Made by a program: the position numbers and the translations under genes. Of a stretch of DNA of 64,000 bases, positions 1 to 64,000 are shown one piece after another. This stretch comes from Henriciella mobilis. GTDB lineage: Bacteria; Pseudomonadota; Alphaproteobacteria; Caulobacterales; Hyphomonadaceae. Numbering within the stretch: position 1 is the stretch's first letter; each line of letters starts with the position of its first letter. Below the pieces are notes generated by a model, which was not told the DNA's origin, did no database searches, and was given only the letters and a program-made list of their open reading frames with translations. The DNA lies in NCBI RefSeq assembly GCF_003576315.1, contig NZ_QWFZ01000033.1, forward strand, positions 1 to 64,000, in the 5' to 3' direction.

Positions 1-84
1 CCACCACCGCCGCCGCCTCCGCCACCGCCGCCGCCGCCACCGCCGCCGCCTCCACCGCCTCCGCCGCCGCCACCGCCGCCGCCG
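1..84 (+). repeat. CCN proline-codon tract encoding the OmpA linker
   Basis: Twenty-eight in-frame proline codons run from the first base of the window. They are a mixture of CCG, CCA and CCT, so this is not a perfect trinucleotide repeat. The tract continues beyond the window edge, so its true length is unknown. Confidence 0.95.
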
Positions 85-471
85 GAAGAGGTTGAGGAAG
101 CGCCGGTCGCAGCCTGCTCGACGCTGAACCAGGCCTTCGTGGTCTACTTCGAGTGGGACAGCTCCGACCTGACGAGCCAGGCGGCTGCCGTGATCGACCA
201 GGCTGTTGCCAACATCCGGGCGCGTGAAGACTGTGCCCCGGGCTCGGTGACGATTGTTGGTCACACCGACACCTCGGGTGCAGCGACCTACAACGCCCGC
301 CTGTCGCAGCGCCGTGCGGCTTCTGTCGCAACAGCACTGACGTCGCGTGGCATCGGGTCTGACATGATCTCGACCGAAGGCCGTGGTGAGAACGATCTCG
401 CCAAGGCGACGCGCGACGGTGTTCGCGAGCCGCTGAACCGTCGTTCGGAAGTCACGATCATCGTCCGCTAG
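1..471 (+). CDS. OmpA-family outer-membrane protein, C-terminal part (5' end outside window)
   Basis: The visible reading frame starts inside a run of 28 consecutive proline codons, passes through a short acidic stretch (EEVEEAPVAA) and enters a complete OmpA-like periplasmic domain that ends at the stop codon. The domain shows the peptidoglycan-binding pattern: VYFEWDSSDLTSQA, then GHTDTSGAATYNARLSQRRA and NRRSEVTI, which contain the Asp and Arg expected to hold diaminopimelate. By family analogy the missing N-terminus is an eight-stranded beta-barrel, and the proline stretch links barrel to domain. The protein would anchor the outer membrane to peptidoglycan. A strong terminator follows 30 bp downstream, so this is the last gene of its transcript. 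Confidence 0.93.
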   Translation, partial: PPPPPPPPPPPPPPPPPPPPPPPPPPPPEEVEEAPVAACSTLNQAFVVYFEWDSSDLTSQAAAVIDQAVANIRAREDCAPGSVTIVGHTDTSGAATYNARLSQRRAASVATALTSRGIGSDMISTEGRGENDLAKATRDGVREPLNRRSEVTIIVR

Positions 472-500
472 GACGGCGATCCGACAACCAGAAACAGGAA

Positions 501-529
501 TGGCCCGGCAATGCGCCGGGCCATTTTTT
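501..529 (+). terminator. Rho-independent terminator of the OmpA gene
   Basis: A perfect 9-bp stem, TGGCCCGGC/GCCGGGCCA, with a 5-nt loop is followed directly by six T residues. It lies 30 bp after the OmpA stop codon. Confidence 0.92.
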
Positions 530-676
530 ATGGTGCAGACTGTTGGAAACTCCGGGGATGGATGGGGCCGAGGGCGACCCGTCCGACGGTGTTTGAACGG
601 TCTTATTTCCGTATGATTCCAGTACAATTTCAGTCTGATTCCGGTCTGGACCGGCGACCGACGCGCTGCCGGCGAT

Positions 677-713
677 AAAAAAAGCCCGCGCCGATCCTGC
701 CGGCGCGGGCTTT
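677..713 (-). terminator. Rho-independent terminator of the prolyl oligopeptidase gene
   Basis: Read on the minus strand, the stem AAAGCCCGCGCCG (13 bp with its partner, loop of 7) ends in a run of seven T residues. It lies 32 bp beyond the stop codon of the peptidase. The 530-676 stretch between the two facing terminators shows no gene. Confidence 0.9.
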
Positions 714-744
714 CCTCATTTTCTTCCGGGACGTCCCCGTCCGG

Positions 745-3015
745 TCAGTCTTCGGCCGCGCGCGAGACGTCGAGCCCCTCGGCCTTGCCGACGGCGGCGA
801 GCGCGAAGGCGTATTCGACCGCCGTTTCCTTCAGGCCTTCGAAGCGGCCGGTCGAGCCGCCATGGCCGGCGTCCATGTTGATGCGCAGGAAGTAGGGCCC
901 GCCTTCAGGGGCTTCATGGCGCAGCTTCGCGGCCCATTTCGAGGGCTCCCAATAGGTGACGCGCGGGTCCGACAGGCCGCCCGTGATGAGCATGGCCGGA
1001 TAGTCCTGATCGGAGACCTGGTCATAGGGGCTGTAGGCCATGATCGTGTCATAGGCCTCTGCATCGGTGATCGGGTTGCCCCATTCGGGCCATTCCGGCG
1101 GGGTGAGCGGCAGGCTCTCATCCGACATGGTGTTGACCACATCGACGAAGGGCACGGCCGCGACGATGCCGCCGAACAGGGCCGGGTCCATGTTCGAGAC
1201 CGCGCCCATCAGCAGGCCGCCAGCCGAGCCGCCCATGCCGACCACGCGGCCTTCAGAGCCATAGCCATTCTCGACGAGATAACGGCCCGAGGAGACGTAG
1301 TCCTTGAAGGTGTTCTCTTTCTTGTCGAGCTTGCCATCGAGATACCACTGATAGCCCTTGGCCTGCGACCCGCGCACATGCGCGATGGCATAGATGAAGC
1401 CCCGGTCGACCAGCGACAGCCGTGACGAGGAGAAGCTCGCCGGGATGGTGATCCCGTAGGAGCCATAGCCGTAGAGCAGCAGCGGCGCGGAGCCGTCGAC
1501 CGGCGTATCGGCGCGGCGCAGGATCGTAACCGGCACCGTCTCGCCGTCCCAGGCCGGTGCCTGCAGGCGTTCGACGACATAGTCTTCCGGATTATGGCCG
1601 GACGGGATCTCGCGCGTCTTGCGCAGCACCCGCTTGCGCGTTGCCATGTCATAATCATAGGTCTGGTCGGGCACGGCCGGGGATTCGTAATTGTAACGCA
1701 TCACCGTCGAGTCGTATTCGCCCGAGCCGAGGCCCAGCTGGTAGGCGGCCTCGTCCATCTCGATCGTGTGCTCGTCGCCGGACTCGCGTTCGCGGATCAC
1801 GATGCGGGGCAGGGCGTTCTCGCGCTCCAGCCGGACGAGGTGGTCCTTGTAGGCATCGAGGCCGAGGACAAGCGTGCCCGGCCGGTGCGGAATGACTTCT
1901 TCCCAGTTCTCGCGGCCCGGCTGGTCGATCGGGGCCTTCATGACCTTGAAGTCGACCGCGCCATCGGCATTGGTCAGGATATAGAAGGCGTCGTTCCAGT
2001 GGGTGACGTCGTATTCTTCATCTTCCTTGCGCGGCGCGATGAGCTTCGGCTCAGGCGTGCGCGCATCGGCGGGGAAGAACCAGACTTCGCCCGACGTGTG
2101 CCCGCCGGTCTCGATCATGATGTAGTCTTCGGACTCGGTCTTGCCGACGCCGACGAAGAAGCCAGGATCCTCTTCGCGATAGATCTCAACATCCTCACCG
2201 GTGTTCAGGTCGCGCTGGAAGACAGCCGTCGGGCGGCCCATATCGTCTCGCTCGACCCAGTAGAGCAGGTCGGAATCAGCGCCCCATTCAAAGCTGCCAT
2301 AGGTGCCCTCGATCGGTGTGCCGACCGGCTCGCCGGTTTCGATGTCGCGGACGCTGATCGTGTAATATTCGCTGCCCTGGGTATCGATGGCATAGGCCAG
2401 CCGCTTGTGATCGGGCGAGTTGTCCATGCCGCGGATCGAGAAGTAGCTCTTGCCTTCGGCTTCCTTGTCGCCGTCGAAGAGCAGGGTTTCGGGCGCCGAG
2501 TCGTCAAAGGCCTGATCGGCCGGACGGCGGGCGTAGATCGGATATTCGCCCCCCTCGCGATAGCGCACATAATAGGCGTATGGGCCATCCTTGGCCGGCA
2601 CCGAGCTGTCATCTTCCTTGATGCGCCCGCGCATTTCCTTCAGCAGCGTTTCGCGCAGGCCTTCGGTCGGATCTTCGAGGGCGGCCTTGGTGTAGGCATT
2701 CTCGGCTTCGAGGTATTCGCGGATGTCGGCGCGCAGCACGGACGGGTCGCGCATAACCTGCTGCCAGTTCTCATCCTTCATCCACTGATAGGGATCGGTG
2801 CGCGTGCGCCCAACCTGTTCGATGGTGACGGGCTCGCGTTTTGCCGTGGGCGGGGTGAGGGCGGTGCTCACCGTGTCTTCGGCGTCGTCTGCCTGTGGCG
2901 TGGATGCTGCGGATTCGGTCATGTTGTCGCTCAGCTCGGTTGCTCCGGTTTGCGTGGTGCACCCTGCAAGTAGGGCTGCGCCGGCGGCACTTGCCAGCAG
3001 AAATTTCAGACGCAT
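745..3015 (-). CDS. Secreted lipoprotein prolyl oligopeptidase, S9A family (oligopeptidase B-like)
   Basis: A 756-residue serine peptidase of the S9A type, which cuts short peptides after proline or basic residues. The N-terminus is a lipoprotein signal with the lipobox LLAGC, so the enzyme is probably exported and lipid-anchored. A beta-propeller occupies roughly residues 65-480. The C-terminal alpha/beta hydrolase carries Ser597 in GGSAGG, Asp683 in GLSDPRVTYWEP and His718 in DAGHGG, a complete triad. The length and the YWEPSKW region fit oligopeptidase B better than classic prolyl oligopeptidase, but the specificity pocket was not resolved. Start ATG at 3015. It appears monocistronic, with its own terminator. 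Confidence 0.93.
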   Translation of the reverse strand: MRLKFLLASAAGAALLAGCTTQTGATELSDNMTESAASTPQADDAEDTVSTALTPPTAKREPVTIEQVGRTRTDPYQWMKDENWQQVMRDPSVLRADIREYLEAENAYTKAALEDPTEGLRETLLKEMRGRIKEDDSSVPAKDGPYAYYVRYREGGEYPIYARRPADQAFDDSAPETLLFDGDKEAEGKSYFSIRGMDNSPDHKRLAYAIDTQGSEYYTISVRDIETGEPVGTPIEGTYGSFEWGADSDLLYWVERDDMGRPTAVFQRDLNTGEDVEIYREEDPGFFVGVGKTESEDYIMIETGGHTSGEVWFFPADARTPEPKLIAPRKEDEEYDVTHWNDAFYILTNADGAVDFKVMKAPIDQPGRENWEEVIPHRPGTLVLGLDAYKDHLVRLERENALPRIVIRERESGDEHTIEMDEAAYQLGLGSGEYDSTVMRYNYESPAVPDQTYDYDMATRKRVLRKTREIPSGHNPEDYVVERLQAPAWDGETVPVTILRRADTPVDGSAPLLLYGYGSYGITIPASFSSSRLSLVDRGFIYAIAHVRGSQAKGYQWYLDGKLDKKENTFKDYVSSGRYLVENGYGSEGRVVGMGGSAGGLLMGAVSNMDPALFGGIVAAVPFVDVVNTMSDESLPLTPPEWPEWGNPITDAEAYDTIMAYSPYDQVSDQDYPAMLITGGLSDPRVTYWEPSKWAAKLRHEAPEGGPYFLRINMDAGHGGSTGRFEGLKETAVEYAFALAAVGKAEGLDVSRAAED

Positions 3016-3110
3016 GGATCAGGCTTCCCCTTCTTATCGAGAAACGAAAACCTAAGGGCTTTGAGGGGGCTGTCCAGATGATCCCTGCGCTGGGGCGGGC
3101 GAATTTTTGG

Positions 3111-3488
3111 TCAGCCGGTCAGGGGGCGGGTGTAAGTGGCCATGTCGAAATAGTCCCGCCACACGGCGATCTTGCCATTCGACATCTCGAAAACACCGCA
3201 GCAGGGAAGGTCGACCTTCGTCTCGCCGACCATTGTACGGTCGAGCCGTTCGGCCATCACGATGTTGCCGCTGGCTGCGATGTTGAGAAGGTCCCATTCG
3301 GTGCTGGTCCAGTCCGCAATGAAGCGCTGGATGAAGACCTTCAGCGCATCCTTTCCCTGCACGGGCTTGATCGGCATGTTGTGATAGACGCCGTCATCGG
3401 TGAAGAAAGAGACGATCTCGTCGGCGTCCAGCCGCGTCCAGGCTTCAATGAATGCCTTGATGGTCTCGATGTTGTTGGCTTCGCTCAT
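3111..3488 (-). CDS. Limonene-1,2-epoxide hydrolase family protein (NTF2/SnoaL fold)
   Basis: A 125-residue single-domain protein of the cone-shaped NTF2-like fold. It keeps the five residues used by limonene-1,2-epoxide hydrolase: Tyr35 and Asn37 (VYHNMP), Arg81 and Asp83 (AERLDR), and Asp112 (WRDYFD). An active epoxide hydrolase acting without a nucleophilic enzyme ester is therefore plausible. The natural substrate cannot be told from sequence and need not be a terpene. It has no signal peptide, so it is cytoplasmic. It lies between the S9 peptidase and the small exported protein, with no obvious functional link to either. Confidence 0.8.
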   Translation of the reverse strand: MSEANNIETIKAFIEAWTRLDADEIVSFFTDDGVYHNMPIKPVQGKDALKVFIQRFIADWTSTEWDLLNIAASGNIVMAERLDRTMVGETKVDLPCCGVFEMSNGKIAVWRDYFDMATYTRPLTG

Positions 3489-3566
3489 CGTGCCGGTCCC
3501 TCCAGATAATGCTTTTGCGCTGATCCTATGGGCAGACAGGCTGCCCGGCCAGAGGGGCTTGCCAGA

Positions 3567-3965
3567 TCAGGCGGGCTGCCCGGACGTCTTGTCCGGCTTT
3601 CGGCAGCCTTTCTGGAAGAGATTGGAATTGCTGTTGCTGACTTTCCATCGCGGCACGAAGGGCGCGTTGCAGGCCATGGTATACGGCCTGCCCGTCAGCG
3701 CGGTGTCGAGCGTCGCGGTGAAGGCCTCGCCCGGCGCCAGCGTCTGGAAGGCGCAATCGTCATCCGGGCGCCTTGTGCCATCGGCCTCCCGGCAGAGGGC
3801 GGCGACAACCGGTACATCGCATGTGTTGGCGAGGGCGCCATCGACGCGGCTTACGCAGTGGCCGGCATAGGCGGTGCGCTCGGGATAGGCGAGGCGTGTC
3901 CCGATCCAGGCCAGTGCCGAAAAGCCGATGAAGCCCGCAATGATGGCGAGCGTGCGCCGGTTCAT
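3567..3965 (-). CDS. Small exported or membrane-anchored protein of unknown function
   Basis: A 132-residue protein. Its ATG at 3965 overlaps the msrB stop codon by four bases (ATGA), so it is almost certainly translated together with msrB. One N-terminal hydrophobic helix (MNRRTLAIIAGFIGFSALAWIG) acts as an uncleaved anchor or signal. The rest is periplasmic, with six cysteines in a pattern that suggests disulfides (GHC, NTC, LC, DDC, MAC, GC). No family was recognised. Link to MsrB by operon position only. Confidence 0.7.
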   Translation of the reverse strand: MNRRTLAIIAGFIGFSALAWIGTRLAYPERTAYAGHCVSRVDGALANTCDVPVVAALCREADGTRRPDDDCAFQTLAPGEAFTATLDTALTGRPYTMACNAPFVPRWKVSNSNSNLFQKGCRKPDKTSGQPA

Positions 3966-4381
3966 GCAGGCCGGAAGTCCAGCACGACGCCGTTGATGCA
4001 CCAGCGCTCGCCGGTTGGCGGCGGGCCGTCCTTGAAGACGTGGCCCATATGCAGCCCGCAGGTCGCGCAATGGCATTCGGTGCGCGGCATGATCATCTTG
4101 AAATCGCGCTTGGTGTCGACGGCGGTTTCGCGGATCGGCTTGTAAAAGCTCGGCCAGCCGGTGCCGGAGTCGAATTTGTGCTCCGACGACCAGAGCGGCG
4201 TCCCGCAGCCGACGCAGTGATAGACGCCGTCGCGTTTCTCGTCATTCAGCGTCGATGTGAAGGCGCGCTCGGTGCCGTCCTTCACGCCGACGCGGAACTG
4301 TTCTTCCGTCAGCTGTTCGCGCCATTCCTTCTCGGATTTCGAGACGCGCTTGAAATTGTCAGCCGGTTTCGGTGGAAGCAT
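3962..4381 (-). CDS. msrB: Peptide-methionine (R)-S-oxide reductase MsrB
   Basis: A 139-residue MsrB that repairs the R form of methionine sulfoxide in proteins. Visible are the GTGWPSFY motif (73-80), zinc-binding pairs C56xxC59 and C105xxC108, the HMGHVF stretch, and the catalytic Cys128 in ERWCINGVVLDF. No signal peptide, so it is cytoplasmic. It is the first gene of a two-gene unit with the small exported protein that overlaps its stop codon. The length is normal for a single-domain MsrB. Confidence 0.97.
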   Translation of the reverse strand: MLPPKPADNFKRVSKSEKEWREQLTEEQFRVGVKDGTERAFTSTLNDEKRDGVYHCVGCGTPLWSSEHKFDSGTGWPSFYKPIRETAVDTKRDFKMIMPRTECHCATCGLHMGHVFKDGPPPTGERWCINGVVLDFRPA

Positions 4382-4431
4382 GGGGAGGCTCCTTTGTCTG
4401 CTGGGCTGAATATAGGGCTGGCGCGGCCAAC

Positions 4432-4459
4432 AAAAAAGCCGGGCATGGTGGCCCGGCTT
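4432..4459 (-). terminator. Rho-independent terminator after the MaoC gene
   Basis: On the minus strand, the 9-bp stem AAGCCGGGC/GCCCGGCTT with a 6-nt loop runs into six T residues (4432-4437). It lies 28 bp after the MaoC stop codon. Confidence 0.85.
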
Positions 4460-4486
4460 CCTGTCGGTTGGTCAGGCATCCGCGCC

Positions 4487-4942
4487 CTAGCCGTACACCA
4501 CGGTCAGCGTCTCGGCGACGAGGGCCGGGCGGTCCTGGCCTTCGATCTCGATCGTCGCTTCCATGCGGGTCTGCTTGCCGCCAGCCTTCGGCTCGACCGC
4601 GAGGCATTTCTGGCGCAGGCGGACCTTGGAGCCGACCGGGACCATGTTGGTGAAGCGCACCTTGTCGGAGCCGTAATTGATGCCGCGCGTCGTGCCTTCG
4701 ATGCGCAGGACCTCCGCGCCGAGCATGGGCAGCAGCGACAGGGTCAGGAAGCCGTGCGCGATCGGGCCGCCCATTTCCTTCGTCGCGCGCTCGACATCGA
4801 CGTGGATCCACTGGTGGTCGCCGGTCGCGTCGGCGAACTTGTTGACGCGGTCCTGGTCGATCGTGACCCAGTCGGACACGCCGACTTCCTGGCCAGCGAT
4901 GGATTCAAGGTCGTTGTAATGGACTTTTTTCGGGTCAGCCAT
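4487..4942 (-). CDS. MaoC-type (R)-specific enoyl-CoA hydratase
   Basis: A 151-residue single hot-dog protein. The signature ATGDHQWIHVDVERA (hydratase-2 motif with catalytic Asp and His) is followed by GPIAHGFLTLSLLP. It would hydrate trans-2-enoyl-CoA to (R)-3-hydroxyacyl-CoA. A TTG 21 bp upstream is in frame. The ATG at 4942 is preferred because it has a purine-rich GAGGAAGGAAAC about 10 bp before it. It lies downstream of an acyl-CoA ligase on the same strand, which fits a fatty-acid or side-chain oxidation unit. Confidence 0.9.
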   Translation of the reverse strand: MADPKKVHYNDLESIAGQEVGVSDWVTIDQDRVNKFADATGDHQWIHVDVERATKEMGGPIAHGFLTLSLLPMLGAEVLRIEGTTRGINYGSDKVRFTNMVPVGSKVRLRQKCLAVEPKAGGKQTRMEATIEIEGQDRPALVAETLTVVYG

Positions 4943-5033
4943 TTCTTCTGTTTCCTTCCTCAAGGCTTTGAATCTGATAGCGCTTTATTGCGTTGTAATG
5001 GCACCGGGTGCAAGCACCAGCCGGGCTTGTGCG

Positions 5034-6584
5034 CTATACAATCGTCGAGTCTTGCTTGCCCCAGTAGCGGTCGCGCACGAGGCGCTTGTACAGCTTGCCG
5101 GTCGGATGGCGCGGCAGGGCCGGATCGAAATCGACCGATTTCGGGCATTTGATCTTGGCAAGCTTGGAGCGGCAGAACTCGAGCAGCTCTTCGGCCACCT
5201 CCTCGTTCTCGGCAACGCCCTCAGCCAGCTGGACGACGGCTTTCACCTCTTCGCCGAACTCCTCGTTCGGAACGCCGATCACCGCGACATCGGCCACTTT
5301 CGGGTGCGTGATGAGCACGTTCTCGGCTTCCTGCGGATAGATGTTCACGCCGCCGGAAATGATCATGAAGGCCTTGCGGTCGGTGAGGTAGAGGAAGCCG
5401 TCCTCGTCGAGCTTGCCGACATCGCCGAGCGTCGACCATTCCGGATGCTTGGGGTTGAGGGCGCCCTTCGTCTTCTCCGGGTCGTTGTGATAGTTCGGCG
5501 GCGTCGTGCCGCTGTAATAGATCGTGCCCGGCTCGCCGACGGGGAGTTCGTTGCCTTCCTCGTCGCAGATGTGAAGCTCGCCATGCACCGGCCGTCCGAC
5601 CGAGCCCTTGTGGTTCAGCCAGTCGCTTGAGTTGATCCAGGTCATGCCATTGCCTTCCGAGCCGGCATAATACTCCTCGATCACCGGGCCCCACCATTTG
5701 ATCATCTGCTCCTTGACCGGGATCGGGCAGGGCGCGGCGGCGTGGATGGCAGAGACGAGCGAGGAGACATCATACTTCTCGCGCACCTCTTCCGGCAGCT
5801 TCAGCATCTTCACGAACATGGTCGGCACGAGCTGGGTGTGGGTGACCTTGTACTTCTCGACCAGGGCCAGGAATTTCTCCGGGTCGAACTTCTCCATGAT
5901 GATCAGCGTCGCCCCGAAACGGGTGAACGTCATGCACCAGCGCAGGGGGGCAGCGTGGTAGAGCGGGGCGGGCGACAGGTAGACCATGTCCGGTCCGTCG
6001 GCCTTGGCCAGCGCCTTGGCGAGGGCGAGCAGCACGTTCGGCTCGTCGATCTTCTGGCCAAGTTCCAGCGGCGGGCGGATGCCCTTCGGCCGGCCGGTCG
6101 TCCCCGAGGAATAGAGCATGTCGGTGCCGGCCATCTCGTCGGCAACCGGCGTGTCAGGCTGCTGCGCGCGGAGCTCTTCAAGCGACTGGTACTCGACGAT
6201 GTCGCCATCGATGGACCAGTAGGCGTCGAGGTCCGTGATCTGGCGCACCTCGGTGGCGACACCACTGAGTCCCGCCGACGCGATCAGCACCTTTGCGCCT
6301 GAATCCTCGACAATGTACTGCACCTCGGGCGCCGTCAGGCGGGACGAGATGCAGACATAATAAAGGCCCGAACGCTGCGCGGCCCAGGCGATCTCGAAAT
6401 AGCGCGGGCTGTTCTCGGCAAAGATGGCAATCGTGTCGCCGGGATTGACGCCATGCGCGCGGAACAGGTGGGCAATCTGGTTCGAGCGCTGGTCGAGCTG
6501 CTTGAACGTAACCGTCTCGCCCGAACTGGCCATGATATAAGCGGGGGCGTCCGGTTTGGACTTGGCAAGATGACTGGGATGCAT
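5034..6584 (-). CDS. Acyl-CoA synthetase (AMP-forming, ANL superfamily)
   Basis: A 516-residue adenylating ligase that activates a carboxylic acid to its CoA thioester. Motifs in order: the phosphate loop YSSGTTGRPKG (158-168), YYAGSEGNG (A5), LGDVGKLDEDGFLYLTDR (A7-A8), and the C-terminal catalytic lysine in PTGKLYKR. AGGAG stands in place before the ATG at 6584. The substrate is unknown; the sterol-desaturase and MaoC neighbours suggest a long-chain or cyclic acid. A CoA-ligase and hydratase pair on one strand supports a catabolic role. Confidence 0.92.
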   Translation of the reverse strand: MHPSHLAKSKPDAPAYIMASSGETVTFKQLDQRSNQIAHLFRAHGVNPGDTIAIFAENSPRYFEIAWAAQRSGLYYVCISSRLTAPEVQYIVEDSGAKVLIASAGLSGVATEVRQITDLDAYWSIDGDIVEYQSLEELRAQQPDTPVADEMAGTDMLYSSGTTGRPKGIRPPLELGQKIDEPNVLLALAKALAKADGPDMVYLSPAPLYHAAPLRWCMTFTRFGATLIIMEKFDPEKFLALVEKYKVTHTQLVPTMFVKMLKLPEEVREKYDVSSLVSAIHAAAPCPIPVKEQMIKWWGPVIEEYYAGSEGNGMTWINSSDWLNHKGSVGRPVHGELHICDEEGNELPVGEPGTIYYSGTTPPNYHNDPEKTKGALNPKHPEWSTLGDVGKLDEDGFLYLTDRKAFMIISGGVNIYPQEAENVLITHPKVADVAVIGVPNEEFGEEVKAVVQLAEGVAENEEVAEELLEFCRSKLAKIKCPKSVDFDPALPRHPTGKLYKRLVRDRYWGKQDSTIV

Positions 6585-6743
6585 TGGCTGTAGGTCTCCT
6601 CCGGTCGGCGTGCGCTCTAGCGGCGCAGGTCGCGCTTGTGATCTGCTGCGTTTTTAGCAAGACCGGGGGCCTCGTCCATGCCCGACGCTGGGGAAGGATG
6701 CGGTGTCTGGCTGTAGCGCCGGTGGCAAGGCGGAGGACCGGGC

Positions 6744-7712
6744 CTATTCGGCGGCGATCTTCATGGCTTCCGGCGCGGAGTCCTCTTCGATGAGGTCGTC
6801 TTCATCCGCGGCCAGGCCAGCCGCCATGCGTGCCCGCCATTCGGCCTTCAGCTCTTCGCTGCGCTGGTGATCGCCATCGGGTGACCAGCCGGGCGGATTG
6901 ACGGCGCGCCGTGCCCAATGGTGCGGTTTCAGCCCGTCGCGCCAGAAGTCGGCAAACAGGCCGCCAAACCCATGAAAGGCGACGACGAGCGGGTTGTGCG
7001 ATCGCAGCGGCCTGACGATGCCATAGCGCGTTGCCTCATCGGCTGCCTCCGGCACGAAGCTGCCGAACAGCCGGTCCCAGATGATCAGCGTGCCGCCGTA
7101 ATTTGAATCGAGGTATTCCGGATTGGTCGCATGGTGCACGCGGTGATGCGACGGTGTGACGAAGATCGCCTCGACCCAGGCGGGCAGCTTGCCGATGGCT
7201 TCGGTATGGATCCAGAGCTGGTAGGCCAGGTGCACGCTGGAGGCGCCGAGGACAATGACGACCGGAAAGCCGAGCAGGACCATCGGGATGCCGGTGAACA
7301 GGAGGCCGGTCAGCGGCCCTGTCCAGGGCTGGCGCAGCGCCGTTGTCAGGTTGTAGTGCTCGCTTGAATGGTGGGTCACATGCTCGGCCCAGAACCAGCG
7401 CATGCGGTGGCCGGCGCGGTGTTTCCAGTAATAGAGAAAGTCATGCAGGATATAGCCGGTGACGCATGTGGTCAGGCTTACGCCCAGATCGATCACGCGC
7501 CAGTGCGCCGCCAGCGCCATGCCGCCCAGCGACAGGAAAGCCAGCGCGGAATTGATCATGATATTGCCGGCACACATGGAGATCGAGGTCGCCGCGTCCC
7601 TGGCGCAGTAGCGCCCGTTGATCCGGCCCTTGCGGACCGCCCACCATTCGATTGCAATCGCAGCCAATACAACAGGTGTGGCGATCAAACCCAGTACTGG
7701 CAATTGCGTCAT
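6744..7712 (-). CDS. Sterol desaturase / fatty acid hydroxylase family protein (copy 1)
   Basis: A 322-residue integral membrane di-iron enzyme. The three histidine clusters are present: HDFLYYWKHR, HVTHHSSEHYN and HRVHHATNPEYLDSNYGG. Several hydrophobic helices lie before and between them. The family hydroxylates or desaturates sterols, fatty acids or related lipids with O2. The acidic tail (EDDLIEEDSAPEA) is unusual and absent from copy 2. A close paralogue lies immediately upstream on the same strand (7819-8745), and the two share the order of all motifs, so this is a tandem duplication. Confidence 0.88.
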   Translation of the reverse strand: MTQLPVLGLIATPVVLAAIAIEWWAVRKGRINGRYCARDAATSISMCAGNIMINSALAFLSLGGMALAAHWRVIDLGVSLTTCVTGYILHDFLYYWKHRAGHRMRWFWAEHVTHHSSEHYNLTTALRQPWTGPLTGLLFTGIPMVLLGFPVVIVLGASSVHLAYQLWIHTEAIGKLPAWVEAIFVTPSHHRVHHATNPEYLDSNYGGTLIIWDRLFGSFVPEAADEATRYGIVRPLRSHNPLVVAFHGFGGLFADFWRDGLKPHHWARRAVNPPGWSPDGDHQRSEELKAEWRARMAAGLAADEDDLIEEDSAPEAMKIAAE

Positions 7713-7818
7713 CGGCCGCGAACCTCGTCATCTACTCAAACCCGGATCACGTAAACGTGAAGTCATTTCGAGGCTCAAGGGTTCCACTGTGCGACAAGCT
7801 GTCGGGCAGGCCGTCTGG

Positions 7819-8745
7819 TCAGGTTTTTGGCAGGCCGGGCGTGCCCGCATCCTCGGGGTGCGCGGCGACCCAGGCGGCTTTCAGTTCGGCCGAGCGGTTA
7901 TGCTTGCCGTCCGGGCTCCAGCCGGGCCCGTTGATGCAGCGGCGCAGCCAGCGGTCCGGCCGCAGACCATCGTGCCAGCAGTCGCGCATCAGGCCGAACG
8001 CTTCATGGAAGGCGACCGTCAGCGGGTTGTAGCTGGCGAGCGGCTTGACGATCCCGTAGGTCGGCGGGTCGCTTTCAAGCTCGGGCACGAAGCTGCCGAA
8101 CATCTTGTCCCAGATGATGAAGACGCCGGCATAATTGCTGTCGAGATAGCGCGGATTGATGGCGTGGTGGACGCGGTGATGGGAGGGTGTGTTCATCACC
8201 GCTTCGAACCAGGCCGGCATTTTCCCGATGGCCTCTGTGTGGATCCAGAACTGGTAGACGAGGTTCAGCCCGCCGACGAAGAAGATGAAAAGCGGGTGGA
8301 AGCCCAGGAAGACCAGCGGCAGGCCGATCCAGATCAGGCCGGTGAACGGTCCGAACCATGGCTGGCGAAGCGCGGTGGTGAGGTTGTAATGCGTCGAGGA
8401 GTGGTGGGTGACATGCTCCATCCAGAACCAGCGCATGCGGTGGGCGAGGCGGTGCTTCCAGTAATAGACTAGGTCATAGGCGACGAAGAGGCCGATCAGG
8501 CTCCACCAGGTCACCGGGATCTCGGCCACGCGGAACGGCCAGACCAGCATCATCATCCAGAGGGCGATCGTGCCGGTCAGCGTGTTCACGACAAGATTGC
8601 CAATCCCCATCGCCATCGAGGTGATGGCGTCCTTCGTCTCATAGCGCCCGCCAGCACGCCCGGTCTTGACCGCCCACCATTCCCAGATGACGGACAGGAC
8701 GAAAGCCGGCGCCGCCAGCGTGGTCGGTGATGGCCAGTCGATCAT
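7819..8745 (-). CDS. Sterol desaturase / fatty acid hydroxylase family protein (copy 2)
   Basis: A 308-residue paralogue of the downstream gene, with the clusters YDLVYYWKHRLAHR, HVTHHSSTHYN and HRVHHAINPRYLDSNYAG and four or more membrane helices. The ATG at 8745 overlaps the stop codon of the preceding small lipoprotein gene (ATGA), so the two are coupled. The longer open frame upstream of this ATG is not used, because it runs through the small lipoprotein gene in another frame. Substrate unknown. Confidence 0.88.
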   Translation of the reverse strand: MIDWPSPTTLAAPAFVLSVIWEWWAVKTGRAGGRYETKDAITSMAMGIGNLVVNTLTGTIALWMMMLVWPFRVAEIPVTWWSLIGLFVAYDLVYYWKHRLAHRMRWFWMEHVTHHSSTHYNLTTALRQPWFGPFTGLIWIGLPLVFLGFHPLFIFFVGGLNLVYQFWIHTEAIGKMPAWFEAVMNTPSHHRVHHAINPRYLDSNYAGVFIIWDKMFGSFVPELESDPPTYGIVKPLASYNPLTVAFHEAFGLMRDCWHDGLRPDRWLRRCINGPGWSPDGKHNRSAELKAAWVAAHPEDAGTPGLPKT

Positions 8746-9047
8746 GACTTGCGCGTGCCCGATGCGCCGCTGGCGCCGCTCATGCCGAAGAACAGGCCGG
8801 TCCCGATGATAAAGCCGAGATTGTAGGTCCAGCCCGAATTCGGCACGGCGTAGAGTGCCATGTCCTCGACGAAGAACGTGCCGATGAAGGCGAAGATGAT
8901 TCCAAAGCCCTGAACGAGGCCGAGGAAGAAGCCGGGCGGGTCGCCCGGTGTCACGACAATCTCGGGCTGGCGCGCGCAAGCGGTGGCCGCCAGGGCAAGC
9001 GACAGGGCCAGGGCAGGCCGCCAGATTTTACGCAGCAGGGCTCTCAT
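8742..9047 (-). CDS. Small lipoprotein/membrane protein of a widespread uncharacterised family
   Basis: A 101-residue protein. The N-terminal hydrophobic signal ends at a cysteine (LALAATACARQ), which suggests a lipoprotein. Two further hydrophobic segments follow (FFLGLVQGFGIIFAFIGTFF and YNLGFIIGTGLFFG), separated by the conserved-looking DMALYAVPNSGWTYNLGF. I recognise this pattern from short, widely distributed uncharacterised proteins, but no function is known to me. It is the first gene of an operon with the sterol-desaturase pair and reads away from the crotonase gene across a palindromic operator candidate. Confidence 0.75.
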   Translation of the reverse strand: MRALLRKIWRPALALSLALAATACARQPEIVVTPGDPPGFFLGLVQGFGIIFAFIGTFFVEDMALYAVPNSGWTYNLGFIIGTGLFFGMSGASGASGTRKS

Positions 9048-9053
9048 GTGCGT

Positions 9054-9077
9054 AAATCTGACACGAGCGTCAGATTT
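9054..9077. promoter_or_regulatory. Palindromic operator candidate between divergent lipid genes
   Basis: Perfect 9-bp arms AAATCTGAC and GTCAGATTT with a 6-bp spacer. The palindrome lies seven bases from the start codon of the small lipoprotein gene and about 100 bp before the crotonase gene. It is AT-rich and not at a gene end, so a TetR-type repressor site is more likely than a terminator. Confidence 0.6.
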
Positions 9078-9179
9078 TTTGAAGAGCGAAAAGCCGTCCG
9101 ATTGGTGCTTGACGGACGTGGGGGAAATCCGCCTCTCTGGCGCCATCGAGACGATCAACACCAATTGGGAGAGCCGCCG

Positions 9180-10100
9180 ATGAGCGCAACTGTCATCAAG
9201 GAATTCGAGCAGATCAAGCTGGAGAAGGAGAACGGCATTGCCGTGCTGACGCTCTACCGGCCGGACAAGATGAACGCGTTCACCGGCAAGATGATGCAGG
9301 AAATGATCGCCGCCTTCGACGAGACCGACAAGGATGACGATGTGAAGGTCGTCATCGTGACGGGCTCTGGCGAGCGGGCTTTCTGTGCCGGGGCAGACCT
9401 CTCGGAAGGCGCGAAGACGTTCGACTATGACGCGCGCGCCTCCTCGGGCGAAGCGGGCCGGACGGACAAGACCGACATCCAGCGCGATGGCGGCGGACGC
9501 GTGACGCTGCGCATCTTCGAAAGCCTGAAGCCGGTCATCGGCGCGATCAATGGCGCGGCCGTCGGTATCGGCGTGACAATGCAGCTGCCGATGGATATCC
9601 GCATCGCCTCGGACAATGCCCGCTTCGGCTTCGTCTTCAACAGCCGCGGCATCAATCCGGAAGCCGCCTCGAGCTGGTTCCTGCCGCGCCTGGTCGGCAT
9701 CTCCAAAGCGCTGGAATGGTGCTATACGGGCCGCGTCTTCCCGGCCTCCGAAGCGCTGGCCGGCGGGCTTGTTTCCGAAGTCGTGCCGCAGCCCGACCTG
9801 ATGAAGCGGGCCAAGGAACTGGCCACCGAGATCGCCACCAAGACCGCGCCGGTCTCCAATGCGCTCACCCGTCACATGATGTGGCGCATGCTGGGCGCGT
9901 CTCACCCGATGGAAGCGCACATCGTCGATTCGGCAGCCATCTATGAGCGCGGCCAGTCGCCGGATGCGAAAGAGGGTGTGATGAGCTTCCTCGAAAAGCG
10001 GGCCGCCGAGTACACCGTGCCGGTGTCGAGCGGCATGCCGACCTTCTTCCCGTGGTGGGAGGATCCGTCCTTCAAGTGGATTTCGAAGAAAGGCGGCTGA
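9180..10100 (+). CDS. Enoyl-CoA hydratase/isomerase (crotonase) family protein
   Basis: A 306-residue crotonase-fold protein. The N-terminal part has LTLYRPDKMNAFTGKM and the oxyanion-hole segment AFCAGADLSEG. The second half has GAAVGIGVTMQLPMDIRIAS and the residue region GFVFNSRGINPEAASSWFLP, where catalytic acids of hydratases lie. It would act on an enoyl-CoA in beta-oxidation. The ATG at 9180 with GGGAG before it is chosen over an upstream in-frame extension that has no homologous look. It is transcribed away from the desaturase operon. Confidence 0.9.
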   Translation: MSATVIKEFEQIKLEKENGIAVLTLYRPDKMNAFTGKMMQEMIAAFDETDKDDDVKVVIVTGSGERAFCAGADLSEGAKTFDYDARASSGEAGRTDKTDIQRDGGGRVTLRIFESLKPVIGAINGAAVGIGVTMQLPMDIRIASDNARFGFVFNSRGINPEAASSWFLPRLVGISKALEWCYTGRVFPASEALAGGLVSEVVPQPDLMKRAKELATEIATKTAPVSNALTRHMMWRMLGASHPMEAHIVDSAAIYERGQSPDAKEGVMSFLEKRAAEYTVPVSSGMPTFFPWWEDPSFKWISKKGG

Positions 10101-10119
10101 GGCGCCTTGGCGGCTTGAA

Positions 10120-10151
10120 CGGGTAGCCGGCCGCAATGGCCAGGCTACCCG
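10120..10151 (+). terminator. Stem-loop after the crotonase gene
   Basis: A perfect 9-bp stem, CGGGTAGCC/GGCTACCCG, begins 20 bp after the stop codon. There is no T run behind it, so it may stabilise the 3' end or act with Rho. Confidence 0.45.
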
Positions 10152-10302
10152 CTCCAGGAGGCCGGCTCGGGCGTCGAGGGGAGGGAACGCCGGCTCCTGA
10201 CTTCCGCATGTGGAAAATCAGACGCCCGGCGCAAGGGATTCCGTCGCCCCCGGCTGCATTAAATGTCGTTCATTCAAGAGACTGCGCCGACAGCCAGCCC
10301 CA

Positions 10303-11766
10303 TCAGGCGCGGCCTGGGCTCACATTCTTCATGTTCCAGATCGGCGTGCGGATCACCATCCAGATGATCAGGATGGTCATGCCGAGGGCCGGGACCACGG
10401 CCACGCGCTGCGGCTGGTCGGGGAAGAAGTCGACCAGCCAGCCCATCAGCGCCGCGCCGAAGGGGGCGCCCGCCATGAAGCCGAGCTGGTAGATCGACAG
10501 CACGCGCGCCAGCTGGTCCTTCGGGGCGGCATCCTGCACGATGGAGCGGCTCATCGCGATGGAGACCCCGGCAGCAAGACCCCATGCGAAGACAATGCTG
10601 AGGAAAACCCAGTGGGGCGGTTTGGCCAGCATGATCAGGATGGCGAGCGAGCCGAGCAGTTGGGCGGTGAGCAGCAACCGGCCCTGACGCTTGATATGGC
10701 GGAACACTGACAGCGCCACCGATGACACGAAAGCGCCGAGCCAGAAGGTCACGAACATGTCGCGGATGCCGTCCGAAGCAAGACCGTAAATGTCCCGGTT
10801 GATGATTGGCAGGACGACGAGGAAGGAGCCGATCACGAAGATGCCGACGCCGAACATCAGCGCCGTCATCGCCCACAGCTTGGCATTGGCCAGCACCACC
10901 TGGAAGCCTTCATGAATGTCCCCGAACGCCGCACCGAGGCCCGAGCGGCCCGTCTGGACGCTGCGTCCGCGCGCCAGGAAGATCGCAAAGCCGGTGCCCA
11001 GGGCGACAATGATCGCCTGGAAGGTTAGCAGTTCCCAGCTCGGGATCGGGCCGATTGAGAAGCCGCCGAGAAAGTCCGGCATCCGGGTCAGCTTGTCGGC
11101 ATAGCCGCCAATGATGAGGCCGGCGATCTGTGCAGCGAACTGCGCAATCGTTGCGAAGGCGACGCCCTGCTGCAGGGTCACGCCTGACCCGACCCGCGAG
11201 CGCCGGTCGACCACCTCATTGAGCACCGAATCGCGCGCCGGCATCATGAAGGCGCCGACCGTGCCCATCGCGATTCCGTAGATGATCATGAATCCATAGG
11301 CGAGATTGCCGGTGGCCAGCACGAAGGCGAGGCCGGCCGCGGGCAGGGCGGCGGCAAAGTGCAGGATCATCAGGAGCGGCTTGCTGCGCGAGCGTTCCGC
11401 GATCACCCCGCCCAGCAGCAGGAAGATCACCGACGGGCCGGACAGCGCCATGTTGGCAAGGCCAAGCTCGGTCCCGTCCAGGCCCAGCCGGTTGGTGATG
11501 AGATAGGGGAACAGCACCATCTGCAGCCCGAAGGCCATGTACCAGCTGCACTGGATCAGGAGGTAGGCGGGCAGTTCGGATTTCACCCAGCGATGCGTGC
11601 GCCGGGCAAACAGCGAGCGGGCGGTGAATTCCAGCGAGGTGCCAGCACCGGTCGCGCTGTCGATGCCGCTGACCGGAGACTTGATCTGGACGGTGCGGTC
11701 GTCCTCGAGGCCGTCGAGGTCGATGTCTTCCTCGCCGGTTTCCGCGTCGCGGTTGTCATCCGTCAT
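10303..11766 (-). CDS. MFS transporter
   Basis: A 487-residue carrier with about twelve hydrophobic helices and an acidic cytoplasmic N-terminus (DAETGEEDIDLDGLEDD). Features of the superfamily include GVIAERSRSKPLLM in the helix 2-3 loop and repeated glycine-rich helices. The ATG at 11766 is preferred to a GTG five codons upstream; GAGGTGAG lies before it. The substrate is unknown; the lipid-metabolism neighbours do not decide it. It is divergent from the DoxX-like gene. Confidence 0.88.
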   Translation of the reverse strand: MTDDNRDAETGEEDIDLDGLEDDRTVQIKSPVSGIDSATGAGTSLEFTARSLFARRTHRWVKSELPAYLLIQCSWYMAFGLQMVLFPYLITNRLGLDGTELGLANMALSGPSVIFLLLGGVIAERSRSKPLLMILHFAAALPAAGLAFVLATGNLAYGFMIIYGIAMGTVGAFMMPARDSVLNEVVDRRSRVGSGVTLQQGVAFATIAQFAAQIAGLIIGGYADKLTRMPDFLGGFSIGPIPSWELLTFQAIIVALGTGFAIFLARGRSVQTGRSGLGAAFGDIHEGFQVVLANAKLWAMTALMFGVGIFVIGSFLVVLPIINRDIYGLASDGIRDMFVTFWLGAFVSSVALSVFRHIKRQGRLLLTAQLLGSLAILIMLAKPPHWVFLSIVFAWGLAAGVSIAMSRSIVQDAAPKDQLARVLSIYQLGFMAGAPFGAALMGWLVDFFPDQPQRVAVVPALGMTILIIWMVIRTPIWNMKNVSPGRA

Positions 11767-11945
11767 TCGGTACGCTCTCACCTCTGTATTGGGGCAACTT
11801 ATAGGCCGCGTTCCGATAGAAAAGCAAAAAGGCGCAGTCTCGCCTTGCGTAAGCTTCGCAGCGCAGTGTGGTTAACGTGTCATTGTTTTCTGCGAGCATG
11901 TCGTTATCCTCCGGAATCTGTCGAGTTGAGAGGGACAAACCGGCC

Positions 11946-12410
11946 ATGCGTGGACTGCGCCTTCTGGCGAGCTGGGTGCTCGCGCTGTTCCTGATCTTCA
12001 TGTTCCTGCAGGCAACGGTCCACCCGCTGCCCAATCCCCCCGAGGGGATGGTGAAGCTGTTCGACCGGCCAAGCGAGAACATCGTCTTCCAGACCATGGC
12101 GACGAAGACGGGCATGGACTGGCTCGAACCGACGGGCCGCGTCCTGATTGCGATTGCGGAGCTTCTGGCCTGTCTTTTCCTGCTTATCCCGTACTCACGC
12201 CGGTTCGGCGCGGTGCTGTCCTTCTTCATCCTGGCCGGCGCGCTGACGGCGCACCTGATGCCTGATGTGCTTGGCCGTGAAGTGCCGTTGGCCATAGGCT
12301 CCAGCGAGACTGATGGCGGGCGGCTCTTTGCCCTCGCGATCGCGATGCTGGCGGTGTCGATGTTGTTGATCTTCGTCCACCCCGGCAAGCGCCGGAATCC
12401 GTTTCGCTAG
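11946..12410 (+). CDS. DoxX-like four-helix membrane protein
   Basis: A 154-residue protein with four predicted membrane helices. The middle GRVLIAIAELLACLFLLIP followed by a basic loop and FFILAGALTAHL resembles DoxX/DoxD-type small membrane proteins. The start at 11946 has GAGAGGGA upstream. The longer open frame adds an unlikely N-terminus. Role unknown; DoxX relatives work in redox or stress responses. The upstream 180 bp is the shared promoter region with the MFS gene. Confidence 0.65.
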   Translation: MRGLRLLASWVLALFLIFMFLQATVHPLPNPPEGMVKLFDRPSENIVFQTMATKTGMDWLEPTGRVLIAIAELLACLFLLIPYSRRFGAVLSFFILAGALTAHLMPDVLGREVPLAIGSSETDGGRLFALAIAMLAVSMLLIFVHPGKRRNPFR

Positions 12411-12493
12411 CAGCTGAAGCGGACGTCAACCAAACTCAATATTAACGACTCCCTGCGAGGTTCGGCGCCTGATAAGTTGAACCCGGTCCAGTC

Positions 12494-13696
12494 ATGGCAG
12501 ACATTGTAGAGCTTCCCGACTCCCCGAAGATCGGCCGCGCCCGACGCGTACTGCTGCGCCGGCTGATCGACTTCGTCGCGCTGCCTGCCACGGCGGCCGC
12601 CCCGCAGGACCGGTCCATGGCCGGTGACATCCTGCTCGACATGCTGTTTCACGCGACCGAGGAAGAACGGATTTTCTGTGCCCAGCGCCTGAAGATCACG
12701 AAGGAAGCGCCGCGCCGCCTGATGCGCTACCTTGCCCAGTGCAAGGTCGAGGTGGCGCGCTATGTCCTTGAAGACAACGAAGTCTACGACGGCTCAGACC
12801 TTTGCGAGTTCATCGACAACACCACGCTTGAGCACCGGCTGCTGATTGCCCGGCGCAAGCGTATCGACCCGGCTGTCGCCGAGCGGCTGTGCAAGCGCGA
12901 CGAGCCGGCCGTTCTGAAGGCGCTGCTGCAGAATAATGGAGCAGTCATTCCCGAAGCTGGCATGGACCAGCTGGTTGAGCATTCGCGCAAGCACGAATCC
13001 CTGACCGCCCTCATCATCAAGCGGCTTGAGCTGATTCCGAGCCAGGCCATGGCGATGTTCTGGTGGTCCGATGGGGCGACGCGCCGCGCGATCCTGCAGC
13101 GCCAGGCGGCTGACCGCCTGGAGCTCGTCGATCTGTGCTCCGACGTCTTCGCCATCGCTGCCGAGGAATCCTGGAACGATCCGATTGCCACCAAGACGCT
13201 GCAGCTGATCGAGCGGCGCCAGCGCAACCGGCGGGCCATTCGCCAAAGCGAGTTCGACAGCCTCGAGCATGCTGTCGAAGTGGCCGCGGAAAAGGGGCTG
13301 AACCCCGAAATTGCCCAGGAGATCGGTTTCCTGGCCGGGGTCAAACCCGTCACCATCGCCAAGATCCTGTCGGACGCAGGCGGGGAAGGGCTGGCCGTGC
13401 TCTGCAAGGCAACCGGCCTGAAGCGCGCCTACCTGCCGCTGCTCTGGAAGGCGCTGCGCCGGCCGATGGAACTCGATACAGGCGAGCCGCATCCGCAATT
13501 TGCCTATGTCCGGGAAACCTATGAGCTCCTGTCGGTCGCCAAGGCGCAGACAACCCTGCGGTACTGGAACTGGTCGCTGTCTGCCTCCTATGCGCCGCGA
13601 CCGGCTGCGGATGTATCCAGTGAAGAGGAACTGGCGCCGGCCCAGGAGCAGTATTCCGCCTCCGAACGCACGGCCCGCCTGGTTTTCGGGCGCTGA
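12494..13696 (+). CDS. DUF2336 domain protein
   Basis: A 400-residue soluble protein. It is built of helical HEAT-like units, seen for example in ATEEERIFCAQRLKITKEAPRRLMRYLAQ and FIDNTTLEHRLLIARRKRIDPAVAERL. I assign it to DUF2336, a family largely restricted to alphaproteobacteria and of unknown role. There is no signal peptide and no membrane segment. It precedes the antiporter operon by 138 bp, with no visible terminator between, so partial read-through is possible. Confidence 0.75.
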   Translation: MADIVELPDSPKIGRARRVLLRRLIDFVALPATAAAPQDRSMAGDILLDMLFHATEEERIFCAQRLKITKEAPRRLMRYLAQCKVEVARYVLEDNEVYDGSDLCEFIDNTTLEHRLLIARRKRIDPAVAERLCKRDEPAVLKALLQNNGAVIPEAGMDQLVEHSRKHESLTALIIKRLELIPSQAMAMFWWSDGATRRAILQRQAADRLELVDLCSDVFAIAAEESWNDPIATKTLQLIERRQRNRRAIRQSEFDSLEHAVEVAAEKGLNPEIAQEIGFLAGVKPVTIAKILSDAGGEGLAVLCKATGLKRAYLPLLWKALRRPMELDTGEPHPQFAYVRETYELLSVAKAQTTLRYWNWSLSASYAPRPAADVSSEEELAPAQEQYSASERTARLVFGR

Positions 13697-13834
13697 GACG
13701 TAGTTCTCCGTTGCCGCAAAAACAGCCATTGCGTCAATTTGGCCACTGACAGCTGCTTGGGTCTGGTCAAACCTTGCCCGAGCAATTAACAGCGACGATA
13801 AACGTGCAGCAGCAATTGTCGGAGCGGGTTTCGC

Positions 13835-14341
13835 GTGGGCTACTTTCTGGGGCTGATCGTTGTCTTGGGCGCGCTTTGGCTCGGTTTATCGGGCATGTTC
13901 AAGCCGCTGCTCCTGACACTGTCCGTCATATCGATTCTGATTTCGATCCTTCTGGCCGCACGGCTTAACACCGTCGACAGGGAAGGCGTGCCCTATGCGC
14001 GCACACCAAACCTGTTTCTCTACTGGGGCTGGCTGGTCATCGAGATCTTCAAGGCGAACTGGCCGGTCATCCGCGCCTGTGTCAGCGCCGATCTCGACAT
14101 CAATCCGGCGCTGGTGAAGGTGAAGACACGCTGCGAAAGCGACCTCGCCAAAACCATCTTCGCGAACTCCATCACGCTGACGCCGGGTACGGTGACGGTC
14201 GAGGTCGAGGGCGACAAACTACTTGTCCATGCCCTGTTCGAGGAATCGGCGACACCGGACGCCTTCACGGAAATGGATGAACGCTCGTGGCGGGCCGCCG
14301 ATGGCCGCCAGGCGGGCAAGACAACACAGGTGAAAGCATGA
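13835..14341 (+). CDS. mrpE: Mrp antiporter subunit E (MnhE/MbhA-like)
   Basis: A 168-residue membrane protein with two or three N-terminal helices, the conserved EIFKANWPVIRA segment and a soluble beta domain (SITLTPGTVTVEVEGDKLLVHAL), which is typical of MrpE. The start is GTG at 13835, with GGAGCGGG upstream. It is the first gene of the ten-gene antiporter operon. Its stop overlaps the mrpF start by four bases. MrpE lacks the antiporter channel itself and supports assembly of the complex. Confidence 0.92.
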   Translation: MGYFLGLIVVLGALWLGLSGMFKPLLLTLSVISILISILLAARLNTVDREGVPYARTPNLFLYWGWLVIEIFKANWPVIRACVSADLDINPALVKVKTRCESDLAKTIFANSITLTPGTVTVEVEGDKLLVHALFEESATPDAFTEMDERSWRAADGRQAGKTTQVKA

Positions 14342-14649
14342 TCGGTGCTGCCGCCATCGCCCTGATCGTCGCGATTGCCCTGATGCTGATCCGGGCGCTG
14401 CGCGGGCCGACCCTCTATGATCGCGTGCTCGCGGTGAACTCGCTCGGCACCAAGATCGTGCTGTTCATCGGTATTCTCGGCTTTGTGCTGGGACGGCCGG
14501 ACTTCCTTGATATTGCGGTGCTTTATGCGCTGATCAACTTCGTTTCGACGATCGCGATCCTGAAATTCTTCCGCTATCGCTCCTTCCAGGTGCCGCTGAT
14601 GCGCCGGACGGTGGCGCGCCAGACACAGCCGGAGGGCGACGATGTCTGA
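14338..14649 (+). CDS. mrpF: Mrp antiporter subunit F
   Basis: A 103-residue protein with three membrane helices. The motif RGPTLYDRVLAVNSLGTK is the MrpF signature, followed by DIAVLYALINFVSTIAILKFF. The ATG at 14338 lies in the ATGA overlap with mrpE. It is a small structural subunit of the multi-subunit Na+(K+)/H+ antiporter in the inner membrane. Confidence 0.93.
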   Translation: MIGAAAIALIVAIALMLIRALRGPTLYDRVLAVNSLGTKIVLFIGILGFVLGRPDFLDIAVLYALINFVSTIAILKFFRYRSFQVPLMRRTVARQTQPEGDDV

Positions 14650-15010
14650 GATCCTGAACGTGATCATGACGATCAAGCCCATCCTGGGCGCGCTGCTCTG
14701 CCTGATCGGGGCCGGCCTGGCGGTGATCGGCACGGTTGGCGTCCTGCGCTTTCCCGATTTCTACACCCGCCTGCACGCCGCCAGCGTGACCGATACCGGC
14801 GCGGCGACCATTGCGATTGTCGGCATGGCGCTGCTGGCGCCGAGCTGGCTCATCGTGTTCAAGCTCGCCGCGATCTGGCTGTTCCTGTTCCTGACCGGCC
14901 CGACAGGGTCGCATGCGCTTGCCAATGCGGCGCACACGGCTGGCCTGCAGCCGGTCATCGGCCGCCAGCGCGACCGGGCCGGGGAGTCCGACTCTGAGGA
15001 GGCATCATGA
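14642..15010 (+). CDS. mrpG: Mrp antiporter subunit G
   Basis: A 122-residue protein with three membrane helices and the MrpG signature GVLRFPDFYTRLHAASVTDTGA. It overlaps mrpF by eight bases and the next gene by four. The hydrophilic C-terminus (IGRQRDRAGESDSEEAS) is longer than the helices need. Structural subunit of the antiporter. Confidence 0.94.
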   Translation: MSEILNVIMTIKPILGALLCLIGAGLAVIGTVGVLRFPDFYTRLHAASVTDTGAATIAIVGMALLAPSWLIVFKLAAIWLFLFLTGPTGSHALANAAHTAGLQPVIGRQRDRAGESDSEEAS

Positions 15011-15606
15011 CCGGATACGAAGGCGCCGACCTCGCCATTGCGCTGATCAATGTCATCCTGCTCGGCCTGCTATTTGTCGTGGCGATTGCGATTGCCCGCA
15101 TGCGCAGCCTGTTCGCCATCGTCATGCTGTCGGGCATCTATTCGCTGATCTCGGCGACCTGGTTCGTGGCGCTGGATGCGGTCGACGTGGCGTTTACCGA
15201 AGCCGCCGTGGGCGCGGGCATTTCCACGGCGCTGCTGCTCGGCGCGATGCTGCTGACCTCGCGCACCGCCAAGCCGGAGAAGCGCTCGACGGCCATCGTG
15301 CCGCTGCTCGTCGTGATCGCTGTGGGCTGCATGCTGGTCTATGCGACCATCGACCTGCCGGCCTTCGGCGATCCGGACAGCCCGGCCAATACCTATGTCG
15401 GCACCGCCTATATTGAGCGCACACCGCAGGATATCGGCGTTCCAAACATCGTGACCGCCGTGCTCGCCTCCTATCGGGGCTTTGATACGCTGGGCGAGGT
15501 TGGTGTTGTTTTCGCCGCGGCGCTGGCGGTGATCCTGCTGCTCGGCTTCGGTGAGCGCTCGCTCTCGGCTACGATCGGCCGCAAGGACAAGGGAGGACGC
15601 GGATGA
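15007..15606 (+). CDS. MbhD/MbhE-like subunit (DUF4040; equals the C-terminal part of MrpA)
   Basis: A 199-residue protein combining two modules. The first (FAIVMLSGIYSLISATWFVALDAVDVAFTEAAVGAGIST) matches DUF4040/MbhD. The second (NIVTAVLASYRGFDTLGEVGVVFAAALAVILLLG) matches MbhE and the C-terminal tail of MrpA. In Bacillus-type Mrp both modules are fused to the end of MrpA. Here they form a free-standing gene, as in archaeal Mbh operons. Membrane-embedded, about five helices. Overlaps both neighbours by four bases. Confidence 0.85.
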   Translation: MTGYEGADLAIALINVILLGLLFVVAIAIARMRSLFAIVMLSGIYSLISATWFVALDAVDVAFTEAAVGAGISTALLLGAMLLTSRTAKPEKRSTAIVPLLVVIAVGCMLVYATIDLPAFGDPDSPANTYVGTAYIERTPQDIGVPNIVTAVLASYRGFDTLGEVGVVFAAALAVILLLGFGERSLSATIGRKDKGGRG

Positions 15607-16061
15607 GCCAGAAGACCGATCATCACGTGATCCTGCGGGTTGTCGCCAAGCCGCTGATCCCGATCATTTCACTGTTCGCCTTCTATGTGCAGTTCCACGG
15701 CGACTACAGCCCGGGCGGCGGCTTCCAGGCCGGCGTCATCTTTGCCGTGGCCGTGATTCTCTATGCGCTGATCTTCGGCATTGCGCCGGCCATGCGGGCG
15801 GTGCCGCCGGTCTTTACCCGGTCGCTCGCTGCCTTCGGCTTCCTGCTTTATGCCGGTGTCGGCGTCTGGGCACTGATCATGGGCGGGAATTTCCTCGACT
15901 ATGACGCGCTCTTCAACGAACCGCCGGGCGGCCATGACGGCCAGCACTACGGCATCCTGCTGATCGAGCTTGGCGTGCTGCTCGCCGTGGCCGGGTCGAT
16001 GCTGTCGATCTTCTACGCCTTTGCCGGGCGGGTCACCGAAATCAAGGATGAGGACTGGTAA
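15603..16061 (+). CDS. mrpB: Mrp antiporter subunit B
   Basis: A 152-residue protein with four membrane helices. The MrpB motif FHGDYSPGGGFQAGVIFA is intact. Its stop shares one base with the start of mrpC. In Mrp complexes this subunit sits next to MrpC and the MbhD/E region and is needed for assembly. Confidence 0.94.
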   Translation: MSQKTDHHVILRVVAKPLIPIISLFAFYVQFHGDYSPGGGFQAGVIFAVAVILYALIFGIAPAMRAVPPVFTRSLAAFGFLLYAGVGVWALIMGGNFLDYDALFNEPPGGHDGQHYGILLIELGVLLAVAGSMLSIFYAFAGRVTEIKDEDW

Positions 16062-16579
16062 TGCTGGAATTCATCCTGGAGCGCGGCAATTACTGGGCGA
16101 TCATCGGCCTGATGATGATCGGCCTCTATACGCTGTTTGCGGCCACCAATCTGATCAAGCGGCTGGTCGGTCTGTCGATCTTCCAGACTTCGATCATCCT
16201 GTTCTACATCTCGCTGAGCCGTATCGATGGCGGCACCGCGCCGATCCTCTACGGCAAGGATGCCAAGGGCCATGGCGGCGGACATGGCGAGGAGGCAGCC
16301 GCCGCCTATGGCGCCGATGCGGCGCATGGCGCTGCCGATGCGGCTCATGGTGCGGCCAGCCACGGCTTCGAACACGTCTATTCCAACCCGCTGCCACACG
16401 TTCTGATGCTGACTGCGATTGTCGTGGGCGTCGCCACCCTGGCGGTCGGCCTCGCCATCGTCGTGCGCATCCGTGAAGCCTACGGGACCATCGAGGCCGA
16501 CGAGATCCGCGACATGGATCTCGACGTGGCGCTGGCACAATACGCTGAGGACCATCCAGGCGAGGCGAATCCGGCATGA
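16061..16579 (+). CDS. mrpC: Mrp antiporter subunit C (NuoK-like) with a histidine-rich insertion
   Basis: A 172-residue homologue of MrpC/NuoK, which is usually near 110 residues. Helices: GLMMIGLYTLFAATNLIKRLVGL, then FQTSIILFYISL, then LMLTAIVVGVATLAVGLAIVV. Between helices 2 and 3 lies an extra 40-50-residue loop rich in His, Gly and Ala (KGHGGGHGEEAAAAYG, AAHGAADAAHGAASHGFEH), which holds about eight histidines. The loop would face one side of the membrane and could bind metal or protons; this is inference. It overlaps mrpD by four bases. Confidence 0.9.
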   Translation: MLEFILERGNYWAIIGLMMIGLYTLFAATNLIKRLVGLSIFQTSIILFYISLSRIDGGTAPILYGKDAKGHGGGHGEEAAAAYGADAAHGAADAAHGAASHGFEHVYSNPLPHVLMLTAIVVGVATLAVGLAIVVRIREAYGTIEADEIRDMDLDVALAQYAEDHPGEANPA

Positions 16580-18111
16580 TCGAGTGGATTCTTGAACTGG
16601 CGCCGGCATGGGCCGAAGCGCATGCCCCGGCTCTGATTGTCGTCCTGCCGCTGCTGGCCGGTCCGATTTGCGCCTTCCTGCCCGGGCAGGGCCGCACGGC
16701 CTGGCTGTTCACCGTCCTTGTGACGGGCCTTTGCACGCTGCTCGCACTTGTCCTGCTCGCGCAGGTCCAGTCGGTCGAGGGCGGGGCGATTATCTCCTAT
16801 GCCATGGGTGGCTGGGAGCCGCCCTTCGGCATCGAGTTCCGCATCGACGCGCTGAACGTGCTGGTCCTGCTGCTGGTCAGCGTGATCGCCTTCCTTACCA
16901 GCATCTTTGGCTGGCCGTCGATCCAGGCGGAGATCAATGAGGAAAAGCGCGCCATGTTCTTCGGCGCCTTCCAGGTCTGCTTCATGGGCCTCTTGGGCGT
17001 GACGGCGACGGGCGACGCGTTCAACCTCTTTGTCTTCCTCGAGCTGTCCTCCATCGCGACCTATGTGCTCGTCGCACTCGGCTCCGGCCGTGACCGGCGC
17101 GCGCTGCCCGCGGCGATCAATTATCTCCTCATGGGGACAATCGGCGCGAGCTTCTATGTCGTCGGCGTCGGCTTCCTTTACGCCTCGACGGGCACGCTCA
17201 ATATGGCCGATCTCGCCGTGCGCCTGCAGGATGTCGGCGGCAACCGCGCGGTGCAGGTCGGCTTTGCCTTCATCCTGGTCGGGCTTGGCCTGAAGGCCGC
17301 GATGTTCCCGCTGCACCAGTGGCTGCCCAATGCCTATTCCTACAGCCCGAGCTTCGTGACCGCTTTCCTCGCCGCGACGGCGACCAAGGTGGCGATCTAT
17401 GCGCTGGTGCGGTTCCTGTTCTCGGTCTTCTCGCTGGAATACATCTTCGAGGGCGCCAGCCTTGCGCTGATCCTCGCGCCGATGGGGATCGCGGCGATGC
17501 TCGCCTGTTCGTTCCAGGCCATATTCCAGAGCGACATTCGACGGACGCTGGCCTACTCATCGGTTGCCCAGGTTGGCTACATGCTGCTCGGCATTTCGCT
17601 TGGCACCGCAGCCGGCGTTTCGGCGGGCATGTTTCACCTCGTCAACCACGCCCTGATGAAGGGCGCTCTATTCATGGCGGTGGCCGGTGTCGTGCTGACC
17701 TATAAGGGGACACGCATCCATGATTTCGCGGGCCTCGGCCGCTCGGCGCCGTGGACGATGACCGCCTTTGCGATTGGCGCCCTGTCGCTGATCGGCGTTC
17801 CGCTGACGGCCGGCTTCCAGTCGAAATTCGCCCTGGTCTCCGCGCTGTTGTCGAGCGGCTGGTGGTGGGCGGCGATGATTGTCGTCTTCTCCTCGGTCCT
17901 GGCGGTGATCTATATGGGGCGCATCCTGGAGGCGGTCTTCTTCCGCCCACCGAACAACCCGCAAAAGCGCCACAAGGAGGCGCCGATGCTGCTGCTCGTG
18001 CCGCTCTGGATCCTGGCGCTCGCCAATATCTGGGTCGGTATCAATGGCAACTTCGTCTCGGGCCTGGCTGACAATGCCGCCGCCGCACTCTTCGTGGGAG
18101 GCGCCCAATGA
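16576..18111 (+). CDS. mrpD: Mrp antiporter subunit D, proton-conducting NuoL/M/N-like (first of three)
   Basis: A 511-residue protein with about fourteen membrane helices. The key membrane carboxylate is present in FNLFVFLELSSIATYVLVAL, and the helix-7/8 lysine in GLGLKAAMFPLHQWLPNAY. It also has the signature SDIRRTLAYSSVAQVGYMLLG. It matches MrpD, a cation or proton translocating subunit related to complex I antiporter-like subunits. It overlaps the neighbouring genes by four bases on each side. Confidence 0.93.
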   Translation: MIEWILELAPAWAEAHAPALIVVLPLLAGPICAFLPGQGRTAWLFTVLVTGLCTLLALVLLAQVQSVEGGAIISYAMGGWEPPFGIEFRIDALNVLVLLLVSVIAFLTSIFGWPSIQAEINEEKRAMFFGAFQVCFMGLLGVTATGDAFNLFVFLELSSIATYVLVALGSGRDRRALPAAINYLLMGTIGASFYVVGVGFLYASTGTLNMADLAVRLQDVGGNRAVQVGFAFILVGLGLKAAMFPLHQWLPNAYSYSPSFVTAFLAATATKVAIYALVRFLFSVFSLEYIFEGASLALILAPMGIAAMLACSFQAIFQSDIRRTLAYSSVAQVGYMLLGISLGTAAGVSAGMFHLVNHALMKGALFMAVAGVVLTYKGTRIHDFAGLGRSAPWTMTAFAIGALSLIGVPLTAGFQSKFALVSALLSSGWWWAAMIVVFSSVLAVIYMGRILEAVFFRPPNNPQKRHKEAPMLLLVPLWILALANIWVGINGNFVSGLADNAAAALFVGGAQ

Positions 18112-19589
18112 CCGGTGAAACCCTGATTATTGCGGCGCTGCTGATCCCGCTGGTCACGGCTGCCGGTATCTTCTTCGCCGGCAAGCTGCCGGATGTCCGC
18201 GAAGGCGTGACGCTTCTCGGTGCAGGCGCGCTGTTCGTGGTGTCTGTCTGGCTGGCGGGCACGGTTACCAGCGATGCGCCGGCCGAACTCCTGCTTGGTA
18301 CCTCGGTGCCGGGGCTGGACTTCGCCTTCAAGATGGAGCCGCTGGGCGCGATGTTCGCGCTGATCGCGAGCGGGCTGTGGATCGTCAACAGCTTCTATTC
18401 CATCGGCTATATGCGCGGAAACCGGGAGCGGAATCAGACGCGCTTCTATATCTGCTTCGCCATTGCGCTGCTGGGCGCTGTCGGCGTCGCCATGGCCGCC
18501 AACCTGTTCACCCTGTTCGTCTTCTATGAAGTGCTGACCCTGTCGACCTTCCCGCTGGTCGCGCACAAGGAAGATTCCAACGCCCTGCGCGGCGGGCGTA
18601 TCTACCTGATGACGCTGCTCGCGACCTCGATCGGCCTGTTCCTTGTCGCCATCATCTGGACCGCCACCCTGGCTGGCGGAATGGATTTCGTACCAGGCGG
18701 CCTGCTCGCCAATGCTGAAGGCGTCACGCCCGTCATCGCCAGCGCGCTCCTGATCCTGTTTGCCTTCGGGATCGGCAAGGCGGCGCTGATGCCGGTCCAT
18801 TTCTGGCTGCCCAATGCCATGGTGGCCCCAACGCCCGTCTCGGCGCTGCTGCACGCTGTCGCCGTTGTGAAGGCGGGCGTGTTCACGATGGCGAAAGTCG
18901 GCCTCTATGTGTTCGGCTATGACCTCCTGAAGGAGACTCCGGCGCGCGATTTCGTGCTCGGTGTTGCCTGCTTCACCATTGTGGTCGCGTCGCTGATTGC
19001 GCTCACCAAGGATGACCTGAAGGCCCGGCTTGCCTATTCGACCGTCGGTCAGCTCGCCTATGTCACTGCCGGTGTAATGCTGGCCACGCAGGCCGGCATG
19101 ATGGGCGGGGCGCTGCAGATTCCAGCCCACGCTTTCGGCAAGATGACGCTCTTCATGTGTGCAGGCGCGATCTATGTCGCGACGGGCAAGAAGGCGATTT
19201 CGGAGATGCGCGGCCTCGGGCGGCGTATGCCCTGGGTGTTCGGGGCCTTCCTTGTCGGCTCGCTCTCGATCATCGGGATTCCGCCTTTCGCCGGGGCCTG
19301 GCCGAAAGTGCTGCTGATGCTCGGCTCTTCCGATTCCGGCGACAGCTATGTTGCCTGGGTGCTGATCATCTCCTCGCTTCTCAATATTGCCTACCTGCTG
19401 CCGATCGCCATTCTCGGCCTCATGCCGCCCAAGGGTACGCCGGAACCGGCGCCCTACAAGCGGCCTGAGGGTGCACCGATCTTCACGGTCGCGGCGCCGG
19501 TTTTCACCGCCGTCGGCACGCTTGTCCTGTTCTTCTTCATGGGCGAGCTCTACGACTTTCTCCTGCCAGCCATCGGAGGCCAGCCATGA
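18108..19589 (+). CDS. Second NuoL/M/N-like antiporter subunit
   Basis: A 493-residue protein with about fourteen helices. Conserved ion-path residues appear in LFTLFVFYEVLTLSTFPLVAHK (Glu), FGIGKAALMPVHFWLPNAM (Lys, His) and SALLHAVAVVKAGVF. DDLKARLAYSTVGQLAYV is the usual TM-loop signature. It is a proton-conducting subunit of the MrpA/MrpD superfamily but lacks the C-terminal MbhD/E part of a true MrpA. Overlapping starts and stops on both sides place it firmly in the operon. Confidence 0.9.
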   Translation: MTGETLIIAALLIPLVTAAGIFFAGKLPDVREGVTLLGAGALFVVSVWLAGTVTSDAPAELLLGTSVPGLDFAFKMEPLGAMFALIASGLWIVNSFYSIGYMRGNRERNQTRFYICFAIALLGAVGVAMAANLFTLFVFYEVLTLSTFPLVAHKEDSNALRGGRIYLMTLLATSIGLFLVAIIWTATLAGGMDFVPGGLLANAEGVTPVIASALLILFAFGIGKAALMPVHFWLPNAMVAPTPVSALLHAVAVVKAGVFTMAKVGLYVFGYDLLKETPARDFVLGVACFTIVVASLIALTKDDLKARLAYSTVGQLAYVTAGVMLATQAGMMGGALQIPAHAFGKMTLFMCAGAIYVATGKKAISEMRGLGRRMPWVFGAFLVGSLSIIGIPPFAGAWPKVLLMLGSSDSGDSYVAWVLIISSLLNIAYLLPIAILGLMPPKGTPEPAPYKRPEGAPIFTVAAPVFTAVGTLVLFFFMGELYDFLLPAIGGQP

Positions 19590-19972
19590 GCGACTCCACC
19601 AAGCCGCCCCATCTGAGCGATCATGGCGAGCATGCGCTGCCTGATGACAGCCAGACCTCGCCGGTTGCCAAAGTCCTGTTCGGCTGGACGTCGAAGCCGT
19701 GGACGGGACGTGTCCTGTTCATCCTTCTGGGTGTTGTTTCGCTGGGCCTGGTCCTGGTTGAGCCGCTGCTCGAAGCCATGGCCGGGGAGGGGCATCACTT
19801 CCGCCACACCTATTTCAACATCGACGGCATCACCGCCTTCCATGCCTGGTGGGGCTTCGGCGCCTTTGCGCTGGTCGTGCTGGCCGGCTGGCCGCTCGGC
19901 CGGCTGATGCGCCGCGACGAGGACTATTACAAGGACGAGGCCGAACCGGCCGGTGAGGAGCCCCACGAATGA
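19586..19972 (+). CDS. Two-helix accessory protein of the antiporter operon, unknown function
   Basis: A 128-residue protein with a hydrophilic histidine- and aspartate-rich N-terminus and two membrane helices (VLFILLGVVSLGLVLVEPLL and FHAWWGFGAFALVVLAGWPLG). A charged tail, RRDEDYYKDEAEPAGEEPHE, follows. It is not one of the canonical Mrp subunits. It overlaps the genes on both sides by four bases, so it is produced with the complex. A structural or regulatory subunit is a reasonable guess. Confidence 0.8.
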   Translation: MSDSTKPPHLSDHGEHALPDDSQTSPVAKVLFGWTSKPWTGRVLFILLGVVSLGLVLVEPLLEAMAGEGHHFRHTYFNIDGITAFHAWWGFGAFALVVLAGWPLGRLMRRDEDYYKDEAEPAGEEPHE

Positions 19973-21717
19973 GCGGACTTCTCTCCACCATCAATCCGGG
20001 TCTTGTCCTGATCCTGGCCGGCGTGATTGCCGGACTGACGCCGATCCAGCGCGTCCGCCAGGGGCTTGCGCTGATTGCGCCGGTCCTGGCCCTTGTGATG
20101 CTGCTGGCCGCACCGCGTGAGACCGACCTCGCCACGATGAGCCTGATGGGCTTCGACATGGTGCTCTACCGCGTCGATTCGCTGTCCTTCATCTTTGCGC
20201 TCGCCTTCCTGATCGCGGCCTTCATCAACGCTGTCTACGCGCTGCACAATGACAACCAGCTCGAGGACTCCATGGCGATGTCCTATATGGGCGCGGCTGT
20301 GGCGGCCTGTTTCTGCGGCGACTTCATCAGCCTGTTCGTGTTCTGGGAGCTGACGGCGGTGACCTCCGTCTTCCTGATCTTCCTGTCGGGCACGCGCGCC
20401 GCCTACAAGGCAGGGATGCGCTATCTCGGCCTGCACGTCCTGTCGGGCGTGATGCTGCTGTTCGGGGCGATGCAGCTCTATTTCGATACCGGCGATATCA
20501 GCGTGCGCCAGCTCGAGCTCGGCAATCCGGGCGTGCTGCTCATCTTCCTCGCGCTCGGCATCAAGGCCGGGTTCCCCTTCCTGCACACCTGGCTGGCGGA
20601 CGCCTATCCGAAGGCCACGGTGACGGGCACGGTTGTGCTCTCGGCCTTCACCACCAAGCTCGCCATCTATGCGCTGGCCCGCATTTTCCCCGGCGAGCAG
20701 AGCCTGATCTGGATCGGCGCGATCATGACCGTCTATCCGGTCTTCTTCGCGGTCATCGAAAACGACCTGCGCAAGGTCCTGTCCTTCTCGCTGAACAACC
20801 AGCTGGGCTTCATGGTCTGCGCGATCGGCGTCGGCACGCCGCTGGCGCTGAATGGCGCGGCCGCGCACGCCTTCTGTCACATCATGTACAAGTCGCTCCT
20901 GTTCATGAGCATGGGCGCGGTCCTCTACCGCACCGGCACGACCAAGGCGACGGAGCTTGGCGGGCTTTACCGCACCATGCCGTGGACGACGCTGTTCTGC
21001 CTGATCGGCGCGGCCTCGATCTCGGCCTTCCCGCTGTTCTCCGGCTTCGTGTCGAAATCGCTGACGATGAGCGCGGTGGCCGGCGGCGGATTCCTGATCC
21101 CGTGGCTGATGCTGCTGTTTGCCTCTGCTGGTGTGCTTGAGCATTCGGGCATCAAGATCCCGTATTTCGCCTTCTTCGGCCATGACAGCGGCAAGCGCCC
21201 GCGCGAGGCGCCGTTCAACATGCTGCTCGCCATGGGCGCGGCGGCTTTCATCTGCGTGGGCGTCGGCCTGCCGGCCATCATGCCGGGCTTCGGCTTCGAC
21301 TGGCTGTACTCGATCCTGCCCTTCGCGGACGACCCGTATACGGCGCGGTACGAGCCCTATACGGCCGATCACATCCTGACGCAGATGCAGCTGCTGGTGC
21401 TGGCTATCTTCGCCTTCGCTGTGCTGCAGCGCATCGGGGCCTATCCGCCGGAGAAACGCGGGATCATCCTCGATACCGACATCCTCTGGCGCAAGATCGG
21501 TTACGGCCTCGCGCGCTGGTCGGGCACGGTCTGGACGAAGGTCGGACCGGCGATGACCGGCGTGGTCGGCGGCCTGACAGGGCGGGCTTTCAACCGGCTC
21601 GAGGCGGCGTTTAGCCCACGCGGCACAATGGCGCGGGGCGGGCTGAACAACAGCATGGCGATCTGGACGGTCGTCCTGCTTGGCCTGTCACTGCTCGTCG
21701 CCTTCTTCATCCGTTGA
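19969..21717 (+). CDS. Third NuoL/M/N-like antiporter subunit
   Basis: A 582-residue protein with about fifteen helices. Ion-path residues are kept: FISLFVFWELTAVTSVFLIFL (Glu), LGIKAGFPFLHTWLADAYPKA (Lys, His) and ENDLRKVLSFSLNNQLGFMV. The C-terminal 100 residues contain an amphipathic stretch (ILWRKIGYGLARWSGTVW) and a last helix, which recalls the lateral helix of NuoL-type subunits. It ends the operon and is followed by a stem-loop. Three such subunits in one operon is more than in standard Mrp. Confidence 0.9.
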   Translation: MSGLLSTINPGLVLILAGVIAGLTPIQRVRQGLALIAPVLALVMLLAAPRETDLATMSLMGFDMVLYRVDSLSFIFALAFLIAAFINAVYALHNDNQLEDSMAMSYMGAAVAACFCGDFISLFVFWELTAVTSVFLIFLSGTRAAYKAGMRYLGLHVLSGVMLLFGAMQLYFDTGDISVRQLELGNPGVLLIFLALGIKAGFPFLHTWLADAYPKATVTGTVVLSAFTTKLAIYALARIFPGEQSLIWIGAIMTVYPVFFAVIENDLRKVLSFSLNNQLGFMVCAIGVGTPLALNGAAAHAFCHIMYKSLLFMSMGAVLYRTGTTKATELGGLYRTMPWTTLFCLIGAASISAFPLFSGFVSKSLTMSAVAGGGFLIPWLMLLFASAGVLEHSGIKIPYFAFFGHDSGKRPREAPFNMLLAMGAAAFICVGVGLPAIMPGFGFDWLYSILPFADDPYTARYEPYTADHILTQMQLLVLAIFAFAVLQRIGAYPPEKRGIILDTDILWRKIGYGLARWSGTVWTKVGPAMTGVVGGLTGRAFNRLEAAFSPRGTMARGGLNNSMAIWTVVLLGLSLLVAFFIR

Positions 21718-21721
21718 ACAG

Positions 21722-21740
21722 GGCCCGGCATTGCCGGGCC
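21722..21740 (+). terminator. Stem-loop ending the antiporter operon
   Basis: A perfect 8-bp stem, GGCCCGGC/GCCGGGCC, with a 3-nt loop sits five bases after the last stop codon. The following TGACTTG is a poor T run, so termination may be partial. Confidence 0.65.
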
Positions 21741-21911
21741 TGACTTGCGCGATCTGCGGCAAATAATAGATAGATTTTGATTGCTGGCTGGGGCAGAAGT
21801 TCTGGCGAAAGACACTGCAGGGGACTAGGATCTGCAATGGAAGCAACTATTTACACGTCAATCCGTTTGTAAGTAGAAGACAAGATCAAGATAATTCTGT
21901 TGGAGTAAAAA

Positions 21912-22328
21912 GTGGACGCAACCGTAGATAATGGCGCTTCGCCGATGACCGACGCGCTTGAACTGACGACGGAGATCGTCGCGGCCTATGTCAGCAACAA
22001 TCCTGTGCAGAGCAGCGAGCTCTCCAATCTCATTCGCAGCGTTCATGAGACCTTGCAGGGGCTGTCCGGGCCGGCTGCGGAGGTCACGGAAGCCAAGCCC
22101 GCCATTCCGGTGAAGAAGTCCGTTACCGACGATTACATCATCTGCCTGGAAGACGGGAAGAAGTTCAAATCCCTGAAGCGGCACCTGCGCGCCAAGTATG
22201 ACATGACGCCGGAGGAGTATCGGGAGAAGTGGGGCCTGCCTTACGATTACCCGATGGTCGCGCCCAGCTATGCCCGCAAGCGCTCGAAGCTGGCAAAGCA
22301 GATGGGGCTTGGCACCGGTAAAAAGTGA
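21912..22328 (+). CDS. mucR: MucR/Ros-family transcriptional regulator
   Basis: A 138-residue regulator. An N-terminal oligomerisation region ([30 protein letters not shown]) is followed by the DNA-binding zinc-finger region [33 protein letters not shown] and the family tail [22 protein letters not shown]. The first position of the second zinc-ligand pair is Asp in place of Cys (CLED), as in many alphaproteobacterial members. The start is GTG at 21912 with GGAG six bases before; an ATG at 21945 lacks such a site. MucR proteins bind AT-rich DNA, often silence genes, and in Caulobacter act in the cell cycle. Confidence 0.93.
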
Positions 22329-22344
22329 TAGACTAGGATGCCGT

Positions 22345-22398
22345 AATACTTTGTTTCGGACCCGAAACGGAAAAGTTACGAAACCGAAACAAAGTATT
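22345..22398. repeat. 15-bp inverted repeat with nested CGAAAC copies after mucR
   Basis: Perfect arms AATACTTTGTTTCGG and CCGAAACAAAGTATT enclose 24 bp. The enclosed sequence holds two further CGAAAC copies, one of which pairs locally with the left arm (GTTTCG-GACC-CGAAAC). It could form two alternative hairpins in RNA or serve as a protein-binding site. It may end the mucR transcript, though no T run follows at once. Confidence 0.7.
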
Positions 22399-22462
22399 CA
22401 TTCAGTCATAGTTAATTTTTTACATACAGAACTCTTGTCGAGGGAGTCGAATTCAGCCACAC

Positions 22463-22987
22463 ATGACGTATCACAACGTCACGGGGGTGGCTGAGATGAC
22501 TGCTAAAGCAGGTTTTCGCGGGCTGAATGCCGCACAGAGGGAAATCGTTTCCCATTGGTATGAGGTCAAAGGCGACCGGCTCGTTCCGGGCAAGGCCGAT
22601 ATCGACCCGGGCGCCCTGAGGGCGCATCTTGCTTCCATTTCCATTGTCGAAGTCGATTTTCGCGGACAGGCGCGCTTCCGGATTGCCGGGTCGGGCCTGC
22701 GCCGGATCCTCGGCGGTGAGATGCGGGGCAGGCTTATTAATGAGCTCGAGCGTGACAAGGCCGACATGTGGTCGCTTGGCCTGATGGCGGCGATCGACCG
22801 GATCGAACCGGTCGGCGGAATCATCGACCGCGCCAAGGACCGTCATGCCTGGCTGCGCCTGCCGCTCGGCAGCGCCGGCACATCGAGCTTCGTGCTTTGC
22901 CACGATGTCCTGCTGGCGCATGAGGTGCCTGAGGAACCCAAGGGCTTTGGCCTGTTTTCCGCTGCGCCGTCTGGATTGGCCGCCTGA
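22463..22987 (+). CDS. PAS_5-type PAS domain protein
   Basis: A 174-residue cytoplasmic protein. The segment IVSHWYEVKGDRLVPGKADIDPGALRAHLASISIVE continued by FRIAGSGLRRILGGEMRGRLINEL fits the PAS_5 (DUF1488-like small PAS) family of alphaproteobacteria, which has no attached output domain. A signalling or sensory role is inferred only. The start may instead be the ATG at 22496, which has GGGGG eight bases before it. The IS element begins 38 bp after its stop codon. Confidence 0.7.
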   Translation: MTYHNVTGVAEMTAKAGFRGLNAAQREIVSHWYEVKGDRLVPGKADIDPGALRAHLASISIVEVDFRGQARFRIAGSGLRRILGGEMRGRLINELERDKADMWSLGLMAAIDRIEPVGGIIDRAKDRHAWLRLPLGSAGTSSFVLCHDVLLAHEVPEEPKGFGLFSAAPSGLAA

Positions 22988-23016
22988 TTCTTTTCGGATT
23001 GATTTCCTGAAATAGG

Positions 23017-23024
23017 AAAAATAT
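23017..23024. repeat. Target-site duplication, left copy
   Basis: AAAAATAT, identical to 25522-25529 and directly outside the left inverted repeat. Eight bases is the duplication length known for the IS1595 family. Confidence 0.88.
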
Positions 23025-23047
23025 CCTAATTATATACTTGACAAAGC
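23025..23047 (+). repeat. Left terminal inverted repeat
   Basis: Begins CCTAATTAT and ends GACAAAGC. Relative to the reverse complement of the right end, only positions 10 and 14 differ. A TTGACA hexamer inside it (23038-23043) could serve as the -35 box of the transposase promoter. Confidence 0.9.
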
Positions 23048-23051
23048 ACCG

Positions 23052-23077
23052 CCGTTGGGGCATCCCATAACCAACGG
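23052..23077 (+). promoter_or_regulatory. Stem-loop covering the transposase ribosome-binding site
   Basis: CCGTTGG pairs perfectly with CCAACGG. The right arm runs into the Shine-Dalgarno GGAGG of the transposase, so the hairpin would limit translation from transcripts entering the element. Confidence 0.5.
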
Positions 23078-23085
23078 AGGCTGTC

Positions 23086-24087
23086 ATGTCCATTGACCTT
23101 ACAAATCCGATCTTCACCGACGAGGACGCAGCGCGCGAGCATCTTGAAGCGCAGCGCTGGCCTGACGGTCCAGTGTGCCCGCATTGCGGTGCCATGGAAG
23201 ATCACGTGCATGCCATCAAGGGCGCGCGTGCCCGTCCGTCCAAGGCCCACCCGGAAGGCAAGGAGCGCAAGGGCCTCTACCAGTGCAATGCCTGTCGCCA
23301 GCAGTTCACCGTTACCGTCAAGACCGTGTTCGAGCGCTCCAAGGTGCCGCTCAACAAGTGGCTTGCCGCCACCTACATGATGGCGTCTTCAAAAAAGGGT
23401 GTCTCTGCTCACCAGATCCACCGCACGCTTGGCGTCACCTACAAGACCGCCTGGTTCATGATGCACCGCATTCGCGAAGCCATGAAGGAAGACACCGACT
23501 CTTCCGGCCCGCTGGGTGGCGAGGGCAAGATTGTCGAAGCTGACGAGACCTATATCGGCAAGCGTGACGTGCCTTACGTCTCACCGCGCCGCAAGAAGGA
23601 AGGCCGCCCCTTCATCAAGTCAGGCGGAAACCAGAAGCGCCCTGTTGTTGCTCTTGTCGAGCGTGGCGGCCGCGTGCGTTCCTTCCATGTCCGCATCGCA
23701 ACCAAGTCTCAGGTCCGCGACATTCTGGTCCGCAATGCTGACCGCAAGTCGGTCCTGCACACCGACGAGTCACGCCTCTACACCACGACAGGCCGTGAGT
23801 ATGCCGATCACAAGACGGTCAATCACTCGGCTGGCGAGTATGTCCGCGAGGGCGTGCACACCAACACGATTGAGAACGTCTTCTCTGTCTTCAAGCGCGG
23901 CATGAAAGGCATCTACCAGCACTGCGGCGAAGCTCACCTGCACCGCTACCTGTCAGAGTTCGACTTCCGCTATAACCGCCGTCAGGCCCTCGGCATCAAT
24001 GACGAGGAGCGCCACAACCAGCTTCTCAAGAGCCTCGGTGGCAAGCGCCTGACCTATCGGCGGACTGGTGAAGCCGCGCTCGCCTAA
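23086..24087 (+). CDS. IS1595-family (ISXO2-like) transposase
   Basis: A 333-residue transposase. An N-terminal zinc ribbon uses C31xxC34 and C67xxC70, followed by a helix-turn-helix part (VSAHQIHRTLGVTYKTAWFMMHRIREAM). The DDE-type catalytic domain shows Asp153 (IVEADETYIGKR), Asp227 (LHTDESRLY) and the HTNTIENVFSVFKRGMKGIY motif with Glu263. The family tail HLHRYLSEFDFRYNRRQ is present. The frame is intact and the start ATG has GGAGG before it, so the enzyme is probably active. Confidence 0.95.
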   Translation: MSIDLTNPIFTDEDAAREHLEAQRWPDGPVCPHCGAMEDHVHAIKGARARPSKAHPEGKERKGLYQCNACRQQFTVTVKTVFERSKVPLNKWLAATYMMASSKKGVSAHQIHRTLGVTYKTAWFMMHRIREAMKEDTDSSGPLGGEGKIVEADETYIGKRDVPYVSPRRKKEGRPFIKSGGNQKRPVVALVERGGRVRSFHVRIATKSQVRDILVRNADRKSVLHTDESRLYTTTGREYADHKTVNHSAGEYVREGVHTNTIENVFSVFKRGMKGIYQHCGEAHLHRYLSEFDFRYNRRQALGINDEERHNQLLKSLGGKRLTYRRTGEAALA

Positions 24088-24163
24088 GCAGAAGGCGAGA
24101 GCCTTCATGCGCTACAGGAGGCGCCAAAAGACTCGACTCAAGTGACCGATTTGCCGACTATTT

Positions 24164-24181
24164 CTCCCGCATAAGTGGGAG
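24164..24181 (+). promoter_or_regulatory. Hairpin over the ribosome-binding site of the first cargo gene
   Basis: CTCCCGC and GTGGGAG form a 7-bp stem (one G-U pair) with the loop ATAA. The right arm contains most of the GGGAGGG Shine-Dalgarno sequence of the gene at 24187. Confidence 0.45.
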
Positions 24182-24186
24182 GGATA

Positions 24187-24522
24187 ATGAGCAAAGACGA
24201 TGAGTTTTTGCGTCAGCTTGATGAGCTAGGCGAAGCCGAAGTTGAAATCAGGATTGCGCAGCGCGTTTATGGTAATCGACGCAAGGCGTTGGCCGAGCAA
24301 TGGCTCGCCAATCAAGAGCGCTCCCGCAATGAGTCTTCCCAAGCCGAGCAAATCGAAATTGCTCGTTCGGCCAAAGACGCAGCATGGGAAGCCGCGCGGG
24401 CAGCGCGGGAAGCAAACCAGCACGCAAAAACGGCCAACATTATCGCCACAATAGCGCTGATAGCGGCGCTAATCTCTATTGCGGTCACGATCTTTCGCCC
24501 CTTCCTTTTTGGAAGTCCGTGA
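24187..24522 (+). CDS. IS cargo protein 1: coiled coil with one C-terminal membrane helix
   Basis: A 111-residue protein. Residues 1-80 are charged and helical (DDEFLRQLDELGEAEVEIRI, then repeated Ala/Glu/Arg heptads). A single membrane helix follows (TANIIATIALIAALISIAVTIF) and the chain ends soon after, so it is tail-anchored. The ATG at 24187 follows GGGAGGG by four bases. No family recognised. Together with the next gene it could form a two-part system, but there is no direct evidence. Confidence 0.72.
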   Translation: MSKDDEFLRQLDELGEAEVEIRIAQRVYGNRRKALAEQWLANQERSRNESSQAEQIEIARSAKDAAWEAARAAREANQHAKTANIIATIALIAALISIAVTIFRPFLFGSP

Positions 24523-24621
24523 TTGTGACCGCCCCTTCTTCATTTCCTCCTGCGGCTTTGGCTCTTGAGCCATCATCCGCTTGAGGGTGTCGTTGAATTT
24601 ATCGTCTTTGGAGTTGATCAT
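24469..24621 (-). CDS. Possible 50-residue protein antisense to the cargo genes
   Basis: An open frame on the minus strand begins MINSKDDKFNDTLKRMMAQ and continues with EPKPQEEMKKGR before a basic tail. The sequence looks protein-like (charged, with a KxxDxxLKRMM...PKPxEE pattern seen in small alphaproteobacterial proteins). AGGA lies nine bases before its ATG. That ATG overlaps the start codon of cargo gene 2 in a CATG palindrome. Its 3' part overlaps the end of cargo gene 1 antisense. It may be chance. Confidence 0.35.
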   Translation of the reverse strand: MINSKDDKFNDTLKRMMAQEPKPQEEMKKGRSQSRTSKKEGAKDRDRNRD

Positions 24622-25390
24622 GCCTCGTAATCCTACGTTCGAGTCTCGAAGCGCTCAAACGATTTTAGCGCACGCAGACCTCAGGCTGCGCGAGCTTGAA
24701 ACCGCAGAAAAGGTATTCAACGAACGCTGTCCCTACAGACTCTTTACCGAGCGAGACTTTGATACCGGGCACATCCTTTTCAAAGCGAAGATCATTGAAA
24801 GCCCCCCCCTCAGTATGGTCCCTATAGCGTTCGACGTTTTGGGCGCCCTCAGATCCAGCCTCGATCATGTCGTCTACGATGCATCCAAGAGATTGGGAGG
24901 AAAGCCGCGCCCGAAATACACGAAGTTCCCGTTTGGAAAGACCAAGGGCGGAGCCAAAAACGACCTCGGGCGTAAGCGCTCTGAAGTTCCCGCCGCCCTC
25001 CACCCATATCTGCTCAGCTTCAAGCCTTATATGCGAGGAAATAAAACCCTCTGGGCCCTGAACGAGTTTCGCAACCACAAAATCCACAGAACACTTGGCC
25101 TTTTGGCTATGGCCACCACTACCTTTGCTATTAATACAGGACGCATTGGGGTGCTTCATTTCGATCAAGTTTCTGAGTGGGACGGCCGAAAACGTGAGCT
25201 TACCTACCTTCGCGCCACTAGGGTCGAAGACGTTAATGTGGAAATGCAAGTCTCCCTCAATGTAACCTTCCAGGAGATTCCTTCTCTTAAGCGAGAACCC
25301 GCGATCCGGCTTCTCCGCAAAATGCTTGCAGACTGCCAGAAAATCGTTTCCGGCGTCGAGAGCAAGACCGTCGATCTTCTGCGCGCCTGA
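24620..25390 (+). CDS. IS cargo protein 2, uncharacterised, with a HEPN-like motif
   Basis: A 256-residue soluble protein. The ATG at 24620 is preceded by GGAG with 7-bp spacing; an upstream TTG in frame lacks such a site. Mostly helical. One helix reads VLGALRSSLDHVVYDASKRL, and a later one ALNEFRNHKIHRTLG. The latter holds R-N-x3-H, the active-site pattern of HEPN RNases and toxins, and the pair of helices recalls that fold. This is inference from a short motif; no full-length family was recognised. G+C is lower than in flanking chromosomal genes. Confidence 0.75.
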   Translation: MPRNPTFESRSAQTILAHADLRLRELETAEKVFNERCPYRLFTERDFDTGHILFKAKIIESPPLSMVPIAFDVLGALRSSLDHVVYDASKRLGGKPRPKYTKFPFGKTKGGAKNDLGRKRSEVPAALHPYLLSFKPYMRGNKTLWALNEFRNHKIHRTLGLLAMATTTFAINTGRIGVLHFDQVSEWDGRKRELTYLRATRVEDVNVEMQVSLNVTFQEIPSLKREPAIRLLRKMLADCQKIVSGVESKTVDLLRA

Positions 25391-25498
25391 CTGTGACGGC
25401 CCATCGGCCATAGCGTAATCTCCTTACCGAGACTCCGCCCTTTCATGTTTGTGATTTGAATGCCGGCCTGTCGTCAGGAGAAATAGTCGAATCAGGCT

Positions 25499-25521
25499 GC
25501 TTTGTCACGTACATAATTAGG
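25499..25521 (-). repeat. Right terminal inverted repeat
   Basis: On the minus strand this also begins CCTAATTAT and ends GACAAAGC, with 21 of 23 positions equal to the left end. It lies 108 bp after the last cargo stop codon. Confidence 0.9.
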
Positions 25522-25529
25522 AAAAATAT
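25522..25529. repeat. Target-site duplication, right copy
   Basis: AAAAATAT, identical to 23017-23024. Both copies sit inside the string TAGGAAAAATATCCTA, because the element's own CCTA/TAGG ends restore the flanks. Confidence 0.88.
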
Positions 25530-25587
25530 CCTACACCTGTTCCCGGTGCCCTAGGCTTGGCGCATCGATACTGAACAGGAGCAGGAT

Positions 25588-25965
25588 ATGAAACGTGCAG
25601 CCAGGCAGAAGGATGAGCTGAACGTGCGGCTGGCCGCCGGGATTACGGGGTTTTCGCTCGGGATTCCGTCAGAGGCGATTCTCAATGGCGAGCAGCGCGA
25701 ACACCGGATTGCGCGGGCCCGGCAGGTCGCCATGTATCTCAGCCATGTCGTGCTCGGAATGAGTCTTGCCCGCATTGCCGCCGCTACGGGGCGGGACCGG
25801 TCCACCGTGGCCTATGGCTGCCACAAGATAGAGGATTTCCGCGACGACCCGCGCATGGATGACTGGCTGGATGATCTGGAGATTCGTCTTCGCAGCGCTG
25901 CAGGCCTGGACGCTGGAATGCGGCCGCCTAGTCCGCCACCGGCTGAGCATCTGCCGCTGACCTGA
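25588..25965 (+). CDS. Stand-alone DnaA-domain-IV-like DNA-binding protein
   Basis: A 125-residue protein. Its centre, RARQVAMYLSHVVLGMSLARIAAATGRDRSTVAYGCHKIED, matches the C-terminal helix-turn-helix of DnaA, including the box-recognition signature GRDRSTV (residues 68-74). The AAA+ and other DnaA domains are absent. It may bind DnaA-box-like sequences and regulate genes or replication; that is inference. AGGAG precedes the ATG. Its promoter region now abuts the right end of the IS element. The last 38 bp overlap sufE tail to tail. Confidence 0.82.
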   Translation: MKRAARQKDELNVRLAAGITGFSLGIPSEAILNGEQREHRIARARQVAMYLSHVVLGMSLARIAAATGRDRSTVAYGCHKIEDFRDDPRMDDWLDDLEIRLRSAAGLDAGMRPPSPPPAEHLPLT

Positions 25966-26353
25966 TCCGGTCCAGCATGGCTCTCAGCCCGTTGGAGCGC
26001 TGGGCCGACAGGGCGCCCGTAACACCGATCTTCTCCAGGAAGGCCGGGGCGTCGAAGGCCTGGATTTCTTCACGGGGCGCGCCCGAATAGAGCCGGATCA
26101 GCAGGGCGATCAGCCCGGACACGATCATCGCGTCAGATTCGGCGCGGATGCTCAGCGTTCCGTCAGGCGCCTCGTCCAGCACCATCCAGACCTGCGAGGC
26201 GCAGCCCCGGACTTTCGTGTCTTCATTGCGTTCTTCGGGTTCAAGATGGGGATTGGCCTTGCCCAGGTCGATGATGTGGGCGTAGCGGGTTTCCCAGTCA
26301 TCGAGAAACTCGAAGTCTGCAGCAATCTCGTCGGCGCGGTCCTGTATGGTCAT
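25928..26353 (-). CDS. sufE: SufE-family cysteine desulfurase partner
   Basis: A 141-residue SufE-type protein that takes persulfide sulfur from SufS for iron-sulfur cluster assembly. The active Cys51 stands in KVRGCASQVW, and the fold segments SGLIALLIRLYSG and FLEKIGVTGALSAQRSNGL are present. The other suf genes are not in this window. The C-terminus overlaps the convergent DNA-binding gene by 38 bp, which suggests the two transcripts may interfere. Confidence 0.94.
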   Translation of the reverse strand: MTIQDRADEIAADFEFLDDWETRYAHIIDLGKANPHLEPEERNEDTKVRGCASQVWMVLDEAPDGTLSIRAESDAMIVSGLIALLIRLYSGAPREEIQAFDAPAFLEKIGVTGALSAQRSNGLRAMLDRIRSAADAQPVAD

Positions 26354-26379
26354 GGCCCTTATTTGGTCCGGCTGGCTGC

Positions 26380-26415
26380 AAAAGAAAACCCCGGTCCGTC
26401 AGGAACGGCCCGGGG
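26380..26415 (-). terminator. Rho-independent terminator of the gene at 26441-27463
   Basis: On the minus strand, an 11-bp stem (one mismatch) CCCCGGTCCGT/ACGGCCCGGGG with a 5-nt loop is followed by TTTTCTTTT. It lies 26 bp after the stop codon. Confidence 0.85.
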
Positions 26416-26440
26416 CAAGAGATTGAAAGAACTGTAATGC

Positions 26441-27463
26441 TTACTGGCTAACCTTGCTTATGCAACGGCCAACATCAGCAAGGGCATGCTCACCGATGCA
26501 AAAAGGCACTTCGAAGTGCTGGTGCGCGGCGGCCACACATTGCTGGAGGTTGAGCTGGGCCATGTTCAGGCAGCCTGCGGTTTGCTTCTCGGTCATCGCG
26601 CGCTGCATCGGAGCAGCGGCAGAGCCTTCGCCGCCAATGATGCGATAGGCGGCCAGCGTCGCGATCTGGTCGGCGATCGGCTCCTTGCCGGTCGCGATGC
26701 GGCGGTTGGAGATGCCGAGGGCGCCAGCGACGTCAGGCACGCGGATGGCGGATGCGGCGCTGGAAACATTCTCCCAGATCGACGGGGCGCCATTCTTGCC
26801 GGCGGTCACCAGGACCGTATCGATGCCCGGCGCGGAGAAGGCTTTCACCATGTCCTCATTGGCCGGCCGGCCGGTTAGGGCTGCCGAGTGGAGCTGGTTC
26901 GCGAGGGCCGACGAATCGCCGATCTTGCCCTTTGCCCAGCCTTGGCCTTGCAGCGAATAGGCCTGCTCCTTCACGAAGGCAGCTGTCGTCTCGAGACGTT
27001 CGGAGTCGGCATCGACCGCGCCGAGAGCGGCGAAGACGGCCGACTTGCCGCCGTTCAGCGAACGGGCATAGCGCACATCGTTCTGCAGGCCACGAACCAG
27101 CGTGTCCTTGCCGTAGAAGCCTTCGATGTCACGTACGGCAGCGCGGAATTCCGGGTTCTGCGATGCGACGAGGGCGGAGTAGGCCATCCAGCCGCGTGTC
27201 AGCTGTTCGGAGTTCTGTCCGCCGAGATTGGTCAGTGCCGACTGGATGTCGCCGGAGCTTTTGAAACTGTTCTGCTTGATGTCGGTGACGTCGCCATGGA
27301 ACGTGGCATAGACGGCCGCCGCCGAAGAGAGTGGATCAGGTGCGAGGCTTGCTTCCGGAGCGGATGCATTCTGCACCTGGGGTTCGGGTTGCGTCTGGGC
27401 CGTGGCCGTAAAGGCCAGAGCGACTGCCCCCAGCGCCACCGCGTGTATACGGGTTAGTCTCAT
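26441..27463 (-). CDS. Exported protein of unknown function with a four-cysteine C-terminus
   Basis: A 340-residue protein with a Sec signal peptide (MRLTRIHAVALGAVALAFTATAQ). The mature part is mostly helical and contains LTRGWMAYSALVASQNPEF and DVRYARSLNGG. The final 45 residues hold four cysteines (AGCLN, LQQCV, PFCIG, GRCI), probably two disulfides in the periplasm. I have a sense of similar alphaproteobacterial hypothetical proteins but cannot name a function. The start at 27463 has GAGGGAG before it. Divergent from the sensor kinase. Confidence 0.8.
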   Translation of the reverse strand: MRLTRIHAVALGAVALAFTATAQTQPEPQVQNASAPEASLAPDPLSSAAAVYATFHGDVTDIKQNSFKSSGDIQSALTNLGGQNSEQLTRGWMAYSALVASQNPEFRAAVRDIEGFYGKDTLVRGLQNDVRYARSLNGGKSAVFAALGAVDADSERLETTAAFVKEQAYSLQGQGWAKGKIGDSSALANQLHSAALTGRPANEDMVKAFSAPGIDTVLVTAGKNGAPSIWENVSSAASAIRVPDVAGALGISNRRIATGKEPIADQIATLAAYRIIGGEGSAAAPMQRAMTEKQTAGCLNMAQLNLQQCVAAAHQHFEVPFCIGEHALADVGRCISKVSQ

Positions 27464-27583
27464 CGTCAGGCTCCCTCGCATTAGCTGACTATACACTGAC
27501 CTATCTTTCCGGATTTTCAAAGCGTATCCTAGCCCCGGAAGACGGTTCAACTGAAACTGTAATCTTTCAGCCGAGCCTCGAGA

Positions 27584-29311
27584 GTGACTAACAAATCTGA
27601 CCGGTCTGTTAATTCAATGCGTGAAACCTTTTTAACAGGCATTTTTCTTTTCTGGCTGGTCCTGGCCGGAATCGCGACGGCGTTCGTCGCCGTGCGGGGC
27701 ATTGAATGGCCGATTGTGGCCATTGCGGCGGGGCTTTGCATCTTCCCGGTCGTCACCACCCTGCCGGTTGCGCATGGTGGCCGGCACTGGCCGCGCGGGC
27801 GACGGGCGATGCTGGTCTGCCTGCCATGGATCCTGATGAGCAGCGTCTTTGTCGCCGCCTCAGGCGGCATGGCGTCGCCGGCGCTGGTTTTCGTTGTCTT
27901 TCCATCGCTTTTCGCGCTGGCCTTCGGGTGGAAGAAGCTGGCCGTGGAGACGTCCGTCTTCGCCTTGATCGCCACCCTGATGGCGGTCCTGGTGTCGAAT
28001 GACGTGTCGGGCATGCCGGGCGCGGCCGCGCTGGCCAAGGCGAGTGAGATGTATGCGCTGGCGGGGCTCTGCCTGCTGCCCTTCCTTGTCGCGGGCTTTG
28101 TCCGCCAGGAGGAATTGAAGGCCGGGCCGGATCCCGCAGCATTACCCGTTTCGCACCTGACCATGCCGCGCGCAAATCGGTCACCCGCTGGGCCGCTGGT
28201 CGAGAGCGTACCTTCGGAAGGCCCAGCGGCCGGGCTTGATCCGATTGACGGGCCGGGCGCTGACGAGCCGGATGGCGAAGCGATCATCGATGTGACGCGG
28301 GAAGGGCGCATCCGGTCGGTATCGGGCGCGGTGCCGCGCGGGCTTCAGTTCCGGGTCGGGCGTGTGTTCGTCGAAAGCTTCCCGCCGGCCATGCAGCAGC
28401 CTGTCGCGACTGGCCTCAATCAGGGTGGAAGCTTCGTTCAGGCGCTCGGCGACGGGCGGGCCCTATCCTTCACCGTTGACCGGCACGATCTCGGCGTGCG
28501 GGTCTTCATGGCTGAGGCGGAAGCCAATAACGACAATGAAGCCCAGCCGTCGGGCGCGCAGGAAAGCGCGGATGCCGCCAGCGCCCGGGCCGAACTGGCC
28601 GAACGGACGGCCTTCTTCGCCGGGCTCAGCCATGAGCTGAAAACACCGCTCAATGCGATTCTCGGCTTTGCCGACATCATGCAGTCGGAGCTGCGCGGCC
28701 CGATGCCGGAGGCCTACAAGGACTATTCATCCCTGATCCATGATAGCGGCCAGGACCTGCTGCTCATGGTCGAGGACATTCTCGATTATGCCAAGACCGA
28801 AGCCGGCCACAGCCGCTTCGACAGCGAGCCCGTCGACCTTGTCGCGAGCGGCGAGTCCGTCATTGCGCAGCTGTCGGGACAGGCGCAGCGGGCCGATGTA
28901 GCGGTCAAACTGCTGGCGAAAGGCGAGGTGTGGGCGCAGGCCGATCCGCGCGCCGTGCGCCAGATCTGGCAGAACCTCCTGTCCAACGCGATCAAGTATT
29001 CCGACAGGGGCGGGACGGTCACGCTCGATGCGAAGGCCGGCAAGACCGCAGTCGCGCTGTCGGTGCGTGACGAGGGTGCCGGTATGGACAAGGAAGACCT
29101 CGACCGCATTGCCCGGCCGTTCCAGCAGGGCAGCAATTCACGCGGGCGGGCGGGCACAGGCCTCGGGCTGGCCGTTGTGAAATCCTTTGCCGATGCCATG
29201 AAGGGGCGCGTCGTGATCGATACCGCACCCGGTCAGGGCACGCGCGTGCGGGTGGTCCTGCCAAAGGCCAATGCGGACGATGTCTCGGCGATTGACGACG
29301 CTGCCGAGTAA
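27584..29311 (+). CDS. Membrane sensor histidine kinase (orphan)
   Basis: A 575-residue kinase. About five membrane helices fill residues 13-175. A PAS-like region follows near 230-310 (IIDVTREGRIRSVSGAVPRGL). HisKA carries the phospho-acceptor His350 in FFAGLSHELKTPLNAILGFAD. The ATPase domain has QNLLSNAIKYSDRGG (N box), DEGAGMDKED (G1) and GTGLGLAVVKSF (G2). No response regulator lies nearby, so its partner is elsewhere. The first codon is uncertain: GTG at 27584 or ATG at 27617, neither with a clear Shine-Dalgarno site. Confidence 0.92.
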   Translation: MTNKSDRSVNSMRETFLTGIFLFWLVLAGIATAFVAVRGIEWPIVAIAAGLCIFPVVTTLPVAHGGRHWPRGRRAMLVCLPWILMSSVFVAASGGMASPALVFVVFPSLFALAFGWKKLAVETSVFALIATLMAVLVSNDVSGMPGAAALAKASEMYALAGLCLLPFLVAGFVRQEELKAGPDPAALPVSHLTMPRANRSPAGPLVESVPSEGPAAGLDPIDGPGADEPDGEAIIDVTREGRIRSVSGAVPRGLQFRVGRVFVESFPPAMQQPVATGLNQGGSFVQALGDGRALSFTVDRHDLGVRVFMAEAEANNDNEAQPSGAQESADAASARAELAERTAFFAGLSHELKTPLNAILGFADIMQSELRGPMPEAYKDYSSLIHDSGQDLLLMVEDILDYAKTEAGHSRFDSEPVDLVASGESVIAQLSGQAQRADVAVKLLAKGEVWAQADPRAVRQIWQNLLSNAIKYSDRGGTVTLDAKAGKTAVALSVRDEGAGMDKEDLDRIARPFQQGSNSRGRAGTGLGLAVVKSFADAMKGRVVIDTAPGQGTRVRVVLPKANADDVSAIDDAAE

Positions 29312-29334
29312 GCGCGAGGCCGAAGGCCCGCCGC

Positions 29335-29574
29335 TTAGAGTGAGGTGTTGTTCTCGATCCGCGATTCCCGCGCCATCAGCACGAAGCCGGTCACCATCAG
29401 GCAGCCCAGCACCACGAAGGCGACTTCCAGCGGGAAGAGGCCGGACATGGCGGTTTCATGGGCGCGGGCGGCGAGGGCTTCGGTACTGGCCGATGCGATA
29501 CTCGCGGGTTCCTGCGGCGCTGCGCTTGCCGTTGCAGCGGCCATGGAGTTGAGAAGCGTAAGGAACGGGGTCAT
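29335..29574 (-). CDS. Small single-helix membrane protein, unknown function
   Basis: A 79-residue protein with an alanine-rich N-terminus and one membrane helix near the C-terminus (LEVAFVVLGCLMVTGFVLMA), ending RESRIENNTSL. The ATG at 29574 has GAGG eight bases before it. It lies between the kinase and the DUF1491 gene, on the opposite strand. No family recognised. Confidence 0.55.
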   Translation of the reverse strand: MTPFLTLLNSMAAATASAAPQEPASIASASTEALAARAHETAMSGLFPLEVAFVVLGCLMVTGFVLMARESRIENNTSL

Positions 29575-29669
29575 GGTGCGAGCCTCGCCTTTGGTTACCG
29601 AGAGTTTAATCTGAAACAGGCGGTGCAATCCCCGTGCCGGATGCCCCGCTGAGGGGAAAAATCCCGATC

Positions 29670-30029
29670 ATGATGCATGAAGAACAGCTTCCGACATGGC
29701 TCTGGGTAGATGCGCTGATCCGGCGCGCGCAAGTGGCCGGTGCGGCCTGCTTTGTGGTGCAGAAAGGCGACCGGGAGCGGGGCGATGTCCTGATCAAGGT
29801 GTCCGACCTGCATGGCGGTGCCCGCGCCTATGTCCCGCGAACCAGCATGGAGAATGAGCGCGTCTTTTCCGATGTCCGCCTGCAGGGCATTGGCGAGAGC
29901 GACGACGACGTCGAGGACTATATCCGGCGGGCCCGCTCACGCGACAGCGACCTCTGGGTGCTCGAGATCGAGGATCGCGAAGGCCGTCATTTCCTGACAG
30001 AACCCGTGGAAAGACCGGACGGCGAATGA
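29670..30029 (+). CDS. DUF1491 family protein
   Basis: A 119-residue cytoplasmic protein. The layout LPTWLWVDALIRRAQVAGAACFVVQKGDRERGDVLIKV, then an aromatic/basic middle and RDSDLWVLEIEDREGRHFL, fits DUF1491, a small alphaproteobacterial family without known role. Two adjacent ATG codons (29670 and 29673) are possible starts. A longer frame upstream begins without a good ribosome-binding site. Confidence 0.75.
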   Translation: MMHEEQLPTWLWVDALIRRAQVAGAACFVVQKGDRERGDVLIKVSDLHGGARAYVPRTSMENERVFSDVRLQGIGESDDDVEDYIRRARSRDSDLWVLEIEDREGRHFLTEPVERPDGE

Positions 30030-30127
30030 TCGATCCGCAGAATCGGGCTTGGCACCGGCGCTTCGTCTTCGCATAGGAAGACCGGTGGCGGGCTGTTGAG
30101 GCCCGTCAGGGATCAAGAGGCGCGCTC

Positions 30128-30718
30128 ATGGCAAAGCTCTACTTCATCTACTCGGCCATGAATGCCGGCAAGTCGACCATCCTGCTCCAGTCGGCCTACA
30201 ATTACCGCGAGCGGGGCATGCAGGTCATGCTGTGGACCTCCGGCCACTATCGCGATGGTGAGACGGACACGGCCGAGATTACCTCGCGGATCGGTCTCAA
30301 CGCCGAAGCCCGGCTCTACCGCCCGGATATCGATCTCTTCGAGGCCATCGCCGCCCGCAAGAATCAGGGCCCGCTGGACGCGGTCTTCGTGGATGAGGCG
30401 CAATTCCTCGAAGCCGAGCAGGTCTGGCAGCTGGCGCGCGTCGCCGACCGGCTGCATGTCCCTGTCATGTGTTATGGGCTGCGCACCGATTTCCAGGGCA
30501 AGCTGTTTCCCGGCTCGGCCGAGCTTCTGGCCATATCCGACCAGCTGCGCGAAGTGCGCACCATTTGCCATTGCGGGAGCAAGGCGACGATGACGGCGCG
30601 CGTCGATGCAGAGGGCAGGGCGATCACCGAGGGCCGGCAGGTCGAGGTCGAGAAATCCCACTATGTGTCGCTGTGCCGCCAGCATTGGGAAGAGGCAACG
30701 CACATACATCCGGAATGA
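30128..30718 (+). CDS. tdk: Thymidine kinase (type II)
   Basis: A 196-residue enzyme that phosphorylates thymidine in the salvage pathway. The P-loop is SAMNAGKST (9-17), the Walker B region is DAVFVDEAQFL, the lasso region is LRTDFQGKLFPGS, and the zinc-ribbon cysteines appear in ICHCGSKATM and the C-terminal YVSLCRQHW. Length is normal for bacterial Tdk. Start ATG at 30128. It seems monocistronic. Confidence 0.97.
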   Translation: MAKLYFIYSAMNAGKSTILLQSAYNYRERGMQVMLWTSGHYRDGETDTAEITSRIGLNAEARLYRPDIDLFEAIAARKNQGPLDAVFVDEAQFLEAEQVWQLARVADRLHVPVMCYGLRTDFQGKLFPGSAELLAISDQLREVRTICHCGSKATMTARVDAEGRAITEGRQVEVEKSHYVSLCRQHWEEATHIHPE

Positions 30719-30723
30719 TGCTG

Positions 30724-30746
30724 CAGCGCAAAATGATTCTGCGCTG
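30724..30746 (+). terminator. Stem-loop after tdk
   Basis: A perfect 7-bp stem, CAGCGCA/TGCGCTG, with a 9-nt loop starts six bases after the tdk stop codon. Only a weak AT-rich tail follows. Confidence 0.4.
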
Positions 30747-30858
30747 ACAAATTAAGGCCGGCCTGCGCGCAATATTTTCTCGTCATTGCCTCTGCGCGGT
30801 CCGCTTTTTGCCCCAATTGCCCCGGACAGTCGCCTCATGGGAAAGAGGAGATTGACCC

Positions 30859-31404
30859 ATGGGTGCCCGCCGTAACACGATACTTGGACTGGCCACGATC
30901 GCCGCTTTCGTCGCGACAGGCCTGCTTGCCAATGCCGGTGCACAGGAGCGCGGTGGCGCGCCTGGATCAGCAGAGATCGACTATCCGGGATTCGCAGCGA
31001 TGACGGATGACGTCATGGCCTATCGCGAAACCCGCCTGGTCAGCCTCGATGATTTCAACGCCATGAAGGATGAGCCGGACACGATCATCCTAGATACGCG
31101 CAGCGCCATGGCTTTCGAGATGGGCCATATCGATGGCGCGATCCACCTCAACTTCGCTGAATTCACGGACGAGAAGCTGGCCGATGTGATCCCGTCGAAG
31201 GACACGCGTATCCTGATCTACTGCAACAATAATTTCGAGGATGATGTCGAGCCGATCGTGCTGAAGCGCGCGCCGCTGGCCCTCAACATCCCGACTTTCA
31301 TCAACCTCTATGGCTACGGCTATGAGAACGTCTACGAACTGGGCGAACTCGTCACCACAACCGATGAGGATGTGAACTGGGTAAGCACGCTGCAGACGCC
31401 CTGA
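30859..31404 (+). CDS. Periplasmic rhodanese-domain protein
   Basis: A 181-residue protein with a signal peptide (MGARRNTILGLATIAAFVATGLLANAGAQ). The rhodanese fold is seen in TIILDTRSAMAFEMGHIDGAIHLNF and the active-site cysteine in ILIYCNNNFED. The loop after the cysteine is longer and acidic, so sulfur-transfer activity is not assured. GAGGAG stands before the ATG. A terminator follows; the gene is monocistronic. Confidence 0.9.
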   Translation: MGARRNTILGLATIAAFVATGLLANAGAQERGGAPGSAEIDYPGFAAMTDDVMAYRETRLVSLDDFNAMKDEPDTIILDTRSAMAFEMGHIDGAIHLNFAEFTDEKLADVIPSKDTRILIYCNNNFEDDVEPIVLKRAPLALNIPTFINLYGYGYENVYELGELVTTTDEDVNWVSTLQTP

Positions 31405-31430
31405 CCCCCTTGCAGCGTCTACCCTGGGAG

Positions 31431-31460
31431 CGGGCGTGAGGTTGAACCTCGCGCCCGTTT
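31431..31460 (+). terminator. Rho-independent terminator of the rhodanese gene
   Basis: CGGGCG-T-GAGGTT pairs with its downstream complement (AACCTC-G-CGCCCG), with one T-G wobble, followed by TTTCT. It begins 27 bp after the stop codon. Confidence 0.75.
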
Positions 31461-31516
31461 CTCGCATTTAGTTCTGCTAATGCGATCATTTGTTGCCTTG
31501 CACAATCGTGTTGGCG

Positions 31517-31530
31517 CCGTCATCTGACGG
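31517..31530. promoter_or_regulatory. Short palindrome before fpr
   Basis: CCGTCA-TC-TGACGG lies 31 bp before the fpr start codon. It could be an operator or a 5'-UTR hairpin. Confidence 0.35.
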
Positions 31531-31560
31531 TCGCGACTTAACCTGTTTCGAGATCAGAGC

Positions 31561-32376
31561 ATGACATCTGCCAGCACAGAGACAACGGCGCCGCGCGTCA
31601 ATCCGAATGCCCCGACAGAGGAAACCGTCCTGTCGGTGCACCACTATACCGACCGGCTGTTCAAGTTCCGCCTGACCCGTCCGGCGAGCTTCCGCTTCCG
31701 CTCGGGCGAGTTCATCATGATCGGCCTGCCGCGCGATGACGGAAAACCGATCCTTCGTGCCTATTCCGTCGCCTCGCCGAGCTGGGACGAGGAACTGGAG
31801 TTCTACTCGATCAAGGTGCAGGACGGCCCGCTGACCTCGCGCCTGCAGAAGATCCAGCCGGGCGACAAGGTACTGCTCGGCAAGAAGCCGACCGGCACGC
31901 TGGTGCATGACGCGCTGGTGCCGGGCAAGCGGCTCTGGTGTTTCTCGACCGGGACGGGCTTTGCGCCCTTTGCCAGCATTGTGCGCGATCCGGAGACCTA
32001 TGAGAAATTCGAGGAAGTGATCGTCACCCATACCTGCCGGGATGTGGCCGAGCTTGCCTATTCCCGCGAGGTCGTGGACGAGACGCTCAATCACGAATTC
32101 CTTGGCGAACTGGCTCAGGGCAAGCTGCGCCGCTATGCGACCTGCACACGCGAGGCGTATGAGCATTCCGGCCGGCCGACGGACCTTATCCGGTCGGGCA
32201 AGCTGTTCGAGGATCTCGGCGTGCCGCCGCTCGATCCGGCTGTCGACCGGGCGATGATCTGCGGCTCGATGCCGATGACGCTCGAACTGAAGCAGCTGAT
32301 GCTGGAGGCCGGCCTGACGGAAGGGTCCAATGCAGCGCCTGCTGAATTCGTGATCGAAAAGGCATTTGTCGGCTAG
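31561..32376 (+). CDS. fpr: Ferredoxin/flavodoxin-NADP+ reductase
   Basis: A 271-residue flavoenzyme of the bacterial subclass I type that passes electrons between NADPH and ferredoxin or flavodoxin. The FAD site is RAYSVASP, then FYSIKVQDGPLTSRLQ. The nucleotide domain shows CFSTGTGFAPFASI and RAMICGSMPMTLELKQ. The C-terminal EFVIEKAFVG, in place of an aromatic end, fits the alphaproteobacterial/Rhodobacter FPR group. Probably part of oxidative-stress or iron-sulfur metabolism. Confidence 0.95.
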   Translation: MTSASTETTAPRVNPNAPTEETVLSVHHYTDRLFKFRLTRPASFRFRSGEFIMIGLPRDDGKPILRAYSVASPSWDEELEFYSIKVQDGPLTSRLQKIQPGDKVLLGKKPTGTLVHDALVPGKRLWCFSTGTGFAPFASIVRDPETYEKFEEVIVTHTCRDVAELAYSREVVDETLNHEFLGELAQGKLRRYATCTREAYEHSGRPTDLIRSGKLFEDLGVPPLDPAVDRAMICGSMPMTLELKQLMLEAGLTEGSNAAPAEFVIEKAFVG

Positions 32377-32449
32377 ACACCGCAGAATATGCTTGGCCGC
32401 GCGCCGAGGGCGCTTCTAGGGTTCGCTCCTGTCTTGAACGGGGGAGCTC

Positions 32450-34087
32450 ATGAGCCGCAAATGCCGGATTGCCGCACTGGTTGCGATGTTTGGGATGGCG
32501 CTTGCCGCCTGCTCGCCTGCTCCGGATGCCGGTGCGGCTGCGAATGACACCATAATTGAAGCCGATACCGGCGCCGTGGTGGTGCGACCGATTGCCGGGA
32601 CGCAATACGGTGAAGTCATGGGAAAGGTCGAGGACGGCATCTCTGTCTTCCTCGGCATCCCCTATGGCGGAGACACGGCAGAACGCCGTTTCCTGCCTGC
32701 CGTACCGCCCGCAAGCTGGGATGGCTTGCGCGAGACGACGGACTGGCCTGATTCCTCCCCGCAGACGATCATGGACGGCGAACTGTTTGCCAGCTGGGAC
32801 CATGATCCGCCGCTGCCCGAGAGCGAGAACATGCTGGGGCTGAATGTCTGGACGCCCGGCACCGATGACGCAAAACGCCCCGTCATGGTGTGGCTGCATG
32901 GCGGTGGTTTCACCAATGGCTCAGGCTCTTCGAAAGTCTATCAGGGCACCCGCCTTGCGAAACGCGGCGACGTTGTTGTCGTGACGATCAACCACCGCCT
33001 CAACATGCTGGGTTATCTCTATCTCGGCGGCCTGCCGGGCGGTGAGGCCTATCCCGATAGCGGCAATGTCGGCACGCTCGACATGGTCATGGCGCTGGAA
33101 TGGGTGCGCGACAATATCGCGAATTTTGGCGGCGACCCCGACAATGTCACGATTTTCGGCGAGTCCGGCGGAGGCATGAAAGTTTCCGCACTGCTCGCCA
33201 TGCCCATGGCCGAGGGGCTGTTCGACAAGGCGATCGTGCAGAGCGGATCGATGATTTCAGGACTGACGCCGGACGCAGCGGCGCAGAACACGAATGACTT
33301 CCTCGCCGCCATCGGGATTGACGACGCCGACCCGATCGCCGCGCTCAAGGCGCTGCCAGCCAGTGAGATCAGGGCGGCTGTTGGCAAGTGGAACCCGGCC
33401 GGCGGACTGGGCTTCATGCCGGTCGTCGATGGCCGCTCGCTGCCGCGTGATCCGTTCAGCCCGGACGCGCCGGAGACGGCCCGGGACATCCCGATGCTGA
33501 TCGGCACGGTGGACGATGAGGCCTCTATCTTCGTGATGTACGACCGCGAGGCCATTGATGCGATGAGCTATGAGGATGTCGTCGCCCGCATGGCCGCGAC
33601 CATGCCCCAGGACAGGGCGCAGGCACTGGTCGATGGCTATCGCGCGCTCTATCCGGAGCAGTCACCCAAGGACATCTACATCACCATCTTCTCCGACCAG
33701 TTGTTCACCGCCAATGCTGTTGAGCAGGCCGAACGAAAGTCCGGGCAGGGCGGGGCGCCGGCCTATGTCTATCTCTTCGACTGGGACACGCCGAAAATGG
33801 ATGGCTGGCCCGGCGCGATGCATGCGCTGGAAGTGGGGTTCGCTTTCGACCAGCTCGCCAATTCCACCTCCATGGTTGGCGATGTCGAGGCGGCCCAGCC
33901 GCTCGCCGACAAGATGGCCGATGCCTGGATCAGCTTTGCCCGCGACGGCGATCCGAACACCGCCAGCCTGCCGGACTGGCCGGCCTTCGACGAAGGGACG
34001 CGCGCCATCATGCGGTTCACGCTCGAGCCGGCGGTGGAAACCGGCTATTTCGAGGGCGAGAAAGCGGTCCTGTCAGCGCTTGACTGA
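32450..34087 (+). CDS. Type-B carboxylesterase lipoprotein
   Basis: A 545-residue alpha/beta hydrolase of the carboxylesterase type-B family. The signal ends in a lipobox (MALAAC), so it is exported and lipid-anchored. The oxyanion hole is HGGGF (150-154), the nucleophile Ser239 in GESGGGMK, and a histidine follows in MHALEVGFAFDQL. It would hydrolyse carboxylic esters outside the cytoplasm; the substrate is unknown. The start is supported by GGGGGAG. Monocistronic by spacing. Confidence 0.92.
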   Translation: MSRKCRIAALVAMFGMALAACSPAPDAGAAANDTIIEADTGAVVVRPIAGTQYGEVMGKVEDGISVFLGIPYGGDTAERRFLPAVPPASWDGLRETTDWPDSSPQTIMDGELFASWDHDPPLPESENMLGLNVWTPGTDDAKRPVMVWLHGGGFTNGSGSSKVYQGTRLAKRGDVVVVTINHRLNMLGYLYLGGLPGGEAYPDSGNVGTLDMVMALEWVRDNIANFGGDPDNVTIFGESGGGMKVSALLAMPMAEGLFDKAIVQSGSMISGLTPDAAAQNTNDFLAAIGIDDADPIAALKALPASEIRAAVGKWNPAGGLGFMPVVDGRSLPRDPFSPDAPETARDIPMLIGTVDDEASIFVMYDREAIDAMSYEDVVARMAATMPQDRAQALVDGYRALYPEQSPKDIYITIFSDQLFTANAVEQAERKSGQGGAPAYVYLFDWDTPKMDGWPGAMHALEVGFAFDQLANSTSMVGDVEAAQPLADKMADAWISFARDGDPNTASLPDWPAFDEGTRAIMRFTLEPAVETGYFEGEKAVLSALD

Positions 34088-34116
34088 GCGGGCGGGGCGC
34101 GGCTTAAGACGGCTAC

Positions 34117-34602
34117 ATGAGTGGAGCATCCTCGAGCGTTCGCGTGCGCGATTTCCGGCCGGATGACGGGCCGGCCTTCAAGGCATTGAACCTCGCCTGG
34201 ATTGAGCAACTCTTTGAAATCGAGCCATCGGACCTGGCCCAGCTTGAGGACCCTCAGGGACAGATTATCGACCGGGGCGGACGTGTCCTGATGGCCGATC
34301 TGGACGGCGTACCGGTCGGCACGGCCGGGCTCCTCGTCGGGCATGAGCCGGCTACGCTCGAGCTTGTGAAGATGAGTGCCCGCGAAGACCTCCGCGGTCT
34401 GGGGATCGGAAAGGCCCTGATCGCTGGCTGCATCCAAGCGGCGCGTGAGATGGGGGCTGCGAGAATCTGGCTGGAATCCAACCGCAAGCTGGATGCGGCG
34501 CTCGGACTTTACCGGGCTTCGGGCTTCCGCGAACTGACTTGCGATGAGATGGCATCCAGCCCGTACAGCCGTTGCGACATCCAGATGGTGCTGACGCTAT
34601 AA
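34117..34602 (+). CDS. GNAT-family N-acetyltransferase
   Basis: A 161-residue acetyltransferase. The acetyl-CoA loop is seen in LRGLGIGKALIAGCIQAA (Q/R-x-x-G-x-G/A pattern) after LVKMSAREDLRG, and the C-terminal strand region IWLESNRKLDAALGLYRASGF is typical. Substrate unknown. It ends five bases before the convergent AMACR gene's stop codon. Confidence 0.9.
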   Translation: MSGASSSVRVRDFRPDDGPAFKALNLAWIEQLFEIEPSDLAQLEDPQGQIIDRGGRVLMADLDGVPVGTAGLLVGHEPATLELVKMSAREDLRGLGIGKALIAGCIQAAREMGAARIWLESNRKLDAALGLYRASGFRELTCDEMASSPYSRCDIQMVLTL

Positions 34603-34606
34603 GCCG

Positions 34607-35701
34607 CTAGCTGTCGATGCCCCAGCGTTTCAGGGCCTCTTCTCCGCCCTCGCCGGGGGCTGCGGCCTTGCCCTGCAGGGCGCCGGGCGTCCGCGAGAAG
34701 CGCGGCGCCGGGGCCGGCTGGAAGAAACCGTCAGCCTCGACATAGACCCCGCGCGACGCATTGTGGGCATCGCTGGTCGCCTCTTCGAGCGTCAGGACCG
34801 CATTGATGCAGGCATCGAGCGGTTCCAGCAGGGCGAGCCAGTCGGCCAGCGGGCGGGTCCGGAATTTTTCCTCAAGCTCAGCCGACATGGCCGGCCAGTG
34901 CGCCGGGTCACGCTGCTCGCGGTCGGCATAATGCTGCATGTCCATCGCCTCGATGAAGCGGGCATAGAATTGCGGCTCCAGCGAACCAATCGCGATATGG
35001 CGGCCATCGGCGCATTCATAGGTCCGGTAGAAGGGCGCAGCGCCTGACAGGACGTTGTTGTCGTAACCGCGTTTCAGCGAGCCGGACTGGTAGGCGCCGG
35101 CCACCATGCCCATCAACGAGGCCGTTCCCTCGATAATGGCGGCATCGACGACCTGCCCCTTGCCGGAGGTGTTGCGCTCATGCAGGGCCGCGGCGATCCC
35201 GAAAGCGAGGTAGAGCGCGCCGCCGCCGAAATCACCGAGCAGGTTGAGCGGGGCACGCGGTTCCTCCCCGGGCTTTGCGATGGCATCGAGCGCCCCGGCC
35301 TGGGCGAGGTAGTTGATGTCATGCCCGGCGGTTTTCGCCATAGGGCCGTCCTGGCCATAGCCGGTCATGCGGGCATAGATGAGGCGCGGATTGTCGGCCA
35401 TCAGGTCGTCGGGGCCGAGGCCGAGCCGTTCCATGACGCCGGGACGGTTACCCTCGATCACGACATCGGCAGCTGTGGCCATACGCCTGGCGAGGGCGAC
35501 GTCGGCCTCGGCCTTGAGGTCGAGCGTGATGGACGGCCGGCCGCGTTGCAGGACAGGGTTCGGCCCGGTGCCGCCGACGCCGCTCGGCCGGTCGATGCGG
35601 ATGATGTCGGCGCCCATGTCGGACAGCAGCATGGTGCAGAACGGCCCGGGGCCGATGCTGGCGAACTCGACGACACGAACGCCGGAAAGGGGTCCGCTCA
35701 T
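34607..35701 (-). CDS. Alpha-methylacyl-CoA racemase / CaiB-BaiF family
   Basis: A 364-residue class III CoA-transferase-fold protein. The racemase residues of the AMACR group are visible: His in [16 protein letters not shown] and Asp in [12 protein letters not shown]. It would interconvert (R)- and (S)-2-methylacyl-CoA, as needed for breakdown of branched-chain fatty acids or sterol side chains. Its ATG lies in a 4-bp overlap with the end of aroC, so the two are co-translated although the pathways differ. Confidence 0.92.
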
Positions 35702-36786
35702 CCGACCTGGCCCCGGTGCCTGAGCTTCGCATCGGCGAGAACGCAGGCGAGCATTGCCTCGGCGACCGGTACGCCGCGAATGCCGACGCAGGGGTCATGG
35801 CGCCCCTTGGTGCGCACATCGACCTCTTCGCCGGTCCGCGTCACCGACTGGGTCGCCGTCAGGATCGAGGAGGTCGGCTTGATGGCGATGCGGACGACCA
35901 CATCCTGGCCGGTGGAGATGCCGCCAGCGACGCCGCCATTGTTGTTCGACAGGAAGCGCACGCCTTCATTGCCCATGCGCATCTCGTCAGCATTCTGCTC
36001 GCCAGAGAAGGCAGCCGCCGCGAAGCCTGCGCCGATCTCGACACCCTTGGCGGCATTGATGCTCATCATCGCGCCGGCGAGTTCGGCGTCGAGCTTGCCA
36101 TAGACCGGCGCGCCCCATCCGGCCGGAACGCCGGAGGCCTGGACCTCGATCACGGCGCCCGCGCTGGAGCCGGCCTTGCGGGTCTCATCGAGGAAGTCTT
36201 CCCACCTGGCCGCCGCCGCCGCATCCGGGCACCAGAACGGGTTCTTCGCTGTCTCGTCCCAGTCCCAGGCGTCGCGGTCGATGGCATGCGGGCCGATCTG
36301 CACGACGGCGCCGCGGATCAGAACGTCCTCGCCGAGGACACGCCGCGCGACGGCGCCCGCGGCGACACGGGCAGCCGTTTCCCGCGCCGAGCTGCGCCCG
36401 CCGCCGCGATAGTCGCGAACGCCGTATTTCTGGTCATAGGCATAGTCGGCATGGCCAGGGCGATAACGGTCGCGGATTTCCGAATAATCCTTCGAGCGCT
36501 GGTCGACATTCTCGATCATCATCGAGATCGGCGTGCCGGTCGTGACCTGGCCATCGGTGCGGTCATCCTCGAAGACGCCGGACAGGATCTTCACCTGGTC
36601 GGGTTCCTTGCGCTGGGTGACGAAGCGGCTGGTGCCGGGCTTGCGCTTGTCGAGGAAGGCCTGGACGTAAGCCTCGTCCAGCTTGAGGCCGGGCGGGCAG
36701 CCATCCACGACACAGCCAAGGGCGCGCCCATGGCTCTCGCCCCAGGTGGTGACACGGAAAAGATGGCCGAACGTGTTATGCGACAT
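35698..36786 (-). CDS. aroC: Chorismate synthase
   Basis: A 362-residue enzyme of the shikimate pathway that makes chorismate from EPSP with reduced FMN. Signatures: [20 protein letters not shown] at the N-terminus, [19 protein letters not shown] in the middle, and [14 protein letters not shown] plus [18 protein letters not shown] towards the end. Full length. First gene of the aroC-racemase pair. Divergent from the SDR gene. Confidence 0.98.
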
Positions 36787-36902
36787 GGCCCGCCTTCAAG
36801 CGCAATTTGACGGGTTTGAACAGTCCCCTGATGACCGCCAGGCGTTTGCCTCGCGCTGCAAACACAATACTGTCGGCCTCAACCATATGCGGAGGAATTA
36901 TT

Positions 36903-37658
36903 TTGACTTACGACTTTTCCGGCAAGAATGCCGTCGTGACCGGCGCCAGCCGAGGCATCGGCGAGGCGATTGCACGGACGCTGGCCGAAGGCGGTGCGCG
37001 CGTCGCCCTGGTGGCCCGCAATTCCGAGGCCCTGGAGAAACTCGCAAAACAGCTGCCGAACGACCCGGTCGTGCTGCACGCCGACCTGTCCTCCCCGGAA
37101 GGCTGGAAGCCGCTCGCCGAGGCGATCCTCGAACAGCTCGGCCCGGTCGACATTCTCGTCAACAATGCGGGTGTCGCGGTTCAGGAGCCGGCCGGCCAGG
37201 TGACCGAGGAAGGGCTGGACACGACGCTGACCGTCAATGTCCGCAACCTGATCCTGCTGACCGATGCGCTGAGTGACAGCCTGAAGTCGCGCAAGGGCAA
37301 TATTGTCAGCATCTCTTCAGTGTCGGCCTTCTCCGGCAGCATCGGCCAGATTGCCTATTCGGCCTCGAAGGGGGCTGTGAACTCGATGACGCGGAACCTG
37401 TCGCTGGACCTTGGCCGCTCGGGCGTGCGGGTAAACGCGGTGGCGCCGGGCGTCATCGATGATGGCATGTGGAAGACGGCCTTCGATGCCGGGCTCGACC
37501 GCGAGAAGACGATGGAACGGATCGGCAAGGTCGTGGCGCTGGAAGGGCGCTGGGGCAGTGCGCAGAATGTCGCGGATGCCGTCGCCTTCCTTGCCTCTGA
37601 CAAGGCAGACTATATCACCGGCCAGGTGCTGCGTGTGGACGGGGGCATCATGGCGTGA
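36903..37658 (+). CDS. Short-chain dehydrogenase/reductase
   Basis: A 251-residue SDR. The nucleotide site is TGASRGIGEAIA, the NNAG motif is VDILVNNAGVA, and the catalytic residues lie in SISSVSAF and the YSASK motif (IAYSASKGAVNSM). The C-terminal ITGQVLRVDGGIMA is typical. A TTG start at 36903 is chosen because GGAGG lies eight bases before it and the frame upstream of it shows nothing. NAD(P)-dependent oxidoreductase; substrate unknown. Confidence 0.92.
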   Translation: MTYDFSGKNAVVTGASRGIGEAIARTLAEGGARVALVARNSEALEKLAKQLPNDPVVLHADLSSPEGWKPLAEAILEQLGPVDILVNNAGVAVQEPAGQVTEEGLDTTLTVNVRNLILLTDALSDSLKSRKGNIVSISSVSAFSGSIGQIAYSASKGAVNSMTRNLSLDLGRSGVRVNAVAPGVIDDGMWKTAFDAGLDREKTMERIGKVVALEGRWGSAQNVADAVAFLASDKADYITGQVLRVDGGIMA

Positions 37659-37685
37659 TCGGTTCGCCAGTCAGAGGTCAGGCAA

Positions 37686-38354
37686 ATGAGCGATTCAGAA
37701 ACGAGTGACATCATCCCACCAAGCCCCAGTGCTGAAGAGTACAAGGACAGCGCCGGAAAGCCGCTGATCCCGGAAACCGACGATCCGTTGCCGCTCTTCC
37801 GGGACTGGATGGCGGCGGCGCGCGAGAGCGAGCCGAACGATTCCAATGCCATGTCGCTGGCAACGGTCGATGCGCATGGGCGCCCGGATGTCCGGATCGT
37901 CCTGTTGAAGGATGTCTCGGAGAAGGGGTTCGCCTTCTATACCAACTTTGGCAGCGCCAAGGGCGACCAGCTGAAAGCCAACCCGGTCGCCGCGCTCGGT
38001 TTTCACTGGAAGTCGCTGCGCCGCCAGGTCCGCATTCGCGGCCATATCGAGCCAGTTTCTGCCGAGGAGGCGGACATCTATTTCGCCTCGCGGGCCCGTG
38101 AAAGCCGGATCAGCGCGATCGCCTCAGACCAGTCGCGCCCGCTGCCATCGCGCGCCGTCTTTGATGATCGCATTGCTGCGCTCCAGGCCCAGTATGAAGG
38201 ACGAGACGATATTCCGCGCCCGCCAAACTGGGGCGGCTTCAGGCTTGTGCCCGATGAGATCGAGTTCTGGCAGGACCAGGCTTTCCGCATGCATGACCGG
38301 CTGAAATTCGCCCGCAAGGAAGGTATCTGGACGCATGAGCGCCTTTACCCCTGA
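37686..38354 (+). CDS. pdxH: Pyridoxamine/pyridoxine 5'-phosphate oxidase
   Basis: A 222-residue FMN enzyme that makes pyridoxal 5'-phosphate. Motifs: AMSLATVDAHGRPDVRIVLLK, GFAFYTNFGSAKGDQL, HWKSLRRQVRIRG, and the C-terminal PPNWGGFRLVPDEIEFWQ with WTHERLYP ending the chain. Full length. It follows the SDR gene by 27 bp on the same strand and may be co-transcribed with it. Confidence 0.97.
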   Translation: MSDSETSDIIPPSPSAEEYKDSAGKPLIPETDDPLPLFRDWMAAARESEPNDSNAMSLATVDAHGRPDVRIVLLKDVSEKGFAFYTNFGSAKGDQLKANPVAALGFHWKSLRRQVRIRGHIEPVSAEEADIYFASRARESRISAIASDQSRPLPSRAVFDDRIAALQAQYEGRDDIPRPPNWGGFRLVPDEIEFWQDQAFRMHDRLKFARKEGIWTHERLYP

Positions 38355-38363
38355 GCGTTCGCC

Positions 38364-39236
38364 CTAAAGCGCGTGGACGTCGACGCCGCGCGCTTCCAGG
38401 ACAGGGCGCATTTCCCAGTAGGCCTTCGGTGTGCGGTAGAGCGGGATGCGCGGGTGCAGGTGGTGCACGATGTGATACTGCATGCCGAGTGAGCCGATAT
38501 TGCCGAGCATGGAGCGGAAGACGCGTGTCCTGCCATAGCGGCTCTTGTCATCGCCCGGATGGTGGGGCGCCCAGCTCAGGAAGAACTGGAGATAGGTGTA
38601 GCCCAGATGGTGCGGCAGCCACCACAGGCAGGCCGCCTCGATCGCATGGCCTGACCAGGCCAGTGCAATCAGGGCCGCAAACCAGCCTAGCCGGTAGAGG
38701 GCACCTTGCAACAACACGTCGCGCCGATTGATTGCCAGCAGCGTGCGTCCATAGGCGTTGAATGCCCCTTTGCCGCGTGGCTGACGGTTCTGGATTGAGC
38801 GCCAGATGGCATGCCACGGACCATTGGCATGGGCCGAATAGTCCGGATCGAGGTTCGGATCGTTTGTATGCTTGTGATGCTGCTGGTGCGTCAGCTTGGC
38901 GACGCGGTAGGGTAGGGCCAGCGGGAGGGTCGACAGGTGGCCGACCAGTTCATTCAGCCAGTACAGTTTCGAGCCCGGCCGGGCGATGATGTCGTGCTGG
39001 GCCTCGTGCGAGGGCAGGTAGCTGGCGGTTGCATTGATCGTGGCGATGATCAGGCCCAGCCAGACCGGCATGATGCCCATGAAGACCAGCGGCCAGAGCG
39101 ACAGCCAGATCGCAAGATTGGTAAATGCCCAGACGACGGCCAGCCACGGAAAATGATCAATATGGCGCCGGGCGATATCGGTCTCCAGCTTGTGGAGGTC
39201 ACGGTCGCTAAGCTGGCTTAGGTCACGATTACTCAT
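38364..39236 (-). CDS. Membrane fatty acid desaturase family protein
   Basis: A 290-residue di-iron membrane enzyme. The three histidine boxes are HEAQHD, HQQHHKHTN and HIVHHLHPRIP, with four or more helices between them. It could desaturate fatty acids or hydroxylate carotenoids; the sequence does not decide. The ATG at 39236 shares its A with the TGA of the preceding small membrane protein gene (TGATG), so translation is coupled. Confidence 0.9.
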   Translation of the reverse strand: MSNRDLSQLSDRDLHKLETDIARRHIDHFPWLAVVWAFTNLAIWLSLWPLVFMGIMPVWLGLIIATINATASYLPSHEAQHDIIARPGSKLYWLNELVGHLSTLPLALPYRVAKLTHQQHHKHTNDPNLDPDYSAHANGPWHAIWRSIQNRQPRGKGAFNAYGRTLLAINRRDVLLQGALYRLGWFAALIALAWSGHAIEAACLWWLPHHLGYTYLQFFLSWAPHHPGDDKSRYGRTRVFRSMLGNIGSLGMQYHIVHHLHPRIPLYRTPKAYWEMRPVLEARGVDVHAL

Positions 39237-39430
39237 CAGATCCAGCGTCCCCTTATCTGGGCGGGGATGCCGAGGGCGGCCGCGACGATGAACCCGCAGC
39301 CAAGCGGGCTTAGCCCGAATGGCGGCGTCCATCCGCTTGCGGCGATGACCTGCGCGGTCAAAGGCGCAAGAAAACCGGCCGCAAACATCAGCGGACCAAA
39401 ATAGAAAAGGAGCTTAAGTCCCCTGGCCAC
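39236..39430 (-). CDS. Small two-helix membrane protein coupled to the desaturase
   Basis: A 64-residue protein starting at GTG (39430) with GGGGAATG upstream. Two membrane helices (LLFYFGPLMFAAGFLAPLTAQV and LGCGFIVAAALGIPAQI) end in RGRWI. The stop codon overlaps the desaturase start by one base. It may help or regulate the desaturase; no family name is known to me. Confidence 0.62.
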   Translation of the reverse strand: MARGLKLLFYFGPLMFAAGFLAPLTAQVIAASGWTPPFGLSPLGCGFIVAAALGIPAQIRGRWI

Positions 39431-39546
39431 CCAACATTCCCCATCCCCGAGCCATGCCGGCCCGGTCTTCGGCTGCCATGCGGCAACCGCTTGTCTTGTA
39501 TGGGGCGTGTGTAGCCAAAAGACCTAAACAGCAGGTTTCCATTTCC

Positions 39547-39571
39547 AAAAATTCCGCGAGAAAATCCGCGG
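39547..39571 (-). terminator. Likely terminator of the glyoxalase-related gene
   Basis: On the minus strand, a 5-bp stem CCGCG/CGCGG with an 8-nt loop is followed by AATTTTTGG. It is short but has the right position and tail, 46 bp after the stop codon. Confidence 0.5.
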
Positions 39572-39616
39572 GCCGGTTAACGTTAATGCGCCTTAAGCTA
39601 AGACCTTCCTGCCGAT

Positions 39617-40066
39617 CTAGACGAGAAAGGTTTCCTCGCGCTGGACGATCAGGTGCGGGACGCCGTCGCTGGTCTTGTCCCAGGACACGCCATCCTCGGA
39701 AACCATTGCACTGACGCGCTGTCTCAGCCCGGAAAAGCTTTCGAACTCAACGACATCGACAGGCTCGTCGAAGTGTAGCGTGACTTCGAAACCGAGCCCG
39801 CCCGCAAGTTCCCGCACAGCATGGACGCGGCCGTTGAAAGCCTGCTTCAGGTAACGTCCTGAAACCCGTTCGCCAACCTGAAGTGGAATTTCGGACTGGT
39901 TGGAAAGCCGCGCAGAGGCGGTATTCCAGTCGCGATAGCCAAGTTCATGGGCAACCGCTTCGAGCGCGCGGGCGTGGCTCAGGCTCTTGCCTTGTTGTCG
40001 GGCCTCTGCCCGCAATTCCATGGCGCGGGCCTTGGCCTGGCGCCTTGTGGTGATGGTATTCGTCAT
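39617..40066 (-). CDS. Glyoxalase-related protein domain family
   Basis: A 149-residue protein. The N-terminal helical part (ARAMELRAEARQQGKSLSHARALEAVAHELGYRDWNTASARL) is the pattern of the family that databases name 'glyoxalase superfamily protein'. The C-terminal part (VGERVSGRYLKQAFNGRVHAVRE) is a small beta domain that does not resemble a glyoxalase metal site. Function unknown. Start ATG at 40066. Confidence 0.7.
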   Translation of the reverse strand: MTNTITTRRQAKARAMELRAEARQQGKSLSHARALEAVAHELGYRDWNTASARLSNQSEIPLQVGERVSGRYLKQAFNGRVHAVRELAGGLGFEVTLHFDEPVDVVEFESFSGLRQRVSAMVSEDGVSWDKTSDGVPHLIVQREETFLV

Positions 40067-40275
40067 GGTCTGGCCTTTCGAAGCCGGTGACCGGTCAAGA
40101 CATGCGGGCGTTCGCCTTGCCGCGAGACCGGTCCGACAGAAAGGACAGGTTCGTCAGGTCGGGGTTTCAGGCCCCGGAGATCTTCACCATCGAAGCCATC
40201 GGCTCCGGCGAACGGCAGGCGTCTCTCACCTGGCGGCGGCAGATACGCCTGTCCGCGCCAATGGTCAAGATGCCT

Positions 40276-41286
40276 CTATTGTCCAGGCTCACCAAGGCAG
40301 CGCGTGCGTGCGGTGTCTGCTGCCTGGCGAATGCTGCCGCCCGCCTTCAAAAGACGATAAGGTGTGTCGGTTGCCAGCAGGACAAGGCCATCCTCGATGA
40401 ATGCTTCGTATTCGGACGGATCGCCATCGGCCCAGTATTGGTCGTCGAGGCGTTCGTCGGCGCGCCCGAGTGTGCCGAATGCACTTTCGATCCCCTTGGA
40501 GGCAAGCCCGCGCCATTTGCCGGGGCTGGGCCGCTCGGTCCCGGTCCAGGCGATGAGGCGGTCGGCATCCAGTCCCCGCGCCAGCATGTCCGCCTCATGG
40601 GCGCGCCCGCCGATCCCGGCGGTCATCATCATTTCCGGCGCAATGTCGGAGACGTGCAGCGCCTCGTCGTCATTATAGGTGATCAGGACGACATTGCTTT
40701 CTGCCCCGGCGCCCTGGACGGCCTGCACGATGTTGCGGAAGCTGGTGGTTTCCTTCCGGTCGAGCTCAAGGATCGCGCCTGTCCGCATCGCCCAGAGGAG
40801 AGCCTCATGCAGGGTCGGGACGGCGTAGGGCGTGACCAGGCCGTCATTGTCGACCGTGTCGAGCTTGCCAATCTCATCCCAGTCGCTGTCCGACACGGGC
40901 CCGGAACCGGTCGTCGTGCGTCCAAGCGTGCGGTCGTGCATGAGGATGAGCGTGCCGTCGCGCGTCTGCGCCACGTCCACCTCGAACACGCGAATGCCGT
41001 GGTCGAAACCGTTCTGGAGGGTTTCGAGCGTGTTCTCCGGGAAGCCCTTCGCGGGCCCGCCGCGATGGGCCGCGATCAGCAGCCCGCCTTCCTCGCGCAC
41101 GCAGTCAAAGACGGCCGGCAGGTCGAACGGGGCGCGGACGGTCTCGCCAGCCTCCTGCATCTGCCCGGCGAGCGCTGTTCGCGGGTTCTCGGCTGGCTTG
41201 GCCTTTGATCCGTCACAGGCAGCGAGCAGCCCGAACGTGATCAAGGCCAGACCGGCGAACGCACCGGGACATCTCTTTGCGATCAT
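40276..41286 (-). CDS. Glycerophosphodiester phosphodiesterase family lipoprotein (copy 1)
   Basis: A 336-residue lipoprotein (lipobox LLAAC) of the GDPD TIM-barrel family, which splits glycerophosphodiesters to glycerol-3-phosphate and an alcohol. Metal and catalytic residues appear in IAAHRGGPAKGFPENTLET, FEVDVAQTRDGTLILMHD and GAILELDRKETTS. The first catalytic histidine and the HD pair are kept. The ATG at 41286 follows GGAAGG. Probably outside the cytoplasm, scavenging phospholipid breakdown products. A paralogue lies directly upstream. Confidence 0.9.
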   Translation of the reverse strand: MIAKRCPGAFAGLALITFGLLAACDGSKAKPAENPRTALAGQMQEAGETVRAPFDLPAVFDCVREEGGLLIAAHRGGPAKGFPENTLETLQNGFDHGIRVFEVDVAQTRDGTLILMHDRTLGRTTTGSGPVSDSDWDEIGKLDTVDNDGLVTPYAVPTLHEALLWAMRTGAILELDRKETTSFRNIVQAVQGAGAESNVVLITYNDDEALHVSDIAPEMMMTAGIGGRAHEADMLARGLDADRLIAWTGTERPSPGKWRGLASKGIESAFGTLGRADERLDDQYWADGDPSEYEAFIEDGLVLLATDTPYRLLKAGGSIRQAADTARTRCLGEPGQ

Positions 41287-41381
41287 GGGCCTTCCTTCCA
41301 TGGCTGGCGGCAGTCCCCGGGTCATAAAAGCAAGGCGGCCATTCCGGAAGCCTGCACGTCAGGGCCGTCCGCTGGGCGTTC

Positions 41382-42362
41382 CTAGTCCCGGAAGCCGTAC
41401 ATGCACTCCTTGCGCGAGATGTCCTGTGCGGTGCCGATCCAGCCATCGGCGCGCGCCAGCCTGTAGGGCACGTCGGTCGCCAGCAAGGTCAGGCCGTCGC
41501 GTGCAAGCTGGCTGTATTCGGACGGGTCGCCATCGGCCCAGTACTGGTCATCTAGGCGTTCACCCTCTGCGCCGAGTGTGCCGAAAGCGCTTTCGATGTC
41601 GGCTTCGGCAAGCGCCGCCCAGACCGCCGGGTCCGGCGAGCTTGTGCCCGTCCAGGCGATCAGCGTCTGCGGATTGAGCGTGTTCTCAAGCAGGCCTGAA
41701 TCCTGCGCCGCGTCACCGAGATCTGCCGTCATCATCAGGTCCGGTGCGAGCCGGGCAACCACCCGGGCCTCGGCATCATCATAAGTGATCAGGACGGCAT
41801 TGGCTTCGGCGCCGGCCTCGCGGACCGCTGCGATAATGTCGTCAAAACTAGTCGTGTCCTTGCGGTCGAGTTCGAGAATCGCCCCATGGCGCACGGCCCA
41901 GTCCAGCGCTGCCGTCAGCCGTGGCGGATGGAAGTCCGTCACCGTGCCTTCATTGTCGACCAGGTCGAGCGTCGAGATATCCGCCCAGTCGCTGTCGGCG
42001 ACTGCGCCGGTGCCGCTGGTCGTGCGGTCCAGCGTATCGTCATGCATCAGGAAGAGCACGCCGTCGCGGGTTTCAGCCACGTCAACTTCCATGATGAAAG
42101 CAGCATTGGAAAGCACATGGTCCAGCGTCTCGATCGCGTTTTCGGGATAGCCGGGCGCCGGGCCGCCGCGATGGGCTGCCAGCAGGATACCGCCTTCTTC
42201 GCGCACGCAATCGAACAGACCAGCCAGCGGCGTCACGTCCGCCGGGGACTGAGCTGCCGCCGTGTCGGCGCCGACCGCCTGCGAGCCGGTCACCTGTTGG
42301 CAACCAGACAGCGTCAAAGAGCCCATGGCGATTGATATTGCGAGGGTTTTTGCGTGTTTCAT
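41382..42362 (-). CDS. Glycerophosphodiester phosphodiesterase family lipoprotein (copy 2)
   Basis: A 326-residue lipoprotein (lipobox LSGC) paralogous to the downstream gene. It has the same blocks: LAAHRGGPAPGYPENAIET, MEVDVAETRDGVLFLMHDD, GAILELDRKDTTS, and the shared C-terminal ERLDDQYWADGDPSEY. The pair is a clear tandem duplication. The start at 42362 (ATG) is chosen over GTG at 42374. Divergent from the acyl-CoA ligase at 42467. Confidence 0.9.
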   Translation of the reverse strand: MKHAKTLAISIAMGSLTLSGCQQVTGSQAVGADTAAAQSPADVTPLAGLFDCVREEGGILLAAHRGGPAPGYPENAIETLDHVLSNAAFIMEVDVAETRDGVLFLMHDDTLDRTTSGTGAVADSDWADISTLDLVDNEGTVTDFHPPRLTAALDWAVRHGAILELDRKDTTSFDDIIAAVREAGAEANAVLITYDDAEARVVARLAPDLMMTADLGDAAQDSGLLENTLNPQTLIAWTGTSSPDPAVWAALAEADIESAFGTLGAEGERLDDQYWADGDPSEYSQLARDGLTLLATDVPYRLARADGWIGTAQDISRKECMYGFRD

Positions 42363-42466
42363 GTCGCAAGACACCTTTCAATTGCTTGCCGCGTACCCTA
42401 ACGGGACATACAACCAATTTAAACGGTGCGACCAGCGCCCGCCGAAAGAGCGTCCGGAGGAGAAAC

Positions 42467-44092
<1,626 letters not shown>

Positions 44093-44140
44093 TCCGGGGC
44101 GTACCCAACAGTGTGGACGCTGCGCGAGGCCTTGCTCTCG

Positions 44141-44172
44141 GGTGCGGAGGCGCTAAGTCTTCGCACCTTAGC
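44141..44172 (+). promoter_or_regulatory. H-type pseudoknot candidate in the 5' region of the DUF1499 gene
   Basis: GGTGCG (44141-44146) pairs with CGCACC (44162-44167), and GCTAAG (44152-44157) with CTTAGC (44167-44172). The two stems interleave, sharing one C, as in an H-type pseudoknot or two exclusive hairpins. AAAAGCCGGGGAG and the ATG follow directly, so it could gate the ribosome-binding site. Confidence 0.4.
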
Positions 44173-44193
44173 AAAAGCCGGGGAGCTGGTTGA

Positions 44194-45096
44194 ATGAGTG
44201 ATACGACCCAAAGCGCCGGATGGCGCCTGAAGCTGTCAGCTGTCGCCCTTGGCGTGTCGATCTTCGCGGTCCTCTGGTTCGCGGCCGCCGCCCTCGGCAC
44301 GAAGTACGGCCTGTGGGGCTGGCAGTTCGGGCTCGGCAAGATGACAATCGGCTGGGGCCCGATAATCGCGTTCGGCTCAGCCGGGCTTGCGGTGATCGCG
44401 CTGATCATCGGCTTCATCAAGTCTCCGCGAACACAGCCGGTTATCCTTGCCCTGGGCGCGCTACTGATCGGCTTGATGCTGGTCTTCCGGCTTGTAGGTT
44501 TTGGCGCACAGGCCGCAAGCCTGCCGCCGATCCATGACATCCAGACTGACTGGTCGGACCCGGTCCGTTTCTCCGAGGCGCTGCTCGCCCAGCGCAAGTC
44601 GGACGACGCGATGAACCCGGTCGAGGACGCGCCGGTCATTCCGCAAGCCCCCGGTATCGAAGAGCGCTGGCCCGGCATGGGCGGGCGTCTGGTATCGGAG
44701 GTCCAGGAAGAGGCCGAAAGCGAGCGCACGGTCGATGGCGAGACGGTTCCGCCAGCCTACGACCGGCCAATCGAGCCGCTCTATTTCGACCAGTCGCCCG
44801 GCGAGGTCGCCAGCTATGCGCTGAGCATCGCAGAAGATCGAGGCTGGGATATTTTCACCCGACCGGAAACAGGCGAGGATGTCGAGCAGACCATGATCGA
44901 GGCAACGGCCACGACCGGCTGGTTCGGCTTCAAGGACGATATCGCGGTGCGCATCCGGGCCGTAGAGGGCGCGACCCGTGTCGACATGCGCTCGATCAGC
45001 CGCGTCGGCCTGTCGGACCTTGGCGCCAATGCGCGGCGAGTATCGGCCTTCATGGATGAGCTCGCCGACCGCGCGGACGGACGGCGCGAGCCCTGA
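44194..45096 (+). CDS. DUF1499 domain protein with N-terminal membrane helices
   Basis: A 300-residue protein. Three membrane helices occupy the first 110 residues. The soluble part holds LPPIHDIQTDWSDPVRFSEA and, near the end, EATATTGWFGFKDDIAVRIRAVEGATRVDMRSISRVGLSDLGANARRV (given in pieces: EATATTGWFGFKDDIAVRIR; RVDMRSISRVGLSDLG), which is the DUF1499 signature. Function unknown. The riboswitch for the next gene begins 33 bp after its stop codon. Confidence 0.85.
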   Translation: MSDTTQSAGWRLKLSAVALGVSIFAVLWFAAAALGTKYGLWGWQFGLGKMTIGWGPIIAFGSAGLAVIALIIGFIKSPRTQPVILALGALLIGLMLVFRLVGFGAQAASLPPIHDIQTDWSDPVRFSEALLAQRKSDDAMNPVEDAPVIPQAPGIEERWPGMGGRLVSEVQEEAESERTVDGETVPPAYDRPIEPLYFDQSPGEVASYALSIAEDRGWDIFTRPETGEDVEQTMIEATATTGWFGFKDDIAVRIRAVEGATRVDMRSISRVGLSDLGANARRVSAFMDELADRADGRREP

Positions 45097-45128
45097 TCGA
45101 CGACCGCCGGAAAACAGGGTAGACTCCG

Positions 45129-45202
45129 CTTCGCTGCGTAACTGGCGCATGAGGTGGATCACCACCGGGAAGCGCGGCGAAGACACGCCGGGCGCCTGGG
45201 CA
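45129..45202 (+). promoter_or_regulatory. ZTP (pfl) riboswitch aptamer
   Basis: All aptamer elements are visible. P1 pairs 45129-45138 (CTTCGCTGCG) with 45173-45182 (CGCGGCGAAG), 10 bp with one wobble. The junction carries AACTGGCGC, the P2 hairpin is GGTGG-ATCA-CCACC (45153-45166), and GGGAAG follows. The 3' part is GCCGGGCGCCTGGGCA. The pseudoknot GGCGC (45144-45148)/GCGCC (45192-45196) is perfect. These match the ZTP/ZMP-binding pfl RNA consensus, which reports 10-formyl-folate shortage during purine synthesis. Confidence 0.92.
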
Positions 45203-45231
45203 TGAACCTCAACTCAAGGAGGGCTGCCCAT
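45197..45231 (+). promoter_or_regulatory. Expression platform of the ZTP riboswitch
   Basis: TGGGCA (45197-45202), part of the aptamer's conserved 3' strand, is complementary to TGCCCA (45226-45231). Inside, CCTC can pair with GAGG of the Shine-Dalgarno AGGAGG. Without ligand the hairpin would hide the ribosome-binding site and start codon; ligand would hold the CTGGGC strand in the aptamer and free them. This predicts a translational ON switch. Confidence 0.72.
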
Positions 45232-45931
45232 GCCCGAACTGTCTCCGATTTCCGTCGCATTCCTCGTCTTTCCGAATGTCACCCAGCTGGACCTGACCGG
45301 CCCGGCGCAAATCCTCTCGCGGCTCGGCAATACGTCCGTCGATCTCGTCTGGAAGACACGCGATCCGGTGCCGACCGATTCCGGCTTTCCGCTGTTGCCG
45401 ACCAAGACGTTCGATGAAGTCGGTCAGGCCGACATCCTGTGCGTGCCCGGCGGGTTCGGGACGGTGGATGTCTTGCAGGATGATGAAGCGATTGGCTGGG
45501 TCCGGTCGATGGGGGCGGGCGCTGACTGGGTCACGAGCGTGTGCACCGGCGCGCTTGTTCTCGGCGCGGCTGGGCTCTTGAAGGGCTATGAGGCAACCAC
45601 GCATTGGGCCTCGCATGAGCAGCTCACCTTTTTCGGCGCGACCCCGGTCAAGCGCCGCATCGTGCTAGACCGAAACCGCCTGACGGGCGGCGGCGTGACC
45701 TCGGGCATCGATTTTGCCCTCGCCCTCGTCGCCCGTATCCGTGGTGAAGCACATGCGAAGTTCGTCCAGCTCTCGGTCGAATACGATCCGCATCCGCCTT
45801 TCGATAGCGGGGCGCCGGAAAAGGCCGATGCGGAAACGCTGGAGCGCTATTGGGCGCTTGTGAACAAGGCCGCGCCGGGCCGGGTTGAAACCGTCAGGGC
45901 AATTGCGCGAAGGCGCGGCTTCGACACCTGA
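45230..45931 (+). CDS. DJ-1/PfpI family protein, isonitrile-hydratase-like
   Basis: A 233-residue protein of the class-I amidotransferase-like fold. The nucleophile-elbow cysteine is in SVCTGALVLGAAGLLKGYEATTHW, and the pattern LDRNRLTGGGVTSGIDFALALVARI is that of the isonitrile-hydratase/ThiJ subgroup. No AraC-type DNA-binding tail. AGGAGG precedes the ATG. It is under a ZTP riboswitch, so its role may lie in purine, folate or one-carbon metabolism rather than isonitrile hydration; that is inference. Confidence 0.9.
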   Translation: MPELSPISVAFLVFPNVTQLDLTGPAQILSRLGNTSVDLVWKTRDPVPTDSGFPLLPTKTFDEVGQADILCVPGGFGTVDVLQDDEAIGWVRSMGAGADWVTSVCTGALVLGAAGLLKGYEATTHWASHEQLTFFGATPVKRRIVLDRNRLTGGGVTSGIDFALALVARIRGEAHAKFVQLSVEYDPHPPFDSGAPEKADAETLERYWALVNKAAPGRVETVRAIARRRGFDT

Positions 45932-46024
45932 TTCAGCGTGCCACCTTTCGGAAATCGGCCCGCTTCAGCTTGTCATCCACAGGCTTTTGATCGATGATCC
46001 AGATTGGTGGTGTGGGAAACAGGC

Positions 46025-46711
46025 ATGTCCCGTTGGCTTGTCACGGCTCTTTCGGCGTTGGTCCTTGCGGCCTGCGCGACCACGCCTGCGGAAACGCCAT
46101 CAACCCAGCCTTCTGGCCCAGCGCCAGGCGGCGGACCGCAGACCCAGCCGCTCGCCTATCCGGTTTCCGATGATTTCACGCCGCAGACCTTTCTGAATGT
46201 CTGCCCCGGCATGATTGCGACCAATGTTCCCGCGCGCGACGCAAATGGGAAACTCGTCGATTATTCGCCCTTCATCCGCGTTGACGGCGTTGTTGTCGCC
46301 GTGGCGCCGGTGAACGGGGCCTGTCTCAGCTCAGGCTTCGGGGTGCGCGGCACCAGCCTGCACAAGGGGATCGACCTTTTTTCCCGCGAGTCGATCCCGA
46401 TCCATGCCGGCGGTAACGGCAAGGTGATCGAGTCCGGCTATCGCGACGACTATGGCAACTACGTTGTCATCGACCATGGCGGCGGTGTCTTCACGCGCTA
46501 TGCACACCTCGCCTCGCGCGAGAGGGCTGCGGGTAAAGGCAAGGATATCGCCTTCGGTACGTTGCTCGGCCTGATGGGCAATACCGCCTCCTATCCGATC
46601 CCGATCCATCTTCACTATGAAGTGCTGACGGGCGACTACGACACGCCGAAGAAATCCTTCGGGCTCGACGCAGTCGATCCGTTCGCAGCGGTCTGGGTAC
46701 CGGTGGAGTAG
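46025..46711 (+). CDS. M23-family peptidoglycan endopeptidase, lipoprotein
   Basis: A 228-residue zinc metallopeptidase. The signal ends in a lipobox (VLAAC) followed by a Pro/Thr-rich linker. The LytM/M23 residues are HKGIDLF (first His and Asp), RYAHLASRE and HLHYEV (HxH). The C-terminal domain would cut peptidoglycan cross-links in the periplasm, for cell growth or division. The ATG at 46025 gives a proper signal peptide; a GTG-type extension upstream does not. Convergent with the MBL gene. Confidence 0.92.
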   Translation: MSRWLVTALSALVLAACATTPAETPSTQPSGPAPGGGPQTQPLAYPVSDDFTPQTFLNVCPGMIATNVPARDANGKLVDYSPFIRVDGVVVAVAPVNGACLSSGFGVRGTSLHKGIDLFSRESIPIHAGGNGKVIESGYRDDYGNYVVIDHGGGVFTRYAHLASRERAAGKGKDIAFGTLLGLMGNTASYPIPIHLHYEVLTGDYDTPKKSFGLDAVDPFAAVWVPVE

Positions 46712-46718
46712 CCTGTCC

Positions 46719-47630
46719 TCAGGCGGACTTGCGCAGGGCTGTCCAGGTGAAGGTCGAGCGCACGGTTGGCGTGGTGTCCGGCGTGGTGACGCGACCTTCC
46801 TCGATCAGCTTCAGCATGTGGCCAAGCACCGACATGGCGGCTGCCGGATGCAGGCGCTTCTCGACGTCGGCATACATCGTCTCGACCATGCGCGGAATGT
46901 TGGTTTCGCCAGCCTTCAGATGCTTGATGATCGCCGCTTCCCGGTCCAGCCGGTGCTGGCGGTAGGCCTGGATGAAGCCTTTCACATCCTCGCGGACCGG
47001 CGAACCATGCGTCGGCCAGAGAATGCCGAAGTCCATCGCCTCGATCTTGTCGAGCGAGCGCATATAGTCGGCCATGTTGCCATCGGGCGGGGCCACGATC
47101 GTCGTCGACCAGCCCATGATATGGTCACCTGTCAGGCAGGCATTCTCTTCACGCAGGCCGAAACAGAGGTGGTTGCTTGTGTGGCCGGGGGTCTCGATCA
47201 CGTCGAGCGTCCAGCCCGGGCCGGAAATGACATCACCATCACCGACCAGAACATCCGGCTGGAAGCCTAGATCGTCGGCTGAGCCCAGTTCGCCCTTGGC
47301 GGTCGGCACGCCGCAATTCTTTGCGTAGGTCTTGCAGCCAGCCCATTCTGCCAGCGGCTGGGCGAGCGGTGAGTGATCGGAATGGCCGTGGGAAACGAGC
47401 ACATGGGTGACCGTTTCGCCGTCCAGCGCCTTCTTGAGCGCTTCGAAATGCTCGTCCTGCATCGGGCCTGGGTCGAGCACGGCAACCTCGCCATGTCCGA
47501 TAATGTAGACACCCGTGCCGACATAGGTGAACGGCCCGGGATTGTTCGCGATCACGCGCCGGATCAGCGGTGAGACCTGTTCGACCTCGCCGTATTCAAA
47601 GTCTATTTCTTTGACGAATGGAATGGCCAT
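46719..47630 (-). CDS. MBL-fold metallohydrolase (LACTB2-like with C-terminal winged helix)
   Basis: A 303-residue metallo-beta-lactamase-fold enzyme. Zinc ligands are seen in SHGHSDHSPL, ETPGHTSNHLCF, LTGDHIMG and PTHGSP. After about residue 215 a helical winged-helix-like tail follows (RQHRLDREAAIIKHLKAGE, ADVEKRLHPAAAMSVLGHM), as in LACTB2-type hydrolases. Likely a cytoplasmic thioesterase or nuclease; substrate unknown. Confidence 0.9.
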   Translation of the reverse strand: MAIPFVKEIDFEYGEVEQVSPLIRRVIANNPGPFTYVGTGVYIIGHGEVAVLDPGPMQDEHFEALKKALDGETVTHVLVSHGHSDHSPLAQPLAEWAGCKTYAKNCGVPTAKGELGSADDLGFQPDVLVGDGDVISGPGWTLDVIETPGHTSNHLCFGLREENACLTGDHIMGWSTTIVAPPDGNMADYMRSLDKIEAMDFGILWPTHGSPVREDVKGFIQAYRQHRLDREAAIIKHLKAGETNIPRMVETMYADVEKRLHPAAAMSVLGHMLKLIEEGRVTTPDTTPTVRSTFTWTALRKSA

Positions 47631-47674
47631 GGGACCCCTTCGGCAGATTTCAAACCACCCGATAGTGAGTGATT

Positions 47675-48610
47675 CTAGGCTGACCGCTTCCCGGTGAACG
47701 CGGTGACAAATGCGCGCGCCATGCGGCGGGTGGATTTCAGCTTGTCGCCAAGCTTCAGTGCCACGGGCGGACCCATATCTGTCTTGTTTGCGTCCACAAT
47801 GTAGATGCGGCCGGAAGTCCGGTCGCGTAGCACGTCAACACCGCCCCAATCCAGACCCAGCTCTGCAGCAAATGCCCGGATCACGGCAATTTCATCAGTT
47901 GTGTAGCAATTCTTGGGCTCGTCGAGCAAAACTTCGGCATTCTCATTGAGGAACCGGCGCGCAAGCGGGCGGCGCTTGCGGAAAACGAGGGTCGGTTCAC
48001 CGCCGACAATGCAGCAGCGAAGATCCTCGACCAGCCCGCCATCGATCTCATTGTCGATCAGGCGCTGATAGGTCTTGTCCTCGAGCGGCTCCATCGGCCC
48101 CTCGATGATCCGCCCGTCATGGCAGGCATTCTTTTCGGACTTCTCTACCATTGGGCCGGGATAGGTGCGTGGATCGACCTTGAGGCCGTATCCGGCAGCG
48201 CGCTCGAAGGCGACCGCGACGTTCGATTTGGAAATGTCGGTGCAGCCGAAATTGACCAGCGTCGCGCCGGCCTTGGTTTTCGGCGTGTCGTGGCGGACCT
48301 GTGTGGAATCGTCAAACTGGAAGACGATATCGGCGGCCGACACGTCGGAAATCAGCTTGGCGCCGGAGGCATGCATGACCGGCCAGATGAAGTACCACGG
48401 GCGCGGCTTGTCCGGGTGGAAGGCGATGGTCGGTCGCTTGTGCCCTGTGATCCGGCGCCAGGTGCGCCAGGACTGGGCCAGTGTGTAGAAGGTCAGCCAG
48501 GTGAAGATGTCATTCGCGAGCTGGAAATTGGCCGGCACGCGGTGCCCGGTCTTTTTCACAAGCCAGGCGCCGTCTTCATACTTGAAATCTGTCAGCCAGT
48601 TACGCGACAT
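47675..48610 (-). CDS. ATP-grasp-fold protein of unknown substrate
   Basis: A 311-residue soluble protein. The C-terminal half looks like an ATP-grasp enzyme: EVLLDEPKNCYTTDEIAVIR, ELGLDWGGVDVLRD, then GRIYIVDANKTDMGPP, where the Asp-x-Asn would bind magnesium-ATP. An N-terminal region WYFIWPVMHASGAKLISD precedes it. GAGGAG before the ATG at 48610 supports that start. Carboxylate-amine ligase activity is inferred from the fold; the acceptor is unknown and the neighbours give no clue. Confidence 0.7.
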   Translation of the reverse strand: MSRNWLTDFKYEDGAWLVKKTGHRVPANFQLANDIFTWLTFYTLAQSWRTWRRITGHKRPTIAFHPDKPRPWYFIWPVMHASGAKLISDVSAADIVFQFDDSTQVRHDTPKTKAGATLVNFGCTDISKSNVAVAFERAAGYGLKVDPRTYPGPMVEKSEKNACHDGRIIEGPMEPLEDKTYQRLIDNEIDGGLVEDLRCCIVGGEPTLVFRKRRPLARRFLNENAEVLLDEPKNCYTTDEIAVIRAFAAELGLDWGGVDVLRDRTSGRIYIVDANKTDMGPPVALKLGDKLKSTRRMARAFVTAFTGKRSA

Positions 48611-48733
48611 CCAATTTCTCCTCACCGCCCCCTCAGACAGTTAACTGTGAATCGCACGCCACATCCCGGGGATCAACCGTTTAGGGCTGTCGTCAGCGTG
48701 GCAGGCTCATCAATAAACGGTGTGTTTCCGTGA

Positions 48734-49144
48734 CTAGAGCAGGCGCTTCATGCTCGACAGGTCATAGCCTGCATCTGCGGCAGCATCTACGATTTCTTCC
48801 GGCTGGCCCTGGCCCGCATGGGTCAGCGCCCAGGCCGTGATCGACCGCGTCCCGGTGCGGCAATAAGCCAGCACAGGAGTCGGGGCTTCATTCAGAATCG
48901 ACTGTGTCCGTTCGATGATCTCGGGGGTCGGCGCGCCGGAAAAGGGCAGGGCGACAAAGGTCAGGCCAAGTTCCTCGGCCTTGGTGCGAATCGCGCCCAT
49001 GCGGGGCTGATCCACACCGCCTTCGCCATCTGGCCGGTTCGCAATGATCGTCTTGTACCCCTTGGCGGCAATCTCTTCCACGTCGGATTCGTCGATTTGG
49101 GGGGCGACTGCGAAATATTCCGTCACCTTGCGGATGTCAGCCAT
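48734..49144 (-). CDS. TIGR01244-family phosphatase (beta-lactamase-hydrolase-like protein)
   Basis: A 136-residue protein of the small dual-specificity-phosphatase-like fold. The P-loop is CRTGTRS in VLAYCRTGTRSITAW. The N-terminal FAVAPQIDESDVEEIAAKGYKTIIANRPDGE (in part) is typical of the family that in Bigelowiella-like annotations is fused to sulfide-dioxygenase genes. Its physiological substrate is unsettled; sulfur-related roles are proposed. Divergent from the permease pair. Confidence 0.87.
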   Translation of the reverse strand: MADIRKVTEYFAVAPQIDESDVEEIAAKGYKTIIANRPDGEGGVDQPRMGAIRTKAEELGLTFVALPFSGAPTPEIIERTQSILNEAPTPVLAYCRTGTRSITAWALTHAGQGQPEEIVDAAADAGYDLSSMKRLL

Positions 49145-49168
49145 GTGTTACCTCGGTGTCATGTGGCG

Positions 49169-49202
49169 TTGACAAGCGAACGCGTCGCGTGAACCTAGGT
49201 TC
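49169..49202 (+). promoter_or_regulatory. Promoter with overlapping palindrome before the Opp-type permeases
   Basis: A consensus -35 box TTGACA (49169-49174) is followed, at 17-bp spacing, by a region covered by the perfect 12-bp palindrome GAACCTAGGTTC (49191-49202). The palindrome would overlap the -10 box, as a repressor site does. Confidence 0.5.
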
Positions 49203-49239
49203 GCGCGGTCGCACTTCCAAGTGCCGATAACCGCTTCGG

Positions 49240-50238
49240 GTGAAACGGAAAAGAGAAAAGCCACACGTGTCAGCGCTACAGAGAAGTCTTTCCCGAATTC
49301 CCTGGGCCTACGTCACACGCAGGCTGCTGTTTGCGATTCCGACCCTCCTGGTCATTATCGCCGTCGCCTTCTTCATGATGCGCATGGCGCCGGGCGGGCC
49401 GTTCGATGGCGAGCGGAAGCTGAATGCGGCGACCGAAGCGGCGATCAAGGCCAAGTTCGGCCTCGACCAGGCGCTCTGGAAACAGTTCCTGGATTATCTG
49501 CTCGGCGTGCTGCAGGGCGATTTCGGCCCGTCGATGAAGACGCTTGGCAAGTCGGTCAACGATCTCATCGCCGATGGCCTGCCGGTCAGCCTCGCAATCG
49601 GCTCGCTGGCCATGCTGGTCGCCCTTGTCGTGGGCACGGCGCTCGGCGTCTTTGCCGGCCTGCGCCAGAACACGGCCGGTGACTATACCGTGATGGGGAT
49701 CGCCATGGCCGGGATTTCCATCCCGACCTTCGTGACGGGCCCGATCCTGATCCTTGTCTTTGCGCTCGGCGCCGGACTGTTCGCGGTTGGCGGGCTCGGC
49801 GAATACCCGAATATCGGGATGAACCCCTACAACATGACGCTACCGGTGCTGACGCTGGCCCTGCCGCAGATCGCGATCATTTCGCGCCTGATGCGGGCCT
49901 CCATCATTGAGACAATGCGCTCGCCGCATGTGCGCACCGCCCGCGCCAAAGGGCTGGCCGAGCGCAACGTCATCATGAAACACGTCCTACCGTCGGCTGT
50001 CCTGCCGCTCGTTTCCTATGCCGGCCCGGCCATGGCGCGGGTGATGACAGGCTCGCTCGTCATCGAGCGGATTTTCGGCCTGCCGGGCATGGGGTCTTAC
50101 TTTGTCGATGGTGCGATCAACCGCGACTACACACTCGTCATGGGCGCGCTGATCATCTATGCGACGCTGATCGTGCTGTTCAATCTTGTCGCCGATATCC
50201 TTTATGCGCTCCTGGACCCGAAGGTAAAATACGACTGA
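49240..50238 (+). CDS. ABC transporter permease, OppB/DppB type
   Basis: A 332-residue inner-membrane permease with six helices. The N-terminal YVTRRLLFAIPTLLVIIAVAF is the OppB signature, and the EAA-type coupling loop reads ARAKGLAERNVIMKHVLPSA. It would form a channel for oligopeptides or related solutes with its partner. The first codon is unsure: GTG at 49240 or GTG at 49267. Its stop shares one base with the next start (TGATG). No binding protein or ATPase lies near. Confidence 0.92.
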   Translation: MKRKREKPHVSALQRSLSRIPWAYVTRRLLFAIPTLLVIIAVAFFMMRMAPGGPFDGERKLNAATEAAIKAKFGLDQALWKQFLDYLLGVLQGDFGPSMKTLGKSVNDLIADGLPVSLAIGSLAMLVALVVGTALGVFAGLRQNTAGDYTVMGIAMAGISIPTFVTGPILILVFALGAGLFAVGGLGEYPNIGMNPYNMTLPVLTLALPQIAIISRLMRASIIETMRSPHVRTARAKGLAERNVIMKHVLPSAVLPLVSYAGPAMARVMTGSLVIERIFGLPGMGSYFVDGAINRDYTLVMGALIIYATLIVLFNLVADILYALLDPKVKYD

Positions 50239-51140
50239 TGGTCGATACGCTGGACATGACGGGCCGGAAGGAACCGGTCGAGCAGGCGCTCGCAGGCGGG
50301 CGTTCATTGTGGGACGATGCCCGCCGCCGGCTGTTCAACAATAAGGCAGCCGTTTTCTCGATGTGGGTGCTGGGCATCCTGATTTTCCTCGCAGTCTTCG
50401 GTCCGATGCTGTGGGTCCACGACTACAGCAAGATCTCTGCCGACACGGAGCTGGCGCCGACGATGCAGGACTGGCACTGGCTCGGCACCGACGAACAGGG
50501 CCGTGACCTCGTCGCGCGCAACCTGCTCGGCCTTCGCATTTCCATGGCCGTCGGTCTTGTCGCGACCATCGTGTCGCTGATTATCGGCGTCACCTGGGGC
50601 GCGATTGCCGGCTATGTCGGCGGGCGGGTCGACAATCTGATGATGCGGTTCGTGGACGTGCTCTACGCCATGCCCTTCATCTTCTTCGTGATCCTGCTGC
50701 TGACCGTTTTCGGACGGAACATCATCCTGATCTTCGCCGCGATCGGCGCAGTCGAGTGGCTGACCATGAGCCGGATCGTGCGGGGCCAGACGCTCGCCAT
50801 CAAGGGCAAGGAATTCATCGAGGCCGCCCGCGCCGCCGGCGTGCCGGGATCTGCCATCATCCGCCGCCACATCCTGCCCAATGTCGTCGGGCCGGTCGCC
50901 GTCTATGTGACGCTGACCATCCCGGTCGTGATCATGGCGGAGAGCTTCCTCTCCTTCCTCGGCCTCGGCGTGAACGAGCCGCTGACCTCGCTCGGCGTGC
51001 TGATCTCGAACGGCGCAAAGGAAATGCAGGACAAGCCCTGGCTGCTGATGGCGCCGGCCGTGCTGATGGCGGTGACGCTGCTCTGCCTCAACTTCATCGG
51101 CGACGGCCTGCGCGACGCGCTCGATCCGAAAGAGCGCTAG
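50238..51140 (+). CDS. ABC transporter permease, OppC/DppC type
   Basis: A 300-residue permease with six helices. The OppC N-terminal block LFNNKAAVFSMWVLGILIFLAVFGP, the HWLGTDEQGRDLVARNLLGLR segment and the coupling loop EAARAAGVPGSAIIRRHILPN are intact. It pairs with the OppB-type protein. The following gene, a thioesterase, is not a transporter part, so the substrate-binding protein and ATPases must be elsewhere. Confidence 0.93.
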   Translation: MVDTLDMTGRKEPVEQALAGGRSLWDDARRRLFNNKAAVFSMWVLGILIFLAVFGPMLWVHDYSKISADTELAPTMQDWHWLGTDEQGRDLVARNLLGLRISMAVGLVATIVSLIIGVTWGAIAGYVGGRVDNLMMRFVDVLYAMPFIFFVILLLTVFGRNIILIFAAIGAVEWLTMSRIVRGQTLAIKGKEFIEAARAAGVPGSAIIRRHILPNVVGPVAVYVTLTIPVVIMAESFLSFLGLGVNEPLTSLGVLISNGAKEMQDKPWLLMAPAVLMAVTLLCLNFIGDGLRDALDPKER

Positions 51141-51151
51141 AGCCAACCGCC

Positions 51152-52000
51152 ATGAGCAAGACCTCCTTCATCGACCTTCAGTCGACGCACAATCCCCATC
51201 GCTGGTACCTGAATGTGGAGCCGAGCATCTGTGTCGGCCCGCCGGGGCAGAAATTCCTGTTCGGCGGTGTTGGCCTCGCCTCGGCGATCACCGCGCTGGA
51301 GCAGACCACAGGCCGGCCGTGCATCTGGGCGACGGCGCAATACCTCTCCTTCGCCAATCCGCCCGACATTGTCGATCTCGACGTGCGCGCACCCATCGTC
51401 GGCAAGAACATCACCCAGGCGAGAGTCCTCGCGCATGTGAAGGACCGGGAAATCTTCACGGTGAATGCCGCGGTTGGCGAACGCGATTCCGACCAGTCGC
51501 ACCAGTGGCTCACCATGCCGGACGTGCCGCCTGCAGACGACTGTCCGCCCATGCCGCGCTTTGACGAGACAACGGAAGACCTGCATTCACGGCTCGACAT
51601 GCGCGTGGCGCAGGGGCGCTATTCGGCGCGCCGCGACGTCCAGGGCGGGCGCAGTGAGGATGGGCGTGTCGTGCTGTGGGGCCGGGCGAAGAATGGCGCG
51701 CCGGTCGATTCGGCGCTGCTTGCCATCATCAATGATTTCGTGCCCTCAGGCACCAGCCATGCGCTAGGCCTGCCAGCAGGCGCCAATTCCCTGGACAACA
51801 CGCTGCGTATTCGCCGGATCGTTGAAACCGAATGGGTCTGCTGCGACATCCAGATTGAAGGCGTTCATAATGGCTTCGTGCATGGGCGAATAGCGATGTT
51901 CGCCGATGACGGTACGCTGATGGCGACGGGCAGCCAGTCTGGCATCATCCGCATTTTCGATCCCGAAGCCTTCCGGCAGCGGTTCAAGAAGGACGCGTAG
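51152..52000 (+). CDS. Acyl-CoA thioesterase, double hot-dog (TesB-like)
   Basis: A 282-residue protein with two hot-dog halves. The first contains FGGVGLASAITALEQTTG and YLSFANPPDIVDLDVR; the second contains LAIINDFVPSGTSHAL, NSLDNTLRIRRIVETEWVCC and GRIAMFADDGTLMATGSQSG. This is the layout of TesB-type thioesterases, which free acids from acyl-CoA. The start at 51152 lies 11 bp after the permease stop codon, so it is likely in the same transcript. Confidence 0.85.
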   Translation: MSKTSFIDLQSTHNPHRWYLNVEPSICVGPPGQKFLFGGVGLASAITALEQTTGRPCIWATAQYLSFANPPDIVDLDVRAPIVGKNITQARVLAHVKDREIFTVNAAVGERDSDQSHQWLTMPDVPPADDCPPMPRFDETTEDLHSRLDMRVAQGRYSARRDVQGGRSEDGRVVLWGRAKNGAPVDSALLAIINDFVPSGTSHALGLPAGANSLDNTLRIRRIVETEWVCCDIQIEGVHNGFVHGRIAMFADDGTLMATGSQSGIIRIFDPEAFRQRFKKDA

Positions 52001-52011
52001 TTCGATTCCGA

Positions 52012-52500
52012 TCATTTCAGGGCTGCCTTTGCTGCTGCTGTGTTGACGGGACAGCTGGCAAGGCCGCTGTCGAGGGCGGGTGTTGCGCGCAGGGCCGACT
52101 GTGTGGCGGCTGCGGCGATGACTTCGGCATCGGAGAACATGACCGCCAGGCGCAGCAGGCTGTCGCGCGTGTCGCGGGTGTTTTCGGCCTCTTCCAGTGC
52201 GTCGAGCTGGACAACGCCTTCTTCGGCCATGCCGCGGAAGATGCAGCCAAGGTCGGACGGGCCGTCATTGCCGTCGATCCAGCGGCCAAGCTGTGTGGCG
52301 GCATAGGCGAAACGCTCGATTTCGGTCTGAAAGGCTGGTGAGATGTCGGCCTTGCCGGATGTGTCCAGCGTCTCGATCAGACTCGCTGTCTGCTCGCGCA
52401 GGTCGCCCGCTTTCAGGCCCCAGTCACCGGCCAGTTCAGGCGAGGCTGCCGCACTGAAGGGCAGGGCGGCTGCGGCGATGGCAAGCAGGATGCGTTTCAT
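52012..52500 (-). CDS. Exported helical protein of unknown function
   Basis: A 162-residue protein with a Sec signal peptide (MKRILLAIAAAALPFSAAASPE). The mature part is helical and acidic, with two cysteines (GCIF and ASCP) that may form a disulfide. No family recognised. It is convergent with the thioesterase gene and lies downstream of the glycosidase-like gene on the same strand. Confidence 0.75.
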   Translation of the reverse strand: MKRILLAIAAAALPFSAAASPELAGDWGLKAGDLREQTASLIETLDTSGKADISPAFQTEIERFAYAATQLGRWIDGNDGPSDLGCIFRGMAEEGVVQLDALEEAENTRDTRDSLLRLAVMFSDAEVIAAAATQSALRATPALDSGLASCPVNTAAAKAALK

Positions 52501-52543
52501 GACGGCACGGTCTCCGGAATTCTCCTGAGACGCGAAGCAAGCG

Positions 52544-53572
52544 CTATGCCGACTCGCCCATTGCGCGCATCACCGCCCGGCCCGCCGGTTTCGGTTCGCC
52601 GACTTCCCAGCGGTCCTCATCGTTCTTGTGGACGCGGTAGAGGCCCATCTTGCCTTCGAAGTCGTCCCAGTAGGGCTCGTCGAGAAGTTCATAGATGAAG
52701 GCGGCGTCCACGCGGTACTTTTCGCGCATGCTCCGGTAGTAGGCGATGCGCTCGGTCAGCATGCGCGCATTGTCTTCCTCGGTCTCGAACCCGCCGCCGC
52801 CAGCATTGAATTCGGTGATCCAGATCGGCTTGCCATAGCCGGCCAGGGTTTCGAGGAAGCTTTCGCGCACCTGCTCATAGTCATGCCAGATGGTGATGTC
52901 CCATTCGAGGCCATCCTCGACGAAGCGCTCGAAGGCGCCGAGATGGCCCCAGCCAGCAGTGCCGATGGCATATTTCGCATCCGGATCGCCTTCGCGGGCG
53001 CCGTCCAGCAGGCCGGCCAGGGAGGCGGAGACCTTTTCCCAGCGCGGTCCGTAATAGTCGAGCTTGTACATTCCGCCCGCCGGGCCCCACTCGCAGGGGT
53101 ATTGCGTGCCATCGTCGCGCATTTCGCAGGGCTTGATGATGGCGTGGTTCTCCAGCTCATTGCCCAGTTCCCAGATGGCGAACTGGCCGCGATAGCGTCG
53201 CGTGCGCCAGCGGGCGCGATTGTAGCTGTCGCGATAGAGCTGCTCCGGCGTCTTTTCCTTGAGCGGTCCGTCCGGATGGATGATCGGCAGCAGGGTCACG
53301 TCATGCTGGTCGGCAATGGTCTTCAGGCGCGCCATCTTCTCGTCATGCGAGCCGATGCGGTAATGCGTCATGCCAAGCTCGCGCACCAGCCGGATCTGCG
53401 TTTCCAGCGGGATGTCGGGATAGGCCTGGAAGGGGTGGCCGTTGACGCCCCAGATGAGGTCGCCCTCGCGCTTCAGCGGCGTCAGGGCACGGCGGCTGTC
53501 GCCGGCGCATGCGGCCAGCAGGCTTGCCGCGCCGAGCCCGGCCAGGAAGCTGCGTCTGTCTTGTCCTTGCAT
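52544..53572 (-). CDS. Glycoside-hydrolase-like (clan A) TIM-barrel lipoprotein
   Basis: A 342-residue exported protein. The start combines a twin-arginine-like RRSFLAGLGAASLLAACAG with a lipobox cysteine. The barrel shows the two acids of clan-A glycosidases: the acid/base in FAIWELGNELENH and the nucleophile in PIWITEFNAGGGG, with FIYELLDEPYWD further on. It probably cuts a beta-linked polysaccharide; family (GH5/GH39-like) and substrate are open. It reads away from the histidine leader region. Confidence 0.82.
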   Translation of the reverse strand: MQGQDRRSFLAGLGAASLLAACAGDSRRALTPLKREGDLIWGVNGHPFQAYPDIPLETQIRLVRELGMTHYRIGSHDEKMARLKTIADQHDVTLLPIIHPDGPLKEKTPEQLYRDSYNRARWRTRRYRGQFAIWELGNELENHAIIKPCEMRDDGTQYPCEWGPAGGMYKLDYYGPRWEKVSASLAGLLDGAREGDPDAKYAIGTAGWGHLGAFERFVEDGLEWDITIWHDYEQVRESFLETLAGYGKPIWITEFNAGGGGFETEEDNARMLTERIAYYRSMREKYRVDAAFIYELLDEPYWDDFEGKMGLYRVHKNDEDRWEVGEPKPAGRAVMRAMGESA

Positions 53573-53625
53573 CCCAGGGAGTATCAACCGTGCGGCCCGG
53601 CTTGGAAAGGCGATTCCCCTCAGAC

Positions 53626-53654
53626 TTGACTTTGGCCCGGCGCCTGCATATCCA
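53626..53654 (+). promoter_or_regulatory. Promoter of the histidine leader and hisS operon
   Basis: TTGACT (53626-53631) and TATCCA (53649-53654) are 17 bp apart. Transcription would begin near 53661, only about three bases before the leader-peptide ATG, so the leader mRNA would be practically leaderless. Confidence 0.6.
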
Positions 53655-53663
53655 CCGCCCACA

Positions 53664-53702
53664 ATGAACACGACGCTGCATCACCATCATCACCACGCGT
53701 GA
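53664..53702 (+). CDS. hisL: Histidine leader peptide (attenuator ORF)
   Basis: A 12-codon frame, MNTTLHHHHHHA, holds six consecutive histidine codons (three CAT, three CAC) right before Ala and the stop. It lies 180 bp before hisS, the first gene of a hisS-hisZ-hisG operon. Six His codons by chance are very unlikely here, and the position is exactly that of an attenuation leader. Ribosome stalling at these codons under histidyl-tRNA shortage would change folding of the RNA behind it. Confidence 0.9.
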   Translation: MNTTLHHHHHHA

Positions 53703-53755
53703 CGCGCCGCACGAGGCGCGAACCGGTCCGGCTGCGCCTCTCTCCAAGTGTTCAT
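53664..53755 (+). promoter_or_regulatory. Histidine attenuator with alternative RNA hairpins
   Basis: Hairpin A: CGCGCC (53703-53708) with GGCGCG (53715-53720), directly after the leader stop codon. Hairpin B: GAGGCGC (53713-53719) with GCGCCTC (53734-53740). They share 53715-53719 and exclude each other. GTGTTCAT (53748-53755) is also complementary to ATGAACAC at the leader start (53664-53671). No clean T run follows hairpin B, so the terminating step may need Rho or be translational. The 53573-53881 interval holds no other gene. Confidence 0.65.
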
Positions 53756-53881
53756 CTTCTACTCATTGAACCGCCAGAGGCAGACGCCGGATGTCCCGGT
53801 CTCGCGCCTTGTCCAGCGCGCCCGCTTCACACTGGCACCGGCTTCGTCTAAGCGGGGCCGGGCTGAACAGACAGGACGAGC

Positions 53882-55372
53882 ATGAGCAAGAAGAAACAAG
53901 ACCCGGATGCTCCCAAGAGCGGCAAGGACCTCGCCCGCAAGCCACGCGGCTTTCCCGACCGGCGCGAGGCGCTCATCCATGCCCAGGGCGAGATGATCGA
54001 CCGGGTCACAGCCGTCTATCGCCGCTGGGGCTTTGAGGCGCTGGACACCGGCGCATTCGAATATGCCGACGCGCTCGGCAAGTTCCTGCCCGATGATGAC
54101 CGCCCGAATGCCGGGGTCTTCTCGCTCCAGGACGATGACGAACAGTGGATCTCGCTGCGCTATGACCTGACGGCGCCGCTTGCGCGCTTTGCGGCCGAGA
54201 ACTGGCAGACGCTGCCCAAGCCCTTCCGCCGCTATGCCGCCGGGCCGGTCTGGCGCAATGAAAAGCCGGGGCCAGGCCGCTTCCGGGAGTTCCTGCAATG
54301 TGATGCCGACACGGTCGGTGCGGCTGGCGCGCATGCCGATGCGGAGATGGTCGCCATGGCCGCTGAGGCGATGCGGGCCGCCGGGGCAGGCGATGGCGAG
54401 TTCGCCGTCCGTGTGAACACGCGCCGCCTGCTGAATGCCGTGCTGGACGGCGTCGGCGCCAATTCGGATGCCGCGCGCCTGACAATCCTGCGCGCGCTCG
54501 ACAAGCTCGACCGGCTTGGCGAGGACGGCGTGAAGCTTCTCCTCGGGCCAGGCCGTGAGGATGAGAGCGGCGACTTCACCAAGGGCGCAGGCCTTGATGC
54601 AGGCAGCATCGACAAGGTCATGGCTTTCGCGCAGGCCGGGCGGGCGACGCGCGGCGATACGCTGGAAGCGCTGGGCCGGGCGGTCGGCACGGGCGAGGAA
54701 GCGTCGGCTGGGCTCGATGAACTCGCCGCCATTGCGCGCGGGCTGGAAGCCTTTGGCTGCCCGGACAGCGATGTCCTGTTCGACCCGTCCGTTGTGCGCG
54801 GACTGGAATACTATACCGGCCCTGTCTTCGAGGCCGAGCTCCTGAAAGAGACGGTCGACGAGGATGGCAATGTGGTGCGCATCGGCTCGGTCGGCGGGGG
54901 CGGGCGCTATGACGATCTCGTTGCGCGCTTCACCGGAGAAAAAGTGCCCGCGACCGGCTTCTCGGTCGGCATCTCGCGGCTGGCGACGGCCTTTGCGATT
55001 TCAGGTGACATTGAAGCCCTCAACGGCCCGGTCGTTGTGCTCAACCTCAACCGGGACGATCCGACCGAAGCGCTGAAACTAGCGACCGAACTTCGCGCCG
55101 CTGGTATCCGCGCTGAGGCCTATATGGGCTCGTCGGGCATGCGCCCGCAGATGAAGTATGCCGACCGGCGCGGCGCGCCCGTTGCGGTCATGGTTGGTGA
55201 GGACGAGATCGCCAAGGGCGTCGTCACCATCAAGGACCTGAAAGAAGGCGCCAAACAGGCCAAGGCGATCAAGTCCAACGAGGAATACCGCGAAGCCCGC
55301 CCCGGCCAGTTCGAAGCGCCCCGCGCCGAAATGGTCGCCCGCATTCGTGAGATTGTGGAGGCGGCGGAATGA
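53882..55372 (+). CDS. hisS: Histidyl-tRNA synthetase
   Basis: A 496-residue class-II aminoacyl-tRNA synthetase, the alphaproteobacterial long type. Motif 2 is VWRNEKPGPGRFREFLQCDAD, given here in part as RNEKPGPGRFREFLQ; the histidine-binding segment is GLEYYTGPVFEAELL; motif 3 is TGFSVGISRLATAF. The C-terminal anticodon-binding domain follows (VVVLNLNRDDPTEALKLATEL). It charges tRNA-His. Its stop overlaps the hisZ start by four bases. Control by the histidine leader would be direct feedback on charging. Confidence 0.96.
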   Translation: MSKKKQDPDAPKSGKDLARKPRGFPDRREALIHAQGEMIDRVTAVYRRWGFEALDTGAFEYADALGKFLPDDDRPNAGVFSLQDDDEQWISLRYDLTAPLARFAAENWQTLPKPFRRYAAGPVWRNEKPGPGRFREFLQCDADTVGAAGAHADAEMVAMAAEAMRAAGAGDGEFAVRVNTRRLLNAVLDGVGANSDAARLTILRALDKLDRLGEDGVKLLLGPGREDESGDFTKGAGLDAGSIDKVMAFAQAGRATRGDTLEALGRAVGTGEEASAGLDELAAIARGLEAFGCPDSDVLFDPSVVRGLEYYTGPVFEAELLKETVDEDGNVVRIGSVGGGGRYDDLVARFTGEKVPATGFSVGISRLATAFAISGDIEALNGPVVVLNLNRDDPTEALKLATELRAAGIRAEAYMGSSGMRPQMKYADRRGAPVAVMVGEDEIAKGVVTIKDLKEGAKQAKAIKSNEEYREARPGQFEAPRAEMVARIREIVEAAE

Positions 55373-56469
55373 GCACGCCTCAGGATATCTTCGCCCGCCT
55401 CGGTGGCGAGCTTTGTGACCCGCCCATCGTTATGCCGGCGAACCAGCCGCTGGAGCTCTCCGGCGAGGCGGTGCGCGCGCGCCTCTGCGTCTTCGTCGGC
55501 GAGAATGGCGAGGAATGTGCGCTCCGCCCTGACCTCACCCTGCCGCTCGCCATCGCGCAGGCTGAAGCCGGGGTCTCCGGCGAGACGGTGAAGCGCTACG
55601 CCGCGCGGGCTTTCCGCCTGCCCGCCGTGGCGAGCGATCCGGTCGAGTTCACCCAGGTCGGCTTTGAGCGCTATGGCGCACCGTCCACGGCAGAGACCGA
55701 CGCGGAAGCCTTCGCGCTGGTCTGCGAGGCGGCGGCGTCCTCTGGTGTCACCGAGAGCGAGACGCGCATGGGCGATCTTGCGGTCTTCCCGGCCTTTGTC
55801 GATGCGCTGGGCCTCGCGCCCGGCCTCGCCGAAGCGCTGAAGCGCGCCTTCCGCCAGGTGGGCGGCGTCTCTGCGCTGCTCAAGGCGAAGCCGAAACAGG
55901 CGGCGCATGGACTCGCTGCCCGCCTCAAGGGGGCGAGCGCTGCCGAAGCCAAGGCGATTGTCGCCGATATCTTCGCGCTGTCCGGCATCCAGCCGCAGGG
56001 CACTCGCAGCATCGACGAAATCGTCGAGGGCCTGCTCGCCCAGGCGGCCGACGCCGAACATGGCGGCGCGCCGGACCTTGCCCGCCAGACGCTGGAATCG
56101 GTCATGGCCGTCGACTGCGCGCCCGAACAGGCGGCAGACGCGCTGCTCGCCATTGCCAGACAAGCCGGTATTGACGGGGTCGAGCCGGTGCTGACCCGCC
56201 TCGATGCGCGGGTTGCCAGAATGCGCGAGGCAGCGCCCGCTTTCATGCAGGCCGCCCGCTTCGGCACGCCCTTCGGGCGGCGCTTCAACTATTATGACGG
56301 CTTTCTGTTCGAACTCTTCCGGCCGGGTGAATCCTCCGGACGGCGGCCGTTCGGGGCCGGTGGGCGCTATGACACGCTGCTGTCCAAGCTGTCGAACGGG
56401 GCGGTCGATGCCAGTGCGATTGGCGGTGTGGTCCGGCCCGACCGGCTGAATGGGGGAGACAGGCCATGA
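55369..56469 (+). CDS. hisZ: ATP phosphoribosyltransferase regulatory subunit HisZ
   Basis: A 366-residue HisRS-like protein without a tRNA-binding domain. It shows a degenerate synthetase core: ALRPDLTLPLAIAQAEA, YAARAFRLPAVASDPVEFTQVGFE (in part) and the late FNYYDGFLFELFRPGESSGRRPFGAGGRYD (in part). HisZ binds HisG and is needed for catalysis and histidine feedback in the short-HisG system. It overlaps hisS and hisG by four bases each. Confidence 0.93.
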   Translation: MSTPQDIFARLGGELCDPPIVMPANQPLELSGEAVRARLCVFVGENGEECALRPDLTLPLAIAQAEAGVSGETVKRYAARAFRLPAVASDPVEFTQVGFERYGAPSTAETDAEAFALVCEAAASSGVTESETRMGDLAVFPAFVDALGLAPGLAEALKRAFRQVGGVSALLKAKPKQAAHGLAARLKGASAAEAKAIVADIFALSGIQPQGTRSIDEIVEGLLAQAADAEHGGAPDLARQTLESVMAVDCAPEQAADALLAIARQAGIDGVEPVLTRLDARVARMREAAPAFMQAARFGTPFGRRFNYYDGFLFELFRPGESSGRRPFGAGGRYDTLLSKLSNGAVDASAIGGVVRPDRLNGGDRP

Positions 56470-57410
56470 CCCGGCTGACGATTGCAATCCCGTCCAAGGG
56501 ACGGCTCAAGGACAATGCCGAAGCCTGGTTCTCGAAAGCGGGCTTTTCACTGAAGCAGGCCGGCGGCGAACGCGGCTATACCGCTGAGCTGAAAGGCCTG
56601 CCCGAAGCAGACGTCCTGCTATTGTCGGCGCGTGAGATCGCGCAGGGGCTGATCGACGGCGCTTTTCATATCGGCGTGACGGGCGAGGACCTTCTGAACG
56701 ATCTCTCCGCCGACCTGCCTCGCGATGCGTCGGTGATCAAGCAGCTCGGCTTTGGCGGCGCAGACGTGGTCGTTGCGGTCCCGGCCGCATGGCTCGACGT
56801 GAACACGATGAGCGACCTTGAAGCGGCCGGCGCGCGGTTCCGCCAGCGTCATGGCCGGCGCATGAAGGTCGCGACCAAGTATCTGCGCCTGACGCGGAAT
56901 TTCTTCGCGGCAAAGTCGGTCGGCGAGTACCGGCTGGTGGAAAGCGCGGGCGCGACCGAGGCGGCGCCGAGTTCCGGACAGGCGGAAGTGATCGTCGACA
57001 TCACATCGAGCGGCGCGACGCTGAAGGCCAACTCGCTGAAGGTGCTCGACGATGGGGTGATCCTGAAAAGCCAGGCCGCGCTCACCGGATCGCTCAAGGC
57101 CGACTGGTCACAGGAAGCGCTCGGTGCACTGGAGAAACTTCTCTCATCTGTCGAGGCCGTGGAAACGGCGGATGCGACTCGCATGCTGGTCGCGGCGAAT
57201 CCCATTTCTGATAGCGTTATCAAGGCTGAAGGAATGACACCTGTTTCGGCAACTTCTGTTCTTTCGCCTTCCTATGCCGCGGTAAAAAATGCCCGGGCGA
57301 TCGCTGAATCCGGGGCCGGTCCAGTCACAATCTTGCGCACAGACTTCATTTTTGACCAGGAAACACCCTCATTTAAGAAGTTTGTTACCAATCTGAAATC
57401 GGTCGCTTGA
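56466..57410 (+). CDS. hisG: ATP phosphoribosyltransferase catalytic subunit HisG, extended
   Basis: The first enzyme of histidine synthesis (ATP + PRPP to phosphoribosyl-ATP). Motifs: AIPSKGRLKDNAEAWF, HIGVTGEDLLNDL, and the PRPP loop VIVDITSSGATLKANSLKVL. At 314 residues it is about 90 longer than the short HisG normally paired with HisZ. The extra C-terminal part (from about 225, AVETADATRMLVAAN onwards) does not look like the usual ACT-like regulatory domain. It ends the operon before a terminator. Confidence 0.93.
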   Translation: MTRLTIAIPSKGRLKDNAEAWFSKAGFSLKQAGGERGYTAELKGLPEADVLLLSAREIAQGLIDGAFHIGVTGEDLLNDLSADLPRDASVIKQLGFGGADVVVAVPAAWLDVNTMSDLEAAGARFRQRHGRRMKVATKYLRLTRNFFAAKSVGEYRLVESAGATEAAPSSGQAEVIVDITSSGATLKANSLKVLDDGVILKSQAALTGSLKADWSQEALGALEKLLSSVEAVETADATRMLVAANPISDSVIKAEGMTPVSATSVLSPSYAAVKNARAIAESGAGPVTILRTDFIFDQETPSFKKFVTNLKSVA

Positions 57411-57440
57411 CAATGTGACACAAAAAAGGCGATACAGGTT

Positions 57441-57469
57441 TTGCAAGTTTCTGGGAGGAAACGCTGCAA
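57441..57469 (+). ncRNA. Stem-loop with GGGAG loop in the hisG 3' region
   Basis: TTGCA-A-GTTTC, loop TGGGAG, GAAAC-GC-TGCAA. Together with the terminator at 57481 it makes a compact 3'-UTR structure that could be released as a small RNA. On the other strand the loop reads CTCCCA, an anti-Shine-Dalgarno-like sequence. Function unproven. Confidence 0.35.
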
Positions 57470-57480
57470 GAACTCTTACA

Positions 57481-57510
57481 GGCGCGGCTTGATAGCCGCG
57501 CCAATTTTTT
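57481..57510 (+). terminator. Rho-independent terminator of the his operon
   Basis: A perfect 8-bp stem, GGCGCGGC/GCCGCGCC, with a 6-nt loop is followed by AA and six T residues, 70 bp after the hisG stop codon. Confidence 0.93.
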
Positions 57511-57651
57511 ATCCGGTCTCCGCCTATTTCGCCGTTTTGACGCTGACGACTTGCGAGCCGGTTTTCCTGTTTCTCCAGCGCATATTGTGCGGCTTTGAGT
57601 GCCGACAAGGGCAAATCGACCGATTGCCCTGAATATAATGTCGCAGCCAAG

Positions 57652-57674
57652 AAAAAAGGGCCCTTTCGGGCCCC
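57652..57674 (-). terminator. Terminator of the small-RNA candidate
   Basis: GGGGCCC, GAAA tetraloop, GGGCCC, then six T residues, read on the minus strand. Part of the RNA described at 57652-57765. Confidence 0.9.
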
Positions 57675-57765
57675 AAGCATAGGAGTTTCTCTGGGAGTGG
57701 AGCCCGACTGGCGGCTCAGGGTCAGGGCGTCAGGGTATCGCCAGCCGGGCTCTCTTTTCTTATTG
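57652..57765 (-). ncRNA. Candidate structured small RNA
   Basis: On the minus strand a strong promoter is followed by a 14-bp stem (57739-57752 with 57700-57713, one G-U pair) whose 25-nt loop holds three CCCTGA copies. Next come a CU-rich single strand with ACTCCCAGAG and a terminator hairpin GGGGCCC-GAAA-GGGCCC with six T residues. No convincing protein frame exists: a longer minus frame crosses it but would start before the predicted transcript. I do not recognise a named family. The loops could pair with ribosome-binding sites. Confidence 0.7.
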
Positions 57766-57771
57766 TTAGTC

Positions 57772-57799
57772 AATATAGACTCTTATCGAAAAACGTCAA
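57772..57799 (-). promoter_or_regulatory. Promoter of the small-RNA candidate
   Basis: On the minus strand, TTGACG (57799-57794), a 16-bp spacer and TATATT (57777-57772). Both boxes match the sigma-70 consensus at five of six positions. Confidence 0.75.
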
Positions 57800-57816
57800 G
57801 GCCTTATCGAAAAACG
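57782..57816. repeat. 14-bp direct repeat over the small-RNA promoter
   Basis: CTTATCGAAAAACG occurs at 57782-57795 and 57803-57816, exactly identical and 21 bp apart, which puts both copies on the same DNA face. One copy covers the spacer and half of the -35 box, the other lies just upstream. This is the arrangement of a regulator-binding site. Confidence 0.8.
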
Positions 57817-58064
57817 ATTCTTACAAATGCGTTAGCTGTTGCCACTGCAATCGTCAGGCAGGGCAGATAGGCAGTCCGGGAGCCGCTGGCTAGAGGCGGG
57901 ATGTCATGGCGCCCATGCATAATTGCATTTGCAACCAGTTGTGGCATTTCTTCCAGACCGACAGCATTCCCTGTCCGCGGTATAGGGGCCTCGTGTTGAC
58001 TTTGGCACCGGCCCCAGCCATGCGGATGGCTTCGCTGGCAAGATAAACATTGGAGTTTCAAGAC

Positions 58065-59255
58065 ATGTCAGATCCGCGCGCCCACATCATGCCCGTCTAC
58101 GCACCGCCGTCAGAAGTGTTTGTGCGAGGCGAGGGCGTGCGCCTCTATACCGAAGAGGGCGCCGAGTATCTCGACTTCATCGCCGGCATCGCCGTCAATG
58201 CGCTCGGCCATTCGCACCCGAAACTGGTTGAGGCGCTCACCGAGCAGGGCAAGAAGCTCTGGCACCTGTCGAACATGTTCCGCGTGCCGGCTGGCGAGCA
58301 ACTGGCCGACAAGATCTGTGCCCGCACCTTCGCCGACCGGGTCTTCTTCACCAACTCCGGCACCGAGGCGGTCGAGTGCGCACTCAAGGCGGCGCGCAAG
58401 TATCACTGGTCCAAGGGCGATGAGGAGCGCATCGAATTCGTCACCTTCACGGGCGCCTTCCATGGCCGCTCACTCGGCGCGATCAATGCTGGCGGCAATC
58501 CGAAATACCTGGAAGGCTTCGGCCCGCCAATCGAAGGCTTCACCCAGATCGAGTGGGGCGACCACGACGCGCTTGATGCGGCCGTGACCGACAAGACGGC
58601 GGCCGTCTTCGTCGAGCCAGTACAGGGCGAGGGCGGCGTGCGCGCCATGCCGGAAGAATGCCTGACCGGTCTGCGCAAGCTCTGTGACGAGCGCGGCGCA
58701 CTGCTCATCTATGACGAGATCCAGTGCGGCATGGGCCGGACCGGGCAGCTCTTCGCCTTCGAGTGGGCCGAGAATGCCCAGCCGGACATCATGTGCCTCG
58801 CCAAGGGTATCGGCGGTGGCTTCCCGCTCGGCGCCTGCCTGATGACTGAGGAGGTTGGCCTGCCGATGCAGCCGGGCTCGCACGGGTCGACCTATGGCGG
58901 CAACCCGCTCGCCATGGCCGTCGGCAATGCGGTCTGGGACATTATCTCTGACGAGGCCTTCCTGGCTGAGGTACGCCGCGTTTCCGGCACGGTTGCGCAG
59001 GGGCTGAAGAGCCTAGCCGACAGCCACCCCGACAAGGTCGACTCTGTAACCGGCAAGGGCCTGCTGACCGGCCTGAAGCTCAAGGCCGCGCCGAAACCGG
59101 TCCAGAATGCCTGCCGCGAGAAGAACCTGCTCGTCGGTGTCGCGGGCGCCAACGTCTTGCGCCTCGCACCGCCACTGATCATCTCCGATGAAGATGTGCG
59201 CGAAGCCGTCGGCGTCATCGACCAGGCGCTCTCCGATTGGGAGATGGAGGGGTAG
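58065..59255 (+). CDS. argD: Acetylornithine/succinyldiaminopimelate aminotransferase family (ArgD-like)
   Basis: A 396-residue class-III PLP aminotransferase. The PLP pocket is seen in FFTNSGTEAVECALKAARKY, FHGRSLGAINAGGNP, LLIYDEIQCGMGRTG and the Schiff-base lysine in CLAKGIGGGFPLGA. Length and motifs suit ArgD. It would make N-acetylornithine for arginine synthesis and may also serve lysine synthesis. The ATG at 58065 has GGAG nine bases before it. The 5' region carries TTGACT (57996-58001) and a small hairpin AGCCAT-GCGG-ATGGCT (58016-58031). Confidence 0.92.
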   Translation: MSDPRAHIMPVYAPPSEVFVRGEGVRLYTEEGAEYLDFIAGIAVNALGHSHPKLVEALTEQGKKLWHLSNMFRVPAGEQLADKICARTFADRVFFTNSGTEAVECALKAARKYHWSKGDEERIEFVTFTGAFHGRSLGAINAGGNPKYLEGFGPPIEGFTQIEWGDHDALDAAVTDKTAAVFVEPVQGEGGVRAMPEECLTGLRKLCDERGALLIYDEIQCGMGRTGQLFAFEWAENAQPDIMCLAKGIGGGFPLGACLMTEEVGLPMQPGSHGSTYGGNPLAMAVGNAVWDIISDEAFLAEVRRVSGTVAQGLKSLADSHPDKVDSVTGKGLLTGLKLKAAPKPVQNACREKNLLVGVAGANVLRLAPPLIISDEDVREAVGVIDQALSDWEMEG

Positions 59256-59260
59256 GCCGA

Positions 59261-59491
59261 GTGCTCGCTCTTCGATTGCTACTCTACGTAGTAAGCTGCT
59301 TTGCTATTGGAACGTCGGCTGGCATTGCTGTTTACTGGATCAACGTATGTCAGAGCGTTTGCATATCATCTGAGTCGTTGTTTTTTGGTGTGGTGTTAGG
59401 CGGTGCTTTTTCCTTCATAGGGTCGACTTATGTCGGATGGGGCCTGATGACGAAGGCGAGGAAACAGCCGAAAAAAAGCCGGCACCCCTGA
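59261..59491 (+). CDS. Small two-helix membrane protein downstream of argD
   Basis: A 76-residue protein starting at GTG (59261), five bases after the argD stop codon, with GGAGGGG upstream. It has two membrane helices (LLLYVVSCFAIGTSAGIAVYW and FFGVVLGGAFSFIGSTYVGW), cysteines in the loop, and a basic tail. The coding bases are less G+C-rich than those of argD. Family unknown; possibly recently acquired. Confidence 0.55.
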   Translation: MLALRLLLYVVSCFAIGTSAGIAVYWINVCQSVCISSESLFFGVVLGGAFSFIGSTYVGWGLMTKARKQPKKSRHP

Positions 59492-59506
59492 CAAGGTGCC
59501 GGCTTT
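59471..59506 (-). terminator. Bidirectional terminator between argD region and acyl-CoA dehydrogenase
   Basis: A perfect 12-bp stem AAAGCCGGCACC/GGTGCCGGCTTT with an 8-nt loop. On the minus strand it runs into seven T residues and ends the dehydrogenase gene; on the plus strand only TTTCTG follows. Confidence 0.9.
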
Positions 59507-59534
59507 CTGTCGATGAAGGGTTTGGAGGGAGGTC

Positions 59535-60818
59535 CTAGCCCTTCGTCGCTTTCTTCATGCCCATGCGGCCAAGCTCGTTGCGGCCGACCACCATGTGGTG
59601 AACCTCGTCCGGGCCGTCCGCGAGGCGCAGCGTGCGCTGCTGGGTGTACATGTCGGCGAGCGGCGTCCATTGCGAGACACCTGTTGCACCATGCATCTGG
59701 ATCGCATCGTCGATGATCTTGCAGACGCGCTCCGGCACCATGGCTTTCACCATCGAGATCCAGACGCGCGCTTCCTTGTTGCCGAGCACGTCCATCGCCT
59801 TGGCGGCTTTCAGCACCATCAGCTTCATCGCCTCAAGCTCGATACGGGCCCGCGAGATTTTCTCGAGGTTGCCGCCGAGCCGGGCGAGCGGCTGGCCGAA
59901 CGCATCGCGCGACATGCCGCGGTCGATCATCAGGTCGAGGGCCTTTTCGCCAGCGCCGATGGAGCGCATGCAGTGGTGGATGCGGCCCGGGCCGAGGCGG
60001 AGCTGGGAAATCTCGAAGCCGCGGCCAACGCCGAGCAGGATGTTCTCCTCAGGCACTTTCACATCCGTGAAGCGGATATGCATGTGGCCGTGCGGGGCGT
60101 CATCCTTGCCGAAGACCTGCATGCCTTCAAGGACTTCCACGCCGGGCGTGTCGATCGGGACGAGGATCTGCGACTGTTGCTGGTGGGACGGGCCATCCGG
60201 GTCCGTCTGCACCATCACGATCATGATCTTGCAGCGCGGGTCACCGGCACCCGAGGCGTAGTATTTCTCACCGTTGATGACCCACTGGCCATCCTTCAGG
60301 ACAGCCTGGGTGCGGACATTGCGTGCGTCGGAGCAGGCAGTGCCGGGTTCGGTCATCGCGAAGGCGGAGCGGATCTCGCCGTTGAGCAGCGGCTTCAGCC
60401 ACTTCTCTTTCTGCTCCGGTGTGCCGACGCGTTCCAGCACTTCCATGTTGCCGGTGTCGGGCGCCGAGCAGTTCAGGCATTCCGAGGCGAGCCGGTTCTT
60501 GCCGAGCTCGGCAGCGATGTAGGCGTAGTCCAGGTTGGACAGGCCTTCACCAGTCTCCGCGTTTGGCAGGAAGAAGTTCCAGAGGCCTTGTTCCTTGGCC
60601 TTGTTCTTGACCTCTTCAAGCATTTCCAGCTGGCCGTCGACATAGGACCAGCGGTCCTTGCGGCCCTCGCCGAGCTCGTGGAACTTGATGCTCATCGGCT
60701 CGACTTCCTCGGCAATGAACTTCTTGACGTGCTCATAGAGCGGCACGGCTTCTTCCGACATGCGCAGGTCATTCAGCGGATCGCGCACATCCATCTTTTC
60801 AAGGCTTCCGGTATCCAT
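59535..60818 (-). CDS. Acyl-CoA dehydrogenase
   Basis: A 427-residue flavoprotein of the ACAD10/11-like branch. The FAD/substrate motifs are SAFAMTEPGTACSDARN, VINGEKYYASGAGD and QMHGATGVSQWTPLADMYTQ. It carries out the first, alpha-beta desaturation step of acyl-CoA breakdown and passes electrons to ETF. GGAGGAG precedes the ATG. It is divergent from a MarR gene across a short palindrome, so it is probably the repressed target. Confidence 0.94.
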   Translation of the reverse strand: MDTGSLEKMDVRDPLNDLRMSEEAVPLYEHVKKFIAEEVEPMSIKFHELGEGRKDRWSYVDGQLEMLEEVKNKAKEQGLWNFFLPNAETGEGLSNLDYAYIAAELGKNRLASECLNCSAPDTGNMEVLERVGTPEQKEKWLKPLLNGEIRSAFAMTEPGTACSDARNVRTQAVLKDGQWVINGEKYYASGAGDPRCKIMIVMVQTDPDGPSHQQQSQILVPIDTPGVEVLEGMQVFGKDDAPHGHMHIRFTDVKVPEENILLGVGRGFEISQLRLGPGRIHHCMRSIGAGEKALDLMIDRGMSRDAFGQPLARLGGNLEKISRARIELEAMKLMVLKAAKAMDVLGNKEARVWISMVKAMVPERVCKIIDDAIQMHGATGVSQWTPLADMYTQQRTLRLADGPDEVHHMVVGRNELGRMGMKKATKG

Positions 60819-60904
60819 GGTTTTCTTCTCCTCCCAGAGACTCTAGCGTGAAGGATTCGAGGCCGGGGCAGCGAATTTGCGTTTATGCCCAGAACGGCTA
60901 TTGT

Positions 60905-60916
60905 TTCACTAGTGAA
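60905..60916. promoter_or_regulatory. MarR operator candidate
   Basis: The perfect 12-bp palindrome TTCACTAGTGAA lies in the shared promoter region, 87 bp before the dehydrogenase start and 38 bp before the MarR start. Its size fits a MarR dimer. Confidence 0.7.
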
Positions 60917-60953
60917 GTATATCCGCCGAGGCAGGGCGGCGCAAGGGCGGGAC

Positions 60954-61415
60954 ATGGCAACAAGAACAAAAAATCCGAGGCTCTATTCCAGGCTCCAGAT
61001 CGCGGCGCAGCTGCTTCGCAAGGTTACTGACCGCCAACTCGTTGAAGTGGCTGGTATTACAGGCCCGCAGCTGGGTGTGCTGACGCGCGTGGCTGCGGCA
61101 AAAGAACTCAACCAGACAAGGCTCGCGCGGGACCTGCGCCTGAACGACAGCGCCATTACTGCCATGGTTCGCCGTCTCATCGGCCTCGGCATGCTGGCCA
61201 AGGCGCGCAGCAAGACCGATAGCCGGTCCTGGGTCCTGACCCTGACAAAAGAGGGTGAGGCGGCGATCGACAAAGCCGGCAAGCAAGCCCTGTCGATCAA
61301 TGCCCGCATCGAAAAGGAGTTTGGCGCCGACGGCCTCGACGCGTTCGTCACCAAGCTCAATCGCCTGATCGAGATCTGCGACGAAGAGCAGGCCGCCGAG
61401 ACGGACGTGGAGTAG
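60954..61415 (+). CDS. MarR-family transcriptional regulator
   Basis: A 153-residue winged-helix regulator. The DNA-binding part is ELNQTRLARDLRLNDSAITAMVRRLIGLGMLAKARSKTDSRSWVLTLTKEG (recognition helix DSAITAMVRRLIGLG, wing RSKTDSRSWVLTLT). The flanking helices form the dimer. The start at 60954 follows GGGCGGG; a longer frame upstream would cover the operator. Likely represses the divergent acyl-CoA dehydrogenase until an acyl-CoA or similar ligand binds. Confidence 0.92.
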   Translation: MATRTKNPRLYSRLQIAAQLLRKVTDRQLVEVAGITGPQLGVLTRVAAAKELNQTRLARDLRLNDSAITAMVRRLIGLGMLAKARSKTDSRSWVLTLTKEGEAAIDKAGKQALSINARIEKEFGADGLDAFVTKLNRLIEICDEEQAAETDVE

Positions 61416-61424
61416 CGCCGCCCC

Positions 61425-62036
61425 TCAGGCGACGACACTCTCGCGCGCGGCCATCTTGTCATACCATTTCGAGACATTCTTGAGGTCGCGATTCAGCGGC
61501 TGACCAACCTGCTCGCCGAAAGCGAGGAAGGCGAAGAGCATGATGTCGGCGAGGGTGAACTTGTCACCGGCGACCCACTCGCGGCCTTCCAGCTGCAGGT
61601 CGAGGAAGGCCAGCTTGTCCTGCGCGATCGCCTTCAGCCCGTCGGCGGCCTCCGGAAGGCAGCGCATCCGGTCCTTGAACATGGGCAGGCCCTCAGCATA
61701 GCGGAAGCCGGCCGTCAGCGGCTCGATGATGTTGAGATCGACCCAGCGGGTCCAGCGCCGCGTCTGGGCGCGTTCCTCGGGCGTGGCGCCGATGAGGCTC
61801 TTGCCCGGCTGGGTTTCATCCAGGTACTCGCAGATTGCGGTGATTTCGGTCAGCAAGCTGCCATCGTCGAGGACAAGGGCGGGCATCTGACCGGCCGGAT
61901 TGACGGAGAGATACGGCTCTTGGCGATTGGCACCGCCCATGATGTCGATTTCCTCGAGCGGCACTGAAATACCGCGCTCAGCCATGAACATGCGGACCAC
62001 GTGGGGATTCGGGCCAACGGAATTATAAAGCTTCAT
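61425..62036 (-). CDS. Glutathione S-transferase
   Basis: A 203-residue GST. The N-terminal thioredoxin-like domain holds MKLYNSVGPNPHVVRMF, PYLSVNPAGQMPALVLDDG and LLTEITAICEYLDE; the C-terminal helical domain has WVAGDKFTLADIMLFAFLAF with the conserved N-capping Asp. It would conjugate or reduce with glutathione. GGGAGG supports the start at 62036. It is convergent with the MarR gene, nine bases apart. Confidence 0.93.
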   Translation of the reverse strand: MKLYNSVGPNPHVVRMFMAERGISVPLEEIDIMGGANRQEPYLSVNPAGQMPALVLDDGSLLTEITAICEYLDETQPGKSLIGATPEERAQTRRWTRWVDLNIIEPLTAGFRYAEGLPMFKDRMRCLPEAADGLKAIAQDKLAFLDLQLEGREWVAGDKFTLADIMLFAFLAFGEQVGQPLNRDLKNVSKWYDKMAARESVVA

Positions 62037-62213
62037 GGTGAGACCTCCCTTTGTTTTCGAAAGAGTTAGGCACCGGGCGGGGCATCGCAAGCCGGGACGC
62101 AGCGTCAATCAGCGCTGCTCGCGAGGGCCCAGCGTGCCAGTCTGGAATCCGGTCGCCTGCGGCGTTAGGCTAAGGTCGGAGACAATCGGTGGAAGAATGA
62201 GGAAAGCAACGTC

Positions 62214-62405
62214 ATGAAACAGGCAAGACACTGGATCGCAATCGGCTTGGTCATTCTTCTGGTGGTCTTCGCCGTCCAGAACATGGCGTCGATCCACGTC
62301 AACTTTCTGGGATTCGAATTTGCGACCAGCCGCATCATCCTGATTGCCATCTGTGTGGCGATCGGCTTTGCACTCGGCAAGGCGATCCGGATCAGGCATC
62401 ACTGA
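62214..62405 (+). CDS. lapA: LapA-domain (DUF1049) membrane protein
   Basis: A 63-residue protein with two membrane helices. The sequence VVFAVQNMASIHVNFLGFEFATSRIILIAICVAIGFALG is the lipopolysaccharide assembly protein A domain pattern (helix, QN, short beta, helix). In E. coli LapA works with LapB to control LPS synthesis. Here no lapB is adjacent. The start ATG at 62214 has GAGGAAAG before it. Confidence 0.82.
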   Translation: MKQARHWIAIGLVILLVVFAVQNMASIHVNFLGFEFATSRIILIAICVAIGFALGKAIRIRHH

Positions 62406-62502
62406 CTGGCCATGCACGGACCCCGAGGCGGTCTGCAGTTTCATCATCTGGAAAATCGACAAGCGGGAAGACGGACGCCATTCTCGCAAGGCTTGGTCAA
62501 GG

Positions 62503-63765
62503 GTGCCGACTTTCAGGGAGTTCAGCATAAAACCGATTTTTCAAGTCTTCGCAGCCCTTGCGGTCTTCGCCCAAGGTTCCTTCTGCGCGCCTGTCTTCGC
62601 TCAGGATACAAGCAGCGATCAGACTGCGGCCATCCTTCAGGACGTCAATGCTGTCTGCCATCTCGTGGCCACCCGATATGCCTACTACGAGACGCGCCGG
62701 GACGCTTGGGAGGAGGCCTGCCTGCAGGCCCGGGCCGAGGCAGAGAGCCCGCTGGTGCTGGGACAGGCTGGCCACCTTGCGCTTCTTGAGCGGCTGATAG
62801 ACCAGCTGTGGGACAATCATGTGTCTCTGAACACCAATTCGGCGGTTTCCCCGCGCCTCGTGCCGTCCGGCAGTGACCTCTGGATCGAATGGCGAAATGG
62901 CGAGGCCGTGATCGGTGCTGTTCGGCCTGACTCTGGAGCAGCCCTGGCGGGATTGCAGGTCGGAGATGTCGTGCTGGCTATCAATGGAGACCCAGTGCCG
63001 GGCGCGGCCATGACGCGCATACAGGCTGGCCGCACGCAGGTGCCAGAAGCGCGTCTTGAATGGGCGCTCAACGCCGAGGCCGCCGGTTATCGCGGCGCTC
63101 CTCGGCAATTTACGATCCGGCGGCAGGACAGCGTGCAGGCGTTCGCCGTCGAACAGCCGGAACCCGCGCCGGCCGATCGTCTGGTTACCGCCCGGCGCCT
63201 GCCAGGCAATATCGGCTATATCCGGTTTGAGGATTCGCTTGACGATGACCTCACTGTGGAGGCCTTCGATGCAGCGCTGGAAGCCTTGCGCGGTGCCGAT
63301 GGCTGGATCATCGATCTGCGGAATACGCCCGGCGGCGGTAATACCGATGTTGCTGAACCCATTCTCGGCCGGTTCATTTCGGGCGTGAAGCCTTACCAGA
63401 AATCCGGTCCTCGCTGGCAGGGTGAGCCGGTCCGCTATGCTGCCTCACGCGGACCTTGGAGGGTGCGGGGCAAGCTGGCCGTGCTTGCTGGCCGCTGGAC
63501 GGGCAGCATGGGGGAGGGCATGGCGGTCGGCTTTGACGGGCTTCGCCGGGGCCGCGTATTTGGATCGCCCATGGCCGGGCTGGCTGGCGGAGTAAGCGGG
63601 TTCGAGCTTCCAGGCAGCGGCATGAGCCTGCGAATACCGACCTATAATCTCATGCACATCTCCGGCATCGACCGCCATCACTGGCGCCCTTCAGAAGCCG
63701 TTGTCGCCGACAACGGGAACGGCCACGACATCGCACTTGAAGCGGCCATGAACTGGCTGGACTGA
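62503..63765 (+). CDS. S41-family peptidase with PDZ domain, exported
   Basis: A 420-residue protein. A GTG at 62503 gives a signal peptide (FQVFAALAVFAQGSFCAPVFAQ); no ATG is in frame near it. The PDZ-like part is AVRPDSGAALAGLQVGDVVLAINGDPVPG. The S41 core has GWIIDLRNTPGGGNTDVAEP and the nucleophile region RWTGSMGEGMAVGFDGL. Tail-specific-protease-like, periplasmic. The expected Lys/Glu partners are not certain, so activity is not proved. Confidence 0.85.
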   Translation: MPTFREFSIKPIFQVFAALAVFAQGSFCAPVFAQDTSSDQTAAILQDVNAVCHLVATRYAYYETRRDAWEEACLQARAEAESPLVLGQAGHLALLERLIDQLWDNHVSLNTNSAVSPRLVPSGSDLWIEWRNGEAVIGAVRPDSGAALAGLQVGDVVLAINGDPVPGAAMTRIQAGRTQVPEARLEWALNAEAAGYRGAPRQFTIRRQDSVQAFAVEQPEPAPADRLVTARRLPGNIGYIRFEDSLDDDLTVEAFDAALEALRGADGWIIDLRNTPGGGNTDVAEPILGRFISGVKPYQKSGPRWQGEPVRYAASRGPWRVRGKLAVLAGRWTGSMGEGMAVGFDGLRRGRVFGSPMAGLAGGVSGFELPGSGMSLRIPTYNLMHISGIDRHHWRPSEAVVADNGNGHDIALEAAMNWLD

Positions 63766-63767
63766 AC

Positions 63768-64000
63768 CTAGCCTTCGCTGTCCGGTTCTGGCTTGCGAAG
63801 GGTGAATTCGCCCATGTTGCGGAAATTGAGATCGCGCTGCGGGAAGGGTATTTCGATGCCGTACTTGGTCAGTGCGGTGTGCAGCGCCCAGTAATAGTCG
63901 GCCTTCACGCGGGACGGTTTCTTCACGGCCTCTTCGGTCAGCCAGATCACGAGTTCGAAGTCGAGCGCTGAGTCGCCGAAGCCGGTGAGCCAGACCTGCG
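63768..64000 (-). CDS. MscS-family mechanosensitive channel, C-terminal end (5' part outside window)
   Basis: The 77 visible residues end the cytoplasmic cage domain of an MscS channel: LTGFGDSALDFELVIWL, a helix around YYWALHTALTKYGIEIPFPQRDL, and a short charged tail. The FGDSAL and IPFPQRD motifs are characteristic. The gene enters from beyond the right edge of the window. It is convergent with the S41 gene, two bases apart. Confidence 0.88.
   Translation of the reverse strand, partial: QVWLTGFGDSALDFELVIWLTEEAVKKPSRVKADYYWALHTALTKYGIEIPFPQRDLNFRNMGEFTLRKPEPDSEG

Follow-up and report, generated by a model that had tools for sequence, protein, structure and literature searches.

Organization of the hisS-hisZ-hisG locus and its leader

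The window, meaning the whole stretch of 64,000 nucleotides that was analysed, carries hisS, hisZ and hisG on the forward strand, and these genes are preceded by a promoter, a short His-rich open reading frame and a second promoter-like sequence. The features are as follows.

53626..53654, forward: promoter P1, TTGACT (53626-53631), 17-nt spacer and TATCCA (53649-53654), its geometry kept in all 36 carriers
53664..53702, forward: leader peptide ORF, MNTTLHHHHHHA*, with at least three His codons in 35 of the 36 carriers and two in L030
53679..53696, forward: six consecutive His codons
53826..53854, forward: promoter-like P2, TTCACA, 17-nt spacer and TAAGCG, between the putative attenuator and hisS
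53882..55372, forward: hisS, histidine--tRNA ligase (TIGR00442, 362 bits against a cut-off of 287)
55369..56469, forward: hisZ, ATP phosphoribosyltransferase regulatory subunit (the best NCBIfam matches are HisZ models, under their cut-offs)
56466..57410, forward: hisG, ATP phosphoribosyltransferase (TIGR00070, 161 bits against a cut-off of 76)
57481..57502, forward: ordinary intrinsic terminator 3' of hisG, from the terminator scan

The start of hisZ overlaps the stop of hisS, and the start of hisG overlaps the stop of hisZ. The terminator at the end of the operon (GGCGCGGC..GCCGCGCC AATTTTTTAT) has a T6 run. The hisS of the window shows 93-94% identity to those of H. algicola, H. aquimarina, H. 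marina and H. pelagia, and by this kinship in sequence the source genome is a Henriciella.

The hisS gene was found in 99 of 101 genomes, and 90 upstream regions (L001-L090) were examined. A leader or leader RNA was present in 36 of the 90, namely in all 28 regions taken from g1 (Henriciella in the sense of GTDB), all six taken from g5 (Hyphomonas or Hyphomonas-type) and two from g8 (UBA5336). These 36 are called the carriers.

An earlier sequence-only reading of this DNA had placed a six-histidine leader ORF about 180 bp before hisS. This ORF reads ATGAACACGACGCTG(CAY)6GCGTGA and encodes twelve residues, six of them His, and its stop lies 179 nt from the hisS ATG at 53882. The CAY x6 run occurs once in the whole 3,973,091-base (3.97 Mb) genome, while the reversed pattern, used as a control, does not occur. 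The same reading had proposed a promoter whose predicted start is about three bases from the leader ATG, and this was borne out by the geometry: counting 7 nt past the -10 element gives 53661, three nt before the ATG. P1 was not listed by a generic sigma-70 scan of 50000-60000, because the scan demands a T at the sixth -10 position; it is called a promoter since the same arrangement (TTGAC, 17 nt and TA, lying 6-10 nt 5' of the leader ATG) is found in 36 of 36 aligned carriers. The -10 spacing predicts a 5' UTR of 0-4 nt in all of them, 3 nt in the window, and no Shine-Dalgarno-like string was seen before the leader ATG in any of the 36. This geometry suggests that the P1 RNA is near-leaderless, with its 5' end no more than about 4 nt away from the leader AUG.

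A divergent gene (52544-53572, reverse strand), which has no NCBIfam match, shares the intergenic region with P1, and its longest ORF reaches 53671, antisense over P1 and the first leader codons.

The His codons of the leader peptide are kept while residues 2-5 vary. Their conservation in relatives, on which the sequence-only reading had staked itself, held in the main and gave way in some carriers: decayed or variant leaders read HHLHPKT (HHLHPK), HHHCA, HPHCA, MRTSAHHHCA and MKTILHHLHPKT, the His codons being decayed in L029 and L030. Other g1 leaders read HHHHQQ.

Pairing segments of the leader RNA

The leader RNA contains five segments that take part in the pairings discussed below.

53664..53671, forward: segment S (ATGAACAC), the leader start, pairs with E
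53703..53708, forward: segment A (CGCGCC), immediately 3' of the leader stop, pairs with B
53713..53720, forward: segment B (GAGGCGCG), pairs with A or C
53733..53740, forward: segment C (TGCGCCTC), pairs with B
53748..53755, forward: segment E (GTGTTCAT), the complement of S

The two mutually exclusive hairpins that had been proposed after the leader share segment B, which pairs either through 53715-53720 with A or through 53713-53720 with C, and both were kept in the alignment. In 35 distinct sequences, 99.5% of the A:B cells and 98.2% of the B:C cells were paired, against 17-65% and 33-76% in slid controls. Their covariation scores were reached by 41 and 11 of 500 shuffles, respectively, and in each hairpin one pair was changed on both sides. 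The support for A:B and B:C is mostly conservation, with little compensation.

A third segment complementary to the leader start had also been described. Segment E complements 53664-53671 in 8 of 8 positions, a match that never arose when the 28 nt following C in the window were letter-shuffled 1000 times, and it covaries with S: ATGAACAC/GTGTTCAT stands against ATGAAAAC/GTTTTCAT, by which codon 2 of the leader changes from Asn to Lys. At least six unbroken S:E pairs, with G-U counted as a pair, were found in 31 of the 36 carriers, each score being reached in less than 5% of letter shuffles; in the other five (L026, L027, L029, L030 and L032) the complement was no better than in shuffles, and L032 has GAGCA opposite TGCTC. 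When the best 8-mer of each sequence was taken, 33 of 36 had at least 6 of 8 pairs. Dealing E anew among the 15 distinct S/E combinations gave a mean of 88.2 of 120 pairs against 99 observed, with none of 5000 shuffles as high, in a test that takes no account of kinship and that leans towards S:E because each E is the best 8-mer for its own S. At position 6, C-G is replaced by A-U; this main S:E change runs along a clade and could reflect a single event.

Of 200 shuffles of the leader at 53662-53881, 199 folded less well than the native sequence (z -3.0). The overall best fold of the window leader joins B to a distant segment F and not to C. From the 14 closest Henriciella, RNAalifold produced S:E and B:C unprompted; from 20 Hyphomonas-type sequences it produced A:B but no S:E. 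The B:F pairing (F at about 53796-53810) and a pairing of C with AGAGGC (53776-53781) are candidates spotted by eye in the window only, the latter being broken, also by eye, in several sequences of the RNAalifold sets. A further candidate, E:G, in which E would pair with GAAC farther downstream, seemed conserved and was dropped, as single sequences were no better than shuffled letters.

The absence of a normal T-run terminator had been pointed out from the window, and it extends to the alignment: none was seen after C in 36 sequences, which have 2-5 T in the 8 nt that follow. An intrinsic terminator with a U-run as the OFF structure is thus absent, and the leader was not listed by the terminator scan. 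In the two main Henriciella clades (25 sequences), the 60 nt after segment C have a cytosine fraction of 0.15-0.40 and a guanine fraction of 0.13-0.27, while the two are about equal in most of the six Hyphomonas. This composition, a comparison set against no control, would be in keeping with Rho in those two clades. A cmscan of 53550-53950 against Rfam up to E 5 gave one miRNA match only (E 2.2), with no match to the His_leader covariance model or to the T-box riboswitch model.

Ribosome position and the proposed control of the operon

For constrained folding of 33 of the 36 carriers, from four groups, the assumed ribosome footprint reached 14 nt upstream and 15 nt downstream of the first P-site base and was held unpaired. 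At the first His codon the ribosome masks S but not A; at the stop it masks A, and S becomes available. In the four groups, the stop position gave 0.00 for A:B and 0.71-1.00 for B:C, and the position at the first His codon gave 0.00 for S:E and 0.13-0.98 for A:B. For the 14 closest Henriciella, the means at the first His codon were 0.13 for A:B, 0.82 for B:C and 0.00 for S:E, and at the stop 0.00, 0.96 and 0.78. In the other groups, A:B at the first His codon was 0.24 in the MAG clade, 0.48 in Hyphomonas and 0.98 in UBA5336, and S:E at the stop was 0.49, 0.42 and 0.00, respectively. In the sequence of the window itself, placing the ribosome at the first His codon still left B:C at 0.99. As B:C wins there at equilibrium, A:B must win kinetically, if at all, through the order of folding during transcription. 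Within this folding model, S:E and the accessibility of A depend on where the ribosome stands, and the exclusive structures appear to be placed so that ribosome position decides between them, weakly so for A:B at equilibrium in the window sequence.

Taken together, we consider it probable that the hisS-hisZ-hisG transcript from P1 begins with a histidine-responsive, ribosome-mediated attenuator. When His-tRNA is plentiful, the ribosome would reach the stop, cover A and have left S, and B:C together with S:E would form one compact closed fold that hides the leader start, so that few polymerases would proceed. When His-tRNA is scarce, the ribosome would wait at the first His codons, covering S and leaving A free; A:B could then form, E would be free and transcription would proceed into hisS-hisZ-hisG. 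The closed fold of B:C with S:E would thus be the OFF state, and the end of transcription may be Rho-dependent or come about through a weak U-tract. P2, whose form with a 17-nt spacer is found in 31 of 36 carriers as a pattern picked by eye from the alignment, may give a basal supply of hisS, the essential synthetase. Since it lies downstream of the attenuator, it suggests that the attenuator governs only part of the hisS transcripts, and it could make the effect of the attenuator small. The attenuator proposed for hisS-hisZ-hisG by the sequence-only reading stands as regards an attenuator-like leader, near-leaderless by its geometry and well upheld by comparison, and its control may be only partial.

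The strongest competing reading, which we regard as rather unlikely, is classic intrinsic attenuation, in which B:C would terminate weakly through a degenerate U-tract (UCUCUCC...), A:B would be the antiterminator and S:E a mere aid. B:C is indeed strong and kept, and some relatives have 5 T in 8, but most of the 36 carriers have 2-4 T in the 8 nt after C, against the T6 run in the operon's own terminator. It is less likely still that the leader ORF or its RNA acts mainly as a small RNA or a trans-acting peptide, as has been reported for rnTrpL/peTrpL of Sinorhizobium meliloti, and that the operon is run by P2. Such a role would fit the conservation of P2, the S:E closed fold, which could make a stable small RNA, and the match of the Caulobacter vibrioides hisS leader region to the Rfam sRNA family CC3513 on the opposite strand; it fits poorly with an element that stands before hisS in the 36 carriers and in named loci, and with His codons that are kept while the neighbouring residues vary. 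The decayed leaders of some relatives, such as MRTSAHHHCA and MKTILHHLHPKT, might recall a chance ORF or a relic, with the conserved hairpins serving another role, for example as a protein-bound operator. This we hold to be very improbable, given the single CAY x6 run in the genome, the conservation over three genera and the S:E change that accompanies the N2K substitution in the leader.

Leader peptides are known in front of tRNA-synthetase genes, as in pheST of E. coli, and the enterobacterial his operon leader (hisL, Rfam His_leader) is an attenuator of a hisG-containing operon. Like hisL, the Henriciella leader combines a short ORF containing consecutive His codons with exclusive RNA hairpins 5' of a hisG-containing operon. 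It differs in having no Rfam match up to E 5, in the three overlapping segments after the stop, in having hisS as the first gene, and in lacking a T-run terminator and a Shine-Dalgarno-like string. The element is not a new principle. By comparison of sequences it is a real, conserved attenuator-like element, unusual in its putative start-closing helix and its missing terminator.

In S. meliloti, the trpL leader RNA (rnTrpL) starts with the ATG of the leader ORF and has a transcription terminator (PMC7298713). Both are alphaproteobacterial amino-acid leaders, and in our case a start of the RNA at or close to the leader ATG is predicted; the S. meliloti leader differs in its Trp codons, in preceding trpE(G) and in its terminator, and sequestration of the start by a downstream segment is not mentioned in the passages considered (PMC7298713). 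A leader peptide with His codons was predicted before a hisS paralogue (hisS*) and hisZ in Bacillus, a Firmicutes case found by terminator search, and the same source saw no similarity between Firmicute and proteobacterial leaders (PMC2965389). Within the Caulobacterales, Caulobacter crescentus has a leader CDS 5' of a tRNA-synthetase gene, trpS, which concerns tryptophan and for which no mechanism is described in the passages considered (PMC4117421). Our literature searches, with partial coverage, found no report of a hisS leader in Alphaproteobacteria, and absence from print is not claimed. If the proposed control is true, a single switch read by the ribosome would control both the tRNA-His synthetase and the first enzyme of histidine synthesis, in a group that has cultured members, and the locus would offer a concrete system for attenuation without a T-run on a leaderless or near-leaderless RNA.

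Distribution, related leaders and the tRNA-Gln variant

The RNA model R1, built from the carriers, gave one strong match each in 62 of 398 genomes of the order (E 3e-13 or better), of which 27 were Henriciella g1, 33 Hyphomonas-type g5 and two the neighbouring UBA5336 g8. In the class, it matched two of 385 genomes at E 1e-6, both from the same family as the window. R1 lies directly upstream of hisS in 36 of 80 named hisS loci. No match was obtained in at least four g5 genomes of the 398-genome search, nor before hisS in the named loci L144, L145, L159, L160, L163, L167 and L173 and the Ponticaulis loci L168, L171 and L177, so the element can be lost or is absent. Four second-tier matches were read by eye; those in G123, G111 and G354 lie inside long open frames, and the G237 match sits at the end of a His-rich frame, the 1.7 kb retrieved around it containing no his gene.

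An unlike His-rich ORF, for example MTRTPHHHGHHHHPTSPRGIGRVRTL, precedes hisS in 23 of the 33 loci L175-L207, which are mostly Caulobacteraceae. As in the window, this ORF lies 5' of hisS, in most Caulobacteraceae cases close behind a TATA-like -10 (by eye), and is accompanied by overlapping pairings. The peptide differs, having 24-26 aa (such as MTRTPHHHGHHHHP..), and so does the RNA, in which GCGGAYGG either forms part of a GAGCCCC..GGGGCTC hairpin or is paired to CCRTCCG. This GCGGAYGG can pair over at least 6 bases with a downstream CCRTCCG-like stretch in 20 of 22 loci examined, with Y and R changing together, and a stricter pattern picked out 15 of 22. The Caulobacteraceae leader regions include L192:1223-1392 (reverse strand); in C. 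vibrioides the leader overlaps the Rfam sRNA CC3513, whose model is on the opposite strand. No His leader was found before hisS in the three Ponticaulis loci. These unlike leaders indicate that a His leader of hisS exists in at least two families of Caulobacterales, with two unlike RNAs.

ARAGORN identified a tRNA-Gln(UUG) between the attenuator and P2 in seven relatives.

L016:1338-1411 and L019:1338-1411: tRNA-Gln(UUG), Henriciella MAG clade
L017:3030-3103, L020:3029-3102 and L021:3028-3101, all reverse strand: tRNA-Gln(UUG), Henriciella MAG clade
L026:3031-3104 and L027:3031-3104, both reverse strand: tRNA-Gln(UUG), UBA5336

This extra tRNA was found in these seven only among 26 genomes searched, once each, and an ordinary tRNA-Gln is present elsewhere in 25 of the 26. 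Among the 398 genomes of the order, the same seven were found with one weaker match, in G271, which was discounted as it sits in a tRNA array and not at hisS. The extra tRNA encodes CCA, and four anticodon-stem pairs are changed on both sides. Among phages, the tRNA-Gln of Pseudomonas phage EM, which is present in two records, matches it best, at 81.5% over 54 of 74 nt, and no match was found among plasmids. By eye, it is decaying in L021 and L027, and remnants are seen in L022-L025.

Gln codons occur in all seven leaders with an intact tRNA against two of 29 without it (Fisher p 4e-6, kinship ignored), and one of these two, L023, has a remnant; the remnant carriers L022, L024 and L025 have no Gln codon in the leader. 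The placement of the Gln codons differs, being HHHHQQ and HHHHQH in some leaders and QQHHHHQH and QQHHHHH in others. In a hisS tree of 44 rows, the intact tRNA falls in two places, which means few independent events, and the link between tRNA and Gln codons is suggestive. A further, composite reading seems to us possible and rather doubtful: in the MAG clade and UBA5336 the attenuator would be a dual His/Gln sensor driving a captured phage-type tRNA-Gln(UUG), that is, a tRNA gene attenuated by its own amino acid, and in the lineage of the window a near-leaderless start codon would be opened and closed by the progress of the ribosome through the His codons. With the tRNA-Gln variant, nature would have carried out an experiment in switching the codon that is read by a leader. 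L018 was dropped from the tree, its frame being broken: this hisS, from a MAG (G006:C147:5444-6898), has an in-frame TAG.
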